DNA from: Magnetospirillum molischianum DSM 120
Lineage (GTDB): Bacteria > Pseudomonadota > Alphaproteobacteria > Rhodospirillales > Magnetospirillaceae
Direction of reading: 5' to 3'
DNA: 45,486 nt
Assembly: GCF_000294655.1 (NCBI RefSeq)
Contig: NZ_CAHP01000010.1
Location: 31-45,516, forward strand
Shown here one piece after another: positions 1 to 45,486 of the stretch (positions within the stretch are counted from its first letter, which is position 1; every line of letters begins with the position of its first letter). The notes below the pieces were generated by a model, which saw nothing but the letters and a program-made list of their open reading frames with translations, had not been told where the DNA came from and searched no databases. Position numbers and translations under genes: made by a program.

Positions 1-2094
1 GCCCAGCAACAACTTGTCGATGCGCTGGAGAGTCTGGCTGACGCGATCGCGGTCTATGATTCCAACGATCATCTGGTGATTAGCAACGCTGCTTATCGCG
101 GCTTGTTGAAGATCGACCAGGAAACGGCGGAAGGCGACGTAACCTTCCGCGACGTCATCACTTATGCCTACGATCACCGCTTGTTCAACATCGGCGGGCG
201 GAGTTTCGATACCTGGATCGACGACCGGGTTCACCGCCACCGCGATGCCAACGGCGAGGCATTTATCATCCAGACCAACGATGGCCGCTGGTTCCAGAGC
301 CGTGAATTTCCGACACGCGAGGGCGGCGTGGTTTCTGTTCGCACCGATATCACCGAGTTGAAGCGGCGCGAGGAGGAGCTCGACATATTGAGGCGGCGCT
401 ATGCCCTGATCCTGGGGGCCGCCGGTGAGGGGATTCTGGGGCTGGACCGCGATGGGATGGTGACCTTCGCCAATCCAGCGGCGACGTCCCTGCTCGGTTA
501 TCCAGACGAGACGATAGCCGGTTCCGGCCTGCTCGACCTGATGGGCGAGACCGCCCTTGCGGGCGAGACTGCCGCCGCCCCCGGCATCGTCGCTGCATGC
601 CGCGACGGCCGCACCGAGACCGGATACGGCCACACCATTATACGGGGCGATTCCCACCCTCTCGCAATCGATTATTATGTCGGGCCGATCGTCGAGTCCG
701 GGAGGATCGACGGGGCCGTTCTCCTGGTCCGCGATGCCACCCTTCGCCTGCAATACGAATGGACCCTGGCCAACCAGCAGAAAGAGCTGGAACGTCAGGT
801 TGCCGAACGTACCGCTGAACTGGTCCGCGCCGTCGAGGTCCGAACCCTTGCCGAAGCCGCGTTGCGCTCCTCACGCGGACGGATGAAGGGAATCACCGAT
901 AGCCTAGTCGAAGGCGTGGTGGTAACCGACCGTCACGGACAGCTCGTCTTCGCCAATCCTTCGGCGCGGCTTTTGTTGGAATGCGGCGATGTCACCGACA
1001 TCGAAGGCTATCCGCTCGATTCCTTCGTACGGCTGGGCACCGCCGAGGGCGTGGTCGATTTTTCTCAATCTCCGTTCCGCAATGTTCTGGACGGCGAAGT
1101 TGTTCCGTCGGACAACGACGCTCGCTTTGTCCTGGCCAGCGGTCGAACTCTGCCGGTCGCCTATTCCTGTGCCCCTCTGACCGATGACGAGATCGGACGC
1201 GGGGTGATCTTGTCGTTCCGCGATATCGGTGTCCTGAAACAGGCCCAACACGAGACGATGCAATCGGCTCGGTTGGCCAGTATTGGACAGCTTGCCGCCG
1301 GGATCGCCCACGAGATCAACACCCCTATCCAGTATATCGGCGACAATCTGCGCTATCTCGACAGCGCCCTGACAAAGCTGAAAAGTGTGGTCGAGGCCGG
1401 ACGCGATCTGGCGACCCAGGCCGCCACCGCCCCCGGTCTCGCCGAGGCTGCGGAGCGGTTCGAGCAAACTGCGGCCCGCGTCAAAGTCACTCGGCTGCTG
1501 ACCGAACTACCCGATGCGGTCTCGGAATCACTGGACGGCGTGGGACAAATCGGTCGCATCGTCCTGTCGATGAAGGAATTCTCTCATCCCGGAACATCGG
1601 CCAAGACCGCCACCGACATCAACCGCGCCCTGGAAAGTACCCTGACGGTCTGTCGCAACAACTGGAAACATGTGGCGAAGATCGAGCGGGATTTCGATGC
1701 CGATCTCCCCCCCGTCAACTGCCATGCCGGTGAAATCAATCAAGTCTTTCTCAACCTGATTCTGAATGCCGCTCAGGCGATTGAAAGCTCGGGCAAACCT
1801 CTGCCGGGACAGATCGTTATATCGACTCGCCGCGACGGCGACTGGATTGAAATCCGCATCGCCGACAGTGGCACGGGAATCCCCCTGACGATCCGCGACC
1901 GGCTTTTCGACCCGTTCTTTACGACCAAACCGGTTGGTAAGGGGACCGGGCAAGGTCTGGCGATCTGCCGCGACGTAGTAACGGTCAAGCATGGCGGCAC
2001 CATCGAGGTCGGCGGCGACCCCGGCACCGGAGCGGTCTTCACCATCCGCCTGCCGCTCGGCGTCGCCTCGGTCGCCGAGGAGAGTGCGGCATGA
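1..2094 (+). CDS. PAS-domain sensor histidine kinase (5' end outside window)
   Basis: The reading frame is open from the first base, so the true start lies upstream; the GTG at 76 falls inside a PAS-like fold and is not a credible start. Seen: an N-terminal PAS-like region, a second PAS around codons 130-245 (AGEGILGLDRDG, then FANPAATSLLGY), a coiled-coil linker (QKELERQVAERTAEL), a third PAS (VEGVVVTDRHGQ), an H-box with the phospho-acceptor His in GIAHEINTPIQ, an N-box (NLILNAAQAI), and G-boxes DSGTGIP and GTGQGLAI. There is no transmembrane segment in the visible part, so it is probably cytoplasmic unless the missing N-terminus adds one. It overlaps the next gene by ATGA and should phosphorylate one or both downstream receiver proteins. 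The ligand is unknown. Confidence 0.93.
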   Translation, partial: AQQQLVDALESLADAIAVYDSNDHLVISNAAYRGLLKIDQETAEGDVTFRDVITYAYDHRLFNIGGRSFDTWIDDRVHRHRDANGEAFIIQTNDGRWFQSREFPTREGGVVSVRTDITELKRREEELDILRRRYALILGAAGEGILGLDRDGMVTFANPAATSLLGYPDETIAGSGLLDLMGETALAGETAAAPGIVAACRDGRTETGYGHTIIRGDSHPLAIDYYVGPIVESGRIDGAVLLVRDATLRLQYEWTLANQQKELERQVAERTAELVRAVEVRTLAEAALRSSRGRMKGITDSLVEGVVVTDRHGQLVFANPSARLLLECGDVTDIEGYPLDSFVRLGTAEGVVDFSQSPFRNVLDGEVVPSDNDARFVLASGRTLPVAYSCAPLTDDEIGRGVILSFRDIGVLKQAQHETMQSARLASIGQLAAGIAHEINTPIQYIGDNLRYLDSALTKLKSVVEAGRDLATQAATAPGLAEAAERFEQTAARVKVTRLLTELPDAVSESLDGVGQIGRIVLSMKEFSHPGTSAKTATDINRALESTLTVCRNNWKHVAKIERDFDADLPPVNCHAGEINQVFLNLILNAAQAIESSGKPLPGQIVISTRRDGDWIEIRIADSGTGIPLTIRDRLFDPFFTTKPVGKGTGQGLAICRDVVTVKHGGTIEVGGDPGTGAVFTIRLPLGVASVAEESAA

Positions 2095-3305
2095 CCCTCC
2101 CACCAACCCGGATCGCTTTCGTCGATGACGACCCTCACGTCCTGCGCGGTATCCGCAGGGCGATGGCGGATCAAGAAGACTCTTGGGAAATGGAGTTCTT
2201 CGCCTCGGGTGAGGAAGCGCTGGTCGAAATCCGCCGCCAGCCCTTTGACGTCGTAGTCTCGGACATGAGAATGCCGGGAATGGATGGGGCCACCTTGCTT
2301 AGCCATGTCCGCGCCCTCAATCCGGCGACGATCCGGGTGATTCTATCGGGCTATGCCGATGCCGATGCAGTACTGCGAACGGTTGGGCCTGCCCACACCT
2401 ACCTCGCCAAGCCCTGCGATGCCGAGACCTTGCTTAAGGCTCTGCACCGCCAGATCTCTTTGCGCTCGCTGCTTGATACCCCCGCCTTGCATGCCACCCT
2501 GGCCGGATTGACCAACCTGCCCAGCCTGCCCGAGATCTATGGGCGGCTCCAGGCGGAATTGATCTCTCCCGATTGTTCGCCAAAGACGGTCGCCGACATC
2601 ATCGCCCAAGACATGGCGATGACGGCCCAGGTTCTGAAGGTAACCAACTCGGCCTATTTCTCTGCCGCGAGCAGAATCACCACGCCGTTGCACGCGGTTC
2701 GGATGCTGGGGATCGAAGTGATCCAGGCACTGGTGCTGCAAGCCGGGCTGTTCCGCCAGTTCGCGGGCAAACCGGATCTGGCGCCGCTCCTGGAGGCCTT
2801 GACCAAGCGCGGCCTTGAGATCTCGGCGCTGGCAGAGCGAATCGCCGCCACCGAGGGCGGTGATGTCGCCACGGCCAAATCAGCCCAGATTGCGGCAATG
2901 TTGGCCGATATCGGCGGCATCGTGCTGCTCGACGCTCACCCCGCCGAATATCAGGTGATGTTGGCTGGTCTGACACCGGATGAGACGCTCCACCAAGCCG
3001 AGATCGCGACCTTTGGAGCCAGTCACGCCGCAATCGGCGGCTATCTCCTTGGATTATGGGGATTTTCCGACCTCGTGGTCGAAGCCCTGGTTTATCATTG
3101 CGCCCCGTCGGCTTGTCCCGGTCGTGACAATCTTGCCCTGACAGCCCTTCACGCCGCCTCTGTCCTGGGGCCGCCCTCGCCGCTGCTCCCACCCGGCAGC
3201 CGAATCGACCGCAAACTCGACATGACCTATCTTATCGAGGCCAGACATGACGGCCACATCCCCTTGTGGCGAGATCTGGCAGGGAAAGATCATAACGGGG
3301 ATTGA
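2091..3305 (+). CDS. Response regulator with C-terminal HDOD domain
   Basis: 404 residues. The N-terminal receiver domain (about 1-125) has the acidic pocket FVDDDPHV, the phospho-acceptor Asp in VVVSDMRMPG and the conserved Lys in YLAKPCD. Residues about 140-340 form an HDOD domain, recognisable by LPSLPEIYGRLQAEL, IIAQDMAMTAQVLKVTNSAYF and AVRMLGIEVIQAL. HDOD domains are HD-like folds, usually without catalytic activity, found in signalling proteins. The start overlaps the kinase stop (ATGA), indicating translational coupling. It presumably receives phosphate from the upstream kinase. The output partner is unknown. Confidence 0.92.
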   Translation: MTLPPTRIAFVDDDPHVLRGIRRAMADQEDSWEMEFFASGEEALVEIRRQPFDVVVSDMRMPGMDGATLLSHVRALNPATIRVILSGYADADAVLRTVGPAHTYLAKPCDAETLLKALHRQISLRSLLDTPALHATLAGLTNLPSLPEIYGRLQAELISPDCSPKTVADIIAQDMAMTAQVLKVTNSAYFSAASRITTPLHAVRMLGIEVIQALVLQAGLFRQFAGKPDLAPLLEALTKRGLEISALAERIAATEGGDVATAKSAQIAAMLADIGGIVLLDAHPAEYQVMLAGLTPDETLHQAEIATFGASHAAIGGYLLGLWGFSDLVVEALVYHCAPSACPGRDNLALTALHAASVLGPPSPLLPPGSRIDRKLDMTYLIEARHDGHIPLWRDLAGKDHNGD

Positions 3306-3307
3306 AA

Positions 3308-4450
3308 ATGACAGAGCGCGTTCTTCTGATCGACGACGATTCCCATCTTTTATCGGCGCTCCGCCGCCAGTTCGACGATGAATTCGATCTCGTCACGGCA
3401 ACGGAAGGAGCTGCCGCTATCGAAGCCGTGCGAACCGGGGCGCCATTCGCCGTAGCGATCTCTGACATGCGGATGCCTGGCATGGATGGGGTCGAAACAC
3501 TGAAGGCGATCCGCGCCTTGGCCCCCGATACGGTGCGGATGATGCTAACCGGCAATGCCGACCAAACCACCGCGATTGATGCGATTAATCACGGCGCGAT
3601 CCTGCGCTTTTACACCAAGCCCTGCCCCACCGATCAGTTGCGCGAAGGAATCCTGGCTGGTATCGAGCAGTACCGCCTTATTACCGCCGAGCGCGATCTG
3701 CTGGAAAAGACTCTAACCGGCAGCCTGAAGGTTCTGGTCGATGTGGTCTCGATGAACGACCCGGTTGGCCATCAATTGGCGGTGCGGCTGCGCGAATGGG
3801 TGCGATTGCTGGCGGTCGAGATGCGGATGTCAACCCGCTGGCAGCTTGAAATTGCCGCGACCCTGATCGGGATCGGTCAAGTAGCGATCCCGACCGAAAT
3901 CACCGCCCGTCTGCGCGCAGGGGAGGATCTGAGCGAAATCGAACGTCAGATTGTCGAACGCGCCCCCGAGGCGGCGCGTAATCTCGTGTCAAACATCCCC
4001 CGCCTCGAAAAGGTAGCGGAAATTCTCTACTATCAGGATAAGGGCTTCGATGGCAGCGGATTCCCCCCCAACGGCCCGTCTGGCGATGAAATCCCCTTCG
4101 ATGCACGGCTGTTGCGGGTCTTGAAGGATCTCGCCGTTGCCAGTGCCGGAGGACCGCTTTCCCGTGCCGCTTTCACGGCGCTGGAAGCCCATCGCGAACG
4201 CTACGATCCGCGCCTGCTGGCCGGAGTCCGGATGGCGCTGGAAAAGACTCTATCGACCGAAGCGCCGACAGTGATCGAAGTCCCTCTTGCCTCGTTGCGA
4301 GTGGGACAGACGATCCTCTCCGACATTCGTCAGACCAACGGGCATTTGATTCTTGCCGCGAACAGCCAGATTTCCAATCTCCAGCTTGAACGCCTGCGCA
4401 ATCTGCGCCGGATCGTCACCTTCATCGAGCCGATCAAGGTCCGGGCTTAG
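3308..4450 (+). CDS. Response regulator with degenerate HD-GYP-type output domain
   Basis: About 380 residues. The ATG at 3308 is preferred over the TTG at 3302 because the GGGG tract at about 3296-3299 is then well spaced. The receiver has the acidic pair LLIDDDSH, the acceptor Asp in VAISDMRMPG and Lys in YTKPCP. The second half aligns by eye with an HD-GYP domain but the metal ligands are changed: the usual HDIGK is replaced by IGIGQ in ATLIGIGQVAIP, and the usual HHE..DG.GYP becomes YYQDKGFDGSGFP. A C-terminal extension (residues about 320-380) resembles the small domain that follows many HD domains in such regulators (VGQTILSDI). I infer a non-catalytic, signalling-only output. It is the last gene of the three-gene operon and converges on the PBP1A gene. 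Confidence 0.88.
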   Translation: MTERVLLIDDDSHLLSALRRQFDDEFDLVTATEGAAAIEAVRTGAPFAVAISDMRMPGMDGVETLKAIRALAPDTVRMMLTGNADQTTAIDAINHGAILRFYTKPCPTDQLREGILAGIEQYRLITAERDLLEKTLTGSLKVLVDVVSMNDPVGHQLAVRLREWVRLLAVEMRMSTRWQLEIAATLIGIGQVAIPTEITARLRAGEDLSEIERQIVERAPEAARNLVSNIPRLEKVAEILYYQDKGFDGSGFPPNGPSGDEIPFDARLLRVLKDLAVASAGGPLSRAAFTALEAHRERYDPRLLAGVRMALEKTLSTEAPTVIEVPLASLRVGQTILSDIRQTNGHLILAANSQISNLQLERLRNLRRIVTFIEPIKVRA

Positions 4451-4464
4451 GACAAGCCCGGACC
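4438..4464. terminator. Perfect hairpin between convergent genes, no U-tract
   Basis: An 11-bp perfect stem (4438-4448 with 4454-4464) around a 5-nt loop overlaps the stop codon of the upstream response-regulator gene and sits 7 nt from the stop of the convergent PBP1A gene. No T-run follows on either strand, so this is a candidate bidirectional transcript end or RNA-stabilising hairpin rather than a classical intrinsic terminator. Confidence 0.5.
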
Positions 4465-4470
4465 TGAGTC

Positions 4471-7029
4471 TCAGTACAGACCGCCTGCGGACGGAGCCGC
4501 CGATGGCGCGGTCATAACGGGGGCCGATGGCTCAAGAGGAGACGCTGGAACAGTCGGGTCGGCTCCGGGAACAACTTCCATCGGCTCCGGACTGGCGCCT
4601 TCCTCGGCCCCAAGATAGGGGGCGAAGCTGAAGCCGCCATCGGCGGACCCATCGCCTTCCAAAACGCCTTCATCGTCGCCGGGCATGCGATCGGCGCCCT
4701 TGAACGCCTCATAGATCGATCTCGTGTCGCCCGGCATCGTCGGACGTCCGGTACGGGGATCGACCCGGACCAACCGAACGCCGGAAGGCATACGGAACGG
4801 AGTCGCGGGCTTGTCCTTCAGCGCTTCCATCATGAAGTCGCGGAAGATCGGCGCGGCGACCGAACCGCCGGTTTCCTTTGGCCCCAACGAAGCTGGATCG
4901 TCAAAGCCGACGAAGACACCGACAGCCAGATCGGGCGAGAAGCCGACGAACCAGACGTCGTTCGAATCGTTCGAGGTGCCGGTCTTGCCGGCCAGCGGCT
5001 TGCCGACCGCCTTGACCGAAGAGCCGGTGCCGCGCTGGACAACGCCTTCGAGGATGCTGACCATCTGATAGGCCGAAACCGGATCGACCATCTGTTCGCG
5101 GATATCCGGCAAAGATGGCATGTCCTGTCCCGAATAGCGCGGGGCCGAGCAGCCTTCGCAGAAACGCAAATCGTGGGAGAAGATGGTCTTGCCGTTACGG
5201 TCCTGGATACGGTCGATCAGGGTCGGGCGCAATTTCTTGCCGCCATTGACCAGCATCGCATAGGCGGCGGTCAGGCGGAGCGGCGTGGTCTCGCCCGCTC
5301 CAAGCGCCATCGCCAATTGATGCGGCAAATTGTCATAGATGCCGAAGCGCTCTGACATATTGGCGACTTTTTCCATCCCCAACGCCTGGGCAAGACGGAC
5401 GGTCATCAGGTTTCGCGACTTTTCGAGACCAACGCGAAGAGTGGTCGGCCCCAGGTAATCGTTGTTGTAGTTCCTGGGCCGCCACATCGGAAGCCCCGGC
5501 CCTTGCGACAGGGCGACCGGGGCATCAAGCACCAGCGAAGACGGGGTGTATCCGCTTTCTAGCGCCGACAAATAGATGAACGGCTTGAACGACGAGCCGG
5601 GTTGGCGCATCGCCTGACTGGCGCGATTGAACTGGCTTTTCCCATAAGACCAGCCACCGATCATCGCCAGAACACGACCTGTATGAGGGTCGATCGCGAC
5701 CAACGCGCCTTCGACCTTGGGCACTTGGCGCAGGGTATAGCTCGCCGCCCCATAGGGCCGACCGTCGTCGCTTTTGCCGACAGCTTCCACCAGGATGACG
5801 TCGCCTGGAGCCAGGATATCGCTCGGACGGCGCGGCACCGGCCCGAGGCTACGCTTGTCCAGAACTCGGCGGGCCCATTTGAGTTCGGTGATCGGCAAGT
5901 GACCGGCGTGACCGTCAGCCAGGGTCAGGACCGCCTCGGAATCGGTCACGGCGGTAACAACCGCCATCTCCCAATCCTCGGCCCCACCGGGGCGCGGGAT
6001 CGTTGCCAATGCCCGCACCGGATCGGTTCCTGACGGGATACGGCCAAGCGGGCCGCGCCAGCCGTGGCGGCGGTCATACTGCAACAGCCCGCGCCGCAGA
6101 ACCCGCGTGCCCATGGCCTGAAGCTCGGCATCCATCGAGGCGCGCACCACCAGCCCGCCACGATAGAGCGCGGCCTCGCCGTATTTGGCCTGAAGCTCGC
6201 GGCGAATATCCTCGGCGAAATAGTCCGCCCCTTGAGTCGCCTGCATCTCTTTGCGGGAGCGGACGTCAAGCGGCTGGGCCAGAGCGAGCTGATATTCCGA
6301 CGCCGTGATCTTACCGTCCTCGGCCATTCGCCCCAGCACCCAGTCGCGGCGTTCCCGCGCGGCCTGGGGGTGACGGAACGGATTATAATTGTTAGGCGCT
6401 TTCGGCAATGCCGCCAGATAGGCGGCCTCGGCCGGGGTCAGTTCGTCCAACCCTTTGTCGAAATAATTAAGCGCCGCCGCCGCCACGCCATACGAGCCAG
6501 AACCTAGATAGATTTCATTGAGATAGAGTTCGAGGATGTGATCCTTGGTGAAAGCGCGTTCGATCCGAAGTGCGAGAATCGCCTCCTTGACCTTGCGCTC
6601 GATCGACACCTCGTTGGTCAACAAAAAGTTCTTGGCGACCTGCTGAGTGATCGTTGAGGCACCGACCGGACGACGGTCGGCCCCGATCCCCTTGTTCCGC
6701 ACATTGACGACGATAGCACGGGCGATGCCGACCGGATCGATGCCGGGATGGGTATAGAAGCTCTTATCTTCCGCAGACAGGAAAGCGTCCTTCACCATCT
6801 GTGGAATCGCCGGAAGCGGCACGAACACACGCTTTTCGACCGCATATTCCGCCACCAGCCGACCGTCGCCGCCATAGACCCGCGTCGTCACCGGCGGATC
6901 GTAATTGGCCAATTGATGGTAGTCGGGCAGATCGCGTCCGAAATGCCAGAACGCGAACAGCACTCCCCCCGTCATCGTGATGGCAAGCAGCAAGACCAGA
7001 CTGATGACGGCGAGCAGGAAACGGAACAT
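4471..7029 (-). CDS. mrcA: Class A penicillin-binding protein 1A (transglycosylase/transpeptidase)
   Basis: 852 residues from the ATG at 7029, which has GGAGG 11 nt upstream; an upstream in-frame GTG at 7086 has no ribosome site. It is a bifunctional peptidoglycan synthase. Seen: an N-terminal membrane anchor (MFRFLLAVISLVLLLAITM), a GT51 glycosyltransferase domain with EDKSFYTHPGID, GASTITQQVAKN and LELYLNEIYLGSGSYG, then a long insertion and the transpeptidase with SxxK in GSSFKPF, SxN in EKSRNLM and KTG in AGKTGTSND. The tail is Pro/Ala/Glu-rich. It lies downstream of cpoB on the same strand with a 96-bp gap and a strong hairpin between. In E. coli CpoB modulates a class A PBP (PBP1B), so the adjacency may be functional. 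The length is normal for the family. Confidence 0.96.
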   Translation of the reverse strand: MFRFLLAVISLVLLLAITMTGGVLFAFWHFGRDLPDYHQLANYDPPVTTRVYGGDGRLVAEYAVEKRVFVPLPAIPQMVKDAFLSAEDKSFYTHPGIDPVGIARAIVVNVRNKGIGADRRPVGASTITQQVAKNFLLTNEVSIERKVKEAILALRIERAFTKDHILELYLNEIYLGSGSYGVAAAALNYFDKGLDELTPAEAAYLAALPKAPNNYNPFRHPQAARERRDWVLGRMAEDGKITASEYQLALAQPLDVRSRKEMQATQGADYFAEDIRRELQAKYGEAALYRGGLVVRASMDAELQAMGTRVLRRGLLQYDRRHGWRGPLGRIPSGTDPVRALATIPRPGGAEDWEMAVVTAVTDSEAVLTLADGHAGHLPITELKWARRVLDKRSLGPVPRRPSDILAPGDVILVEAVGKSDDGRPYGAASYTLRQVPKVEGALVAIDPHTGRVLAMIGGWSYGKSQFNRASQAMRQPGSSFKPFIYLSALESGYTPSSLVLDAPVALSQGPGLPMWRPRNYNNDYLGPTTLRVGLEKSRNLMTVRLAQALGMEKVANMSERFGIYDNLPHQLAMALGAGETTPLRLTAAYAMLVNGGKKLRPTLIDRIQDRNGKTIFSHDLRFCEGCSAPRYSGQDMPSLPDIREQMVDPVSAYQMVSILEGVVQRGTGSSVKAVGKPLAGKTGTSNDSNDVWFVGFSPDLAVGVFVGFDDPASLGPKETGGSVAAPIFRDFMMEALKDKPATPFRMPSGVRLVRVDPRTGRPTMPGDTRSIYEAFKGADRMPGDDEGVLEGDGSADGGFSFAPYLGAEEGASPEPMEVVPGADPTVPASPLEPSAPVMTAPSAAPSAGGLY

Positions 7030-7110
7030 CGGAAACGAAACCTCCGGCAGCCGGTCCGGACGGCCGGACCTCGCGGGTGGTGACACCTGGGGAACATACC
7101 CAACAGGCGC

Positions 7111-7125
7111 GGGGGCGCTGCCCCC
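7111..7125 (-). terminator. GC hairpin directly after cpoB stop
   Basis: A perfect 6-bp G/C stem (7111-7116 with 7120-7125, 3-nt loop) touches the cpoB stop codon at 7126. There is no U-tract. It could attenuate read-through into the PBP1A gene or protect the 3' end. Confidence 0.35.
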
Positions 7126-8085
7126 TTACTTGCAGCCTAAACGCTGGCGGTCGGCACTGGCGGCCCGCTTGACCCGGTCGGGCATGGTGGGATGCTCGGC
7201 AAACAGCAGGGCATAAGCCCGGCAAGCCTGATCCTTCATGTCGAGCTGACCGAACGATGCGCCCAGCTTGTACAGCATGTCCGGAGCCTTGCTGTGCTTG
7301 GGATACTTCTTATAGGCTTCGCCGAACAGCCGCGCCGACTGGGCGAAATCCTTGCGCTGGGAAAAGGCGATATCGCCCAGCCAATATTGAGCGTTCCCAG
7401 CCAAGGCATGAGTGGGATAGGTCTTCAGGAAGGTCTGGAAGGCACGCTCGGCCTCGTCATACTCGCCCTTCTGCGCCAACCCATACGCCTCGTCATACGC
7501 GGATTGCGGATCTTTGGGAGCAGCCGGAGCCGGAGTGGCCGGAGTAGCAGCCGCCTTGGTGGCCGGCATCTGCCCCAGCAGCGCAGGACCGGGCGCAGGA
7601 CCGGCATTGCTGGCCGCGTTGGTTCCCGGAGCCACGGCGCCCTTGGGCGGGATCAGAACGGGAGCGCCCGCGGCGGTCGTCGGGGGTAACGGCGGAGCCG
7701 CAGTCCCCGTGGCAGCCGGCATCGACATTTGGGCGCCCTTGTTACCTCCCTCTTGAAGCTCCTTAAAGCGCAAGTCAATATCGGCCTGCATCCGCTCCAG
7801 TTGCTTGGCGAGTTGTGCCGCCTTGAAATTGGCTTCCTCGACCTTGCCGGTCAGCTGGCGGTTAAGATCTTCAAGTTCATTGATACGGTCTTCCAACCGC
7901 GATGCCTGCCCACCCGACAAAGGCGCATCCGAACCGGACGACGAGATCACGCCCCCCCCCATCGCCGGGGAACGGATCACAGTGCCGCCATAGCCTCGGG
8001 TGTCGCTTTGCGCCAGGGCCACCGCCGGAACCACGCCGACGCAGATCAGAACGGACAAGGCGGAAAAAAGGATCTGACGTCGCAA
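7126..8085 (-). CDS. cpoB: Tol-Pal system protein CpoB/YbgF, coiled coil plus TPR repeats
   Basis: The preferred start is TTG at 8085 (AAGG 9 nt upstream), which places a clean signal peptide at the N-terminus (LRRQILFSALSVLICVG...AVALAQ). A longer frame from TTG at 8151 adds 22 residues that do not look like a signal sequence. Order: signal peptide; coiled coil around residues 50-95 (RLEDRINELEDLNRQL); a Pro/Ala-rich linker; and C-terminal TPR repeats starting near DPQSAYDEAYGLAQKGEYDEAE and GNAQYWLGDIAFSQRKD. CpoB is periplasmic, binds TolA and links outer-membrane constriction to septal peptidoglycan synthesis. An intrinsic terminator separates it from pal, so its transcription may be partly independent. 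Confidence 0.92.
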   Translation of the reverse strand: MRRQILFSALSVLICVGVVPAVALAQSDTRGYGGTVIRSPAMGGGVISSSGSDAPLSGGQASRLEDRINELEDLNRQLTGKVEEANFKAAQLAKQLERMQADIDLRFKELQEGGNKGAQMSMPAATGTAAPPLPPTTAAGAPVLIPPKGAVAPGTNAASNAGPAPGPALLGQMPATKAAATPATPAPAAPKDPQSAYDEAYGLAQKGEYDEAERAFQTFLKTYPTHALAGNAQYWLGDIAFSQRKDFAQSARLFGEAYKKYPKHSKAPDMLYKLGASFGQLDMKDQACRAYALLFAEHPTMPDRVKRAASADRQRLGCK

Positions 8086-8187
8086 GGGATCCGACCTTCG
8101 ATAAGACGTTGCGCTCGCGGCAGGGCGAAGCCCGGGCCGGAACCGGGACAAACCACCGCGCGAAGAACGATGGCGGAACGGATAGAT

Positions 8188-8246
8188 AAAAAAGGGAAGG
8201 CGCCCGTCCGACCCGCCGGTCCAGGACCAGACGGACGGCGGGCGCC
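8188..8246 (-). terminator. Intrinsic terminator downstream of pal
   Basis: Read on the minus strand, an extended GC stem (8232-8246 pairing with 8199-8210, small bulge) is followed within a few bases by a run of six U (8193-8188). It lies 30 bp past the pal stop and before cpoB. Confidence 0.75.
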
Positions 8247-8276
8247 CCCTTACTCACACGTCGTGAGATATCCTGA

Positions 8277-8774
8277 TTAGTTCAGGACGGTCACGCCGCG
8301 ACGGTTCTGAGACCAGGCCGCCTCGTTCGAGCCGAGGGCAACCGGGCGCTCCTTGCCGTAGCTGACGACCTTGATACGCGAAGCGGCAACGCCGTTCGCA
8401 ATCAGGTATTCACGCACGGAATTCGCACGACGCTCGCCGAGGGCAAGGTTGTACTCACGAGTGCCGCGCTCATCAGCGTGGCCTTCGATGGTGAACGAGT
8501 AGTTCGGGTAGCTCTTCAGCCAGGCAGCCTGCTTGTCCAGGGTAGCCTTGGCATCGCCACGCACGGACGACTTGTCGAGATCAAAGAAAACCCGATCGCC
8601 GACATTGGCGATGAAGTCTTCCTTGGACCCCTTGACGAGACCAGCCGGAGCCGTACGAGCCGGCGGCGGAGCGGAAACGCCACCGCCAGAAGCGGCACCG
8701 GTGTTTTCAGGGGCGGATTCGCAAGCCGCGACCAGGGCGGCAGCGGCAACGATGCTGAGGAAACGCAGTTTCAT
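8277..8774 (-). CDS. pal: Peptidoglycan-associated lipoprotein Pal
   Basis: 165 residues from the ATG at 8774, with GGGGGAG 9 nt upstream; an in-frame ATG at 8816 lacks a ribosome site and would spoil the signal peptide. The N-terminus MKLRFLSIVAAAALVAAC is a type II signal peptide with the lipobox Cys at residue 18. The C-terminal OmpA-like domain carries FTIEGHADERGTREYN, the peptidoglycan (DAP)-binding signature, and RANSVREYLIANGV. It is an outer-membrane lipoprotein that binds peptidoglycan and TolB. It follows tolB with a 163-bp gap containing its own promoter. Confidence 0.97.
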   Translation of the reverse strand: MKLRFLSIVAAAALVAACESAPENTGAASGGGVSAPPPARTAPAGLVKGSKEDFIANVGDRVFFDLDKSSVRGDAKATLDKQAAWLKSYPNYSFTIEGHADERGTREYNLALGERRANSVREYLIANGVAASRIKVVSYGKERPVALGSNEAAWSQNRRGVTVLN

Positions 8775-8836
8775 ATTTGAGGACTCCCCCTCAATGCGAC
8801 GGGAATTGAATTCCAAGATTGAGCCTTAGAGAGCAC

Positions 8837-8854
8837 TGCCGACGGGGGTCGGCA
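8837..8854 (-). promoter_or_regulatory. Hairpin in the pal 5' untranslated leader
   Basis: A perfect 7-bp stem (8837-8843 with 8848-8854) with a GGGG/CCCC tetraloop lies within the roughly 140-nt leader predicted from the promoter at 8921-8949. It is followed by mixed sequence, not a U-tract, so a stability or translation-control role is more likely than termination. Confidence 0.4.
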
Positions 8855-8920
8855 AGCTTCCAAAATGACGCCGACCACATTGGGCGCGGCGCCATGAGGA
8901 ACAAACCCTAATCGGCGCGG

Positions 8921-8949
8921 ACTATACAAACATAATCCTAGGGAATCAA
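8921..8949 (-). promoter_or_regulatory. Sigma-70-type promoter for pal
   Basis: Minus strand: TTGATT (8949-8944), an exact 17-bp spacer, then TATAGT (8926-8921). The -35 element sits just upstream of and beside the tolB stop codon. The predicted start is near 8914, giving a leader of about 140 nt. This would let Pal be made in excess over the Tol proteins. Confidence 0.6.
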
Positions 8950-10275
8950 GGGGGACCACGCAGGATCCGACCCATCTACAGGGGTAATCATCACCCGTTC
9001 GTTCACACCGGTTAGATCAATGGTGTACAGACGCACGGATTGACCGCGTCCCCGCTCATCCGAGGGAGAATCACGCCAAAACGCCAAGACACGACCATTG
9101 GGAGCCCAGGTTGGTCCTTCGACCAGGAAGCCTTCTGCCAGGAGCCGCTCGCCCGAACCATCGGGACGCATGACACCTATGAAGAAACGCCCTCCCTTCT
9201 GCTTGGTGAATGCAATCAGATCTCCACGCGGACTCCACACCGGAGTCGCATAGCGTCCGTCGCCAAAGCTGATGCGATTGGCTCCGCCGCCACCCACGCC
9301 CATGACATAGAGCTGCTGCCCACCGCCACGGTCGGACTCGAACACGATCTGCGAGCCATCGGGAGCATAGCTTGGCGCGGTATCGATCGCCGGATTGTTG
9401 GTAAGCCGGACCTTGCTCCGGGTCATCAGGTTCATCTCATAGATTTCGGTATTCCCGTCCTCGGCCATGCTAAAGATGACCTTGTTGCCATCGGGCGAGA
9501 AACGGGGCGCGAAGGTCATGCCGGGGAAATTGCCCAGGGCTTCGCGCCGTCCGGTATCGAGATTGAAGATATAGACCCGCGGCACTCCCCTGAAATAGGA
9601 CAGGTAGGTGATTTCGCGGGCGCTGGGCGAGAAACGGGGCGTCAGGACCAACTCGCCACCTTCGGTCAGGAAGCGGTGATTCTCGCCGTCCTGATCCATG
9701 ATCGCCAACCGCTTCTTGCGGTCGTTCTTCGGACCGGATTCGGCGACATAGACGATCTGGGTGTCGAAATATCCATCTTCGCCGGTCACACGCTTATAGA
9801 TCGCGTCCGCGACCTTGTGCGACAGCCGCCGCCAATCCGCAGGCGAAGAAGACAGAGTCCAGCCGGTCATATAGGCTTCGGACATCACGTCCCACAGCCT
9901 GAATTCGACCCGGATACGGCCGTCTGGACCGATCTCGGCCTTACCCTGAACCAGGGCCTCGGCGTTGATCGCTTTCCAATCGGGGAAACGCGGCTGGATT
10001 TGCAGCGACGCTGGCGTCTGGATAAAGGCGCGAGGATCGATCGGCTTGAACAGACCGGATCGTTCCAGATCGGCGGAAACAACTCGGGCGATATCGCGCC
10101 CGACCTGCGTTTCCTGGCCGCTGCTCCCGGCGAAATCGGGGATAGCGATGGGCAAGGGACGCATCTGTCCATTGGTGATGTCGATGCGCACCTCGGCGAG
10201 GGTCGGACTGGCAAAAGCCGCCAGGCCGAGGATCAGGGTGACGGCCACTGCCGCCAGCAAGCGGATGCGAGACAT
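8938..10275 (-). CDS. tolB: Tol-Pal system beta-propeller protein TolB
   Basis: Two ATG codons, at 10284 and 10275, are possible; the AGGAAG overlapping the tolA stop fits the second (9 nt) and is too close to the first. Signal peptide about [28 protein letters not shown]. An N-terminal alpha/beta domain ([19 protein letters not shown]) is followed by a C-terminal propeller with repeated blade motifs such as [35 protein letters not shown] and [19 protein letters not shown]. It is a periplasmic protein that binds Pal and TolA and helps maintain outer-membrane integrity during constriction. The gene is coupled to tolA by overlap or near-overlap. Confidence 0.97.
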
Positions 10276-10280
10276 GAATA

Positions 10281-11261
10281 TCATCTTCCTGCCGCGAATT
10301 TCGGGTTGAAGGCGAGAGTGAAGTCTTTGAACTGGTCGTATTTGTTGGCCGGAATCGGCAACGGACTGGCGGCGCGCACGGCGCGGCGAGCGCTGTCGGC
10401 GGCGGCCTGATAATACGGGTTCAACATCTGGACGGCATCGAGAACGATCTGGGCATCCGTGACCGTTCCGTCAGGCAGCACCGAGACGCGAACCAGCACG
10501 ATCAGCTTGTCGGCGTCCTTGGCTCCAGCCGGAACGTTCCAGAACCGCTCGACATGGGCGCGGATCGCGTCCTTCTCCGTCATAGAGACCGGCTCGTTGG
10601 GATTGTGCATACTGGACCCCCGCACCGATTGCGGCTGCGGTTGCGTCGCCGATTTGGCCTCTGGCGTCGAGGGTTTACTCAGCTTCTCGGCGGACTTCAA
10701 AAGCTTGTCCAGTTCGTCCTGCGGCTGTTGCGGCTTTTTCTTGTCAACCGACTTCAGCAGCGAATCAAGCTCGTCCTTGACATCCTTCTGCGGCTTGGGC
10801 GGTTCGGGACGAGGCTTCGGCGGCTCGGGCTTGGGCTCGGGACGCGGTTCGGGCTTGGGCACCGGCGCAGGCTCTGGCTCAGGTTTCGGCTCAGGCTTCG
10901 GCTCCGGTTTTGGTTCGGGCTTCGGCTCGGGCTTCGGGGGCGTCGGAGCAGGAGGAGGTGGTGCCGGAGCCGGAGCCGGTGTGGGCGGCGGCGGCGGCGT
11001 CGGTTTGGGTTCAGGCTTGACCGGCTCGGGCTTGGGCGGCTCGGGCGTCGGATCGGCGGTCTTCTGCGGTTCGGGTTGGGGCTTGTTGTCGCGCAACGGC
11101 GGCGGATTGGTCTTGGCCCCGATCGGCACGATGTCCACGACCATCGGAGTCTCCTCAATCGGCGGCTCACGCCAGAATTGAGGCAGCCCGAAAATCGCCA
11201 ACAGCACTACCAAGAAGTGCAGAAGGCCGGAATAGATATAGCTTTCCCGCCGGATTTCCAT
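10281..11261 (-). CDS. tolA: Cell envelope integrity protein TolA
   Basis: 326 residues. A short cytoplasmic N-terminus leads to one membrane anchor ([21 protein letters not shown]). Domain II is not the Ala/Lys-rich helix of enteric TolA but an extended Pro/Glu/Lys tract (residues about 60-160, EPKP-type repeats), followed by an amphipathic [13 protein letters not shown] / [12 protein letters not shown] duplication. The C-terminal TonB-like domain III (about 225-326) contains [20 protein letters not shown]. TolA spans the periplasm and transduces TolQR energy to TolB-Pal. It starts 8 bp after tolR. The repeat region explains the large Gly/Ser-rich antisense frames at this place, which are artefacts. 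Confidence 0.95.
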
Positions 11262-11269
11262 GACGCGCC

Positions 11270-11716
11270 CTAGCGTTTCGCCTTGGCGCCGTCGGCGCCC
11301 CGGACCTCTGTGACCAGGGCAACCTTGGGGAAGCCGGCGGCACTCAATACCCCCATCACCTCCATCACCCGACCGTAATCGATGGTTTTATCGCCACGAA
11401 CGAAGATGCGGGTCTCAGGCTTTTGCGAGGTGATCGCCTGCAAGCGGGGGGCAAGATCCTCCAGCTTGACCTCGGTTTCCTGAATCCAGATCTTGCCGTG
11501 GGCATCGACCGTGACCGACAGAGGCGTATCGTCACCTTTCAGCGGCGCCGCCTGGGTCTTGGGCAGATCGACCTGGACCCCGGCAGTCAGCAACGGTGCC
11601 GTCACCATGAAGATGATCAGCAGCACCAACATCACGTCGACCATCGGCGTCACGTTGATCTCGGCCATTGGCCGGAATTTGGCCTTGCCCCGGCGGTTGC
11701 CGACGGAAGCACCCAT
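11270..11716 (-). CDS. tolR: Tol-Pal system proton-channel subunit TolR
   Basis: 148 residues, ExbD/TolR family. The N-terminal cytoplasmic stretch (GNRRGKAKFRPMAEINVTP) precedes one transmembrane helix with the proton-path Asp in MVDVMLVLLIIFMVTAP. The C-terminal periplasmic domain contains LPKTQAAPL and RGDKTIDYGRVMEVMGVL. With TolQ it forms the inner-membrane motor that uses the proton motive force to drive TolA. Its ATG shares one base with the tolQ TGA (TGATG), so translation is coupled. Confidence 0.97.
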   Translation of the reverse strand: MGASVGNRRGKAKFRPMAEINVTPMVDVMLVLLIIFMVTAPLLTAGVQVDLPKTQAAPLKGDDTPLSVTVDAHGKIWIQETEVKLEDLAPRLQAITSQKPETRIFVRGDKTIDYGRVMEVMGVLSAAGFPKVALVTEVRGADGAKAKR

Positions 11717-12441
11717 CAGATCTTCTCCTCCAGTTGACGCGACAGGATCGCGCCGAACTCGCCGGCGAAGTTTTCGAGCCGCTTACCGTAGCGGTCGAGA
11801 TCGGTGGAGATTTTGTTATAGGCGATAACCGCGGGAATAGCGGCGACCAGCCCCAGCGCGGTGGCGAACAACGCCTCGGCAATGCCAGGAGCGACGACGG
11901 CAAGAGACGTGTTCTTCGTGGCTGCAATCGATTGGAAGCTGTTCATGATGCCCCAGACGGTGCCGAACAACCCAACGAACGGTGCGGTCGAACCAACCGA
12001 AGCCAGGAAGCCCAGTCGGCGTTCCAGCAAGTCCATCTCGCGGCCAAGCGTTACGTTCATCACGCGGTCGATCCGCTGGGGCAAACTGGCCCGAGTGGTA
12101 TCGCGATCCGTCAGCCCCTTAGCTGCGGTTCGACGCCATTCCCGCATCGCGGCAACGAACACCGACGACATCGGGTCGAGCGGACGCGAACCGATTCTGT
12201 CGTACAATTCTTCGAGCGAGCCGCCCGACCAGAACGATTCCTCGAACTGATCGGCACGCTGAGTTAGCTGACGCACCTTCAAGATCTTGTCGAAGATGAT
12301 CGCCCAGCACCAGAACGAGGCGCCGATCAGCGCCAGCATCACCATCTTGACGATAATGTCGGCGCGCATGAACAGCGCCCACATCGACAGGTCATGCTGC
12401 ATGGCCGCACCCGCGACCGCCGCCGTCTGCGTTGGATCCAT
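11716..12441 (-). CDS. tolQ: Tol-Pal system channel subunit TolQ
   Basis: 241 residues, MotA/TolQ/ExbB family. Three membrane helices are visible: around residues 25-50 (IIVKMVMLALIGASFWCWAI), about 140-165 (LGFLASVGSTAPFVGLFGTVWGI, the conserved channel region) and about 175-200 (APGIAEALFATALGLVAAIPAV). It forms the proton-conducting motor with TolR. It starts 6 bp after the ybgC stop, with the ribosome site inside the end of ybgC. Confidence 0.97.
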   Translation of the reverse strand: MDPTQTAAVAGAAMQHDLSMWALFMRADIIVKMVMLALIGASFWCWAIIFDKILKVRQLTQRADQFEESFWSGGSLEELYDRIGSRPLDPMSSVFVAAMREWRRTAAKGLTDRDTTRASLPQRIDRVMNVTLGREMDLLERRLGFLASVGSTAPFVGLFGTVWGIMNSFQSIAATKNTSLAVVAPGIAEALFATALGLVAAIPAVIAYNKISTDLDRYGKRLENFAGEFGAILSRQLEEKI

Positions 12442-12447
12442 GATATC

Positions 12448-12867
12448 TTACTGCCTTTCGCTGATCCAAGTCCCGAACAGGTCGCGCATCGCGGCCGGAA
12501 GCCGCGTCGGCCTGCCCGACAGGGTGATATAGCCCAGGCGGACTTCGATGCGCACTAACTCCGTGCCATCGTCGTTGCGCCGGATTGTCTGAGCAAGGTC
12601 AAGACTGGCTCCGCCAACCGAGCATAATTCGGTCTCGACCGTCAGAAGGTCGTCCAGCCGCGCCGGGCGCAAAAAGTCAACAACAGCGCGGCGCACAGCG
12701 AAGGCAGTGCCCTCTTGCAACAGGCTCTGCTGACTGATTCCAAGGTCGCGCACCATCTCGGTGCGAGCGCGCTCTGCGAAATTCAGATAGCAGGAATGAT
12801 AGACGATACCACCTGCGTCCGTGTCTTCATAATACACCCTGATCGGGTGGAGATGACGAGGCATCAC
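12448..12867 (-). CDS. ybgC: Tol-Pal-associated acyl-CoA thioesterase YbgC
   Basis: 139 residues, 4-hydroxybenzoyl-CoA thioesterase (hot-dog fold) family. The active-site region is [25 protein letters not shown], with the conserved Asp and the GGIVYH loop. It hydrolyses short acyl-CoA or acyl-ACP thioesters in vitro in other bacteria; its link to the Tol machinery is by genome context. The ATG overlaps the ruvB stop (ATGA), so the ruv and tol genes are probably read as one transcript. Confidence 0.95.
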
Positions 12868-13907
12868 TCGTCCTCCGATGGGATGGCCAGCAAATCGAGC
12901 TGCGCCGGGAGGTCGCGCGGCGGCGTCAGACCCAAATGACGATAGCCGCTTGCCGACAGCATCCGGCCACGCGGCGTGCGCTGAAGCAGGCCCTGTTGCA
13001 GCAGATAAGGCTCGACCACCTCCTCCAGCGTATCGCGACTTTCCGACAGCGCCGCCGCCAGGGTCTCCACCCCGACCGGCCCACCGGCATAATCGCTGGC
13101 GATTCGGCCGAGATAGCGGCGGTCCATCGCGTCCAAACCCATCCTATCGACTTCCAGCCGCCGCAACGCGGCGTCGGCGATCGCGGCATCGACGGGCAAC
13201 CGCCCGGCGACGGTGGCGAAGTCGCGCACCCGGCGCAACAACCGCCCGGCCACCCGAGGCGTGCCGCGAGAACGCCGCGCCACCTCTCCGGCTCCATCCT
13301 CGGTCATCGCCAATCCCAACACTCCGGCACCGCGCCGCACGATCGCTTCCATTTCCTCAGGCAGATAAAAATTCATCCGGCACGGAATCCCGAACCGCTC
13401 GCGTAACGGAGTGGTCAGAAGACCCGAACGGGTCGTCGCTCCCACCAGGGTAAAACGGGGCAGATCGATCCGTACCGACCGGGCTGCCGGACCTTCGCCG
13501 ATAATCAGGTCGAGCTGAAAGTCCTCCATTGCAGGATAGAGGACTTCCTCTATGGCAGGATTAAGGCGATGGATTTCATCGATGAACAGAACGTCGCGGG
13601 GTTCCAGGTTGGTCAGAAGCGCGGCCAGATCGCCCGCCCGCTGGATCACCGGCCCCGACGTCGCCCGGAATCCCACCCCCAATTCGCGCGCAACGATCTG
13701 CGCCAACGTCGTCTTGCCTAGTCCTGGCGGGCCATGGAACAGCACATGGTCCAACGCCTCGCCCCGCGCCCGCGCCGCGTCGATAAAGACCTTCAGATTA
13801 TCGCAAACCCCGCGTTGGCCGATAAAATCGTCCAACACCAAAGGCCGCACCGACGCCTCGCTATCCTCGGGCGCGTGCTGAGGGGAAACAACGCGCGACT
13901 CGGTCAT
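12864..13907 (-). CDS. ruvB: Holliday junction branch migration ATPase RuvB
   Basis: 347 residues from the ATG at 13907, preceded by GAGGA at 5 nt; the TTG at 13943 adds an unlikely tail. AAA+ motor: Walker [13 protein letters not shown], Walker [10 protein letters not shown], sensor region [19 protein letters not shown], then a C-terminal winged helix ([19 protein letters not shown]). RuvB hexamers pump DNA through the RuvA-bound junction. It is co-directional with ruvA (46 bp upstream) and overlaps ybgC. Confidence 0.98.
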
Positions 13908-13953
13908 GCCGTCCTCGCCACGAAACCGATGCGGAGCCAGCAAAAGTCAGCGC

Positions 13954-14589
13954 TCATCGTAGCATGTCCCGGCCCAGCCGCTTCAGCGCCGTGCCGATCA
14001 GGGCAGGAACCTCGGCGGTTTCGCCCAACTCAGCCGCGACAATTCCAACCGCTTCGAATGCCTCAAGCCTGCGATAGCCAAGGTTGACCAGCGCCGACAC
14101 CGCATCCTCGATCGGTCCCGATGCAGGAGGGGCGAAAGTTCCACTCCCACCCGCCGACGCGGTGACCGTTCCGGGGGGAACGCTGGCGATACCGCCCGCC
14201 TTGTCCTTCAACTCGGTCAGAATGCGAAGCGCCAGCTTTGGCCCGACGCCGTTGGCGCGGGTCAGCCCGGCTTTGTCCCCAGCGGCAAGAGTGCGCAGAA
14301 GTTGATCCGGGGGCAGCACCGATAGGATCGACAACGCGACCCGCGCCCCAACCCCTTGCACCGTGGTCAGCAAACGGAACCAGTCACGCTCGCCGCTTTC
14401 GGCAAAGCCGTAAAGCTGGATCGCATCCTCGCGCACATGGGTTTCGACCAACAGCACCACCCCGGTACCAAGAACCAGCCGGGCCAGAGTGCGCGCCGAG
14501 CAGGACACCAGATAACCGACGCCGCCGACATCGATCACCGCCCAATCCTCGCCGACCGAATCGACGGTTCCGCGTAGACGGGCGATCAT
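13954..14589 (-). CDS. ruvA: Holliday junction DNA-binding protein RuvA
   Basis: 211 residues starting [12 protein letters not shown] at the ATG 14589, which overlaps the ruvC TGA (ATGA). An OB-fold domain I (residues 1-65) contains [13 protein letters not shown]; domain II has helix-hairpin-helix elements ([17 protein letters not shown] and [19 protein letters not shown]). Domain III at the C-terminus (about 160-211, [16 protein letters not shown]) contacts RuvB. A Gly/Ser/Pro-rich linker separates II and III. It binds four-way junctions. Confidence 0.97.
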
Positions 14590-15086
14590 GACCGCACCGC
14601 CTGGTCGAGACGGTTCCGGGTGCCGAGATGATGGGCGTGGCAGATCGCGACCGCCAGGGCATCGGCTGAGTCGGGCGTTTCGGCCAGGCAACCGGGCAAC
14701 AAGGTGCGAACCATCATCCCGACCTGCTCCTTGGCGGCACGTCCTGTTCCCACCACTGCCTGCTTGATCCGGGTCGGCGCATATTCCCCCACCGCCAGAC
14801 CGGCACGGGCCGGGACCAACAGAGCGATGCCGCGCGCCTGCCCCAGCTTCAGGGTACTTTCGGGGTTCTTGTTGACGAAGGTTTCCTCGACCGCCGCCGC
14901 CTCGGGCGAAAAGGTGGCAATGATCGCGGCGATACCGTCGTGGAGCTGGACCAAACGTTCGGCCAGACTGAGGGCGGCATCCGACCTGACAACACCGTCC
15001 GCGACGTGACGCAGGCGGTTATCGGTCATGTCGATGATGCCCCAGCCGGTCTGGCGCAAGCCCGGGTCGAGACCCAGCACTCTCAT
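14586..15086 (-). CDS. ruvC: Holliday junction resolvase RuvC
   Basis: 166 residues, RNase H-like fold. The catalytic acidic residues lie in [13 protein letters not shown] (Asp7), [12 protein letters not shown] (Glu) and [14 protein letters not shown] (two Asp near residues 138 and 141). It cuts Holliday junctions symmetrically. It sits 29 bp downstream of yebC and overlaps ruvA by 4 bp. Confidence 0.97.
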
Positions 15087-15115
15087 AAACTGAAGTCTCC
15101 CGTGGCCTCGACGGA

Positions 15116-15868
15116 TCAGCCGCCCAGGCGCTCCATGATCGCGTCGGGAATCTCGAAATTAGCCTGAACCCGCTGGACATCGTCATTGTCCTCCAGCGCT
15201 TCAAGCAACTTCATCAGAGTCTTCGCGGTGTCCTCATCGCTCACCGGCACGGCCGTCTGAGCCTTCCAGTCCAACCGGGCGTATTCCGGCGTGCCGAAAC
15301 GGGCTTCCAAAGCATCGCGAACCACCGCCAGCGCATCGGGAGCGCAAGTGATCTCGTGACCTTCGTCATCGGTCTCGACATTATCGGCTCCGGCATCCAG
15401 GGCGCCTTCAAACATCTGGTCCGCCGAAGCGGTCGAAAGCGGAAAGCGGATCGCGCCAACACGGTCGAACATGAACGACACCGAATTGGTCTCGCCCAGC
15501 GCACCGCCGTTCTTGGCGAAAGCCGAACGAACTTCCGAGGCCGTGCGGTTACGGTTGTCGGTCAGACCTTCAACGATGATCGCGACCGAGCCGGGGCCAT
15601 AGCCCTCGTAACGCACTTCCTCGTAATTGGTATCGTCACCGCCGCCACTGCCGCGCTTAATCGCTCGGTCGATGGTGTCCTTGGACATATTGGCACCGCG
15701 TGCCGCCATCACCGCCGCCCGCAAACGCGGGTTCGACGCCGGGTCGGGCAGACCGGACCGCGCCGACACCGTCAACTCGCGGATCAGCTTGGTGAAGATC
15801 TTGGCGCGCTTGGCGTCCTGGGCACCCTTACGGTGCATGATATTCTTGAACTGCGAATGACCGGCCAT
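15116..15868 (-). CDS. yebC: YebC/PmpR family DNA-binding regulatory protein
   Basis: 250 residues from the ATG at 15868, giving the family-typical start [20 protein letters not shown]; the 37 upstream codons are not conserved family sequence. Other family motifs: [25 protein letters not shown]-type region, [20 protein letters not shown] and [17 protein letters not shown] near the end. Family members act as transcription regulators, and some have been reported to relieve ribosome stalling. A 142-bp gap to the ymdB-like gene upstream holds no recognisable terminator. Confidence 0.95.
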
Positions 15869-16010
15869 GGTCCCGTGCGAGTCCTCTGATGAAATGGAGA
15901 ATGGGCCGTGCCCAGGCCACAAACGGTGGCGGGCGACGGCCGAGATGCCCCGATTACGCCAAAGCCGACGACATGGCAAGACCCGCGCATGCGCCGACCC
16001 TCTGTTTTGT

Positions 16011-16826
16011 TTATCCCGGCCAACACTCCTGTAGCCGTGGTCCCAGCCGTAACGGCGCGACGCGAACCGCCTGCCCGCTACGGTCGTCGGTATCGACCAT
16101 CACCCCGCAGATCGTGCCGGGGCCTTCGGACGGCGACAACCGTTCGCCCGGCACCTTGCGGACGAATTTGTGGATCGCCGGCCCCTTTTTCATCCCGATC
16201 ACCGAATCGTAATCGCCACACATCCCGGCATCGGTCAGATAGGCGGTACCGCCCGGCAAGATCTGAGCGTCGGCGGTGGGGATATGGGAATGAGTGCCGA
16301 CCACCAAACTGACTCTGCCATCGAGAACGTGGCCCAGAGCCATCTTCTCGCTGCTGGCCTCGGCATGAACGTCAACGATGATGGCGTCAACGCCGCCCGG
16401 CCCCATTCGCAGCCGGGTCAACTCGCGCTCCAACCCGGCAAAGGGGCAATCGAGCGGGTCCATGAACAGCCGCCCCATCACCTGGATCACCGCGACCCGC
16501 CGCCCGCGCGCCAGGGCATAGACCCCACTGCCCCGACCCGGCGTTCCGGCGGGAAAGTTCAGCGCCCGCAGCAAGCGGGGTTCGGAATCGATATAGGGCA
16601 GAATCTCGCGGTGATCCCAGGCATGGTTGCCCAGTGTCACCACATCAACTCCGGCGGCATAGAATTCGTCGCAGACCTTCGGTGTCAGTCCGAAGCCGTG
16701 TGCGGCATTCTCGCCATTCAACACGACGAAATCGGGCGATAGACGGGTCCGAATATCCTTCATCCGCGCCAGAACGGCGTCACGGCCGGCGCGGCCGACC
16801 ACGTCACCCAGGAAAAGCAATCTCAT
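16011..16826 (-). CDS. YmdB-family metallophosphoesterase (TIGR00282 type)
   Basis: 271 residues from the ATG at 16826, overlapping the cyclo-ligase stop (ATGA). Metal-binding motifs: [46 protein letters not shown] and [11 protein letters not shown]. The family fold is calcineurin-like; Bacillus YmdB hydrolyses cyclic nucleotides, and the substrate here is not known. The order cyclo-ligase - ymdB-like - yebC is common in alphaproteobacteria. Confidence 0.93.
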
Positions 16827-17407
16827 GCGCGCACCACGGTGAGCAATCCCTCCTCGGTGAAAACCATGTCTAGCGGCTGATCCCACGGCTCCGACGGTAA
16901 AGCAGGAGACTGCTGGGCGGCAAAAGCCAGACCGGCGGCAACCACGCCGCCGCCCCGACGCAGGGCGTCCAGGGTGCGGTCATAGTAGCCGCCGCCGAAG
17001 CCGAGACGGAATCCTTTTGCATCGAAAGCCAGCAAAGGCACCAACACCAGGGTCGGCGATAAGAGAGGTGCGGCGGCGGCAGGATGAAACGTGCCGTGCG
17101 GACCAGACTCCAACGGATCGCCGGGGCACCAGGCGCGAAAGATCAAGGGGGCGTCGGGCGCGGTCACCATCGGCAGAGCCAGGGACGCGCCGCGTGCCGC
17201 CAGTGTCGCCATCAGCGGACGGGGATCGACTTCGCCGGGCAGAGGCCAATAACCACCGACAATCGTTTGCGGCCCGACCTCCAATGCGTCGGCGCGCGCA
17301 GCCAGCGCCAGGGACGCCGCCACCCCCAGCCGGGCGGATTCGCCACGGCGGAGTTGCAGCGCCTCGCGGCGTAGGGTCTGTTTCAGCAAAGCGGGGGAAG
17401 ACGTCAT
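16823..17407 (-). CDS. fthC: 5-formyltetrahydrofolate cyclo-ligase
   Basis: 194 residues from the ATG at 17407 (a TTG at 17422 is also in frame; neither has a strong ribosome site). It converts 5-formyl-THF plus ATP to 5,10-methenyl-THF. Motifs: ATP-binding LLKQTLRREALQLRR near the N-terminus, GGYWPLPGEVDPRPLM, and the substrate/ATP loop RLGFGGGYYDRTLD. It corresponds to E. coli ygfA, which also sits next to the 6S RNA gene and zapA, as here. Confidence 0.95.
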   Translation of the reverse strand: MTSSPALLKQTLRREALQLRRGESARLGVAASLALAARADALEVGPQTIVGGYWPLPGEVDPRPLMATLAARGASLALPMVTAPDAPLIFRAWCPGDPLESGPHGTFHPAAAAPLLSPTLVLVPLLAFDAKGFRLGFGGGYYDRTLDALRRGGGVVAAGLAFAAQQSPALPSEPWDQPLDMVFTEEGLLTVVRA

Positions 17408-17424
17408 ATAAAAAAGCTTCAAGC

Positions 17425-17591
17425 GGGAGCGGCGCCACCTCGGCCGTTGACGTGCATGTCCTCTGTGGCCTGCTTACGCAGGTGGGTGGCCATATGCCGG
17501 AACCACGATTCCGGCAGGGACAGCCCCCGAGAGGTCGTTATTGGCCCCAGGGACGTAGGCTGTCTGACGCACCGCGCAGCAAACCGCTCCC
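17425..17591 (-). ncRNA. ssrS: 6S RNA candidate (SsrS)
   Basis: The gap between zapA and the cyclo-ligase gene is the standard location of 6S RNA. Read on the minus strand, the ends form a perfect 8-bp closing stem (GGGAGCGG 17591-17584 with CCGCTCCC 17432-17425), about 167 nt apart. Inside, the 5' strand has the sequence TGCGCGGTGCGTCAGAC and the 3' part has further short helices, leaving a large central open region containing CCCTGGGGCC. Size, location and architecture fit 6S RNA, which binds housekeeping RNA polymerase as a promoter mimic. I could not run a covariance model; the ends are approximate. Confidence 0.75.
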
Positions 17592-17597
17592 ATTGGC

Positions 17598-17626
17598 AGA
17601 CTAGGCTCTTTCCAGGCGGGTCGCAA
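17598..17626 (-). promoter_or_regulatory. Sigma-70-type promoter for 6S RNA, inside the end of zapA
   Basis: Minus strand: TTGCGA (17626-17621), a 17-bp spacer, TAGTCT (17603-17598) overlapping the zapA stop codon. The predicted start, 6-7 nt downstream, falls at about 17591, exactly where the closing stem of the 6S RNA begins. Confidence 0.5.
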
Positions 17627-17927
17627 TGGACTCGATTCGATCCGCCAGTTGCCCGACAACCGCGGCCAGACTGGCGTCACAATCATCACTTACGGTCGGA
17701 GCCGGAGGCGTCACGGATTGGTTATTATGGGCCTCGGACAGTTCGTCGGCCAGCAACAGACACAGCATCACCAGCAGACGGGAATCGCTGACCACACCGA
17801 CAGCGGACAACAAAGCTTGAGCACGGGTATCGATTTCGCGTCCCAAAGCCTGGACCCGGCTGGATTGATCGTCCTCACAGGCAATATCGTACAAACGGCC
17901 ATTGATAGTGATGGTAACGACGGCCAA
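17601..17927 (-). CDS. zapA: Cell division protein ZapA
   Basis: 108 residues. N-terminal beta region (VVTITINGRLYDIACEDDQ), then LGREIDTRAQALLSAVGVVSDSRLLVMLCLLLADELSEA, the dimerisation/FtsZ-binding core of ZapA, and a C-terminal coiled coil (AAVVGQLADRIESIATRLE). It bundles FtsZ filaments at midcell. It follows the small coiled-coil gene by 3 bp and precedes the 6S RNA. Confidence 0.93.
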   Translation of the reverse strand: MAVVTITINGRLYDIACEDDQSSRVQALGREIDTRAQALLSAVGVVSDSRLLVMLCLLLADELSEAHNNQSVTPPAPTVSDDCDASLAAVVGQLADRIESIATRLERA

Positions 17928-17930
17928 ACT

Positions 17931-18167
17931 CTATTCCTCCAACAGGCCGCGCAAACGGTCGATGGTGTCGTCGAGACGACCGGCGACGATGCGGACGGTT
18001 TCGTCCAGACGCTCGAAATCCTCACGGGATTCGCGCAACTCGCCAGCCAGCAAAAGATCGCCTGCCCCGACCCGCGCCGCAGCACCTTCAAGACGGTCGA
18101 TAGCCGCCCCCAGACGCTGCATCGCTTCTTCCGTTCGCTGCAAGCCAATGGCCCGACGTTGTTCCAC
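17931..18167 (-). CDS. Small coiled-coil protein upstream of zapA (DUF4164-like)
   Basis: 78 residues from the GTG at 18167, preceded by AAAGGG at 8 nt; a TTG at 18224 would add a basic, low-complexity leader. The protein is almost entirely heptad-patterned helix (RLEGAAARV, LRESREDFERLDETVRIVAGRLDDTIDRLRGLLEE). It is 3 bp from zapA. Alphaproteobacteria often carry a small coiled-coil gene in this position; a role in FtsZ-ring regulation is inferred from context only. Confidence 0.75.
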   Translation of the reverse strand: MEQRRAIGLQRTEEAMQRLGAAIDRLEGAAARVGAGDLLLAGELRESREDFERLDETVRIVAGRLDDTIDRLRGLLEE

Positions 18168-18607
18168 GCCCGGTTTCCCTTTCCGTTCGGATTTGCCTCG
18201 AGGGTATGGCCGAAGTCCGGGCAAGTCAACGCGCCTTGCTCGACCGCGCCACCCTCTATCCGGTGTGAGCAGGCATCACCGGCTAAACTGACGCCCATAT
18301 TCACTCAACAAAGCCGCGCCGAGAATAGTGCAGCAATCGGCGTCTCTACATTCACGCCGTCTGCAACAACCAAGCAGATCGTGCGCAAAACCAGCCATCT
18401 TGGAGATATCTCCCGTCGCGACCAGCCCACGTTCGACCTCCGACACGACTCGGAAAGAGCATGCCTCGCTTGTCAACACCATGATCGCAAACGCCAGACC
18501 AGCGCCCCACAGCATCCAGCTCCATTTCGGAACTTTTCTGAAAAGAAGGTAGAAATATATTGGGAGTTACTTCAACAAAATAAATAGGGCGAAATCAAAA
18601 AATCGTC
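18168..18607. other. Intergenic gap upstream of the zapA operon
   Basis: About 440 bp without a confident gene. It probably holds the promoter of the minus-strand zapA operon and the 3' end of the helicase gene. The part 18535-18605 is markedly AT-rich compared with the surroundings and includes TATATT on the minus strand, but no convincing -35/-10 pair. A small open frame (18276-18515) is listed separately with low confidence. No clear terminator for the helicase gene was found. Confidence 0.5.
18276..18515 (-). CDS. Possible small Cys-rich secreted or membrane protein
   Basis: 79 residues. The ATG at 18515 has GGAG 4 nt upstream, a little close. The N-terminus MLWGAGLAFAIMVLTSEAC is hydrophobic and could be a signal or anchor. 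The centre is Cys-rich (LLGCCRRRECRDADCCTIL). Third-position GC is visibly lower than in neighbouring genes, which argues either against coding or for a young gene. An AT-rich tract upstream could contain its promoter. I recognise no family. Confidence 0.25.
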   Translation of the reverse strand: MLWGAGLAFAIMVLTSEACSFRVVSEVERGLVATGDISKMAGFAHDLLGCCRRRECRDADCCTILGAALLSEYGRQFSR

Positions 18608-21409
18608 TCACCCCTGGCGAAAGAGGAAGGCGGCAGTACGTCTGACCGCCTCGGCCAGACCAACCCGCTCGGGAATAACGCCCTTGGGGAACGCACCGAA
18701 CAGTCGGGACGGCATCATCGGATCGAGCAGCACGAACACGCCGTGATCGTCGGCGCGACGAACCAAACGGCCAAACGCCTGCTTCAGCCGCAGACGGGTA
18801 ATGCGGTCGTCATAGAACCGCCCGCCGAAACAATCGCGCCGGGCACGGTGCAGGATATCGGGACGCGGCCAGGGCACCCGGTCGAACACGATCAGCCGCA
18901 GCGAACGGCCGGGCACGTCAACACCATCGCGCATCGCGTCGGTGCCCAACAGACAGGATTCCTGTTCGGCGCGGAAGATATCGACCAAGGTGGCGGTGTC
19001 CATCGCATCGACATGCTGGGCCAGCAGCGGCAGACCGGCATCTTCCAGCGGCCCACCGATGCGGCGATGCACCTCGCGCAGGCGCGAGATCGCGGTGAAT
19101 AGGCCGAGACCGCCACCGCCCGCGGCCAGAAACAATTCGCGATAGGCCGCCGCGACCTGATCCATGTCATCCTTGCGGACATCGGTGACAATCAGGACGC
19201 GGGTGCTGGCGGGGTAATCGAAGGGCGAAGTCACCGCCGCCCGCAGCGGCGCAGAAGACAGATGAGAACCGCCGATCCGCCGTTCGGCGGCACGCCAATC
19301 GGCCTCTGGCTCGCCCGAGCCGTCGCGCAGCGTCGCCGAGGTGATCACGACCCCATGTGCCGGAGCCATCACGGCACGGGCAAAGGGAAAAGACGGGTCA
19401 AGCCAGTGGCGATGAAGTCCGATATCGACCTCGCGCCCCTCGATCCGCTCGACCGCCAGCCAATCGACATAACGGTCGGGATAAACAACGGGGTCCGCCT
19501 CATTCTTCGCCGTGTCCTGACTCGCTTCGGCGGCCTCTGGCGCACCGGCAAGAGTCGCCAGCATGTTCTTCCAACCGCCAAGCGGCATCACGACCCGGCG
19601 TTGGATGCCTCGACAAATCCCTTCGATCCGCGAGCGGGTCGAACTGTCCAGTTCAGCCGCCTCGTCGTCCAGCAGCGCGGCCAGAGCCTTCGCCAGCACT
19701 TGCAACGGCTGCTCCAACCCGACCAGCGCCGCCGCCAGTTGCTGCGCCGCAACCGCCAGCCCCTCGACCGGCGGCTGCGTCGCTGTCTCCAGGCTATAAG
19801 CGGAATCGGGAGCTTCGGAACGGGCCATCACCTGACGACGGACCTGAGCCAGGAAAATCTCGGCCGGGCCTTGCGGCTCCTCGACCGACAACCGCTGTAC
19901 CCAGCCAGGGCCGGGCAGAAGACGAGCTGCGGCCAAAGCCTGATCCAGCGCCAAAGCCGCCTCTTCCGAACCACCGACCAGATCCTCGGCGCGGCGAGAT
20001 AGACCTCGTGCCCGCGACCGCCCACCGTCACCTTCCGGTCCCAGCAGCCAGCGGCGCATTTCGACACCCTCCAGCCCGGTCAGGTGCATCGAAAAAGCCG
20101 AATCGGCAACATCGAAGACATGATGGCCTTCGTCGAAGACCAACCGGGTTGGCACCGCTCCGTCGTCCAGCCCGCCCAGCGCCGCCTGAATCATCACCAA
20201 AGCGTGGTTCGCGACCACGATGTCGGCACGACGGGCACGGCGCACCGCCCGCTCGATAAAGCATTTGCGATAATGAAAGCAGGCCGAGAACACACACTCG
20301 CCCCGCCGGTCGGTCAGCCCCAGCGTCGAGCCACGCCCCAACAAATCGACCAGCCATCCGGGAAAATCGCCCCCCACCATGTCGCCATCGCGAGTCGACC
20401 CGATCCAACGCGCCACCAAACCGACGGCAACAGCGGCACGAACATTGTCGCGCAGTGCGAATTCCTCGTAATTCAGCAGGCAGACGTAATTTTCGCGGCC
20501 TTTGCGGATCACCACCTTCCGGGCTTTCTCCACCGGATCGGGATAAAGCCGATCCAACTCGACATCGAGCTGGCGTTGCAGATTGCGGGTATGGGTCGAG
20601 ATCCACACCGGCGCGCCGTTGCGCTCCGCCCACAGGCTGGCCGGAGCGATATAGCCCAGGGTCTTGCCGGTGCCGGTTCCCGCCTCGGCCAGAACCAGAT
20701 GCGGCTCTCCCGCATCGTCACGGGGCAGGAACGCCTGCGATACCGCCGAAGCGTAATCGGCCTGCCCCGAACGCTGCTCTGCCCCCTCGCCCAGCATCGC
20801 CGCCAGCCGCGCCCGCGCCTCTGCCGGAGCGACCGGCAGCGATCCGGCCGGAGGCTCGGGAGCGGACTCGTTCCATTCCGGCAGTCGCTCCCACACCCGG
20901 ATCGCGGCAATGCCGCGCCCGCCTTCCCCCTCAACCCCCAGAGCCGCCAGCACCGGCGCCCCCCAATTCCAACCGCCGCGCGCCATCATCCAGGCCAGAC
21001 CGCGCACCTCGGCCACCCGGCGCGCCGAAGCGACAGCCAGACCGGCGGACAAATCCTCCAGCAGGCGGCGACAGGCGACCCGAAGCGTCTCGGCCTCGTC
21101 CTCGGGAGCGAGCGGTGTCAGCAACCCCAACGCCTCGGCCACGCCACGCGGGGTCGGCAAACAGAACCGAGCCGGACGGACGAAGGCGAACAGTTCCAGA
21201 ATGTCATAGCGGTCGAAACGGTCGATCCGCAGCCGCGCCGCCACCGCCGGTCCATGACAAACCAACGGCATATCGCTCCGCGCCCGCTGTGCCGCCTGCG
21301 ACGGTGAAAGGCGGAGACATTCCCCGTCGGTTTCAAGCAAAACGGATCCGCGCAGCCCGGCGACCAGCACCGGAACCTGGGGCATGAGGATACGGGGAGA
21401 GGCTGTCAT
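18608..21409 (-). CDS. DinG/XPD-type ATP-dependent DNA helicase with Fe-S cluster motif
   Basis: 933 residues, superfamily 2. Walker A in EAGTGTGKTLGYI, motif II as DEGHHVFD (DEAH variant), motif III region VITSATLRDGSG, motif V/VI in GTDAMRDGVDVPG and QAFGRLVRRADD. Four cysteines between Walker A and motif II (YVC, GEC, SAC, RKC) fit the 4Fe-4S domain of XPD/DinG helicases. An N-terminal region of about 200 residues before the motor is common in the alphaproteobacterial version. It probably unwinds damaged or structured DNA with 5'-3' polarity. It is a single gene, divergent from the ABC transporter. Confidence 0.93.
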   Translation of the reverse strand: MTASPRILMPQVPVLVAGLRGSVLLETDGECLRLSPSQAAQRARSDMPLVCHGPAVAARLRIDRFDRYDILELFAFVRPARFCLPTPRGVAEALGLLTPLAPEDEAETLRVACRRLLEDLSAGLAVASARRVAEVRGLAWMMARGGWNWGAPVLAALGVEGEGGRGIAAIRVWERLPEWNESAPEPPAGSLPVAPAEARARLAAMLGEGAEQRSGQADYASAVSQAFLPRDDAGEPHLVLAEAGTGTGKTLGYIAPASLWAERNGAPVWISTHTRNLQRQLDVELDRLYPDPVEKARKVVIRKGRENYVCLLNYEEFALRDNVRAAVAVGLVARWIGSTRDGDMVGGDFPGWLVDLLGRGSTLGLTDRRGECVFSACFHYRKCFIERAVRRARRADIVVANHALVMIQAALGGLDDGAVPTRLVFDEGHHVFDVADSAFSMHLTGLEGVEMRRWLLGPEGDGGRSRARGLSRRAEDLVGGSEEAALALDQALAAARLLPGPGWVQRLSVEEPQGPAEIFLAQVRRQVMARSEAPDSAYSLETATQPPVEGLAVAAQQLAAALVGLEQPLQVLAKALAALLDDEAAELDSSTRSRIEGICRGIQRRVVMPLGGWKNMLATLAGAPEAAEASQDTAKNEADPVVYPDRYVDWLAVERIEGREVDIGLHRHWLDPSFPFARAVMAPAHGVVITSATLRDGSGEPEADWRAAERRIGGSHLSSAPLRAAVTSPFDYPASTRVLIVTDVRKDDMDQVAAAYRELFLAAGGGGLGLFTAISRLREVHRRIGGPLEDAGLPLLAQHVDAMDTATLVDIFRAEQESCLLGTDAMRDGVDVPGRSLRLIVFDRVPWPRPDILHRARRDCFGGRFYDDRITRLRLKQAFGRLVRRADDHGVFVLLDPMMPSRLFGAFPKGVIPERVGLAEAVRRTAAFLFRQG

Positions 21410-21601
21410 CCCCCGAGATTACCCGGATGTTCCTGGTTTGTCACCTGAACCTCGGTCGCTCCGCTTCGGTTCATAGCCTCAATCGCCGGCGCTCACTCCG
21501 TTCGCTTGGCTTTCGCGCGGATGGCCGCGTTGATTGACTCCCGACAAGCATTCCCCATATCGCAATCTCCATCTTCCCGTTCAGAAAGTCCCCTCCCCGC
21601 C

Positions 21602-22291
21602 ATGACCGACGCCGCCACTCCCGACCAACCGCTTGTCGTTCTGGACTCGGTCACCCTCAGCCTGAACGGGGCTGCTGGAAGGGTCGATATTCTGCGCGGG
21701 ATCGATTTATCGGTCGCCGCGGGGGAAACCCTTGGCATTGTCGGCCCGTCCGGCTCGGGCAAATCGACCCTGCTGATGATCCTGGCCGGGCTGGAACGCC
21801 CAACCTCTGGACGTATCGCCGTCGCCGGGCAGGATTTCGCCGAACTGGACGAAGACGGACTGGCCCGGCTTCGTCGCGACCACATCGGCATCGTTTTCCA
21901 GGCGTTTCACCTGATCCCAACAATGACCGCGCTGGAAAACGTCGCGGTTCCCCTTGAACTGGCCGGACGCGCAGATGCCTTCGAAGTCGCCGCCGAGGCA
22001 CTGGGGACGGTTGGGCTGGCGGCCAGACAGGGCCATTATCCTGGCCAGATGTCAGGCGGCGAGCAGCAGCGGGTTGCACTGGCCCGCGCCATCGTCGCCC
22101 GGCCCCGCCTCCTGCTGGCCGACGAACCGACCGGCAATCTTGACGGCGCGACTGGACGCGGCATCGTCGAACTAATGTTCGATCTGAACACCCGCCTCGG
22201 CACCACTCTCATTCTGGTCACCCACGATGACGGACTGGCGGCACGTTGCCATCGCACGGTTCGGGTCGAAGACGGTCGGATCGGCTCATGA
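21602..22291 (+). CDS. ABC transporter ATP-binding protein, LolD/YbbA type
   Basis: 229 residues from the ATG at 21602; upstream in-frame ATGs give a low-complexity leader absent from the family. Walker A GPSGSGKST, Q-loop VFQAFHLIPTMTALENV, signature MSGGEQQRVALARA, Walker B LLLADEPTGNLD, H-loop LVTHD. It overlaps the permease gene by ATGA and is most like the YbbA partner of YbbP permeases. The nearest known relatives extract or remodel envelope molecules rather than import solutes; the substrate is unknown. Confidence 0.93.
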   Translation: MTDAATPDQPLVVLDSVTLSLNGAAGRVDILRGIDLSVAAGETLGIVGPSGSGKSTLLMILAGLERPTSGRIAVAGQDFAELDEDGLARLRRDHIGIVFQAFHLIPTMTALENVAVPLELAGRADAFEVAAEALGTVGLAARQGHYPGQMSGGEQQRVALARAIVARPRLLLADEPTGNLDGATGRGIVELMFDLNTRLGTTLILVTHDDGLAARCHRTVRVEDGRIGS

Positions 22292-24834
22292 GTACCCTCC
22301 GCCTCGCCATCCGGTTCGCGCTGCGTGAAATACGAGGCGGCCTGAAGGGTTTCCGCCTTCTAGTTGCCTGTCTGGCCCTCGGGGTAGCGGCGATCGCCGC
22401 CGCAGGCAGCCTGCGCGCCGCATTCGAAACCGCCCTTTCCGAGCAATCCCGCACCCTGATCGGTGGCGACCTTGCCTTTGCCCAACCAGCCCAGCCGCCT
22501 GGACCGGAACAGATGGCAATGCTGTCCTCGATGGGGGCGGTCACCAGTGGAATCGAGATGCGAGGAATGGCCTCGCTCGATGGCAACCGCGACCGCACCC
22601 TGGTCGAAGTCAAGGGCGTCGATTCCGCCTATCCCCTGATCGGACAGGTCGAACTGTCGCCCGCGCTGCCGCTGGCCGAAGCCCTGGCCCTCCGCAATGG
22701 CCGGTGGGGTGCCGTTGCCGATCCCAACCTTCTCAGCCGGTTGGGACTATCGCCCGGAGACCGGCTTCACCTGGGCGATGCCGAACTTGAAGTCCGCGCC
22801 ATTCTGGTGCGCGAACCCGACCGTATCGCCAACGCGATGGGCTTTGGTCCACGCCTGATGGTCGCCGACGATGCCTTGACCGAAACCGGACTTGTCCGCC
22901 CCGGCAGTCTGATCCGCCACACCGTGCGGGTAGCGCTATTCCCAGGAAACGATGCCGCCGACGTGCGCCATTTGTTGGCAGAGCGCTTTCCCGACGCACC
23001 CTGGCAGATCCGCGACACGGCGGAACCGGCACCGGGTCTCGGCCGCTTTCTCGACACCGTGGCGGCATTCATGACTCTGGTTGGGCTGACCGCATTGCTG
23101 GTCGGAGGCATCGGCGTCGCCAATGCCGTTCGCGCTTATCTCGACAGCCGCACCGACACCATCGCCACCCTGAAATGCCTGGGCGCTCCCGCACGGCTGA
23201 TCCTTGCCACCTATCTTCTGCTGGTCGGCCTGATGGCGGGACTCGGCATCCTGATCGGACTGACCCTGGGCGCGGCTCTGGTGCCGCTGGCGATCGCCTT
23301 CGCCGGAGACGCCCTCCCCCTTCCCGCCAAAGCCGGACTGTTCCCCGCCCCTCTGGCCGTCGCCGCTGGATTCGGTGTGCTGTCGGCGCTGGTGTTCACC
23401 CTGGCTCCATTGGGCCGTGCCCGTCGTGTCCCCGCCGCGATGCTGTTTCGCCAGCGGATCGCGCCGAACGGCTCTGTCGCCGGATTATGGTCCGACCGCC
23501 CCACATTGCTGGCGCTGGGGCTGGCCTCGGCAGGGCTGGCTGCGTTGACAGTGCTGTCCTCGGGCAGCAAGCCGCTGGCCGCCGGGTTCGTCGTCGTCGC
23601 CATCGCCGTCCTCGCGCTGTTCCGCGCTCTGGCCTGGGCATTATCGTATGTCGCCGCGCTGGCGACCACCCGCCACGGCAGACTGATCGGGCCGGAATGG
23701 CGAATGGCGTTAGCCAACCTCCACCGCCCAGGCTCGGCAGTGGTGGGAATGGTGCTGTCGCTGGGATTGGGATTGTCGGTGCTGGTGACAATCGCGCTGG
23801 TCGAAGGCAATCTGGCCGACCAGTTTGGCCGCCGCCTGCCCCACGTCGCCCCCAGTTATTTCTTCATCGACGTTCAGCCCGATCAGGTCGAACCTTTACG
23901 GCAGACCGTCGCCGCTACCGATCCCTCCGCGATATTAGAGACCGCGCCGATGGTGCGGGGCCGGATCAGCGCAATCAAGGGCGTCCCGATCGAGGCCGCT
24001 CATGTTGCTCCCGATGTCGCCTGGGCAGCACGGGGCGATCGCGGCCTGTCCACCGCGATCGTGCCGCCGCCGGGCACCCGGCTGGCCAAGGGAACGTGGT
24101 GGCCTGCCGATTATAACGGCCCACCGCTGGTTTCGGTTGATCGCACCGTGGCAAAAGGATTTGGCATCTCGGTCGGCGACCGCGTTGGGCTGAACGTATT
24201 GGGGCGAGAGATCGAGGCCGAAGTCGCCTCATTGCGAGACATCGATTGGAGCAGCCTGTCGATGAATTTCGCGTTCCTGATCTCGCCGGGGGCGCTGGAC
24301 GGCGCTCCCTATACCGTGATCGCCACCTTGCGCGGCGGCAGTGGCAACGATCTTGCCATTGAAAAGGCGGTCACCGACCGCCTGCCTAACATCTCGGCGA
24401 TCCGGGTCAAGGAAGCGCTGGAGACGGCGCGGAACGTCATCAATCAGGCCGATCTGGCGGTACGAGCCGCAGCAGCGGTTACCCTGGCCGCCGGAGCGAT
24501 GGTTCTGGCCGGAGCGGTGATGGCCGGTCACCGCCGCCGGGTCTGGGAATCTGTGGTGTTGAAAGTACTGGGAGCCTCCCGTGCCCAAATCCGCCGCGCC
24601 TATCTGATCGAATTCGGCCTGATCGGTTTAGGAACCGGGCTGGCGGCGGCGGCGGTCGCTCAGGGCGCATCTTGGGCGTTGCTGTCGCTGGTGATGAAGA
24701 TGAACTGGGTCTTCCTGCCCGGCCTGACGATCTCCACCCTGGCCGGATGCATGGTCGCCGCCTTGATCGCAGGCTATGCTGGAACTTGGCAGGCATTGCG
24801 GGTCAAGGCCGCGCCGCTCCTGCGAGAGGAATAG
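22288..24834 (+). CDS. FtsX-like ABC permease, YbbP type
   Basis: 848 residues from the ATG that overlaps the ATPase stop. Layout: TM1 near residues 20-40 (FRLLVACLALGVAAIAAAG), a large periplasmic domain to about 250, an FtsX domain with three helices (VGLTALLVGGIGVANAVRAY, a segment from LILATYLLLVGLMAG onward, VAAGFGVLSALVFTLAPLG), two more central helices (around 405-460), a second periplasmic domain and a second FtsX domain near the C-terminus (AAAVTLAAGAMVLAGAVMA...LAGCMVAALIAGYAGTW). This ten-helix, two-FtsX layout is typical of YbbP. It acts with the preceding ATPase in the inner membrane. Confidence 0.93.
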   Translation: MSTLRLAIRFALREIRGGLKGFRLLVACLALGVAAIAAAGSLRAAFETALSEQSRTLIGGDLAFAQPAQPPGPEQMAMLSSMGAVTSGIEMRGMASLDGNRDRTLVEVKGVDSAYPLIGQVELSPALPLAEALALRNGRWGAVADPNLLSRLGLSPGDRLHLGDAELEVRAILVREPDRIANAMGFGPRLMVADDALTETGLVRPGSLIRHTVRVALFPGNDAADVRHLLAERFPDAPWQIRDTAEPAPGLGRFLDTVAAFMTLVGLTALLVGGIGVANAVRAYLDSRTDTIATLKCLGAPARLILATYLLLVGLMAGLGILIGLTLGAALVPLAIAFAGDALPLPAKAGLFPAPLAVAAGFGVLSALVFTLAPLGRARRVPAAMLFRQRIAPNGSVAGLWSDRPTLLALGLASAGLAALTVLSSGSKPLAAGFVVVAIAVLALFRALAWALSYVAALATTRHGRLIGPEWRMALANLHRPGSAVVGMVLSLGLGLSVLVTIALVEGNLADQFGRRLPHVAPSYFFIDVQPDQVEPLRQTVAATDPSAILETAPMVRGRISAIKGVPIEAAHVAPDVAWAARGDRGLSTAIVPPPGTRLAKGTWWPADYNGPPLVSVDRTVAKGFGISVGDRVGLNVLGREIEAEVASLRDIDWSSLSMNFAFLISPGALDGAPYTVIATLRGGSGNDLAIEKAVTDRLPNISAIRVKEALETARNVINQADLAVRAAAAVTLAAGAMVLAGAVMAGHRRRVWESVVLKVLGASRAQIRRAYLIEFGLIGLGTGLAAAAVAQGASWALLSLVMKMNWVFLPGLTISTLAGCMVAALIAGYAGTWQALRVKAAPLLREE

Positions 24835-24871
24835 TGCCGACGATGTAAACGGTGTATGCAATTACCGTAAC

Positions 24872-24901
24872 TTGATTCGTTTTGAGACTCGCCCATATTT
24901 A
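24872..24901 (+). promoter_or_regulatory. Candidate promoter for the Bax-inhibitor-1 gene
   Basis: TTGATT (24872-24877), 18-bp spacer, TATTTA (24896-24901), in a locally AT-rich stretch about 35 bp upstream of the start codon. The match is moderate. Confidence 0.4.
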
Positions 24902-24936
24902 GGCCAGGATCAACCTCACCCGTCAAAGGAACGACA

Positions 24937-25659
24937 ATGTCCTTCGGAACAGACCGCAGATATATGACCCCCGCCCAGGCCCAGGCGGCCCAGATCGATG
25001 TGGGCCTGCGGCAGTACATGCTCCGGGTCTACAATTACATGGCCTCGGGGCTGGCCTTGACCGGTATCGTCGCCTTGTTGGTGGCCTCGACCCCCGTGTT
25101 GACCCAGGCCATCTTCGGCACCCCGCTGAAGTGGGTGGTGATGCTGGCCCCGATCGGCTTCGTGTTCTTCCTCAGCGCCCGAATCGAACACATTCGGGGG
25201 ACGACCGCCTCGGCCCTGTTCTGGGTCTTCGCGGCGCTGATGGGTGCCTCGCTGTCGTCGGTGTTCCTGATCTACACCGGCGCCTCGGTGGCGCGGACCT
25301 TCTTCATCACCGCTGCCGCTTTCGCCGCCCTTAGCCTGTACGGCTACACGACCAAGAAGGATCTGTCGGGCCTCGGCAGCTTCCTGTTCATGGGTGTGAT
25401 CGGCCTGCTGATCGCTGGCATCGTCAACATCTTCCTGCAAAGCACGATGATGCAGTTCGTCATCTCGGCCGCAGGCGTGCTGATCTTCGCCGGTCTGACG
25501 GCCTTCGACACCCAGCGCATCAAGGAAATGTATTGGGAAGGCGCTAATTACGGCGACGCTGGCACCAAGACGGCGGTGATGGGTGCTCTGTCCCTGTACA
25601 TGGACTTCATCAACATGTTCACCTTCCTGCTCCAGCTGTTCGGCGAACGTCGCGAGTAG
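24937..25659 (+). CDS. Bax inhibitor-1/YccA (TMBIM) family membrane protein
   Basis: 240 residues; ATG preceded by AAAGGA. Seven hydrophobic segments can be traced from YNYMASGLALTGIVALLVAS to FINMFTFLLQLFG. Family signatures are GASLSSVFLIYTGASVARTF, LYGYTTKKDLSGLGSFLFMG and LTAFDTQRIKEMY, the last with the conserved Asp pair region of the pH-sensitive channel fold. Bacterial members are inner-membrane proteins with calcium-leak or protease-modulating roles. It stands alone between its own promoter candidate and a strong terminator. Confidence 0.93.
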   Translation: MSFGTDRRYMTPAQAQAAQIDVGLRQYMLRVYNYMASGLALTGIVALLVASTPVLTQAIFGTPLKWVVMLAPIGFVFFLSARIEHIRGTTASALFWVFAALMGASLSSVFLIYTGASVARTFFITAAAFAALSLYGYTTKKDLSGLGSFLFMGVIGLLIAGIVNIFLQSTMMQFVISAAGVLIFAGLTAFDTQRIKEMYWEGANYGDAGTKTAVMGALSLYMDFINMFTFLLQLFGERRE

Positions 25660-25686
25660 CCGGAGACCGGGCAACCGGACATAACG

Positions 25687-25718
25687 AAGGCCCCTCCCGC
25701 ACGGGAGGGGCCTTTTTT
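25687..25718 (+). terminator. Intrinsic terminator
   Basis: A perfect stem AAGGCCCCTCCCG / GGGAGGGGCCTT (3-4-nt loop) is followed directly by a T-run (25713-25718), 28 bp past the Bax-inhibitor-1 stop. The converging rluC-type gene ends 31 bp further on, and the hairpin could serve it too. Confidence 0.9.
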
Positions 25719-25748
25719 ATTTGGTCGCACCCAGGATAGAAGCGTGGA

Positions 25749-26744
25749 TCAGTCTACTTCAAACGCATCGAAAGGAGCGCCGGCGCTGACCTCGGTAAAA
25801 CCGAACAGGTCGAACCCGGTCTTGAAATGAGCTGGCAATGGCGCGACCACCTCCAGCCGTTTGCCGGTGCGGGGATGGGGCAGCCGCAACGCTCTTGCGT
25901 GCAGATGCAGCTTGCGCGACAGGCCGAAGCCCTCGATCATCGCGTCCTTGCCGCCATATTTGCCGTCGCCCAGAATAGGGGTGCCAAGCAGCAGGCAATG
26001 CGCCCGCAGTTGGTGGGTCCGGCCGGTACGGGGTTCCATCTCCAGCCACGCGGCACGCTTCAGCGCAGAATCGACGATTCGGTAATACGTGACGGCGTGA
26101 CGACCATCTTCCTCGTCCACCCCCATCTTCTCGACGCCTTTTCCGCCCAGCTTGCCCAGCGGCGCGTCGATACGACCCTGGCGCAACTTGGGCACGCCCG
26201 CGACCAATGCCCAATAGCATTTCTGGGCCGAACGGCTTTTGAACAGGGCTGCCAGCTTGGCGGTGGCTCCGACCGAGCGGCCAAGCAGCAATACGCCCGA
26301 AGTGTCCTTGTCGAGGCGATGGACCAGACGCGGCCGGTCGGGCGCGTCGAAGCGCAACACATCCAACATCGCGTCGAGATGGTTGTCGGCCATGCCGGTG
26401 CCGCCCTGAACAGCCAGACCCGGCGGCTTATTGAGAACGATAACGTCGTCATCGATATACAGAACGGCGTCGCGCAGCGCACGGGCGGTGCGCTCATCGA
26501 CCGTCGGACGCGGAGCCTGAACCACCGGCGCCGGTCCAACCGGCAGCGGCGGCACGCGCACCTTCTGTCCGGTGCTCAGGCGCTGGCTGGCCTTAACCCG
26601 GCCCCCATCGACCCGCACCTGCCCGGTGCGCAGCCACTTTTCCAGCAGCCCATGGCTGACGGTGGGGAAATGGCGTTTAAACCAGCGATCGACGCGGATA
26701 TCCGCGTCGTCGGGTGATACGGTGAGGATGCTAACTTCGGTCAT
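25749..26744 (-). CDS. rluC: RluC/RluD-type 23S rRNA pseudouridine synthase
   Basis: 331 residues. An N-terminal S4 RNA-binding domain (DIRVDRWFKRHFPTVSHGLLEKWLRTGQ) precedes the catalytic domain with the signature VHRLDKDTSGVLLLGR holding the catalytic Asp, plus MEPRTGRTHQLRAHC and PILGDGKYGG. It isomerises specific uridines in large-subunit rRNA. Similarity is closest to RluC by motif, but RluD cannot be excluded. It starts 196 bp from the divergent chemoreceptor gene. Confidence 0.92.
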   Translation of the reverse strand: MTEVSILTVSPDDADIRVDRWFKRHFPTVSHGLLEKWLRTGQVRVDGGRVKASQRLSTGQKVRVPPLPVGPAPVVQAPRPTVDERTARALRDAVLYIDDDVIVLNKPPGLAVQGGTGMADNHLDAMLDVLRFDAPDRPRLVHRLDKDTSGVLLLGRSVGATAKLAALFKSRSAQKCYWALVAGVPKLRQGRIDAPLGKLGGKGVEKMGVDEEDGRHAVTYYRIVDSALKRAAWLEMEPRTGRTHQLRAHCLLLGTPILGDGKYGGKDAMIEGFGLSRKLHLHARALRLPHPRTGKRLEVVAPLPAHFKTGFDLFGFTEVSAGAPFDAFEVD

Positions 26745-26940
26745 GGCTGCGAGCTATATCAGGCGGCGGCCGCGCCGCCAAGGCAGTCACAATGTTGACC
26801 GCTGATTTCGAGAATGGCATTGATTTTCATACTAACCAAGGTCATATGCAAGGTGCTTATGCAGAGGGTCTCCCGTATGCCCTTGCCGGGAACCTCATTG
26901 AAACGTCCCCCTCTAATGACACGACGGAAGGTTCTTTCCG

Positions 26941-29103
26941 ATGCGCGATAATGGTCCCGTGACGAATCATGAGATCGAGCTGAACGAAGACGATCTCCTC
27001 GTGTCAAAGACCGATCCCGGCGGACGGATCACCTTCGTCAACAAGGCCTTCGTCGATATCAGCGGCTTTACCGAAGACGAGTTGATCGGCTCGCCTCATA
27101 ATCTTGTCCGCCACCCCCACATGCCGAAAGAAGCCTTTGCCGACATGTGGCAGACGATCAAGTCCGGGCGGCCATGGGAAAGCTTCGTCAAGAACCGGAC
27201 CAAGACCGGCGATTTCTATTGGGTCCGCGCCAACATCACGCCGATCGTCGAGCGGAATCAGGTAACCGGTTTTATCTCGATTCGCTCGAAACCATCGCGC
27301 CAACAGGTCGCTGCCGCCGAACGCGCCTATGAAATGTTCCGCACCGGCAACGCCAAAGGAATGGCGATTCAGGACGGGCGGGTTGTGTCCCGTCGCTTGT
27401 CCGGGCGAATCGATCGTCTGCGCAACAGCATTGCCGGACGCCTGGGGGCGGTACTGGGAACCCTGGGACTGCTGATTTTGCTGATCGGCGGGATGGGCAC
27501 TTTTGGGATGCGGAGCAATCACCTCGACCTCGAAGAAGTCTATCACGGCAATACAGAAACCGCGATCGCCCTGGCCGATCTGGCCAATCAGATGCAAGAC
27601 AGCCATGTCCAACTGACCCTGGCCACGATGGAGCTTCTGAGCGGCTATCAGCAAGCCCCGGTCGGTAACCGGCTTGCCAAGATTGAAGCCAACATCGCCG
27701 ATAACACCAATCGCTGGAACAGCGTCACTGCAAAAATGAATTCTTCGGCAGAGGAAAAGCGGCTGATCGTCAAATTCGCCCAAGCCCGCGAAGATTTACG
27801 GCGGGAAGCCGTTGCCCCCGCTTTGGCTCTGGCCGCCAAAGGCGACAGTCAGGCCCTGGCCGAAGTAATGGTCTCGAAACTGGTTCCCAAATTCAATGCG
27901 ACCCGAGACGTTCTGACCGAACTGATTGACTACCAGAAGATCGATGCCGCCTCGGCCTATGCCGCCGCAGACATCCGCTCCACCCGGCTCGGTCTGGCAG
28001 TTATAATTGCAATGATTGTATCTATTGGACTGTCGGTCGTACTGGGACTCTGGCTGATACGCACCGTACGACGGCCGATGACCGAGATGGAGCGTCATTT
28101 CGACGCCATCGCAGGCGGTAATCTCACCCACAACATCCCTCCGGCCAGCGTCGAGGAATTCAACCAGTTGAGTTCGCTACTGCGGGCGCTAAAGGCCAAG
28201 CTGGGCTATAGCCAACTGGAAAAAGCCGAGCTTGACCGCCAATCAGAAGAAATTCGTCATGCCGAGTTGAATCGCGTCGCCAACTCGCTGGAAGAACGGG
28301 TCAAGGGTGTGGTCGATCTGATCGAGATCTCGTCCGGGTCTTTGCTCGGCAATGCCCAAACCCTGTCCCACAATGCCGAGCAGACGATGGTCCAGTCTGG
28401 CAACGTTACCTCAATGACCAATCAGGTCACGTCGAACGTCCAGGCGGTTTCGGCCGCCACCCATGAACTTTCGTCCTCGGTCTCAGAGATTTCCCGCCAG
28501 GTCACCCACGCCGCCAGCATCGCCAGCGATGCCGTGCGTCAGGCCAGCGAGACCGACCAGATGGTCCAAGGACTGGCCGAAGCCGCACAGAAGATCGGCG
28601 AAGTGGTCAAGCTGATCAACGACATTGCGGCCCAGACTAATCTGCTCGCGCTGAACGCCACGATCGAGGCGGCTCGGGCCGGAGAAGCGGGCAAGGGCTT
28701 TGCCGTCGTCGCGGGCGAGGTCAAGCACCTCGCCAACCAGACATCGCGCGCCACCGAGGATATCGGGCTTCAGGTCACCGAAATCCAGAACGAGACCAAG
28801 GCGGCAGTGTCGGCCATCCGCTCGATCTCTGGAACAATCGAGAATATTAGTGAATTGTCGTCGGCCATCGCCGCCGCCGTCGAGGAACAGGGTGCCGCCA
28901 CCAGCGAAATCGCTCGCTCGGTCCAGCAGGCAGCCCAAGGCACCGCCGCCGCCGCCGAAAATGTCGAGCAGGTCGCGGCCGCCGCCGAAGAAACCAAGCT
29001 GATGTCCGATCAGGTGTTCGGTGCCGCCACCGGCCTACAGCAGGCGTCCGACCAACTCGCCCGCGAAGTGGCTGGGTTCATCTCGGAAATCCGCACCGCA
29101 TAA
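26941..29103 (+). CDS. Aer-like methyl-accepting chemotaxis protein with N-terminal PAS domain
   Basis: 720 residues; ATG with GGAAGG 9 nt upstream. The N-terminal PAS domain (about 15-115) has the Aer-type sequences [32 protein letters not shown] and [16 protein letters not shown]1 lies at about 163-187 ([17 protein letters not shown]), followed by a ~160-residue periplasmic helical bundle, TM2 at about 350-375, HAMP, and a signalling domain with the hairpin tip [31 protein letters not shown]. It probably senses redox or oxygen through a flavin, as Aer does, with a possible second periplasmic input. The gene is monocistronic, and a GC hairpin follows the stop. Confidence 0.94.
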
Positions 29104-29110
29104 GAGTAAA

Positions 29111-29146
29111 GGCTCGTCTTCCCCCTATGCGGGGGGCAGACGAGCC
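29111..29146. terminator. GC hairpin between convergent genes, no U-tract
   Basis: GGCTCGTCT (29111-29119) pairs with AGACGAGCC (29138-29146) and an inner C5/G5 stem extends it. It begins 8 bp after the chemoreceptor stop and runs into the 3' end of the convergent TPR-like gene. No T-run is present on either side. Confidence 0.45.
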
Positions 29147-30027
29147 AGACTGTCACGCAGAACCTCAAGTTGGGCCTCAACCGAGGCGGCCTGATCTGTC
29201 AGGCCGAGGCTGGTCAGGATTGCCGACAGGCTTTCCAGGGTCAGCACCAGAGACGGCACCGCCGCCAGTGGGTTGTCAGGGACCAAGGCGTGGAGCAGAT
29301 CGACCGCCTCCAACGCTGAGGCCAACCCCTCCTCCGCCTTACCGACACGATGCCGACAACCGGCCAAATTGCCTAGGGACTGGGCGAGCAGCAGGCGGAA
29401 GCCGCCAGCTTCGGTCTGGGTCAGCAAACGGGCCAGACCGACCGCTTCCTCGGCCAGAACCAGAGCCAACGCCGCCTCGTCACGCCCGGCCGCCGCGTTC
29501 GACGCCTGCACCAGGGTCAAAGATAGAATCTGCACCGCGGGAGCTGGCGGCGCCTCGCCGAACAGGTCCAGCGTCAACCGGCGCATCCGCACCGCCAGAT
29601 CCCAGTGCCCAATCTCGGAGAACGCCAGCGCCGCGCGGTGCAGCGCCTCGATCATCGGGCCGAGATAAGGCTGCCCGGCCGCGCCGCCCTGGCGGAAGAT
29701 ATCGGCGGCCTCCGCCAACCCTTCCCCCGCCTGAACGACATCGCCTTGCCGCAGCCACCCCCCGGCGCGGTTGATCTGAGCCGACACCAGCACATAGCGG
29801 GCGGAATCGGGAGAATCGACCATCGCCAGTTTGGCGGCCTCGACCGCTTCGTCGGAAACCACCAGCGCCTCGTCTAGCCGATCAAGCCCGTACAGCCGCC
29901 CGGCCAGATCGTTCAAAGCCGAAGCCAGCGTTTTCGGTGCCGCCGTCGGATCGGCACGACAGGAGGCTACGGCTGTACGCAGAAACTCGATATCCGCTTC
30001 TGCGGACCCGTTGGGAGAAGAGACCAC
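29125..30027 (-). CDS. TPR-like helical repeat protein of unknown function
   Basis: 300 residues; GTG start with AAGGAG 8 nt upstream, an excellent ribosome site. No signal peptide. The sequence is a succession of helix pairs with TPR-like spacing (LNDLAGRLYGLDRLDEALVV, ALAFSEIGHWDLAVRMRRLT, LGNLAGCRHRVGKAEEGLAS, LSAILTSLGLTDQAASVEAQ). Such proteins usually scaffold protein-protein contacts; no partner is evident. It lies 40 bp downstream of the DUF3108 gene and may be co-transcribed. Confidence 0.7.
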   Translation of the reverse strand: MVSSPNGSAEADIEFLRTAVASCRADPTAAPKTLASALNDLAGRLYGLDRLDEALVVSDEAVEAAKLAMVDSPDSARYVLVSAQINRAGGWLRQGDVVQAGEGLAEAADIFRQGGAAGQPYLGPMIEALHRAALAFSEIGHWDLAVRMRRLTLDLFGEAPPAPAVQILSLTLVQASNAAAGRDEAALALVLAEEAVGLARLLTQTEAGGFRLLLAQSLGNLAGCRHRVGKAEEGLASALEAVDLLHALVPDNPLAAVPSLVLTLESLSAILTSLGLTDQAASVEAQLEVLRDSLARLPPA

Positions 30028-30067
30028 CGGACAGACTCCTTAATTTCTCGGACGATGGAGGCGGCCC

Positions 30068-30886
30068 TCAGCAATGCGGGCGCGGCAACGACTCGATCGA
30101 TTCGAGCTGGCCGCGCAGGCTGAAGGTCCGGAATATCTGCTCGATATCCTGGGCCACTCCATTGGCGTGATAGGTCAGCGACATTTCGAATTCCGGCAAG
30201 GGGTCGTGGCTGCCGGTGGGGAAGAACGCCATCCGCATCGGCCATGCCGGAGAATTCAACAACGGGCTGGACGCTACCGCCGGTGGCGACGGTGGCGTCG
30301 CCACCACCCGCCCGATACGAGCGCTGGTCTCGAACGGCCCTTCGTCGCCCTGACCATCGAACAGCGGCCGCGTCAACGACAGCCCTCCCCGTTCGGCCAA
30401 GGCCAACAGGTTAATGGTGTGCGCGGTCGGGAACAGCGTGCCCTTCGGCAGGCGAACGACATGAGCCTCGGGCCGGGTGAAGCGGGCCGTGCCGCCTTGG
30501 CCGCGCCCGTTCAGTTTCGCGGTGCCTTCGACTTCCTCGACGACCTGACCATCCCGGATCTGACGGACGCGGAAGCGATAGCGCAGCCCATCCTTGGACT
30601 CCCATCCCAGGAAATCGGTGGTGGTCTCGACCTGACCACCCTCGGAATAGGAATAGGTGATCGCCAACCGAAATTCAGTTACCCAGCCGTCGCAGGTGTT
30701 ATTGAACTGATAGGTCCACACACCCCCGGCATTGGCCATGCCGCTACCGGAACGGGCGGTGGACAGCCCCATCCGATAGGTCGCGCGGTGGGATTCCAAC
30801 TCGGCTGGAAACGCTTGCGCCACCGAGGCAAACGGCAACACCCCGGCGACCATACCCGCCAAGACCAATCCACGACACCGTCTCAT
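30068..30886 (-). CDS. DUF3108-like periplasmic protein
   Basis: 272 residues from the ATG at 30886, which has GGAGG 6 nt upstream; the longer in-frame extension is not credible. The N-terminus MRRCRGLVLAGMVAGVLPFASVAQAFP is a signal peptide. The mature part opens with ESHRATYRMGL and later has TYQFNNTCDGWVTEFRLAITYSYSEGG and FLGWESKDGLRYRFRVRQIRDGQ, a beta-rich pattern of DUF3108-type outer-membrane-targeted proteins. Function unknown. A TATACT on the minus strand about 30 bp upstream may be its -10 element. Confidence 0.75.
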   Translation of the reverse strand: MRRCRGLVLAGMVAGVLPFASVAQAFPAELESHRATYRMGLSTARSGSGMANAGGVWTYQFNNTCDGWVTEFRLAITYSYSEGGQVETTTDFLGWESKDGLRYRFRVRQIRDGQVVEEVEGTAKLNGRGQGGTARFTRPEAHVVRLPKGTLFPTAHTINLLALAERGGLSLTRPLFDGQGDEGPFETSARIGRVVATPPSPPAVASSPLLNSPAWPMRMAFFPTGSHDPLPEFEMSLTYHANGVAQDIEQIFRTFSLRGQLESIESLPRPHC

Positions 30887-31006
30887 CCGTGCCCTCCGGG
30901 GGAAAACAGGCCTCAGTATACACTGCCGGCGTCCGGGAGCCAGAACGGTCACTCTGTATTTGCGCGCAACCCTGCCCCTCTCCAGGCAGAATCGCACGCA
31001 ACCGAA

Positions 31007-31468
31007 TCAGTCTTCCTCATAATCGCCACGCTCGGCCCGCTTATGGCAGGCGGGGCAGTTGGATTTCGCCTTCACCTCGGGCCTGGCCCACTCCGATTCC
31101 GGGAAATCGTGCTTACGCAAAAACGCCGGATTCTCGGTAATTCGCTGCGGTGTCCCCCCCGGTGCGACCCAGCGGAGAAAGCGTCCGGCGACCTTGCCGC
31201 CAACACGATCGGCCGCTCCGTCTTCCAGTACCCGGCGGATATGAGCGGCTTTGTCGGGAGCCATCGCGGCGGATTCACCGAAATGGTTGTCCAGGGTATC
31301 CATCATCCGCGCCCATGACCGAGCCGGAAGGAAATCGGGCTGAAAGGCCATATGGCACTCTCCACACGCTTTAAGAGTTACCGGGTCGGTCAGGGGCGCA
31401 ACCCGGTCGGCCAAGGCCGGGGCAGTCAGCGACAAGAGCAGCCCCGCCCCCACGACGATCGATCTCAT
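31007..31468 (-). CDS. Diheme cytochrome c (DHC type)
   Basis: 153 residues. Signal peptide MRSIVVGAGLLLSLTAPALA. Two c-type heme sites: CGECH (35-39) and CPACH (138-142). Distal ligand candidates are His62 (NHFGE) and His120 (LRKHDFP). Length and spacing match the diheme cytochrome DHC that in Rhodobacter and Shewanella is encoded next to SHP and a cytochrome b and is thought to pass electrons to SHP. Here it follows the cytochrome b-SHP fusion gene by 11 bp, probably as the last gene of that operon. Confidence 0.9.
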   Translation of the reverse strand: MRSIVVGAGLLLSLTAPALADRVAPLTDPVTLKACGECHMAFQPDFLPARSWARMMDTLDNHFGESAAMAPDKAAHIRRVLEDGAADRVGGKVAGRFLRWVAPGGTPQRITENPAFLRKHDFPESEWARPEVKAKSNCPACHKRAERGDYEED

Positions 31469-31479
31469 GGTCTAATTCC

Positions 31480-32337
31480 TTATTTAGAGGCCAGAAAGGT
31501 GATGAAGTCGCCCCGGTCGCGGGCAGAGCATTCGCGACCCAACACCGTCTTGCAATCGCGGTTGAAACGCTCCTCGACCTTTTCGGCATCGGTAAAACGC
31601 TTCGGGTTGGCCGACACCGCCGCCGGGGCGATCTCACGTCCGGTCTTGGCATGGCGGCCGGGCCGGGTCGGATCGTCGGTGTGGCAGGTGGCGCAGGACG
31701 GGAAATCTGGATTGACGGTATTGCGCGCCCGGTAGATCTGTTCACCCCGCGCCGCCGAAAAGCCGCCGAAAGTCCCGTCTGCTGCCTTTGCCGCAGCGGC
31801 ATAGGTCGCCAGGATCGCATCGCGGGCAGGATCGACGGCATAAGCCGGCGAAGCCGCCACAAGTCCAAGCAGAACCAGCATCGGCACGACTGAAGGACGG
31901 ATCGTACTCAGCACCTTCTCGCGCAGCCGCTTCCCCTGGAAGACCCAGGCGACCAGCACGGCATGGGCAGGGATCAGCCACAAACCGCCCTCGGATAGTC
32001 CTTCGTGCAGATCCTCGACTGAGGTCACCGCATCGGCGACCACTCCAGACAAGGCGGCGGCTCCAACCATCGTCATCAAGATACCTCCCATCCAGATCAT
32101 CAGGCGCGACCGCCCAGGACGCACCAGGGCCAACGGCCCGCGCGGTGTTCCGATCGCTGCCAGTCCCAGCCGCAGCGCCACGGCGATCAACACCCAGTAG
32201 CCCGCGAAGACATGCATGCGGTACGTATCTTCGTCAGCGGTAAGCCAGGCGACCAGGAAGCCCCCGGCCAGGGCGGCGTGCCACAGCCGGAGCGCGGGCA
32301 ATTCCCAACGTCCGGGACCGGAGCGGGGGGCGTTCAT
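31480..32337 (-). CDS. Cytochrome b fused to an SHP-type (DUF1924-like) cytochrome c
   Basis: 285 residues. The N-terminal half (1-140) is a four-helix cytochrome b of the b561/hydrogenase type, with heme-ligand candidates His20, His42, His111 and His125. It ends in a basic stretch (GKRLREK). Residues about 150-167 (MLVLLGLVAASPAYA) look exactly like a signal peptide but are in frame and act as a fifth helix. The C-terminal domain is SHP-like: CATCH heme site (215-219), a Cys262/Cys270 pair suggesting the SHP disulfide, and Asn259 placed where SHP has its dissociable Asn ligand. In known systems the b subunit and SHP are separate genes. The start overlaps the His/Asp-rich gene stop (ATGA). 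Confidence 0.88.
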   Translation of the reverse strand: MNAPRSGPGRWELPALRLWHAALAGGFLVAWLTADEDTYRMHVFAGYWVLIAVALRLGLAAIGTPRGPLALVRPGRSRLMIWMGGILMTMVGAAALSGVVADAVTSVEDLHEGLSEGGLWLIPAHAVLVAWVFQGKRLREKVLSTIRPSVVPMLVLLGLVAASPAYAVDPARDAILATYAAAAKAADGTFGGFSAARGEQIYRARNTVNPDFPSCATCHTDDPTRPGRHAKTGREIAPAAVSANPKRFTDAEKVEERFNRDCKTVLGRECSARDRGDFITFLASK

Positions 32338-32624
32338 TTACGCCCGTCCCGGTCGCCCGAGTCGCGGCGGTCGTGGTGACGCCCGTGGTGATCGTCGTCA
32401 TCATCGTCATCGTCATGATGCGAGCGGCGAGATTTGGTCTGGTCCGACGCCTTGCCGCCGCGATCGGCCGGAAGATAGCCGGTATCGACCGAAGCTAAGG
32501 GAGCCGACTGAATCGTGGCGGGAGCGGCACCGCTTCCGGTCTGGGCCGAAGCGGAATAGACAGAGGCGGCAGTCGCGACGATCGCCGCCGCACCCAGTCC
32601 TTGCAGGATCATCTTGCCAAGCAT
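32334..32624 (-). CDS. Small secreted His/Asp-rich protein
   Basis: 96 residues; ATG with GGAG 8 nt upstream. Signal peptide to about residue 28 (IVATAASVYSASAQ). After a Ser/Ala/Gly-rich stretch the C-terminus alternates His, Asp and Arg (SRRSHHDDDD, DDHHGRHHDRRD). Such tails bind divalent metals in other proteins, so periplasmic metal or heme handling is possible but unproven. First gene of the operon leading into the cytochrome b-SHP fusion, divergent from the PepSY-two-component operon. The Asp/His tract is encoded by a trinucleotide repeat. Confidence 0.75.
   Translation of the reverse strand: MLGKMILQGLGAAAIVATAASVYSASAQTGSGAAPATIQSAPLASVDTGYLPADRGGKASDQTKSRRSHHDDDDDDDDHHGRHHDRRDSGDRDGRK
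32391..32420. repeat. Imperfect trinucleotide repeat encoding the Asp/His tract
   Basis: Ten consecutive triplets of the GTC/ATC/ATG type (read on +) encode the poly-Asp and adjacent His residues of the small secreted protein. Slippage here would change the number of acidic residues without breaking the frame. Confidence 0.6.
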
Positions 32625-32677
32625 TGCGGTTCTCCTTGTCCGCGGTGTGAACTAGAGCGACCATAGGCTTGGCAGGC

Positions 32678-32715
32678 TGAACCATCGGTGACGGATCGGT
32701 TCATGCCTGGTTCAT
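32678..32715. promoter_or_regulatory. Direct-repeat operator in the divergent intergenic region
   Basis: GGTTCAT occurs at 32698-32704 and again at 32709-32715, an exact 11-bp period (one DNA turn), with an inverted half-copy TGAACC at 32678-32683. OmpR/PhoP-family regulators bind such tandem heptamers on one DNA face. The site lies 25 bp upstream of the PepSY-RR-HK operon start codon and 54 bp upstream of the divergent His/Asp-rich gene. It is the natural candidate for binding by the adjacent response regulator. Confidence 0.6.
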
Positions 32716-32739
32716 GGCGAGGAGCTTAAGGGTTGGTCC

Positions 32740-33060
32740 ATGAAAGCAATTTTTGCCCTTCTGCTGGCGATGACGCTACTGACGGCCTCGCCGGTTCGCG
32801 CAGAGGGTCACGGCCGCGACCACGACGATGAGCATGATTGGGTTCGCCGCTCGGTCCTGGCCGGAGAAATCATGCCACTGGCGAAGATTCTCGACCGCGT
32901 TGACCGCGAGTTCGGGGGCGAGTTGATCGAAGCCGAACTGGACGACCACCATGGCCGCCCGGTTTACGAGATCAAGCTGATCGGCCGCGACGGGAGGATG
33001 CGCAAGCTGCTCTATGACGCTGCGGACGGCACTTTGTTGAAGAGCAAGGAGCGGCGATGA
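32740..33060 (+). CDS. Periplasmic PepSY-domain protein
   Basis: 106 residues. Signal peptide MKAIFALLLAMTLLTASPVRAE, then a short His/Asp-rich segment (GHGRDHDDEHDW) that echoes the composition of the divergent secreted protein. The remainder is one PepSY domain (EIMPLAKILDRVDREFGGELIEAEL and PVYEIKLIGRDGRMRKLLYDA). PepSY proteins often sit beside two-component systems and may modulate the sensor. The stop overlaps the response-regulator ATG (ATGA). Confidence 0.88.
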   Translation: MKAIFALLLAMTLLTASPVRAEGHGRDHDDEHDWVRRSVLAGEIMPLAKILDRVDREFGGELIEAELDDHHGRPVYEIKLIGRDGRMRKLLYDAADGTLLKSKERR

Positions 33061-33728
33061 GGGTCCTGGTGGTCGAGGACGAACCGCAATTAACGCTGCG
33101 ACTGGAACAGGCGCTGGAAGCTGCCGGTCTGGTCGTCGATACCGCCTATGACGGAGAAGAGGGGTGGTTCCTCGGCGATACAGAACCCTATGACGCTGCC
33201 GTGCTCGATCTCGGCCTGCCCAAGCTCGATGGGGTCAGTATCCTAAGCCGCTGGCGAGGTGCCGGGCGGACCCTGCCGGTCCTGGTGCTGACCGCCCGCA
33301 ACCGCTGGGCCGAAAAAGCAGCCGCCTTCGCCGCCGGAGCCGACGATTACGTCACCAAACCATTCGAGATGGAAGAGGTGGTGGCCCGCATCCGCGCTCT
33401 GATCCGCCGCGCCGCCGGTCACGCATCCCCCGAAATCGTATGCGGGCCGCTGCGGCTCGATACTTTGGGCGGACGGGTCAGCCTGGACGGTATGCCGGTC
33501 ACGTTGACGGCGCAGGAATTCCGTATCCTCTCCTACCTCGCCCATCACCAGGGCCGGGTGGTTGGGCGCTCCGAATTGTCCGAACATGTTTATGATCGCG
33601 ACGCCGACCCTGAATCCAACGTCATCGACGTTCTGGTCGCACGGATCAGACGCAAGCTGGGAATCGAGCTGATCCATACCTTGCGTGGCCAGGGCTGGCG
33701 GCTGCAACCTCCCGCCGATGCCGGATAA
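33057..33728 (+). CDS. OmpR/PhoP-family response regulator
   Basis: 223 residues. Receiver domain with the acidic pair VVEDEPQ, phospho-acceptor Asp in AAVLDLGLPKLDG, Thr in VLVLTARN and Lys in DYVTKPFE. The C-terminal winged helix contains LTAQEFRILSYLAHHQGRVVGRSEL and DVLVARIRRKLG. Closest by eye to QseB/PmrA/TctD-type regulators. It is translationally coupled to the PepSY gene and overlaps the kinase gene. Its likely target is the 11-bp direct repeat at 32698-32715. Confidence 0.94.
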   Translation: MRVLVVEDEPQLTLRLEQALEAAGLVVDTAYDGEEGWFLGDTEPYDAAVLDLGLPKLDGVSILSRWRGAGRTLPVLVLTARNRWAEKAAAFAAGADDYVTKPFEMEEVVARIRALIRRAAGHASPEIVCGPLRLDTLGGRVSLDGMPVTLTAQEFRILSYLAHHQGRVVGRSELSEHVYDRDADPESNVIDVLVARIRRKLGIELIHTLRGQGWRLQPPADAG

Positions 33729-35079
33729 GCCGGAGATGAGCAGTTCCCGGTCGCTCCGGTCACGCCTGATCCTGGGGGCGGCGCTATGGCTGGTTCTGGC
33801 GATGGCGCTGGGGGGCTGGATTCTCGGCAACGCCTTCAGCAACGCCGTCGAAGCCAGCTTCCACGAACGGCTAAGAGCGCATTTGCGAGCGCTGGCGGCG
33901 GTGGTAGAGATCAACTCCGCCGGCACGGTCGGCGTCGGGCGCCCCGTCGGCGAGCCTCGATTCGACCTGCCTTATTCCGGCTGGTATTGGCAGGTCTCGG
34001 ACGGAGAGACGGTGCGGGCACGCTCCCGTTCGTTGTGGGATTTCGCCCTGCCCGTCTCCACTCCCGCCACCGAGGGCGTGGTCCTGTTCCGCCAAGACAT
34101 CGGCCCACGGGGCGAGGCGCTGGAAACCGCCGAGCGCGATCTGGTCTTTCCCGGCAGCGAGCGCCTGCTTCACCTGTCAGTTTCGGCCAGCCGCCAAGAA
34201 GTCGATAACGAGGTGCGCGGCTTCAATCTGCTGTTGACCCTGGCGCTGGGAGGGTTGGGGGTAGGATTGATTGCGGCGGTCGCGCTTCAGGTCGGCTACG
34301 GGCTGCGCCCACTCGGACAATTGGCCCTGGCGTTGGACAACCTGCGCCAGCGCGGCGGACGGCTGCACGGGCACTATCCGCGCGAAGTCGCGCCCCTGGT
34401 CGCGGCAGTGAACGAAGTGCTCGATCACGACGAACGGATGATCGCCCGCGCCCGCACCCATGTCGGCAACCTTGCCCATGGGCTGAAGACCCCGCTGGCG
34501 GTGATCGAGGCCGAACTGGGAGCCTCCCAGCCCGACCGCGCCGTTCTGTCAGGCCAGATCGCACGGGTCAACCGGCTGATCGATGTCCATCTGTCGCGTG
34601 CCCGCGCCGAGGCGGCTCCGTCCGGCAGTCTCGCCGCCCGTGTCGCGGTGGCCGAGGTCGCCGCCGAGATCAAAGCGGCGCTGGTGCGGATTCACGCCGG
34701 ACGCGACCTTTCCATCGAATTGGAATGCGCCGCCGACGCTCTGGCTCCGATCGCTCGCGACGATCTCGCCGAAATCCTCGGCAATCTGATGGATAATGCC
34801 TGCAAGTGGACAACACGGCGGGTAAAGGTCACTGCTACCGCGACCTCTCTGACCGTCGAGGATGACGGGCGCGGTCTCTCGCCAGAAGAAAGCGAGATCG
34901 CGACCCAACGCGGTGCCCGCCTCGACGAATCGGCTCCCGGCTCGGGCCTGGGGCTGGCGATTGTCGCCGATCTGGCGGCATTGTCCGGCCTGGAATTGGG
35001 ATTTGGACGGTCGGATTGGGGGGGGCTGAAAGTTACGTTGAGTTGGGCCGACCGCCGCCGCAATGGCAGCCGGTCATGA
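33718..35079 (+). CDS. Membrane sensor histidine kinase
   Basis: About 453 residues from the ATG at 33718, which overlaps the regulator gene by 11 bp; an ATG at 33736 is the alternative, with GGAG directly abutting it. TM1 LGAALWLVLAMALGGWILG, a periplasmic sensor domain of about 140 residues with many Trp/Tyr (LPYSGWYWQVSDGE), TM2 LLTLALGGLGVGLIAAVAL, HAMP-like linker, H-box LAHGLKTPLAVIE, N-box NLMDNACKW, G1 VEDDGRGLS and G2 GSGLGLAI. QseC/PhoQ-like architecture. The signal is unknown; the neighbouring SHP-type cytochrome suggests oxygen, NO, redox or metal. Confidence 0.93.
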   Translation: MPDKPEMSSSRSLRSRLILGAALWLVLAMALGGWILGNAFSNAVEASFHERLRAHLRALAAVVEINSAGTVGVGRPVGEPRFDLPYSGWYWQVSDGETVRARSRSLWDFALPVSTPATEGVVLFRQDIGPRGEALETAERDLVFPGSERLLHLSVSASRQEVDNEVRGFNLLLTLALGGLGVGLIAAVALQVGYGLRPLGQLALALDNLRQRGGRLHGHYPREVAPLVAAVNEVLDHDERMIARARTHVGNLAHGLKTPLAVIEAELGASQPDRAVLSGQIARVNRLIDVHLSRARAEAAPSGSLAARVAVAEVAAEIKAALVRIHAGRDLSIELECAADALAPIARDDLAEILGNLMDNACKWTTRRVKVTATATSLTVEDDGRGLSPEESEIATQRGARLDESAPGSGLGLAIVADLAALSGLELGFGRSDWGGLKVTLSWADRRRNGSRS

Positions 35080-35085
35080 TGCCCC

Positions 35086-35137
35086 GGTCCTCTCCGGCGC
35101 GACAGCCCTTCCCCAGGGCACCGCGCCGGAACGGACC
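35086..35137. terminator. Long GC hairpin between convergent genes
   Basis: TCCGGCGCG (35093-35101) pairs with CGCGCCGGA (35122-35130); outer GGTCC (35086-35090) and GGACC (35133-35137) extend the stem and an inner GCCC/GGGC continues it. It lies between the histidine kinase stop and the convergent small-protein stop. There is no U-tract. Confidence 0.5.
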
Positions 35138-35145
35138 TTATGGGA

Positions 35146-35454
35146 CTACTTGCGCTCGGCCCCGTCTTTCGCAACCTTGGCCTGAACGTTCGCCAGGGTG
35201 CCCTTCAGGCTCTCGATCGCCGGCGGCAAAGCGTCAACCGCCTTCTGCCCAAGCTCGACAGCCTTCAACGTACCTGCGTTCAGAGCGTCTTTGACTGCCG
35301 GAGCCTTCTTCGACAGTTCATCCGCGGCTTTCTGACCCAGGGCCTGAAGTTCTCCGGCCGCCTTCACCGCCCGCTCCTTGTACTCCGGATGCTCGACCAA
35401 CGCCTGGTTCAGGGCGTCGGACGCCTTCTTCTTGAGATCCGAAAACAGACCCAT
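35146..35454 (-). CDS. Small amphipathic-helix protein of unknown function
   Basis: 101 residues from the ATG at 35454 (AGAGGGG 6 nt upstream); a longer frame from 35547 is not supported. The sequence begins MGLFSDLKKKASDALNQAL and continues as Ala/Lys/Leu-rich helix with an 11-residue-like pattern, rather like apolipoprotein or phasin-like surface-binding helices. No signal peptide and no transmembrane segment. No family recognised with certainty. Confidence 0.7.
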   Translation of the reverse strand: MGLFSDLKKKASDALNQALVEHPEYKERAVKAAGELQALGQKAADELSKKAPAVKDALNAGTLKAVELGQKAVDALPPAIESLKGTLANVQAKVAKDGAERK

Positions 35455-35517
35455 CTGATTCCCCTCTTGATGAACCCAAATCCCCGATGTGTGGAAAACC
35501 CGCACATCTCCATTGTC

Positions 35518-35547
35518 ACCATAGCGCCAGCGCCCGGCTTCAGGCAA
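35518..35547 (-). promoter_or_regulatory. Candidate promoter for the amphipathic-helix protein gene
   Basis: Minus strand: TTGCCT (35547-35542), 18-bp spacer, TATGGT (35523-35518); each hexamer matches the sigma-70 consensus at four of six positions. It would give a leader of about 55 nt. Confidence 0.35.
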
Positions 35548-35693
35548 TGGTTGGCACGACCTGATCGGCGGGGTTCTGTCAAGATGAAGTCGTTTTCGCC
35601 TCTCCGGGCGACGATTTCATCTGCATTGGCAGGCAGCTCCCGCCCAAACTTGTTCCGAATCCGAAACAAGGCCCGATGGAACGTCGATTATTA

Positions 35694-35711
35694 CGTTTCT
35701 TAGTCGAAACG
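35694..35711. repeat. Inverted repeat near the ECF operon 3' end
   Basis: CGTTTC (35694-35699) and GAAACG (35706-35711) flank a 6-nt loop. It lies 24 bp beyond the end of the CnrX-like gene and has no U-tract; it could be an operator or a weak 3' hairpin. Confidence 0.35.
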
Positions 35712-35734
35712 AAGAAGGAGGAAACGCCCGGACA

Positions 35735-36244
35735 TCACCTTTCTGGCGGAGGCGGCGGAGGTGGTCCATTGCCGCCAAAAGGCGACGGACCGTTGTGACC
35801 GAACGGTGGCGGCGGAGGCGGGGGCGGGTTCCAACGCGAAATCGCGGCGCGGCCCTCGTGCGACATTCGGGTCGCTGCCTCGATCACCAAAGCCGCCAAG
35901 GCATCGTCCATCCGCTGACGAGCGGCCGAGAACTCGGTGAACAGCTGACGCAGTGCGCCCGGTTCAAAATCGCTCATCCCCAGCACGGCGCGAACCTGGT
36001 CGGGAAAAGCACGCAAGGTACGATGGCCGCTCTCGATCTCGGGAGCGCGCACGGCAACAACCTCGCGCAGGATGGCCGCATCGGCAGACGGCAGAGTCAC
36101 AGCGATCCGCTCTGCTATCTCGGTGATTCCGGGGGGCGGCGGGTGGTTGGGACGATAGACCACCACCAACACGGTCCCCAGAAAGACGTTGAGCGCCAGA
36201 GACGCCGTTAGAACCCATTTCGTCGGAATCACGATCCCCATCAT
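35735..36244 (-). CDS. CnrX/ZraP-like periplasmic protein with poly-Pro tail
   Basis: 169 residues. One N-terminal membrane segment (VLTASLALNVFLGTVLVVVY) leads to a helical periplasmic domain (ITEIAERIAVTLPSADAAILREVV, LRQLFTEFSAARQRMDDALAALV) resembling the heavy-metal resistance/periplasmic sensor fold of CnrX, ZraP and CpxP. The C-terminus is a low-complexity Pro/Gly/Phe/Asn tail with two runs of seven or eight prolines. It overlaps the anti-sigma gene stop (ATGA). I infer that it senses or buffers an envelope or metal signal for the sigma factor. The Met- and His-poor core gives no clear metal site. Confidence 0.7.
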   Translation of the reverse strand: MMGIVIPTKWVLTASLALNVFLGTVLVVVYRPNHPPPPGITEIAERIAVTLPSADAAILREVVAVRAPEIESGHRTLRAFPDQVRAVLGMSDFEPGALRQLFTEFSAARQRMDDALAALVIEAATRMSHEGRAAISRWNPPPPPPPPFGHNGPSPFGGNGPPPPPPPER

Positions 36245-36543
36245 AACCCTGCTATGTCAACCGACGCTGTGGTCAGCATCTCGGCAAAACGGATCGGCGT
36301 CTGAGCGGCAAGAAGATCCTGACCGACGATCACCCCTAACACCGCCGCGGCGGCCATTGGCACGGCCAAGCGAGTGAATGGTGCCAGGATCGCCAGACAT
36401 AAGGACAGAAAGGAAGGGCGCAACGGAGCGCGGTCTGGCAACCGGGCAAGCACTCCGGCGACGACCTTGCTGGCGCGGGCAGACGAGGCTTCGAAGCGAG
36501 CCGCATCGCTGCGCATCAGCCTATCAATGTCGAATTCGTTCAT
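36241..36543 (-). CDS. Membrane anti-sigma factor candidate
   Basis: 100 residues. A cytoplasmic N-terminal helix region (MNEFDIDRLMRSDAARFEASSARASKVVAGVLARL) is followed by a hydrophobic stretch at about 44-78 long enough for one or two transmembrane helices. There is no HxxxCxxC zinc motif. It lies between the ECF sigma gene (ATGA overlap) and the periplasmic sensor-like gene, the position of CnrY-type anti-sigma factors. Function inferred from location and topology. Confidence 0.7.
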   Translation of the reverse strand: MNEFDIDRLMRSDAARFEASSARASKVVAGVLARLPDRAPLRPSFLSLCLAILAPFTRLAVPMAAAAVLGVIVGQDLLAAQTPIRFAEMLTTASVDIAGL

Positions 36544-37142
36544 GTCACGTCTCCGATCCCGGTAATGCCGCGCCGAGCCAGGGCCGATCGCAGAGCCCGT
36601 TTTCCCCGGACCAGCAAAGATTCGACTGCGGGTACCGTTAATTCCATGATCTTTGCGGCCTGCGGCGCACTCATTCCGGCATAGTAATGAAGCGACAAGG
36701 CCGCGCGCTGACGGTTTGGAATATCGTCCAATGCCTGAGAGACCAAGCGGTCGCGCTGGTGAGCAACGGCAAGGTCAAGCCCGCCAGGGGCCGTGTCAAC
36801 CGGATCGCCGGCCTCCTCCAGCGGAGCGTAGCGAGCGCGCCGTCGGACATCCAGGCTGGCGTTCAGCACCACCCGATAGAGCCACGTAGAGAATTTTGCC
36901 TCTCGATCAGGTTCCCAGCGCGGAGCCATCTTCCAGACTTTCAGAAACGCGTCCTGTACGATTTCGTCGGCCTCGTCCGCATTACGGGTAACACGGGTGG
37001 CCAGGGTCAGCATCGGGCGTGCATGGCGCTCCATCAATACCGCGAACGCCCCCCGATCCCCCAGGGAAGCGGCACGGAGAAGATCATCGTCGCCAGCGGC
37101 GTCGATCCCAATCGTCGGGTTCCCGCCGTTCTGCTCCAACAC
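36540..37142 (-). CDS. ECF-family RNA polymerase sigma factor
   Basis: 200 residues. The GTG at 37142 is taken; the TTG one codon later fits the AGGGAG ribosome site slightly better. Region 2 contains LMERHARPMLTLATRVTRNADEADEIVQDAFLKVWK and FSTWLYRVVLNASLD; region 4 contains ALDDIPNRQRAALSLHYYAGMSAPQAAKIM and VESLLVRGKRALR. First gene of a three-gene operon with a membrane anti-sigma candidate and a CnrX-like protein. I found no clear ECF -35/-10 pair in the 80 bp upstream. Confidence 0.95.
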   Translation of the reverse strand: MLEQNGGNPTIGIDAAGDDDLLRAASLGDRGAFAVLMERHARPMLTLATRVTRNADEADEIVQDAFLKVWKMAPRWEPDREAKFSTWLYRVVLNASLDVRRRARYAPLEEAGDPVDTAPGGLDLAVAHQRDRLVSQALDDIPNRQRAALSLHYYAGMSAPQAAKIMELTVPAVESLLVRGKRALRSALARRGITGIGDVT

Positions 37143-37223
37143 ATCTCCCTCGACCGTACATTCCTCACTGGGCTTGTACGGAAGATATGGGGCATCCCAT
37201 GCGTTAAAAATTGCCCCGATGAG

Positions 37224-37256
37224 AAAAAAGCCCGCCTTCAGAGACGATGGCGGGCG
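37224..37256 (-). terminator. Intrinsic terminator
   Basis: Minus strand: GCCCGCC (37255-37249) pairs with GGCGGGC (37236-37230), followed directly by six U (37229-37224). It ends the gene at 37298-37918 before the ECF operon begins. Confidence 0.85.
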
Positions 37257-37297
37257 AAAGGGCCGGACTCATGGAAGGAAAACAGCCCAGGCGTCCG

Positions 37298-37918
37298 TCA
37301 TACCCCGACAAGCTTGCGGATCGAAGCGAGGTTCCACCCCTTGGCCACCTCGACCAGTTGCTCGCCCGACGCGATGCCGTCACCTTCGATCTGCAACAAA
37401 ACACGCGATCCCAGCACCAGGGTGATTTCGCCCGAACGGGTCGCGGAATCCCACCGCAGCAGCGCCTCCTCCTGGCCAAGATGCAGACGGCGAACATTGG
37501 TCGGCAATGCCGTCGCCGGATGAAACTGAGCGGCGGCGGCAACGACAGCCGGGCTGTCGAGAATCAGCAGGGCGTTGAAGCTGGCATCTTCGCGGGCATA
37601 GGCCCGGCTGACCGACAGCCCGCCCCCCGCATTGAACAACCCTTGAGTCTCTGGTTGCTCGGCTGTCCAGCCCGATGGCGGCGGCGGCAGACACTCGGCC
37701 AGCGCTGCCCCGACACGGGCATGAAGATCGACGATCGCCGCTTCCAGCTCGACGGCGGCGCGAGCCAAATCGCCACGGGCATGGGCCGCGCGGGCAGCCT
37801 CTAGCCGCGCAGGAACGGTATCACCCGGACGAGGGGAATCCCCGGCCAAAGCCGCCATCGAAAAAGACAGCAGCAACAACGGCAGCACAAAGAGGAAACC
37901 CGGCAAAGCCCGAAACAT
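37298..37918 (-). CDS. Secreted protein of unknown function
   Basis: 206 residues from the ATG at 37918 (AAGGGA about 10 nt upstream). Signal peptide MFRALPGFLFVLPLLLLSFSMAALA. The mature protein opens with a helical repeat (RLEAARAAHARGDLARAAVELEAAI) and continues with a mixed domain (LPPPPSGWTAEQPETQGLFNAGG, SRAYAREDASFNALLILDSP, LVLGSRVLLQIEGDG). The second half suggests a compact alpha/beta periplasmic domain. No family recognised. It has its own terminator; the Nudix gene lies upstream on the same strand. Confidence 0.75.
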   Translation of the reverse strand: MFRALPGFLFVLPLLLLSFSMAALAGDSPRPGDTVPARLEAARAAHARGDLARAAVELEAAIVDLHARVGAALAECLPPPPSGWTAEQPETQGLFNAGGGLSVSRAYAREDASFNALLILDSPAVVAAAAQFHPATALPTNVRRLHLGQEEALLRWDSATRSGEITLVLGSRVLLQIEGDGIASGEQLVEVAKGWNLASIRKLVGV

Positions 37919-38013
37919 GGTCCGAACGTCCCTTTCTGAGAAAGCGTTCACAGACCTTAGCGGTCCGGCAGACACGCGGCAAGGGGAGGGCTGAGAGAAT
38001 AGGGGCGCGTTTC

Positions 38014-38628
38014 CTACGTGCCTGAAGGCCCCCACTCGCGACGCAGCCGGTCCTTTTCCATCGCCAGCCATTGCAGCGCGATCACCGCCATCGCATTGTT
38101 GATGCGGCCGTCACGAACCATCGCCAGCGCTTCGGCGGAAGAAACGACATGGGTGCGGATATCCTCACCCTCGGCTTCCAGACCATGCAGGCCCGAGATC
38201 GTGCGGCTATCGACGCGAGCGCAATACAGGCGACAAGTCTCGGACGCCCCGCCCGCCGTCATCAGATAGTCACCGACATGGACCATCGCGCTGGGTTCCG
38301 CTCCGGCCTCCTCCCGCGTTTCGCGCCGGGCCACGTCGTCGGGATGCTCGCCCTCCTCGATGATTCCGGCAACGCATTCGATCAGCCAGGGGTTCCATCC
38401 CGCGGCCAGTGCGCCGGGGCGGAATTGCTCGATCAACCCCACTTCGTCACGGTCGGGATCGTACAGCAGCACAGCGACGGCATGACCGCGCTCGAACACC
38501 TCGCGGACCAGTTCGGCCGACCAATCTCCTTTGAAGGTACGATGGCGCAGACGATAGCGGTCAATCTGGAAATAGCCCTTGAACACGGTCTCACGGGAAA
38601 TAATCTCGACATCGTTGACGGCATCCAA
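38014..38628 (-). CDS. nudF: Nudix hydrolase, ADP-ribose pyrophosphatase type
   Basis: 204 residues. The start is TTG at 38628 with AGGAG 8 nt upstream, the only in-frame candidate that keeps the N-terminal strand. The Nudix box is complete: GIIEEGEHPDDVARRETREE followed by AG. The upstream LIEQFRPGA and downstream TAGGASETCRLYCARV are typical of ADP-ribose/NDP-sugar pyrophosphatases (NudF/TrgB). It would hydrolyse ADP-ribose to AMP and ribose-5-phosphate; the exact substrate is inferred. Confidence 0.88.
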   Translation of the reverse strand: MDAVNDVEIISRETVFKGYFQIDRYRLRHRTFKGDWSAELVREVFERGHAVAVLLYDPDRDEVGLIEQFRPGALAAGWNPWLIECVAGIIEEGEHPDDVARRETREEAGAEPSAMVHVGDYLMTAGGASETCRLYCARVDSRTISGLHGLEAEGEDIRTHVVSSAEALAMVRDGRINNAMAVIALQWLAMEKDRLRREWGPSGT

Positions 38629-38657
38629 AGTGACTTCTCCTGTCAGAGGGAAAACGA

Positions 38658-39302
38658 TCAGGCCAGCCCTAGCCGTCCCGCGATCTCGTCGGCCAAAGCC
38701 GTCACTTCTCGCGACGCGACGTGGCGGGGATGGCTTTCGAGCACCCCTCGCCCTTCCATCATTGCGCTGGCGAAAGCAACCCGGTTTCCCAGAACCGAAT
38801 CGGCAACGGGGACAGAGGTCTCGGCGATTTTACGCCGCACCGCCTCGACCAGCTTACTCTTGGCCGGAGTTCGGTTGAACACCACCACGGCCGGAGTTTT
38901 CTCGCGCCGGGCAATCTCAAGCGTTGGCCCGGTCGCCCACAAATCCATCGGCGAAGGCTGTACCGGCACCAGGATCAGATCGGCGGCCCGCACCGCCAAC
39001 CGCACCTCGGTCTCTGCGTGGGGCGGGCTATCGATCAGCACCAGATCAAGATCGCGGCGCAGCCGCTCTAATTCCGTCGCCAACCGCCATCCGGCAGCCT
39101 GGACGAAAGCGATCCCGCCACCATCGGGACCGACCAGGGCACGGCGGACTTCAAACCATGCCGCCAGCGACCCTTGTGGATCGATATCAAGCAACCCCAC
39201 CCTTCGCCCAGAACGGGCATAGGCGACAGCGAGTTGTGCGGCGATGGTGGTCTTTCCGGCGCCCCCTTTTTGCTGGGCGATGGTGAGAATCCTGGCTGGC
39301 AT
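38658..39302 (-). CDS. ParA-like ATPase, no ParB partner nearby
   Basis: 214 residues; ATG preceded by GAGGG at 6 nt. Deviant Walker A QQKGGAGKTTIA with the signature Lys, A' region LLDIDPQGSLAAWF, Walker B-like LVLIDSPPH. Short, one-domain form without an N-terminal DNA-binding extension. No parB, parS-like repeat or plasmid gene is nearby, so this is an orphan positioning or partition-type ATPase; cargo unknown. The next genes on either side (Nudix; unknown protein) are on the same strand with gaps of 29 and 81 bp. Confidence 0.88.
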   Translation of the reverse strand: MPARILTIAQQKGGAGKTTIAAQLAVAYARSGRRVGLLDIDPQGSLAAWFEVRRALVGPDGGGIAFVQAAGWRLATELERLRRDLDLVLIDSPPHAETEVRLAVRAADLILVPVQPSPMDLWATGPTLEIARREKTPAVVVFNRTPAKSKLVEAVRRKIAETSVPVADSVLGNRVAFASAMMEGRGVLESHPRHVASREVTALADEIAGRLGLA

Positions 39303-39383
39303 GAGACACCCTCGCAGCGAACGGGAGGCAAGGCTACCCCCTCGCGCCTTTTTTGCAAGTCCCTGTCGGTGGTGGCCTTCGAT

Positions 39384-40172
39384 TCACCCCTCATCGAGAT
39401 GGAAGAGGAACTGGGCGATGGTGGTAAAGGCCGCACTGCCCCAAAAAGCACGGGCGGCAGCGGGATCGGCCTGAAGCCGTCGGGCAAAATCGCTGAACAT
39501 CGCCCGCATCAGCACGATGAAGCCGCCCTGCCCCAGTGTCCAATGCGCATCGGGAGCTGCGGGATCGGCAGGAGCGAGATGAGAGTCGATCAGGTCGATC
39601 ATCCAGGTTCGCCGCCGCTCGAAATCGGTGAAGGTCTGAGCCACCGTTCCCAATATATAATCAATCAGCGCGATTGTTTCGGAATCGGTATAAACCGCAT
39701 TCCAATCGCATCGGCCATCGGCCGAGGAATGGCGAACCAGAATATCGGTACAAATCCGTTCACCCCGTTCGCGCAGGGTCGGGCCAATCATTTTGTCGAT
39801 CGCTAGGACGAAGCCGGGGATCATCCGCCGTGACAGCACTCCATCACGCCCCTCGTCGAATAGACGCGGCGGGTACAGATAGGAAAAACGCCGCATCAGA
39901 ATCCGGTCGAACGGACGCTTGCGGGTGTGCTCGAACTGAAGCGCCTCCCGAAGATGGGAGCAGTCGTCCCACGCGCGCTGATAATAGGTTCCGAAACAAT
40001 CCTGCTCGGCGGTGAGGAAATGCTGCGCCAGGGCGCGGATTTCAGCCGCACTCAACGAGCCTCCGACCTTGGCCGCCTCCACCTCCAGCCGTGTGACGAA
40101 ATGACTGATCATTGTCGTCCCCACATCGCGACAAGAGGACGATTGTGGAGAACAGGGGGTACGGTCGGTCAT
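39384..40172 (-). CDS. Protein of unknown function
   Basis: 262 residues from the ATG at 40172 (GGGAG 8 nt upstream); an ATG at 40112 with GGGGA is the alternative. No signal peptide or membrane helix. Mostly helical by composition, with conserved-looking aromatic and charged patches (CFGTYYQRAWDDCSHLREAL, RPFDRILMRRFSYLYPPRLF, GFVLAIDKMIGPTLRERG, QGGFIVLMRAMFSDFARRL). I recognise no family. It is co-directional with the ParA-like gene. Confidence 0.75.
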   Translation of the reverse strand: MTDRTPCSPQSSSCRDVGTTMISHFVTRLEVEAAKVGGSLSAAEIRALAQHFLTAEQDCFGTYYQRAWDDCSHLREALQFEHTRKRPFDRILMRRFSYLYPPRLFDEGRDGVLSRRMIPGFVLAIDKMIGPTLRERGERICTDILVRHSSADGRCDWNAVYTDSETIALIDYILGTVAQTFTDFERRRTWMIDLIDSHLAPADPAAPDAHWTLGQGGFIVLMRAMFSDFARRLQADPAAARAFWGSAAFTTIAQFLFHLDEG

Positions 40173-40217
40173 TCGCGCCACTCCCAGGAGCCAGTCATGA
40201 AACAATACATGCAAAAA

Positions 40218-40235
40218 GTCACAAACCGTCACAAA
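40218..40235. repeat. 10-bp-period direct repeat upstream of the unknown gene
   Basis: GTCACAAA occurs at 40218-40225 and 40228-40235 (TTTGTGAC twice on the minus strand), 46 bp upstream of the minus-strand start at 40172. It could be an operator or part of a promoter; TATTGT lies just downstream on the minus strand without a good -35. Confidence 0.35.
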
Positions 40236-40285
40236 GAAATCGACTCAAGGCCATCCGCTCGATGCGTCATTTGCCGCTAGGTCGA

Positions 40286-41458
40286 TCACTCTGGAGCAGA
40301 GCAACGAAACGGACCATCGGCGCATTGTTCGGCAATATGCCGCTCGACAACGGCCCGCTCATGATCGAGGAAACGACTGATCGCCCGGCGCAGATCGGGG
40401 GCGGCAATCCAATGAGCCGAACGGGTTAGGGTTGGCAGATAACCCCGAGCAATCTTGTGCTCGCCCTGAGCGCCCGCCTCGACCCGCGCTAACCGATGCG
40501 AAATCGCAAAATCGATGGCACGATAATAACAAGCTTCGAAATGCAGGAACGGGACTTCGACCGCCGCGCCGCCCCAGTTCCGGCCGAACAGACACTCGTC
40601 GCCGACCATGTTAAAGGCCGCCCCCACGGCCTCGCCACCATCGACCGCCAGAATCAGGACCGCCTGCTCTCCCACCGCCGACCCCGACAGGCATTCGAAG
40701 AAGGAGCGGTTAAGATACGCTTCACCCCATTTGCGGTTGCACGTCGCCTGATAAAGCCGGTGAAAGGAATCCCAGTGATGCGGCTTAATATCGTCGCCGA
40801 CCAGGGTGGAAAGGGTAACTCCGCTGGCGGCCACGGCGTCCCGTTCCTTGCGGATCGCTTTACGCCGCCGCGACGACAAGGCGGCAAGAAAAGCGTCGAA
40901 GCTGTCGTACCCATTGTTATGCCAGTGATATTGCCACCCCAGCCGGATCAGAAATCCGGCTTCGGCCAACGCGGTGGCGTCGTCTTGTTCCGCGAAGGTA
41001 ACGTGGACCGAACTGGCCTCGACCTGCCCGGTCAACGCGATCATCGATTGGGCCAGGATGCGCCTCGCCGCGTCCGCCGCAATACCGGAACCGATCAGCA
41101 ATCGAGGACCGGGAACCGGCGTGAAGGGAACCGCGCCTTGTAACTTGGGGTAATAACGCCTCCCGGCACGGTGGCTGGCCTCGGCCCAGGCGTGGTCGAA
41201 GACATATTCTCCCATCGAATGCGATTTCAGATAAAGCGGCGCGACCGCCAGCACCCGTCCATCGCCGTCGCGCACGGCAAGGTGACAGGGTTGCCATCCG
41301 GTCGCCGCCGCCACCGCGCCCGATTGTTCGAGCGCATCGAGAAAATCGTGCCTGACAAAAGGATTGGCGGAGCCGGCGCAAGCATTCCACGCGGCGGCGG
41401 GAATCTCGGCGATCGCGGTGTGGATGGTGACGGAGGGGGCGGCGTCTGAATTGCTCAT
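40286..41458 (-). CDS. COG3146-type GNAT/FemAB-like protein (DUF482)
   Basis: 390 residues. Family-typical stretches: IPAAAWNACAGSANPFVRHDFLDALE near the N-terminus, APLYLKSHSMGEYVFDHAWAEASHR, YYPKLQGAVPFTPVPGPRLL, LSSRRRKAIRKERDAV and LHFEACYYRAIDFAISHRL. The family is annotated as putative acyltransferase or peptidoglycan-related, without a proven substrate. It is divergent from the FAD oxidoreductase gene, with about 100 bp between. Confidence 0.88.
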   Translation of the reverse strand: MSNSDAAPSVTIHTAIAEIPAAAWNACAGSANPFVRHDFLDALEQSGAVAAATGWQPCHLAVRDGDGRVLAVAPLYLKSHSMGEYVFDHAWAEASHRAGRRYYPKLQGAVPFTPVPGPRLLIGSGIAADAARRILAQSMIALTGQVEASSVHVTFAEQDDATALAEAGFLIRLGWQYHWHNNGYDSFDAFLAALSSRRRKAIRKERDAVAASGVTLSTLVGDDIKPHHWDSFHRLYQATCNRKWGEAYLNRSFFECLSGSAVGEQAVLILAVDGGEAVGAAFNMVGDECLFGRNWGGAAVEVPFLHFEACYYRAIDFAISHRLARVEAGAQGEHKIARGYLPTLTRSAHWIAAPDLRRAISRFLDHERAVVERHIAEQCADGPFRCSAPE

Positions 41459-41556
41459 GCCCTAAACATGGCGTTGCCGCCCTAAAGGGTTCAAGAGGGC
41501 GACAGTTGGTGCTATGGTCCGCCGCTTCCCCCCATGACCATGCGGCCTGCCTCGTT

Positions 41557-43167
41557 ATGACCACGGCTTCCATAGACTTTTCCGCCCTGCCCGAGGCAGA
41601 GTTGACCGACGACAGCGGTCGTCGCCTCGTCGCCCGATTGTGCGTCTCCGCCGACATCGCCCACGCCGTGGCCGAAGCGGTCCGCCAAAACTGGGCGGTG
41701 ATGCCCGCAGGCGGGCTGACCAGCGCCATCGGCTCCTATGAATATGCAGTCGAGGCAACCAGCCGCTTCGCCGGTGTCGTGGCAATTCGACCCCGCGCCG
41801 CCGCGATGCCTGAAATCGTCGCCGCCGATATCCCACTCGACCGCCTCGCTTCGCATCAAATCGCGATCGATGCCGCCGCCGGATTGATTTCGGCCGGAGC
41901 CGGACTGACTTTTGCCCAGGTCAATGCCGCCCTGGCCGAACAGATCGGGCCGAACGTCCGGGTGCTGATCGATCTGACCAGCGTGGCCTCGGCCTTTGTC
42001 GGCGGCGTCGTCGCCACCGGAGGCATGGGACCGATGCGGTTGCTGCCGTCGCAGATCATCGACGCCATAAGCCTTGCCGAGGGCGGTGACCTGCCCCGCC
42101 TGATCACGGGCGACGATCTTGATCTGGTCGAAGGAATGCAGGGGTGGACCGGGATGGTCACCGCTGTCCGGCTGCGCTTTTTCGAGGTGCCCTCGGGCGA
42201 GTTCGGACTGGTGCTGCCGGTCCAAGGCTCGGACGTCGATACGATGGCGGGTCTGCTGGTCTATCTGCGCCGCTGGACCCAGATCGCCCTGCCCGCTCCG
42301 GGAGGACGGATTGCGGGCGAAGGCGGAGAAACGGTGCTGAATGGCATCGAACTGGTCAGCCGCGATTCGCTGTCCGCCTTCGTTACCCTGGCTGAGGAAC
42401 CGGCACGGTCGAAAGCCGAAGGGCTGCTGCAATCTTGCGATTATGCCGGTGCCGATATGCTGGCCTGCCTGACCGGCTGGTCAGAACTGTCGATCGACGA
42501 CGTGCTGATGAGCCTGCTCGATCCCGAGACCGAGACGATCGGCGGCGTGATGATCGATTTCGGTGTCGGCTTCTCATCGGGTGCCGAAATGGAAACGTTT
42601 CGCGCCATCCGCGAGGGAGCGCCAGATCTGGCCCGCACGCGCGCCCGCGTTGCCCGCCCCGGCAAGCTGAAGCCGTGGAGCAGTTCGACCGACGTCAATA
42701 TTGCCTTCCCTGCCGACAGCTCCGCCGCCGCGGCCATTCTGGATTCTTATGCCGATTACCGCCAGGCGATCCGCGCCCTGTCGCGGGAGTTGGATGGCGC
42801 GGTCGAGGTCGAACTGTCCGCCTATGGTCATCTGTCGCCGGTGGGAATCGATCCTCACCACCGGGTCACCCTGGTCGCACCCGAAGGGGCCAAGGCGGCA
42901 CTGGCGGCCGCCCGTCTTGCCGTTGCCGCCAACAAGCGAACCTTGATTCACGATCTGCTGTTCGCCGCCCAGCGCCATGGCGCCACCATCACCGGCGGTG
43001 AAAAAGGCGTGCCTTCTCTGGTCGAGATCGCGCGTGCCGCTGGCGGCGAAGGCCGCCTGCCCCCCGACCTTAAGGCACGGCTGAACCGGGCCAGGAAAGC
43101 GGTGATGGCCGCCCCCGCCAATTTCTCGTTCCGCGCTCCGGCTGAATTACGGTCAGACCACCATTAG
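41557..43167 (+). CDS. FAD-binding oxidoreductase (FAD_binding_4/PCMH type)
   Basis: 536 residues from the ATG at 41557; ribosome site weak. The N-terminal FAD domain has AVMPAGGLTSAIGSYEYA in place of the usual P-x-GGGTS loop, DAAAGLISAGAGLTFAQVNAAL and VGGVVATGGMGPMRLL, typical of the glycolate oxidase GlcD/lactate dehydrogenase-like fold. The C-terminal half has SSTDVNIAFPADSSAAAAIL and GHLSPVGIDPHHRV. The substrate, probably a 2-hydroxy acid, is not determined. No Fe-S partner subunit is adjacent. Confidence 0.85.
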   Translation: MTTASIDFSALPEAELTDDSGRRLVARLCVSADIAHAVAEAVRQNWAVMPAGGLTSAIGSYEYAVEATSRFAGVVAIRPRAAAMPEIVAADIPLDRLASHQIAIDAAAGLISAGAGLTFAQVNAALAEQIGPNVRVLIDLTSVASAFVGGVVATGGMGPMRLLPSQIIDAISLAEGGDLPRLITGDDLDLVEGMQGWTGMVTAVRLRFFEVPSGEFGLVLPVQGSDVDTMAGLLVYLRRWTQIALPAPGGRIAGEGGETVLNGIELVSRDSLSAFVTLAEEPARSKAEGLLQSCDYAGADMLACLTGWSELSIDDVLMSLLDPETETIGGVMIDFGVGFSSGAEMETFRAIREGAPDLARTRARVARPGKLKPWSSSTDVNIAFPADSSAAAAILDSYADYRQAIRALSRELDGAVEVELSAYGHLSPVGIDPHHRVTLVAPEGAKAALAAARLAVAANKRTLIHDLLFAAQRHGATITGGEKGVPSLVEIARAAGGEGRLPPDLKARLNRARKAVMAAPANFSFRAPAELRSDHH

Positions 43168-43197
43168 ACAGCACGTCTAAGGAAAAGGCAGATGCGT

Positions 43198-43242
43198 CCT
43201 CGGCTTCATCCCTCCTCTCAAGGGAAAGGGGTGGAGCCGAGG
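43198..43242. terminator. Hairpin between convergent genes, no U-tract
   Basis: CCTCGGCTTCATCCC (43198-43212) pairs with GGGGTGGAGCCGAGG (43228-43242) with two G-T pairs. It lies between the FAD oxidoreductase stop and the trmJ stop. No T-run follows on either strand. Confidence 0.5.
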
Positions 43243-43259
43243 AGGTCGGTCGAACGCCC

Positions 43260-44015
43260 TTAGCCCTGTGCCTCACCCTTCTTGCGGCGATAGGTCGCCA
43301 GTTCGTGCACAACGCCGTGCAAAGTCTGGATTTCCTGGCCGGTCAAGTGAGCGCGCTGGAAGATATTCCGAATATTGCGAATCATCCCCGGCCGCTTGTC
43401 CGCCACCCGCAGAAAGCCGCACTCGTCTAACTCGCGTTCAAGATGGGCAAAGAAAGTCAGCAGCTTTTCCTTGGCGACGGGGCCGCAATCGTCCGCCCCC
43501 TTGGTCATCGCGGGCAACGTGGCAGGCGCGGCGCACTGATACCATTCATAGGAAATCAGCAGCACCGCCTGGGCCAGATTCAGTGAACAATAATCGGGAT
43601 TAAGCGGGACCGTCATAACCGTGTCGGCGATGGTAACATCGTCATTTTCCAGCCCGGTGCGCTCGGGACCGAACAACACGCCGCAGGTGCCGCCCTCGGC
43701 AATCACGGTACGCATTGCCGCGGCGGCCTCGCGCGGGGTATCGACCGGCTTGACCATATAGCGATCGCGGCCGGTGGTCGCCCACACCCGGTTCAAATCG
43801 GCCACCGCCGAAGCGGTATCGTCGAAGCAGCGCGCGGCCATCAGCACCCGGTCGGCACCGGAAGCGGCGGCGATGGCGCGATCCGACAGCCATTCCTCAC
43901 GCGGGCCGACCAAGCGCAAGTCTGACAGGCCGCAATTCAGCATCGCCCGCGCCGTGGTACCGATATTTTCGGAAAGCTGGGGCCGGACCAGGATGATGGC
44001 GGGACCGGCGCTCAC
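43260..44015 (-). CDS. trmJ: tRNA (cytidine/uridine-2'-O-)-methyltransferase TrmJ
   Basis: 251 residues from the GTG at 44015, overlapping the cimA stop (GTGA); the upstream in-frame extension is cimA sequence read in another frame. SPOUT fold: motif 1 LVRPQLSENIGTTARAMLNCG, motif 2 LFGPERTGLENDDV, motif 3 VPLNPDYCSLNLAQAVLLISYE. A C-terminal extension of about 80 residues follows. It methylates the 2'-OH of position 32 in several tRNAs. Co-transcription with cimA is indicated by the overlap. Confidence 0.93.
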   Translation of the reverse strand: MSAGPAIILVRPQLSENIGTTARAMLNCGLSDLRLVGPREEWLSDRAIAAASGADRVLMAARCFDDTASAVADLNRVWATTGRDRYMVKPVDTPREAAAAMRTVIAEGGTCGVLFGPERTGLENDDVTIADTVMTVPLNPDYCSLNLAQAVLLISYEWYQCAAPATLPAMTKGADDCGPVAKEKLLTFFAHLERELDECGFLRVADKRPGMIRNIRNIFQRAHLTGQEIQTLHGVVHELATYRRKKGEAQG

Positions 44016-45486
44016 GATGCCGTCCCCAGACGGAACAGCATGAAGGTGATGCTGTCCTGCAACGCTTCCAGCGAGGCTTCCAACACGTTGGTATGGACGC
44101 CGACGGTGGTCCAGCGGCTGCCGCACCCATCCTCGCTTTCAATGGTAACGCGGGTCTTGGCGGAAGTTCCAACCGTCGATTCGGTAATCCGCACACGATA
44201 ATCCTTCAGCTCCAGCGCCGTCAGTTCGGGATAGACCCCGGTCAGCACCTTGCGTAACGCGACATCGAAAGCATGCACCGGGCCAGTACCTTCGCCGACT
44301 TCCATATATTCGTTACCGCCGACCTCGACCTTGACGGTGGCCTCGGACAGGGTGATCCAGTCGCCCTGAGCATTACGGCGGCGTTCGTCGATAACGCGGT
44401 ACCGCTCCAGAGAGAAGTAATCGGGCACCTCGCCCAGCGCCCGACGCACCAGCAATTCAAAGCTGGCGGCGGCTTGGTCGTAGGTGTAGCCCTCGCCTTC
44501 CAGCTTCTTGACCAGATCGACCAGATCGGTCACCGAATGCGGGTCGAAGCCGACCTGCATCTGCCCGACCACCCGGACCAGCGCCTCGCGCTTGACCGCA
44601 TCGAGATCGACGCCGATCTCGTTCATCCGCGCCACGATATTCGAGCGCCCGGCCTGATCCGAGACGACGAAGTGGCGGACATTCCCAACCAAAGCCGGGT
44701 CGATATGCTCGTAACAGCGCGGATCGCGCGCCACCGCCGAAACGTGCAGCCCGCCTTTATGGGCAAAGGCAGAGGCTCCGACATAAGGCTGACCGCGTTG
44801 CGGCACCCGGTCCAACACGTCGTCGAGCGCCCGCGACACCGCCTTGAGCGAGGCCAGATCCTCAAGCGAGACACCGGTGGTAAAGCCCATCTTCAGCATC
44901 AATGCCGGAATCACCGATACCAGATTGGCATTGCCGCAACGCTCGCCCAGGCCATTCAGTGTGCCCTGAACCTGACGCGCTCCGGCGGCGACGGCGGCCA
45001 GGGTGTTGGCAACCGCCGTCTCGGAATCGTTATGACAGTGGATGCCGATATGACTGCCGGGGATACCGGCGGCGATCACCTCGCCGACGATACGCGCCAC
45101 CTCGTGCGGCAGAGTGCCGCCATTGGTGTCACACAGCACTACCCAGCGGGCACCCGCCTGATAGGCAGCGCGAACCGCGGCCAGGGCATAGGCTGGATTG
45201 GCCTTGTAACCGTCGAAGAAATGCTCGGCGTCGAACAAGGCCTCGTCAACCTTCGAAGCCGCATGGGCGATCGAATCCGCGATCATCCGCAGATTCTCTT
45301 CCAGTTCGATTCCCAGGGCGACCGTCACCTGGAAGTCCCAGCTTTTGCCGACCATGGTCACCACGCGCGCCGGGGTAACCAGCAGAGCGCCCAGTCCCGG
45401 ATCGTTATCGGCCGAACGTCCGGCCCGGCGGGTCATGCCGAAGGCGGCCAGACGCGACCGGCTCAGTTCGGGCGGAGCGGCAAAAA
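44012..45486 (-). CDS. cimA: Citramalate synthase (5' end outside window)
   Basis: The frame remains open to the window edge, and codons before the internal ATG at 45436 read as family sequence (PPELSRSRLAAFGMTRRAG), so the true start lies outside. HMGL-like TIM barrel with KSWDFQVTVALGIELEENL, VLCDTNGGTLPHEVA, IGIHCHNDSETAVANTLAAVAAGA and QGTLNGLGERCGNANL, then a linker domain and a C-terminal LeuA-type regulatory domain (YMEVGEGTGPVHAFDVALRK, TTVGVHTNVLEASLEAL). It condenses pyruvate with acetyl-CoA to (R)-citramalate for isoleucine synthesis. The LeuA domain suggests feedback inhibition. Confidence 0.94.
   Translation of the reverse strand, partial: FAAPPELSRSRLAAFGMTRRAGRSADNDPGLGALLVTPARVVTMVGKSWDFQVTVALGIELEENLRMIADSIAHAASKVDEALFDAEHFFDGYKANPAYALAAVRAAYQAGARWVVLCDTNGGTLPHEVARIVGEVIAAGIPGSHIGIHCHNDSETAVANTLAAVAAGARQVQGTLNGLGERCGNANLVSVIPALMLKMGFTTGVSLEDLASLKAVSRALDDVLDRVPQRGQPYVGASAFAHKGGLHVSAVARDPRCYEHIDPALVGNVRHFVVSDQAGRSNIVARMNEIGVDLDAVKREALVRVVGQMQVGFDPHSVTDLVDLVKKLEGEGYTYDQAAASFELLVRRALGEVPDYFSLERYRVIDERRRNAQGDWITLSEATVKVEVGGNEYMEVGEGTGPVHAFDVALRKVLTGVYPELTALELKDYRVRITESTVGTSAKTRVTIESEDGCGSRWTTVGVHTNVLEASLEALQDSITFMLFRLGTAS

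Follow-up and report, generated by a model that had tools for sequence, protein, structure and literature searches.

How are the genes for an SHP cytochrome controlled, and which genes are expressed with them? The question is raised by a locus of six genes in Magnetospirillum molischianum DSM 120 (31007..35079), part of a window of 45,486 nucleotides, i.e., the whole stretch of DNA analysed. All six genes lie where an earlier note had placed them: the minus arm encodes a small His/Asp-rich protein, a CytB-SHP fusion and a diheme cytochrome c (DHC), and the plus arm encodes a PepSY protein, a response regulator (RR) and a histidine kinase (HK). We consider it likely that the locus is an SHP module with two divergent transcription units, belonging to the SK1 type in Meyer et al. 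(2010, PMC2909971), regulated through kinase, regulator and operator and encoding the electron chain that these authors proposed. Its features, in positions of the window, are as follows.

31007..31468, minus strand: secreted DHC with two CxxCH motifs (PF09626, 6.2e-33; 2fw5, 1e-25).
31480..32337, minus strand: CytB-SHP fusion, consisting of a four-His cytochrome b, a hydrophobic stretch, an AxA site (about 31837) and the SHP domain (DUF1924, PF09086, 5e-36 with Pfam; 1dw0, 2.4e-21).
32334..32624, minus strand: signal-anchor microprotein, long form with His/Asp-rich tail (conserved across loci, see below).
32660..32665, minus strand: predicted -10 hexamer of the cytochrome arm, TATGGT (two bases fixed across loci).
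32678..32714, minus strand: predicted bidirectional operator, TGAAC-N6-TGAAC-N6-GTCA-N6-GTTCA (conservation and reversed control).
32740..33060, plus strand: DbfQ-like PepSY protein, secreted, corresponding to Orf1 in Meyer et al. (PF03413, 1.7e-8).
33057..33728, plus strand: OmpR-family RR (PF00072, Response_reg, 1.6e-24; PF00486, Trans_reg_C, 1.3e-21).
33718 or 33736..35079, plus strand: SK1-type sensor HK whose sensor domain contains SGWYWQ and RSRSLWD (PF02518, HATPase_c, 4.7e-13; motifs).

The gene content is that of the SK1 class. SHP, DHC and CytB genes occur together, as an SK1-class SHP operon requires, and Orf1, RR and a kinase with the SK1 motifs, SGVYWQ-like and RSRSLWD, are adjacent; RSRSLWD is found in 29 of 29 kinases compared and (S/T)GWYW(Q/E) in 27 of them. 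The small PepSY protein, whose signal peptide was read from the sequence, lies beside RR and HK as in DbfQRS-like modules; its PDB matches to designed armadillo repeats were judged spurious. Start/stop overlaps had been thought to couple the genes within each arm. This holds for the small ORF and CytB and for PepSY and RR (4 bases each), and for RR and HK if the kinase starts at 33718, its probable start (11 bases; the alternative, 33736, leaves a 7-bp gap), but not for CytB-SHP and DHC, which are separated by 11 bp.

The cytochromes were identified by sequence: the SHP part matches the solved structure 1dw0, which we take to be the SHP of Rb. sphaeroides, and the DHC matches 2fw5 ("DHC, diheme cytochrome c"). 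CytB stays under the Pfam cut-off for b561 (E 0.06); its histidines H20, H42, H111 and H125 are kept in 34 of 34 sequences. The earlier note had regarded SHP as a cytochrome that binds oxygen and NO. The identity as SHP stands, but ligand binding is not simply transferable, because Asp replaces Asn as the putative sixth ligand in 35 of 37 SHPs, the same 35 having Arg, Gln or His at position 84 (Asp and Arg instead of Asn and Trp near the heme in this species); the Asn and Trp pair occurs only in loci L070 and L071. Such changes in the ligand region may, according to Meyer et al. (PMC2909971), preclude oxygen binding, and we set aside the SHP of this locus as a ready-made oxygen or NO binder.

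The fused CytB-SHP apparently retains a signal-peptidase site. A hydrophobic stretch followed by AxA lies ahead of the SHP start in 20 of 20 fused loci, and the junction resembles the signal peptides of 14 unfused SHPs. The fusion might thus be a polyprotein from which signal peptidase I releases a soluble SHP, rather than a permanent chimera, in parallel with the FbcH cytochrome b/c1 precursor of Bradyrhizobium, which is cleaved by signal peptidase. Yet AxA is frequent in Ala-rich stretches, the rule used was loose and uncontrolled, and in one locus (L063) V-Q-A was read by eye, as the automatically chosen segment was off register there. We give release of SHP a little less than an even chance.

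The "His/Asp-rich protein" of the minus arm is the long form of a conserved microprotein of 28-107 aa, whose gene is present in 34 of 34 loci and preceded by GGAG in 33. The claim that both arms encode His/Asp-rich proteins is true of this species and of R. rubrum, but 24 of the 34 loci have a minus-arm protein of no more than 28-46 aa. In the reading we favour, the small ORF encodes a conserved microprotein with a signal anchor, carrying a His/Asp tail in this species, that would be made together with CytB and is probably its partner. Instead, the small ORF could act on CytB as no more than a leader peptide or a coupler of translation, or encode a freely decaying secreted metal-binding protein that does not partner CytB; the range of lengths, tails that are hardly alike, and the likeness of the long forms to an ordinary signal peptide plus tail would fit this. 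Its presence in every locus and purifying selection on its core (pN<pS in 518 of 561 pairs, versus 196 and 59 in shifted frames) argue against it, as does a similar 87-aa gene that precedes a b561 gene in G018, a genome without SHP. We find the leader or decay explanation possible but rather doubtful. Meyer et al. (PMC2909971) called the first gene of the cytochrome arm an Orf1 homolog and described highly homologous Orf1 genes in both arms of R. rubrum and R. centenum. The small minus-arm protein of this locus gave no match to PepSY or any other Pfam family, and the corresponding gene has no PepSY match in L203 or L204, which include the locus taken as R. rubrum. This excludes a PepSY copy and puts the homology claim in question.

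The two arms had been proposed to share a regulatory region, which is supported by both an operator and their adjacency. Of 34 family genomes with both arms, 30 have them as neighbours, more than expected by chance. They do not separate freely, the observation named beforehand as refuting a joint unit, and in the four genomes where they lie apart (loci L067, L073, L084 and L085) the operator is still at the SHP operon. This operator, a 37-bp near-palindrome, is found in 34 of 34 comparable loci. Downstream of it, positions +14 and +18 are always A and T, respectively, as parts of a predicted -10 element, and none of 16 sites from beyond the training set departs from this. The half-sites and -10 bases are constant and the spacer bases vary. 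In the cytochrome arm 12 bp lie between the end of the box and the -10, a spacing comparable to that of PhoP boxes; on the regulator side, the -10 of this locus is TAAGGG at +13, without the last T. Among 55 genomes of one order, operator and kinase occur together in 36, are both absent from 17 and are discordant in 2 (G012, two operator-like sites and no kinase match; G008, kinase and no site), counts for which the Fisher tests carry no correction for kinship. The reversed operator was found in 0 of 55. The operator follows the kinase even where SHP is missing or the arms are apart. Detached regulator arms have no operator in G009, G020 and G031, and only a weak one in G032, so self-activation is not general.

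Further copies of the operator suggest a wider regulon. In this genome it also precedes unlinked genes for a cytochrome b561 and a PepSY_2 protein; of 15 genomes with the b561 ortholog, 11 have it upstream of that gene and 4 lack it. Strong sites are few, with four loci at <=1 mismatch in this genome. A cupredoxin is perhaps another target: a near-perfect inverted repeat (C20) lies after an RND pump gene and before a Cupredoxin_1 gene, with a -10 hexamer at +13 here and, by eye, in G035 and G036, although this copy could be a terminator instead. Site C32 (3 mismatches) has no sensible target. Among other operator copies, G021 has one ahead of a chemoreceptor gene and G024 has one close to a regulator.

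The arms could be neighbours by history, the regulator serving mainly envelope stress and SHP expression being incidental. DbfRS of V. cholerae acts on a broad set of targets and reacts to damage of the outer membrane (PMC12714742), and G018 and G054 retain the regulator without SHP; but the operator stays with a detached SHP operon and the strong sites are so few that we think this quite improbable. That the element serves another factor, or merely reflects shared ancestry of a short intergenic region, is very improbable: all genomes belong to one order and kinship was ignored in the tests, but spacers vary where half-sites and -10 bases do not, and the element also precedes unlinked genes and follows the kinase rather than SHP.

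The SK1-type module is backed by genome comparison in its gene content, operator, -10 spacing, kinase link and microprotein conservation. From there we infer regulator binding, activation, the electron path, PepSY inhibition and a metal or redox signal. The secreted PepSY protein would probably restrain HK, as DbfQ does DbfS in Vibrio cholerae; HK would phosphorylate RR, and RR~P would bind the symmetric operator as two PhoP/BqsR-like tandem boxes in opposite directions. It would activate the cytochrome arm, less surely its own arm, and here also the unlinked b561, the PepSY_2 protein and perhaps the cupredoxin. The induced chain would run from quinol through CytB and DHC to SHP, with a ligand-binding c-heme at its end, in line with the regulated membrane-to-periplasm chain of the earlier note. 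A bolder version, which we hold only tentatively and think unlikely as a whole, is an SK1 periplasmic-redox regulon in which one operator would govern the SHP chain, b561, PepSY_2 and cupredoxin in response to ferrous iron or another metal. CytB would have a single-span microprotein subunit (smallest 28 aa) whose His/acidic tail binds metal beside an SHP cut from the CytB-SHP polyprotein.

The function of SHP is unsettled, and an operator that can be scanned for in genomes names the co-regulated genes and their regulator, which makes the question testable with common laboratory strains. A further gain is a tie between electron-transfer genes and kinases with a PepSY partner, for which the periplasmic mechanism was established in V. 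cholerae in 2025; the regulon is also linked to published pyrite transcript data. A limited literature search found no description of this regulon or microprotein.

The gene set, which the earlier note did not recall as described, is not new, because the layout is known from Rhodospirillum rubrum: Orf1, a CytB/SHP chimera and DHC, with divergent Orf1-RR-SK1 (PMC2909971). A divergent promoter and the electron path were proposed by Meyer et al., who also note that Magnetospirillum has the chimera; genes, order, chimera, separate DHC, kinase motifs and Asp as sixth ligand agree with their R. rubrum/Magnetospirillum operon, and they cite DHC-to-SHP electron transfer in Rb. sphaeroides. The layout is thus already published; the 37-bp operator, the extra targets, the microprotein family and the apparent junction cleavage site are new, operator and further targets not being given in the accessible parts of that paper.

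DbfQRS of V. cholerae likewise combines a secreted PepSY protein, an OmpR-family RR and an HK in one operon, and such modules are reported to be widespread; there, and so far in V. cholerae only, the PepSY partner was shown to bind the kinase's sensor domain and to promote phosphatase activity (PMC12714742). It differs in controlling biofilm genes, and the available portion of the paper makes no mention of a cytochrome. BqsRS/CarRS of Pseudomonas aeruginosa (PMC4682146, PMC12666569) shares tandem pentamers 6 bp apart (TTAAG-N6-TTAAG), the downstream one over the -35 of the bqs promoter, and PepSY genes adjoining the kinase, but has another half-site; the Fe2+-binding ExxE of that system has no clear counterpart here: of 29 kinases, 18 have an E..E in the sensor slice. 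PhoP and PhoQ are the best NCBIfam models for RR and HK, but scores far below the curated cut-offs (187 versus 336 bits and 115.6 versus 497) and another half-site set the pair apart from PhoPQ.

In Allochromatium vinosum, SHP is tied to Orf1/RR/SK1 (PMC2909971), and SHP, DHCs, b561, RR and HK (Alvin_0018-0026) are co-induced on pyrite versus sulfide in RNA-seq data (PMC11267869), with log2FC of 7.10 for DUF1924, 5.54 and 4.38 for the DHCs, 5.13 for b561, 5.32 for Alvin_0024, 4.15 for RR and 2.18 for HK. Growth on pyrite and on sulfide differs in more than iron. That cluster differs in its separate CytB and SHP genes, two DHCs and metal efflux genes; its co-induction with the regulator suggests a metal or redox signal.

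The unit comprises two divergent arms, a cytochrome arm on the minus strand and a regulator arm on the plus strand, separated by a 37-bp near-palindromic operator (32678-32714) that the response regulator presumably binds:

31007-31468, minus strand, diheme cytochrome c (DHC)
31480-32337, minus strand, cytochrome b-SHP fusion (CytB-SHP)
32334-32624, minus strand, small His/Asp-rich ORF (the microprotein gene)
32740-33060, plus strand, secreted PepSY protein (Orf1)
33057-33728, plus strand, OmpR-family regulator (RR)
about 33718-35079, plus strand, kinase (HK, of SK1 type)

These six genes, which the earlier note had read from the sequence, are all present. Pfam assigns DHC, DUF1924 (for SHP), PepSY, Response_reg/Trans_reg_C and HATPase_c across the unit. 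The SHP part matches the solved structure 1dw0 (2.4e-21) and DHC matches 2fw5 (1e-25). CytB falls below the Pfam b561 cut-off; its four histidines are kept in 34/34 sequences. The start/stop overlaps described within each arm hold at all junctions except CytB-SHP/DHC, where there is an 11-bp gap, and at RR/HK only if the kinase starts at 33718.

Free separation of the arms in related genomes, which the earlier note held would speak against a single unit, was not what we found. Among 55 family genomes, SHP and a close SK1 kinase (match at E<=1e-60) are present in 37 each: both in 34, SHP alone in three (G011, where it lies at a contig end, G014 and G015), SK1 alone in three (G008, G018, G054) and neither in 15. 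Of the genomes with both, 30 have the two arms side by side and divergently oriented (two of these loci, L060 and L062, are cut by contig ends), and four (G009, G020, G031 and G032) have them apart. In G014 and G015, SHP has an ordinary Asn/Trp pair, and neither SK1 nor the operator is present. At the order level, SHP occurs in 113/317 genomes; we inspected 12 stretches at this level, nine of them with SHP.

Between the arms, the element TGAAC-N6-TGAAC-N6-GTCA-N6-GTTCA (37 bp), searched with a regular expression tolerating small changes, was found in 33/34 loci, and the remaining one (L065) fits with ATCA in place of GTCA; three of the 37 loci were unusable, one at a contig end (L069) and two without this CytB (L070, L071). 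The element is nearly palindromic, with a tandem GTTCA-type box in each direction. Toward the cytochrome arm, every one of the 34 loci has A at +14 and T at +18 past the operator, and the full TANNNT lies at +13 in 21/34 (shuffles: mean 1.5, maximum 7). On the regulator side it lies at +13 in 10/34, and anywhere in the range tested in 11/34 (shuffles: mean 2.4, maximum 8); the window itself has TAAGGG there. The spacing from box to -10 is that of PhoP boxes. The BqsR site shares the pentamer-N6-pentamer design, and its downstream pentamer overlies the -35 (PMC4682146).

The operator tracks the regulator across the family. With at most two mismatches, it occurs in 37/55 genomes (reversed control, 0/55): together with SK1 in 36 and without it in G012. 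G008 has SK1 but no operator, and 17 genomes have neither (Fisher p 4.6e-12, uncorrected for kinship). In G018 and G054, which have SK1 and the operator without SHP, the gene divergent from the regulator arm encodes a cytochrome b561. The order-level genome G202 has the arms apart with an identical operator sequence at each, and next to its regulator arm the microprotein gene recurs in truncated form. The pattern without mismatches occurs in 56/317 genomes of the order, where the table holds no count above zero for the reversed control. In the four family genomes with separate arms, no site at the regulator arm reached the score limit in G009, G020 or G031, and G032 had only a weak site there, which speaks against general self-activation of the regulator.

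A scan of the window's own genome (at most three mismatches; one hit in the reversed control) returned the site between the arms, a weak one on contig C32 and three with candidate targets:

C16 site, cytochrome b561 (PF01292, 4.7e-19)
C19 site, PepSY_2 protein (3.6e-23)
C20 site, Cupredoxin_1 protein (1.7e-8), after an RND pump gene

A b561 match (E<=1e-10) is found in 15/55 family genomes, and in 11 of these 15 the operator lies on the same strand, 54 to 549 bp upstream; in G045, G042, G043, G039 and G018 a small secreted ORF stands between them. Sites outside the training set have A/T at +14/+18 toward the gene in 16/16 cases (11 b561, one PepSY_2, one b561 of G202 and three SHP/regulator arms of other families), which are not independent, several source genomes being close relatives. 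At the C20 site, A/T at +14/+18 is present toward the cupredoxin and absent in the opposite direction.

Several observations accompany these sites. The operator-like inverted repeat of C20 between the pump and cupredoxin genes (L126 3434-3928) has a -10 hexamer at +13 and is kept in G035 and G036. A third operator of G202 precedes a b561 ORF (L194 2412-2948, minus strand) whose visible C-terminal part is His/Asp-rich, and in G021 an operator-like site lies ~60 bp before a chemoreceptor gene (L132 3377-3415). Upstream of the PepSY_2 target, a further b561 copy (C19:17365-17733; L125 866-1234) matches as two pieces in different frames, as if frameshifted.

All 34 loci with this CytB have a small ORF ahead of it, 28-107 aa long (28-46 aa in 24), with GGAG at most 16 bases upstream of the ORF in 33. 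It has the core M(L/I)xKM(I/L)xxGLxAAxxVxxAAxxYA, with changes, and tails ranging from none to long His/Asp-rich runs; pN<pS holds in 518/561 pairs, and the two out-of-frame readings gave 196 and 59. A similar 87-aa gene with an acidic/His tail lies between operator and b561 in G018, which lacks SHP (L129 5496-5759, plus strand). The small gene possibly encodes a leader peptide; we read its product as a putative signal-anchor partner of the b cytochrome. Pfam gave no PepSY match in the microprotein of the window or its counterpart in L203, which we take to be the R. rubrum locus, and gave one in the plus-arm Orf1 of L203. The likeness of the Orfs of both arms, termed "highly homologous" by Meyer et al. 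(PMC2909971), thus looks, at least in L203, to be one of His/Asp-rich low complexity.

CytB and SHP are fused in 20/34 loci and separate in 14. Ahead of the SHP start, the fusions retain a hydrophobic segment and an AxA site that resemble the signal peptides of unfused SHP. Their sequences suggest processing into two proteins, although AxA sites are common in Ala-rich stretches and the AxA count in the fusions is uncontrolled.

Our best guess is that the signal would be metal or redox. In V. cholerae, DbfQ binds the sensor domain of DbfS (Kd 30 nM), with phosphatase favoured, and outer-membrane damage activates the system (PMC12714742); BqsS senses Fe2+ (PMC12666569). Meyer et al. tied the SHP cluster of A. 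vinosum to Orf1/RR/SK1 and metal transport (PMC2909971). In that species, on pyrite versus sulfide, a comparison differing in more than iron, DUF1924 is second in the list (log2FC 7.10), and DHCs (5.54, 4.38), Alvin_0024 (5.32), b561 (5.13), RR (4.15), the FieF pump (3.51), CzcA (3.02) and HK (2.18) are also up (PMC11267869). The SHP part and the regulator are therefore induced together in a relative, which slightly raises support for shared regulation of both arms and underlies our guess at the signal.

Beside the kinase, 35735-37142 (minus strand) encodes in succession a Metal_resist protein (PF13801, 6.3e-19) and two ORFs judged by eye only, one short and membrane-type, the other sigma-70-like; together they resemble a metal-sensing ECF sigma system. 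Downstream of DHC, 30068-30997 (minus strand) encodes an EipB-like protein (PF08904, 6.4e-75), as in both M. fulvum loci; no full-length copy was found in the other family loci scanned.

The unit is real, well conserved and of a published kind. The earlier note knew of no description of this exact gene set; Meyer, Kyndt and Cusanovich (2010, PMC2909971) had reported the same set for R. rubrum, Orf1, CytB/SHP chimera and DHC with a divergent Orf1-RR-SK1 operon. They proposed a divergent promoter and an electron flow quinol-CytB-DHC-SHP, and noted that Magnetospirillum magnetotacticum also has the chimera. What merits further work is the operator with the regulon it defines, together with the microprotein and the putative polyprotein. 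The window kinase has SGWYWQ and RSRSLWD where the published SK1 motifs are SGVYWQ and RSRSLWD, and the SHP of the window carries the published N88D/W84R changes as well (PMC2909971).
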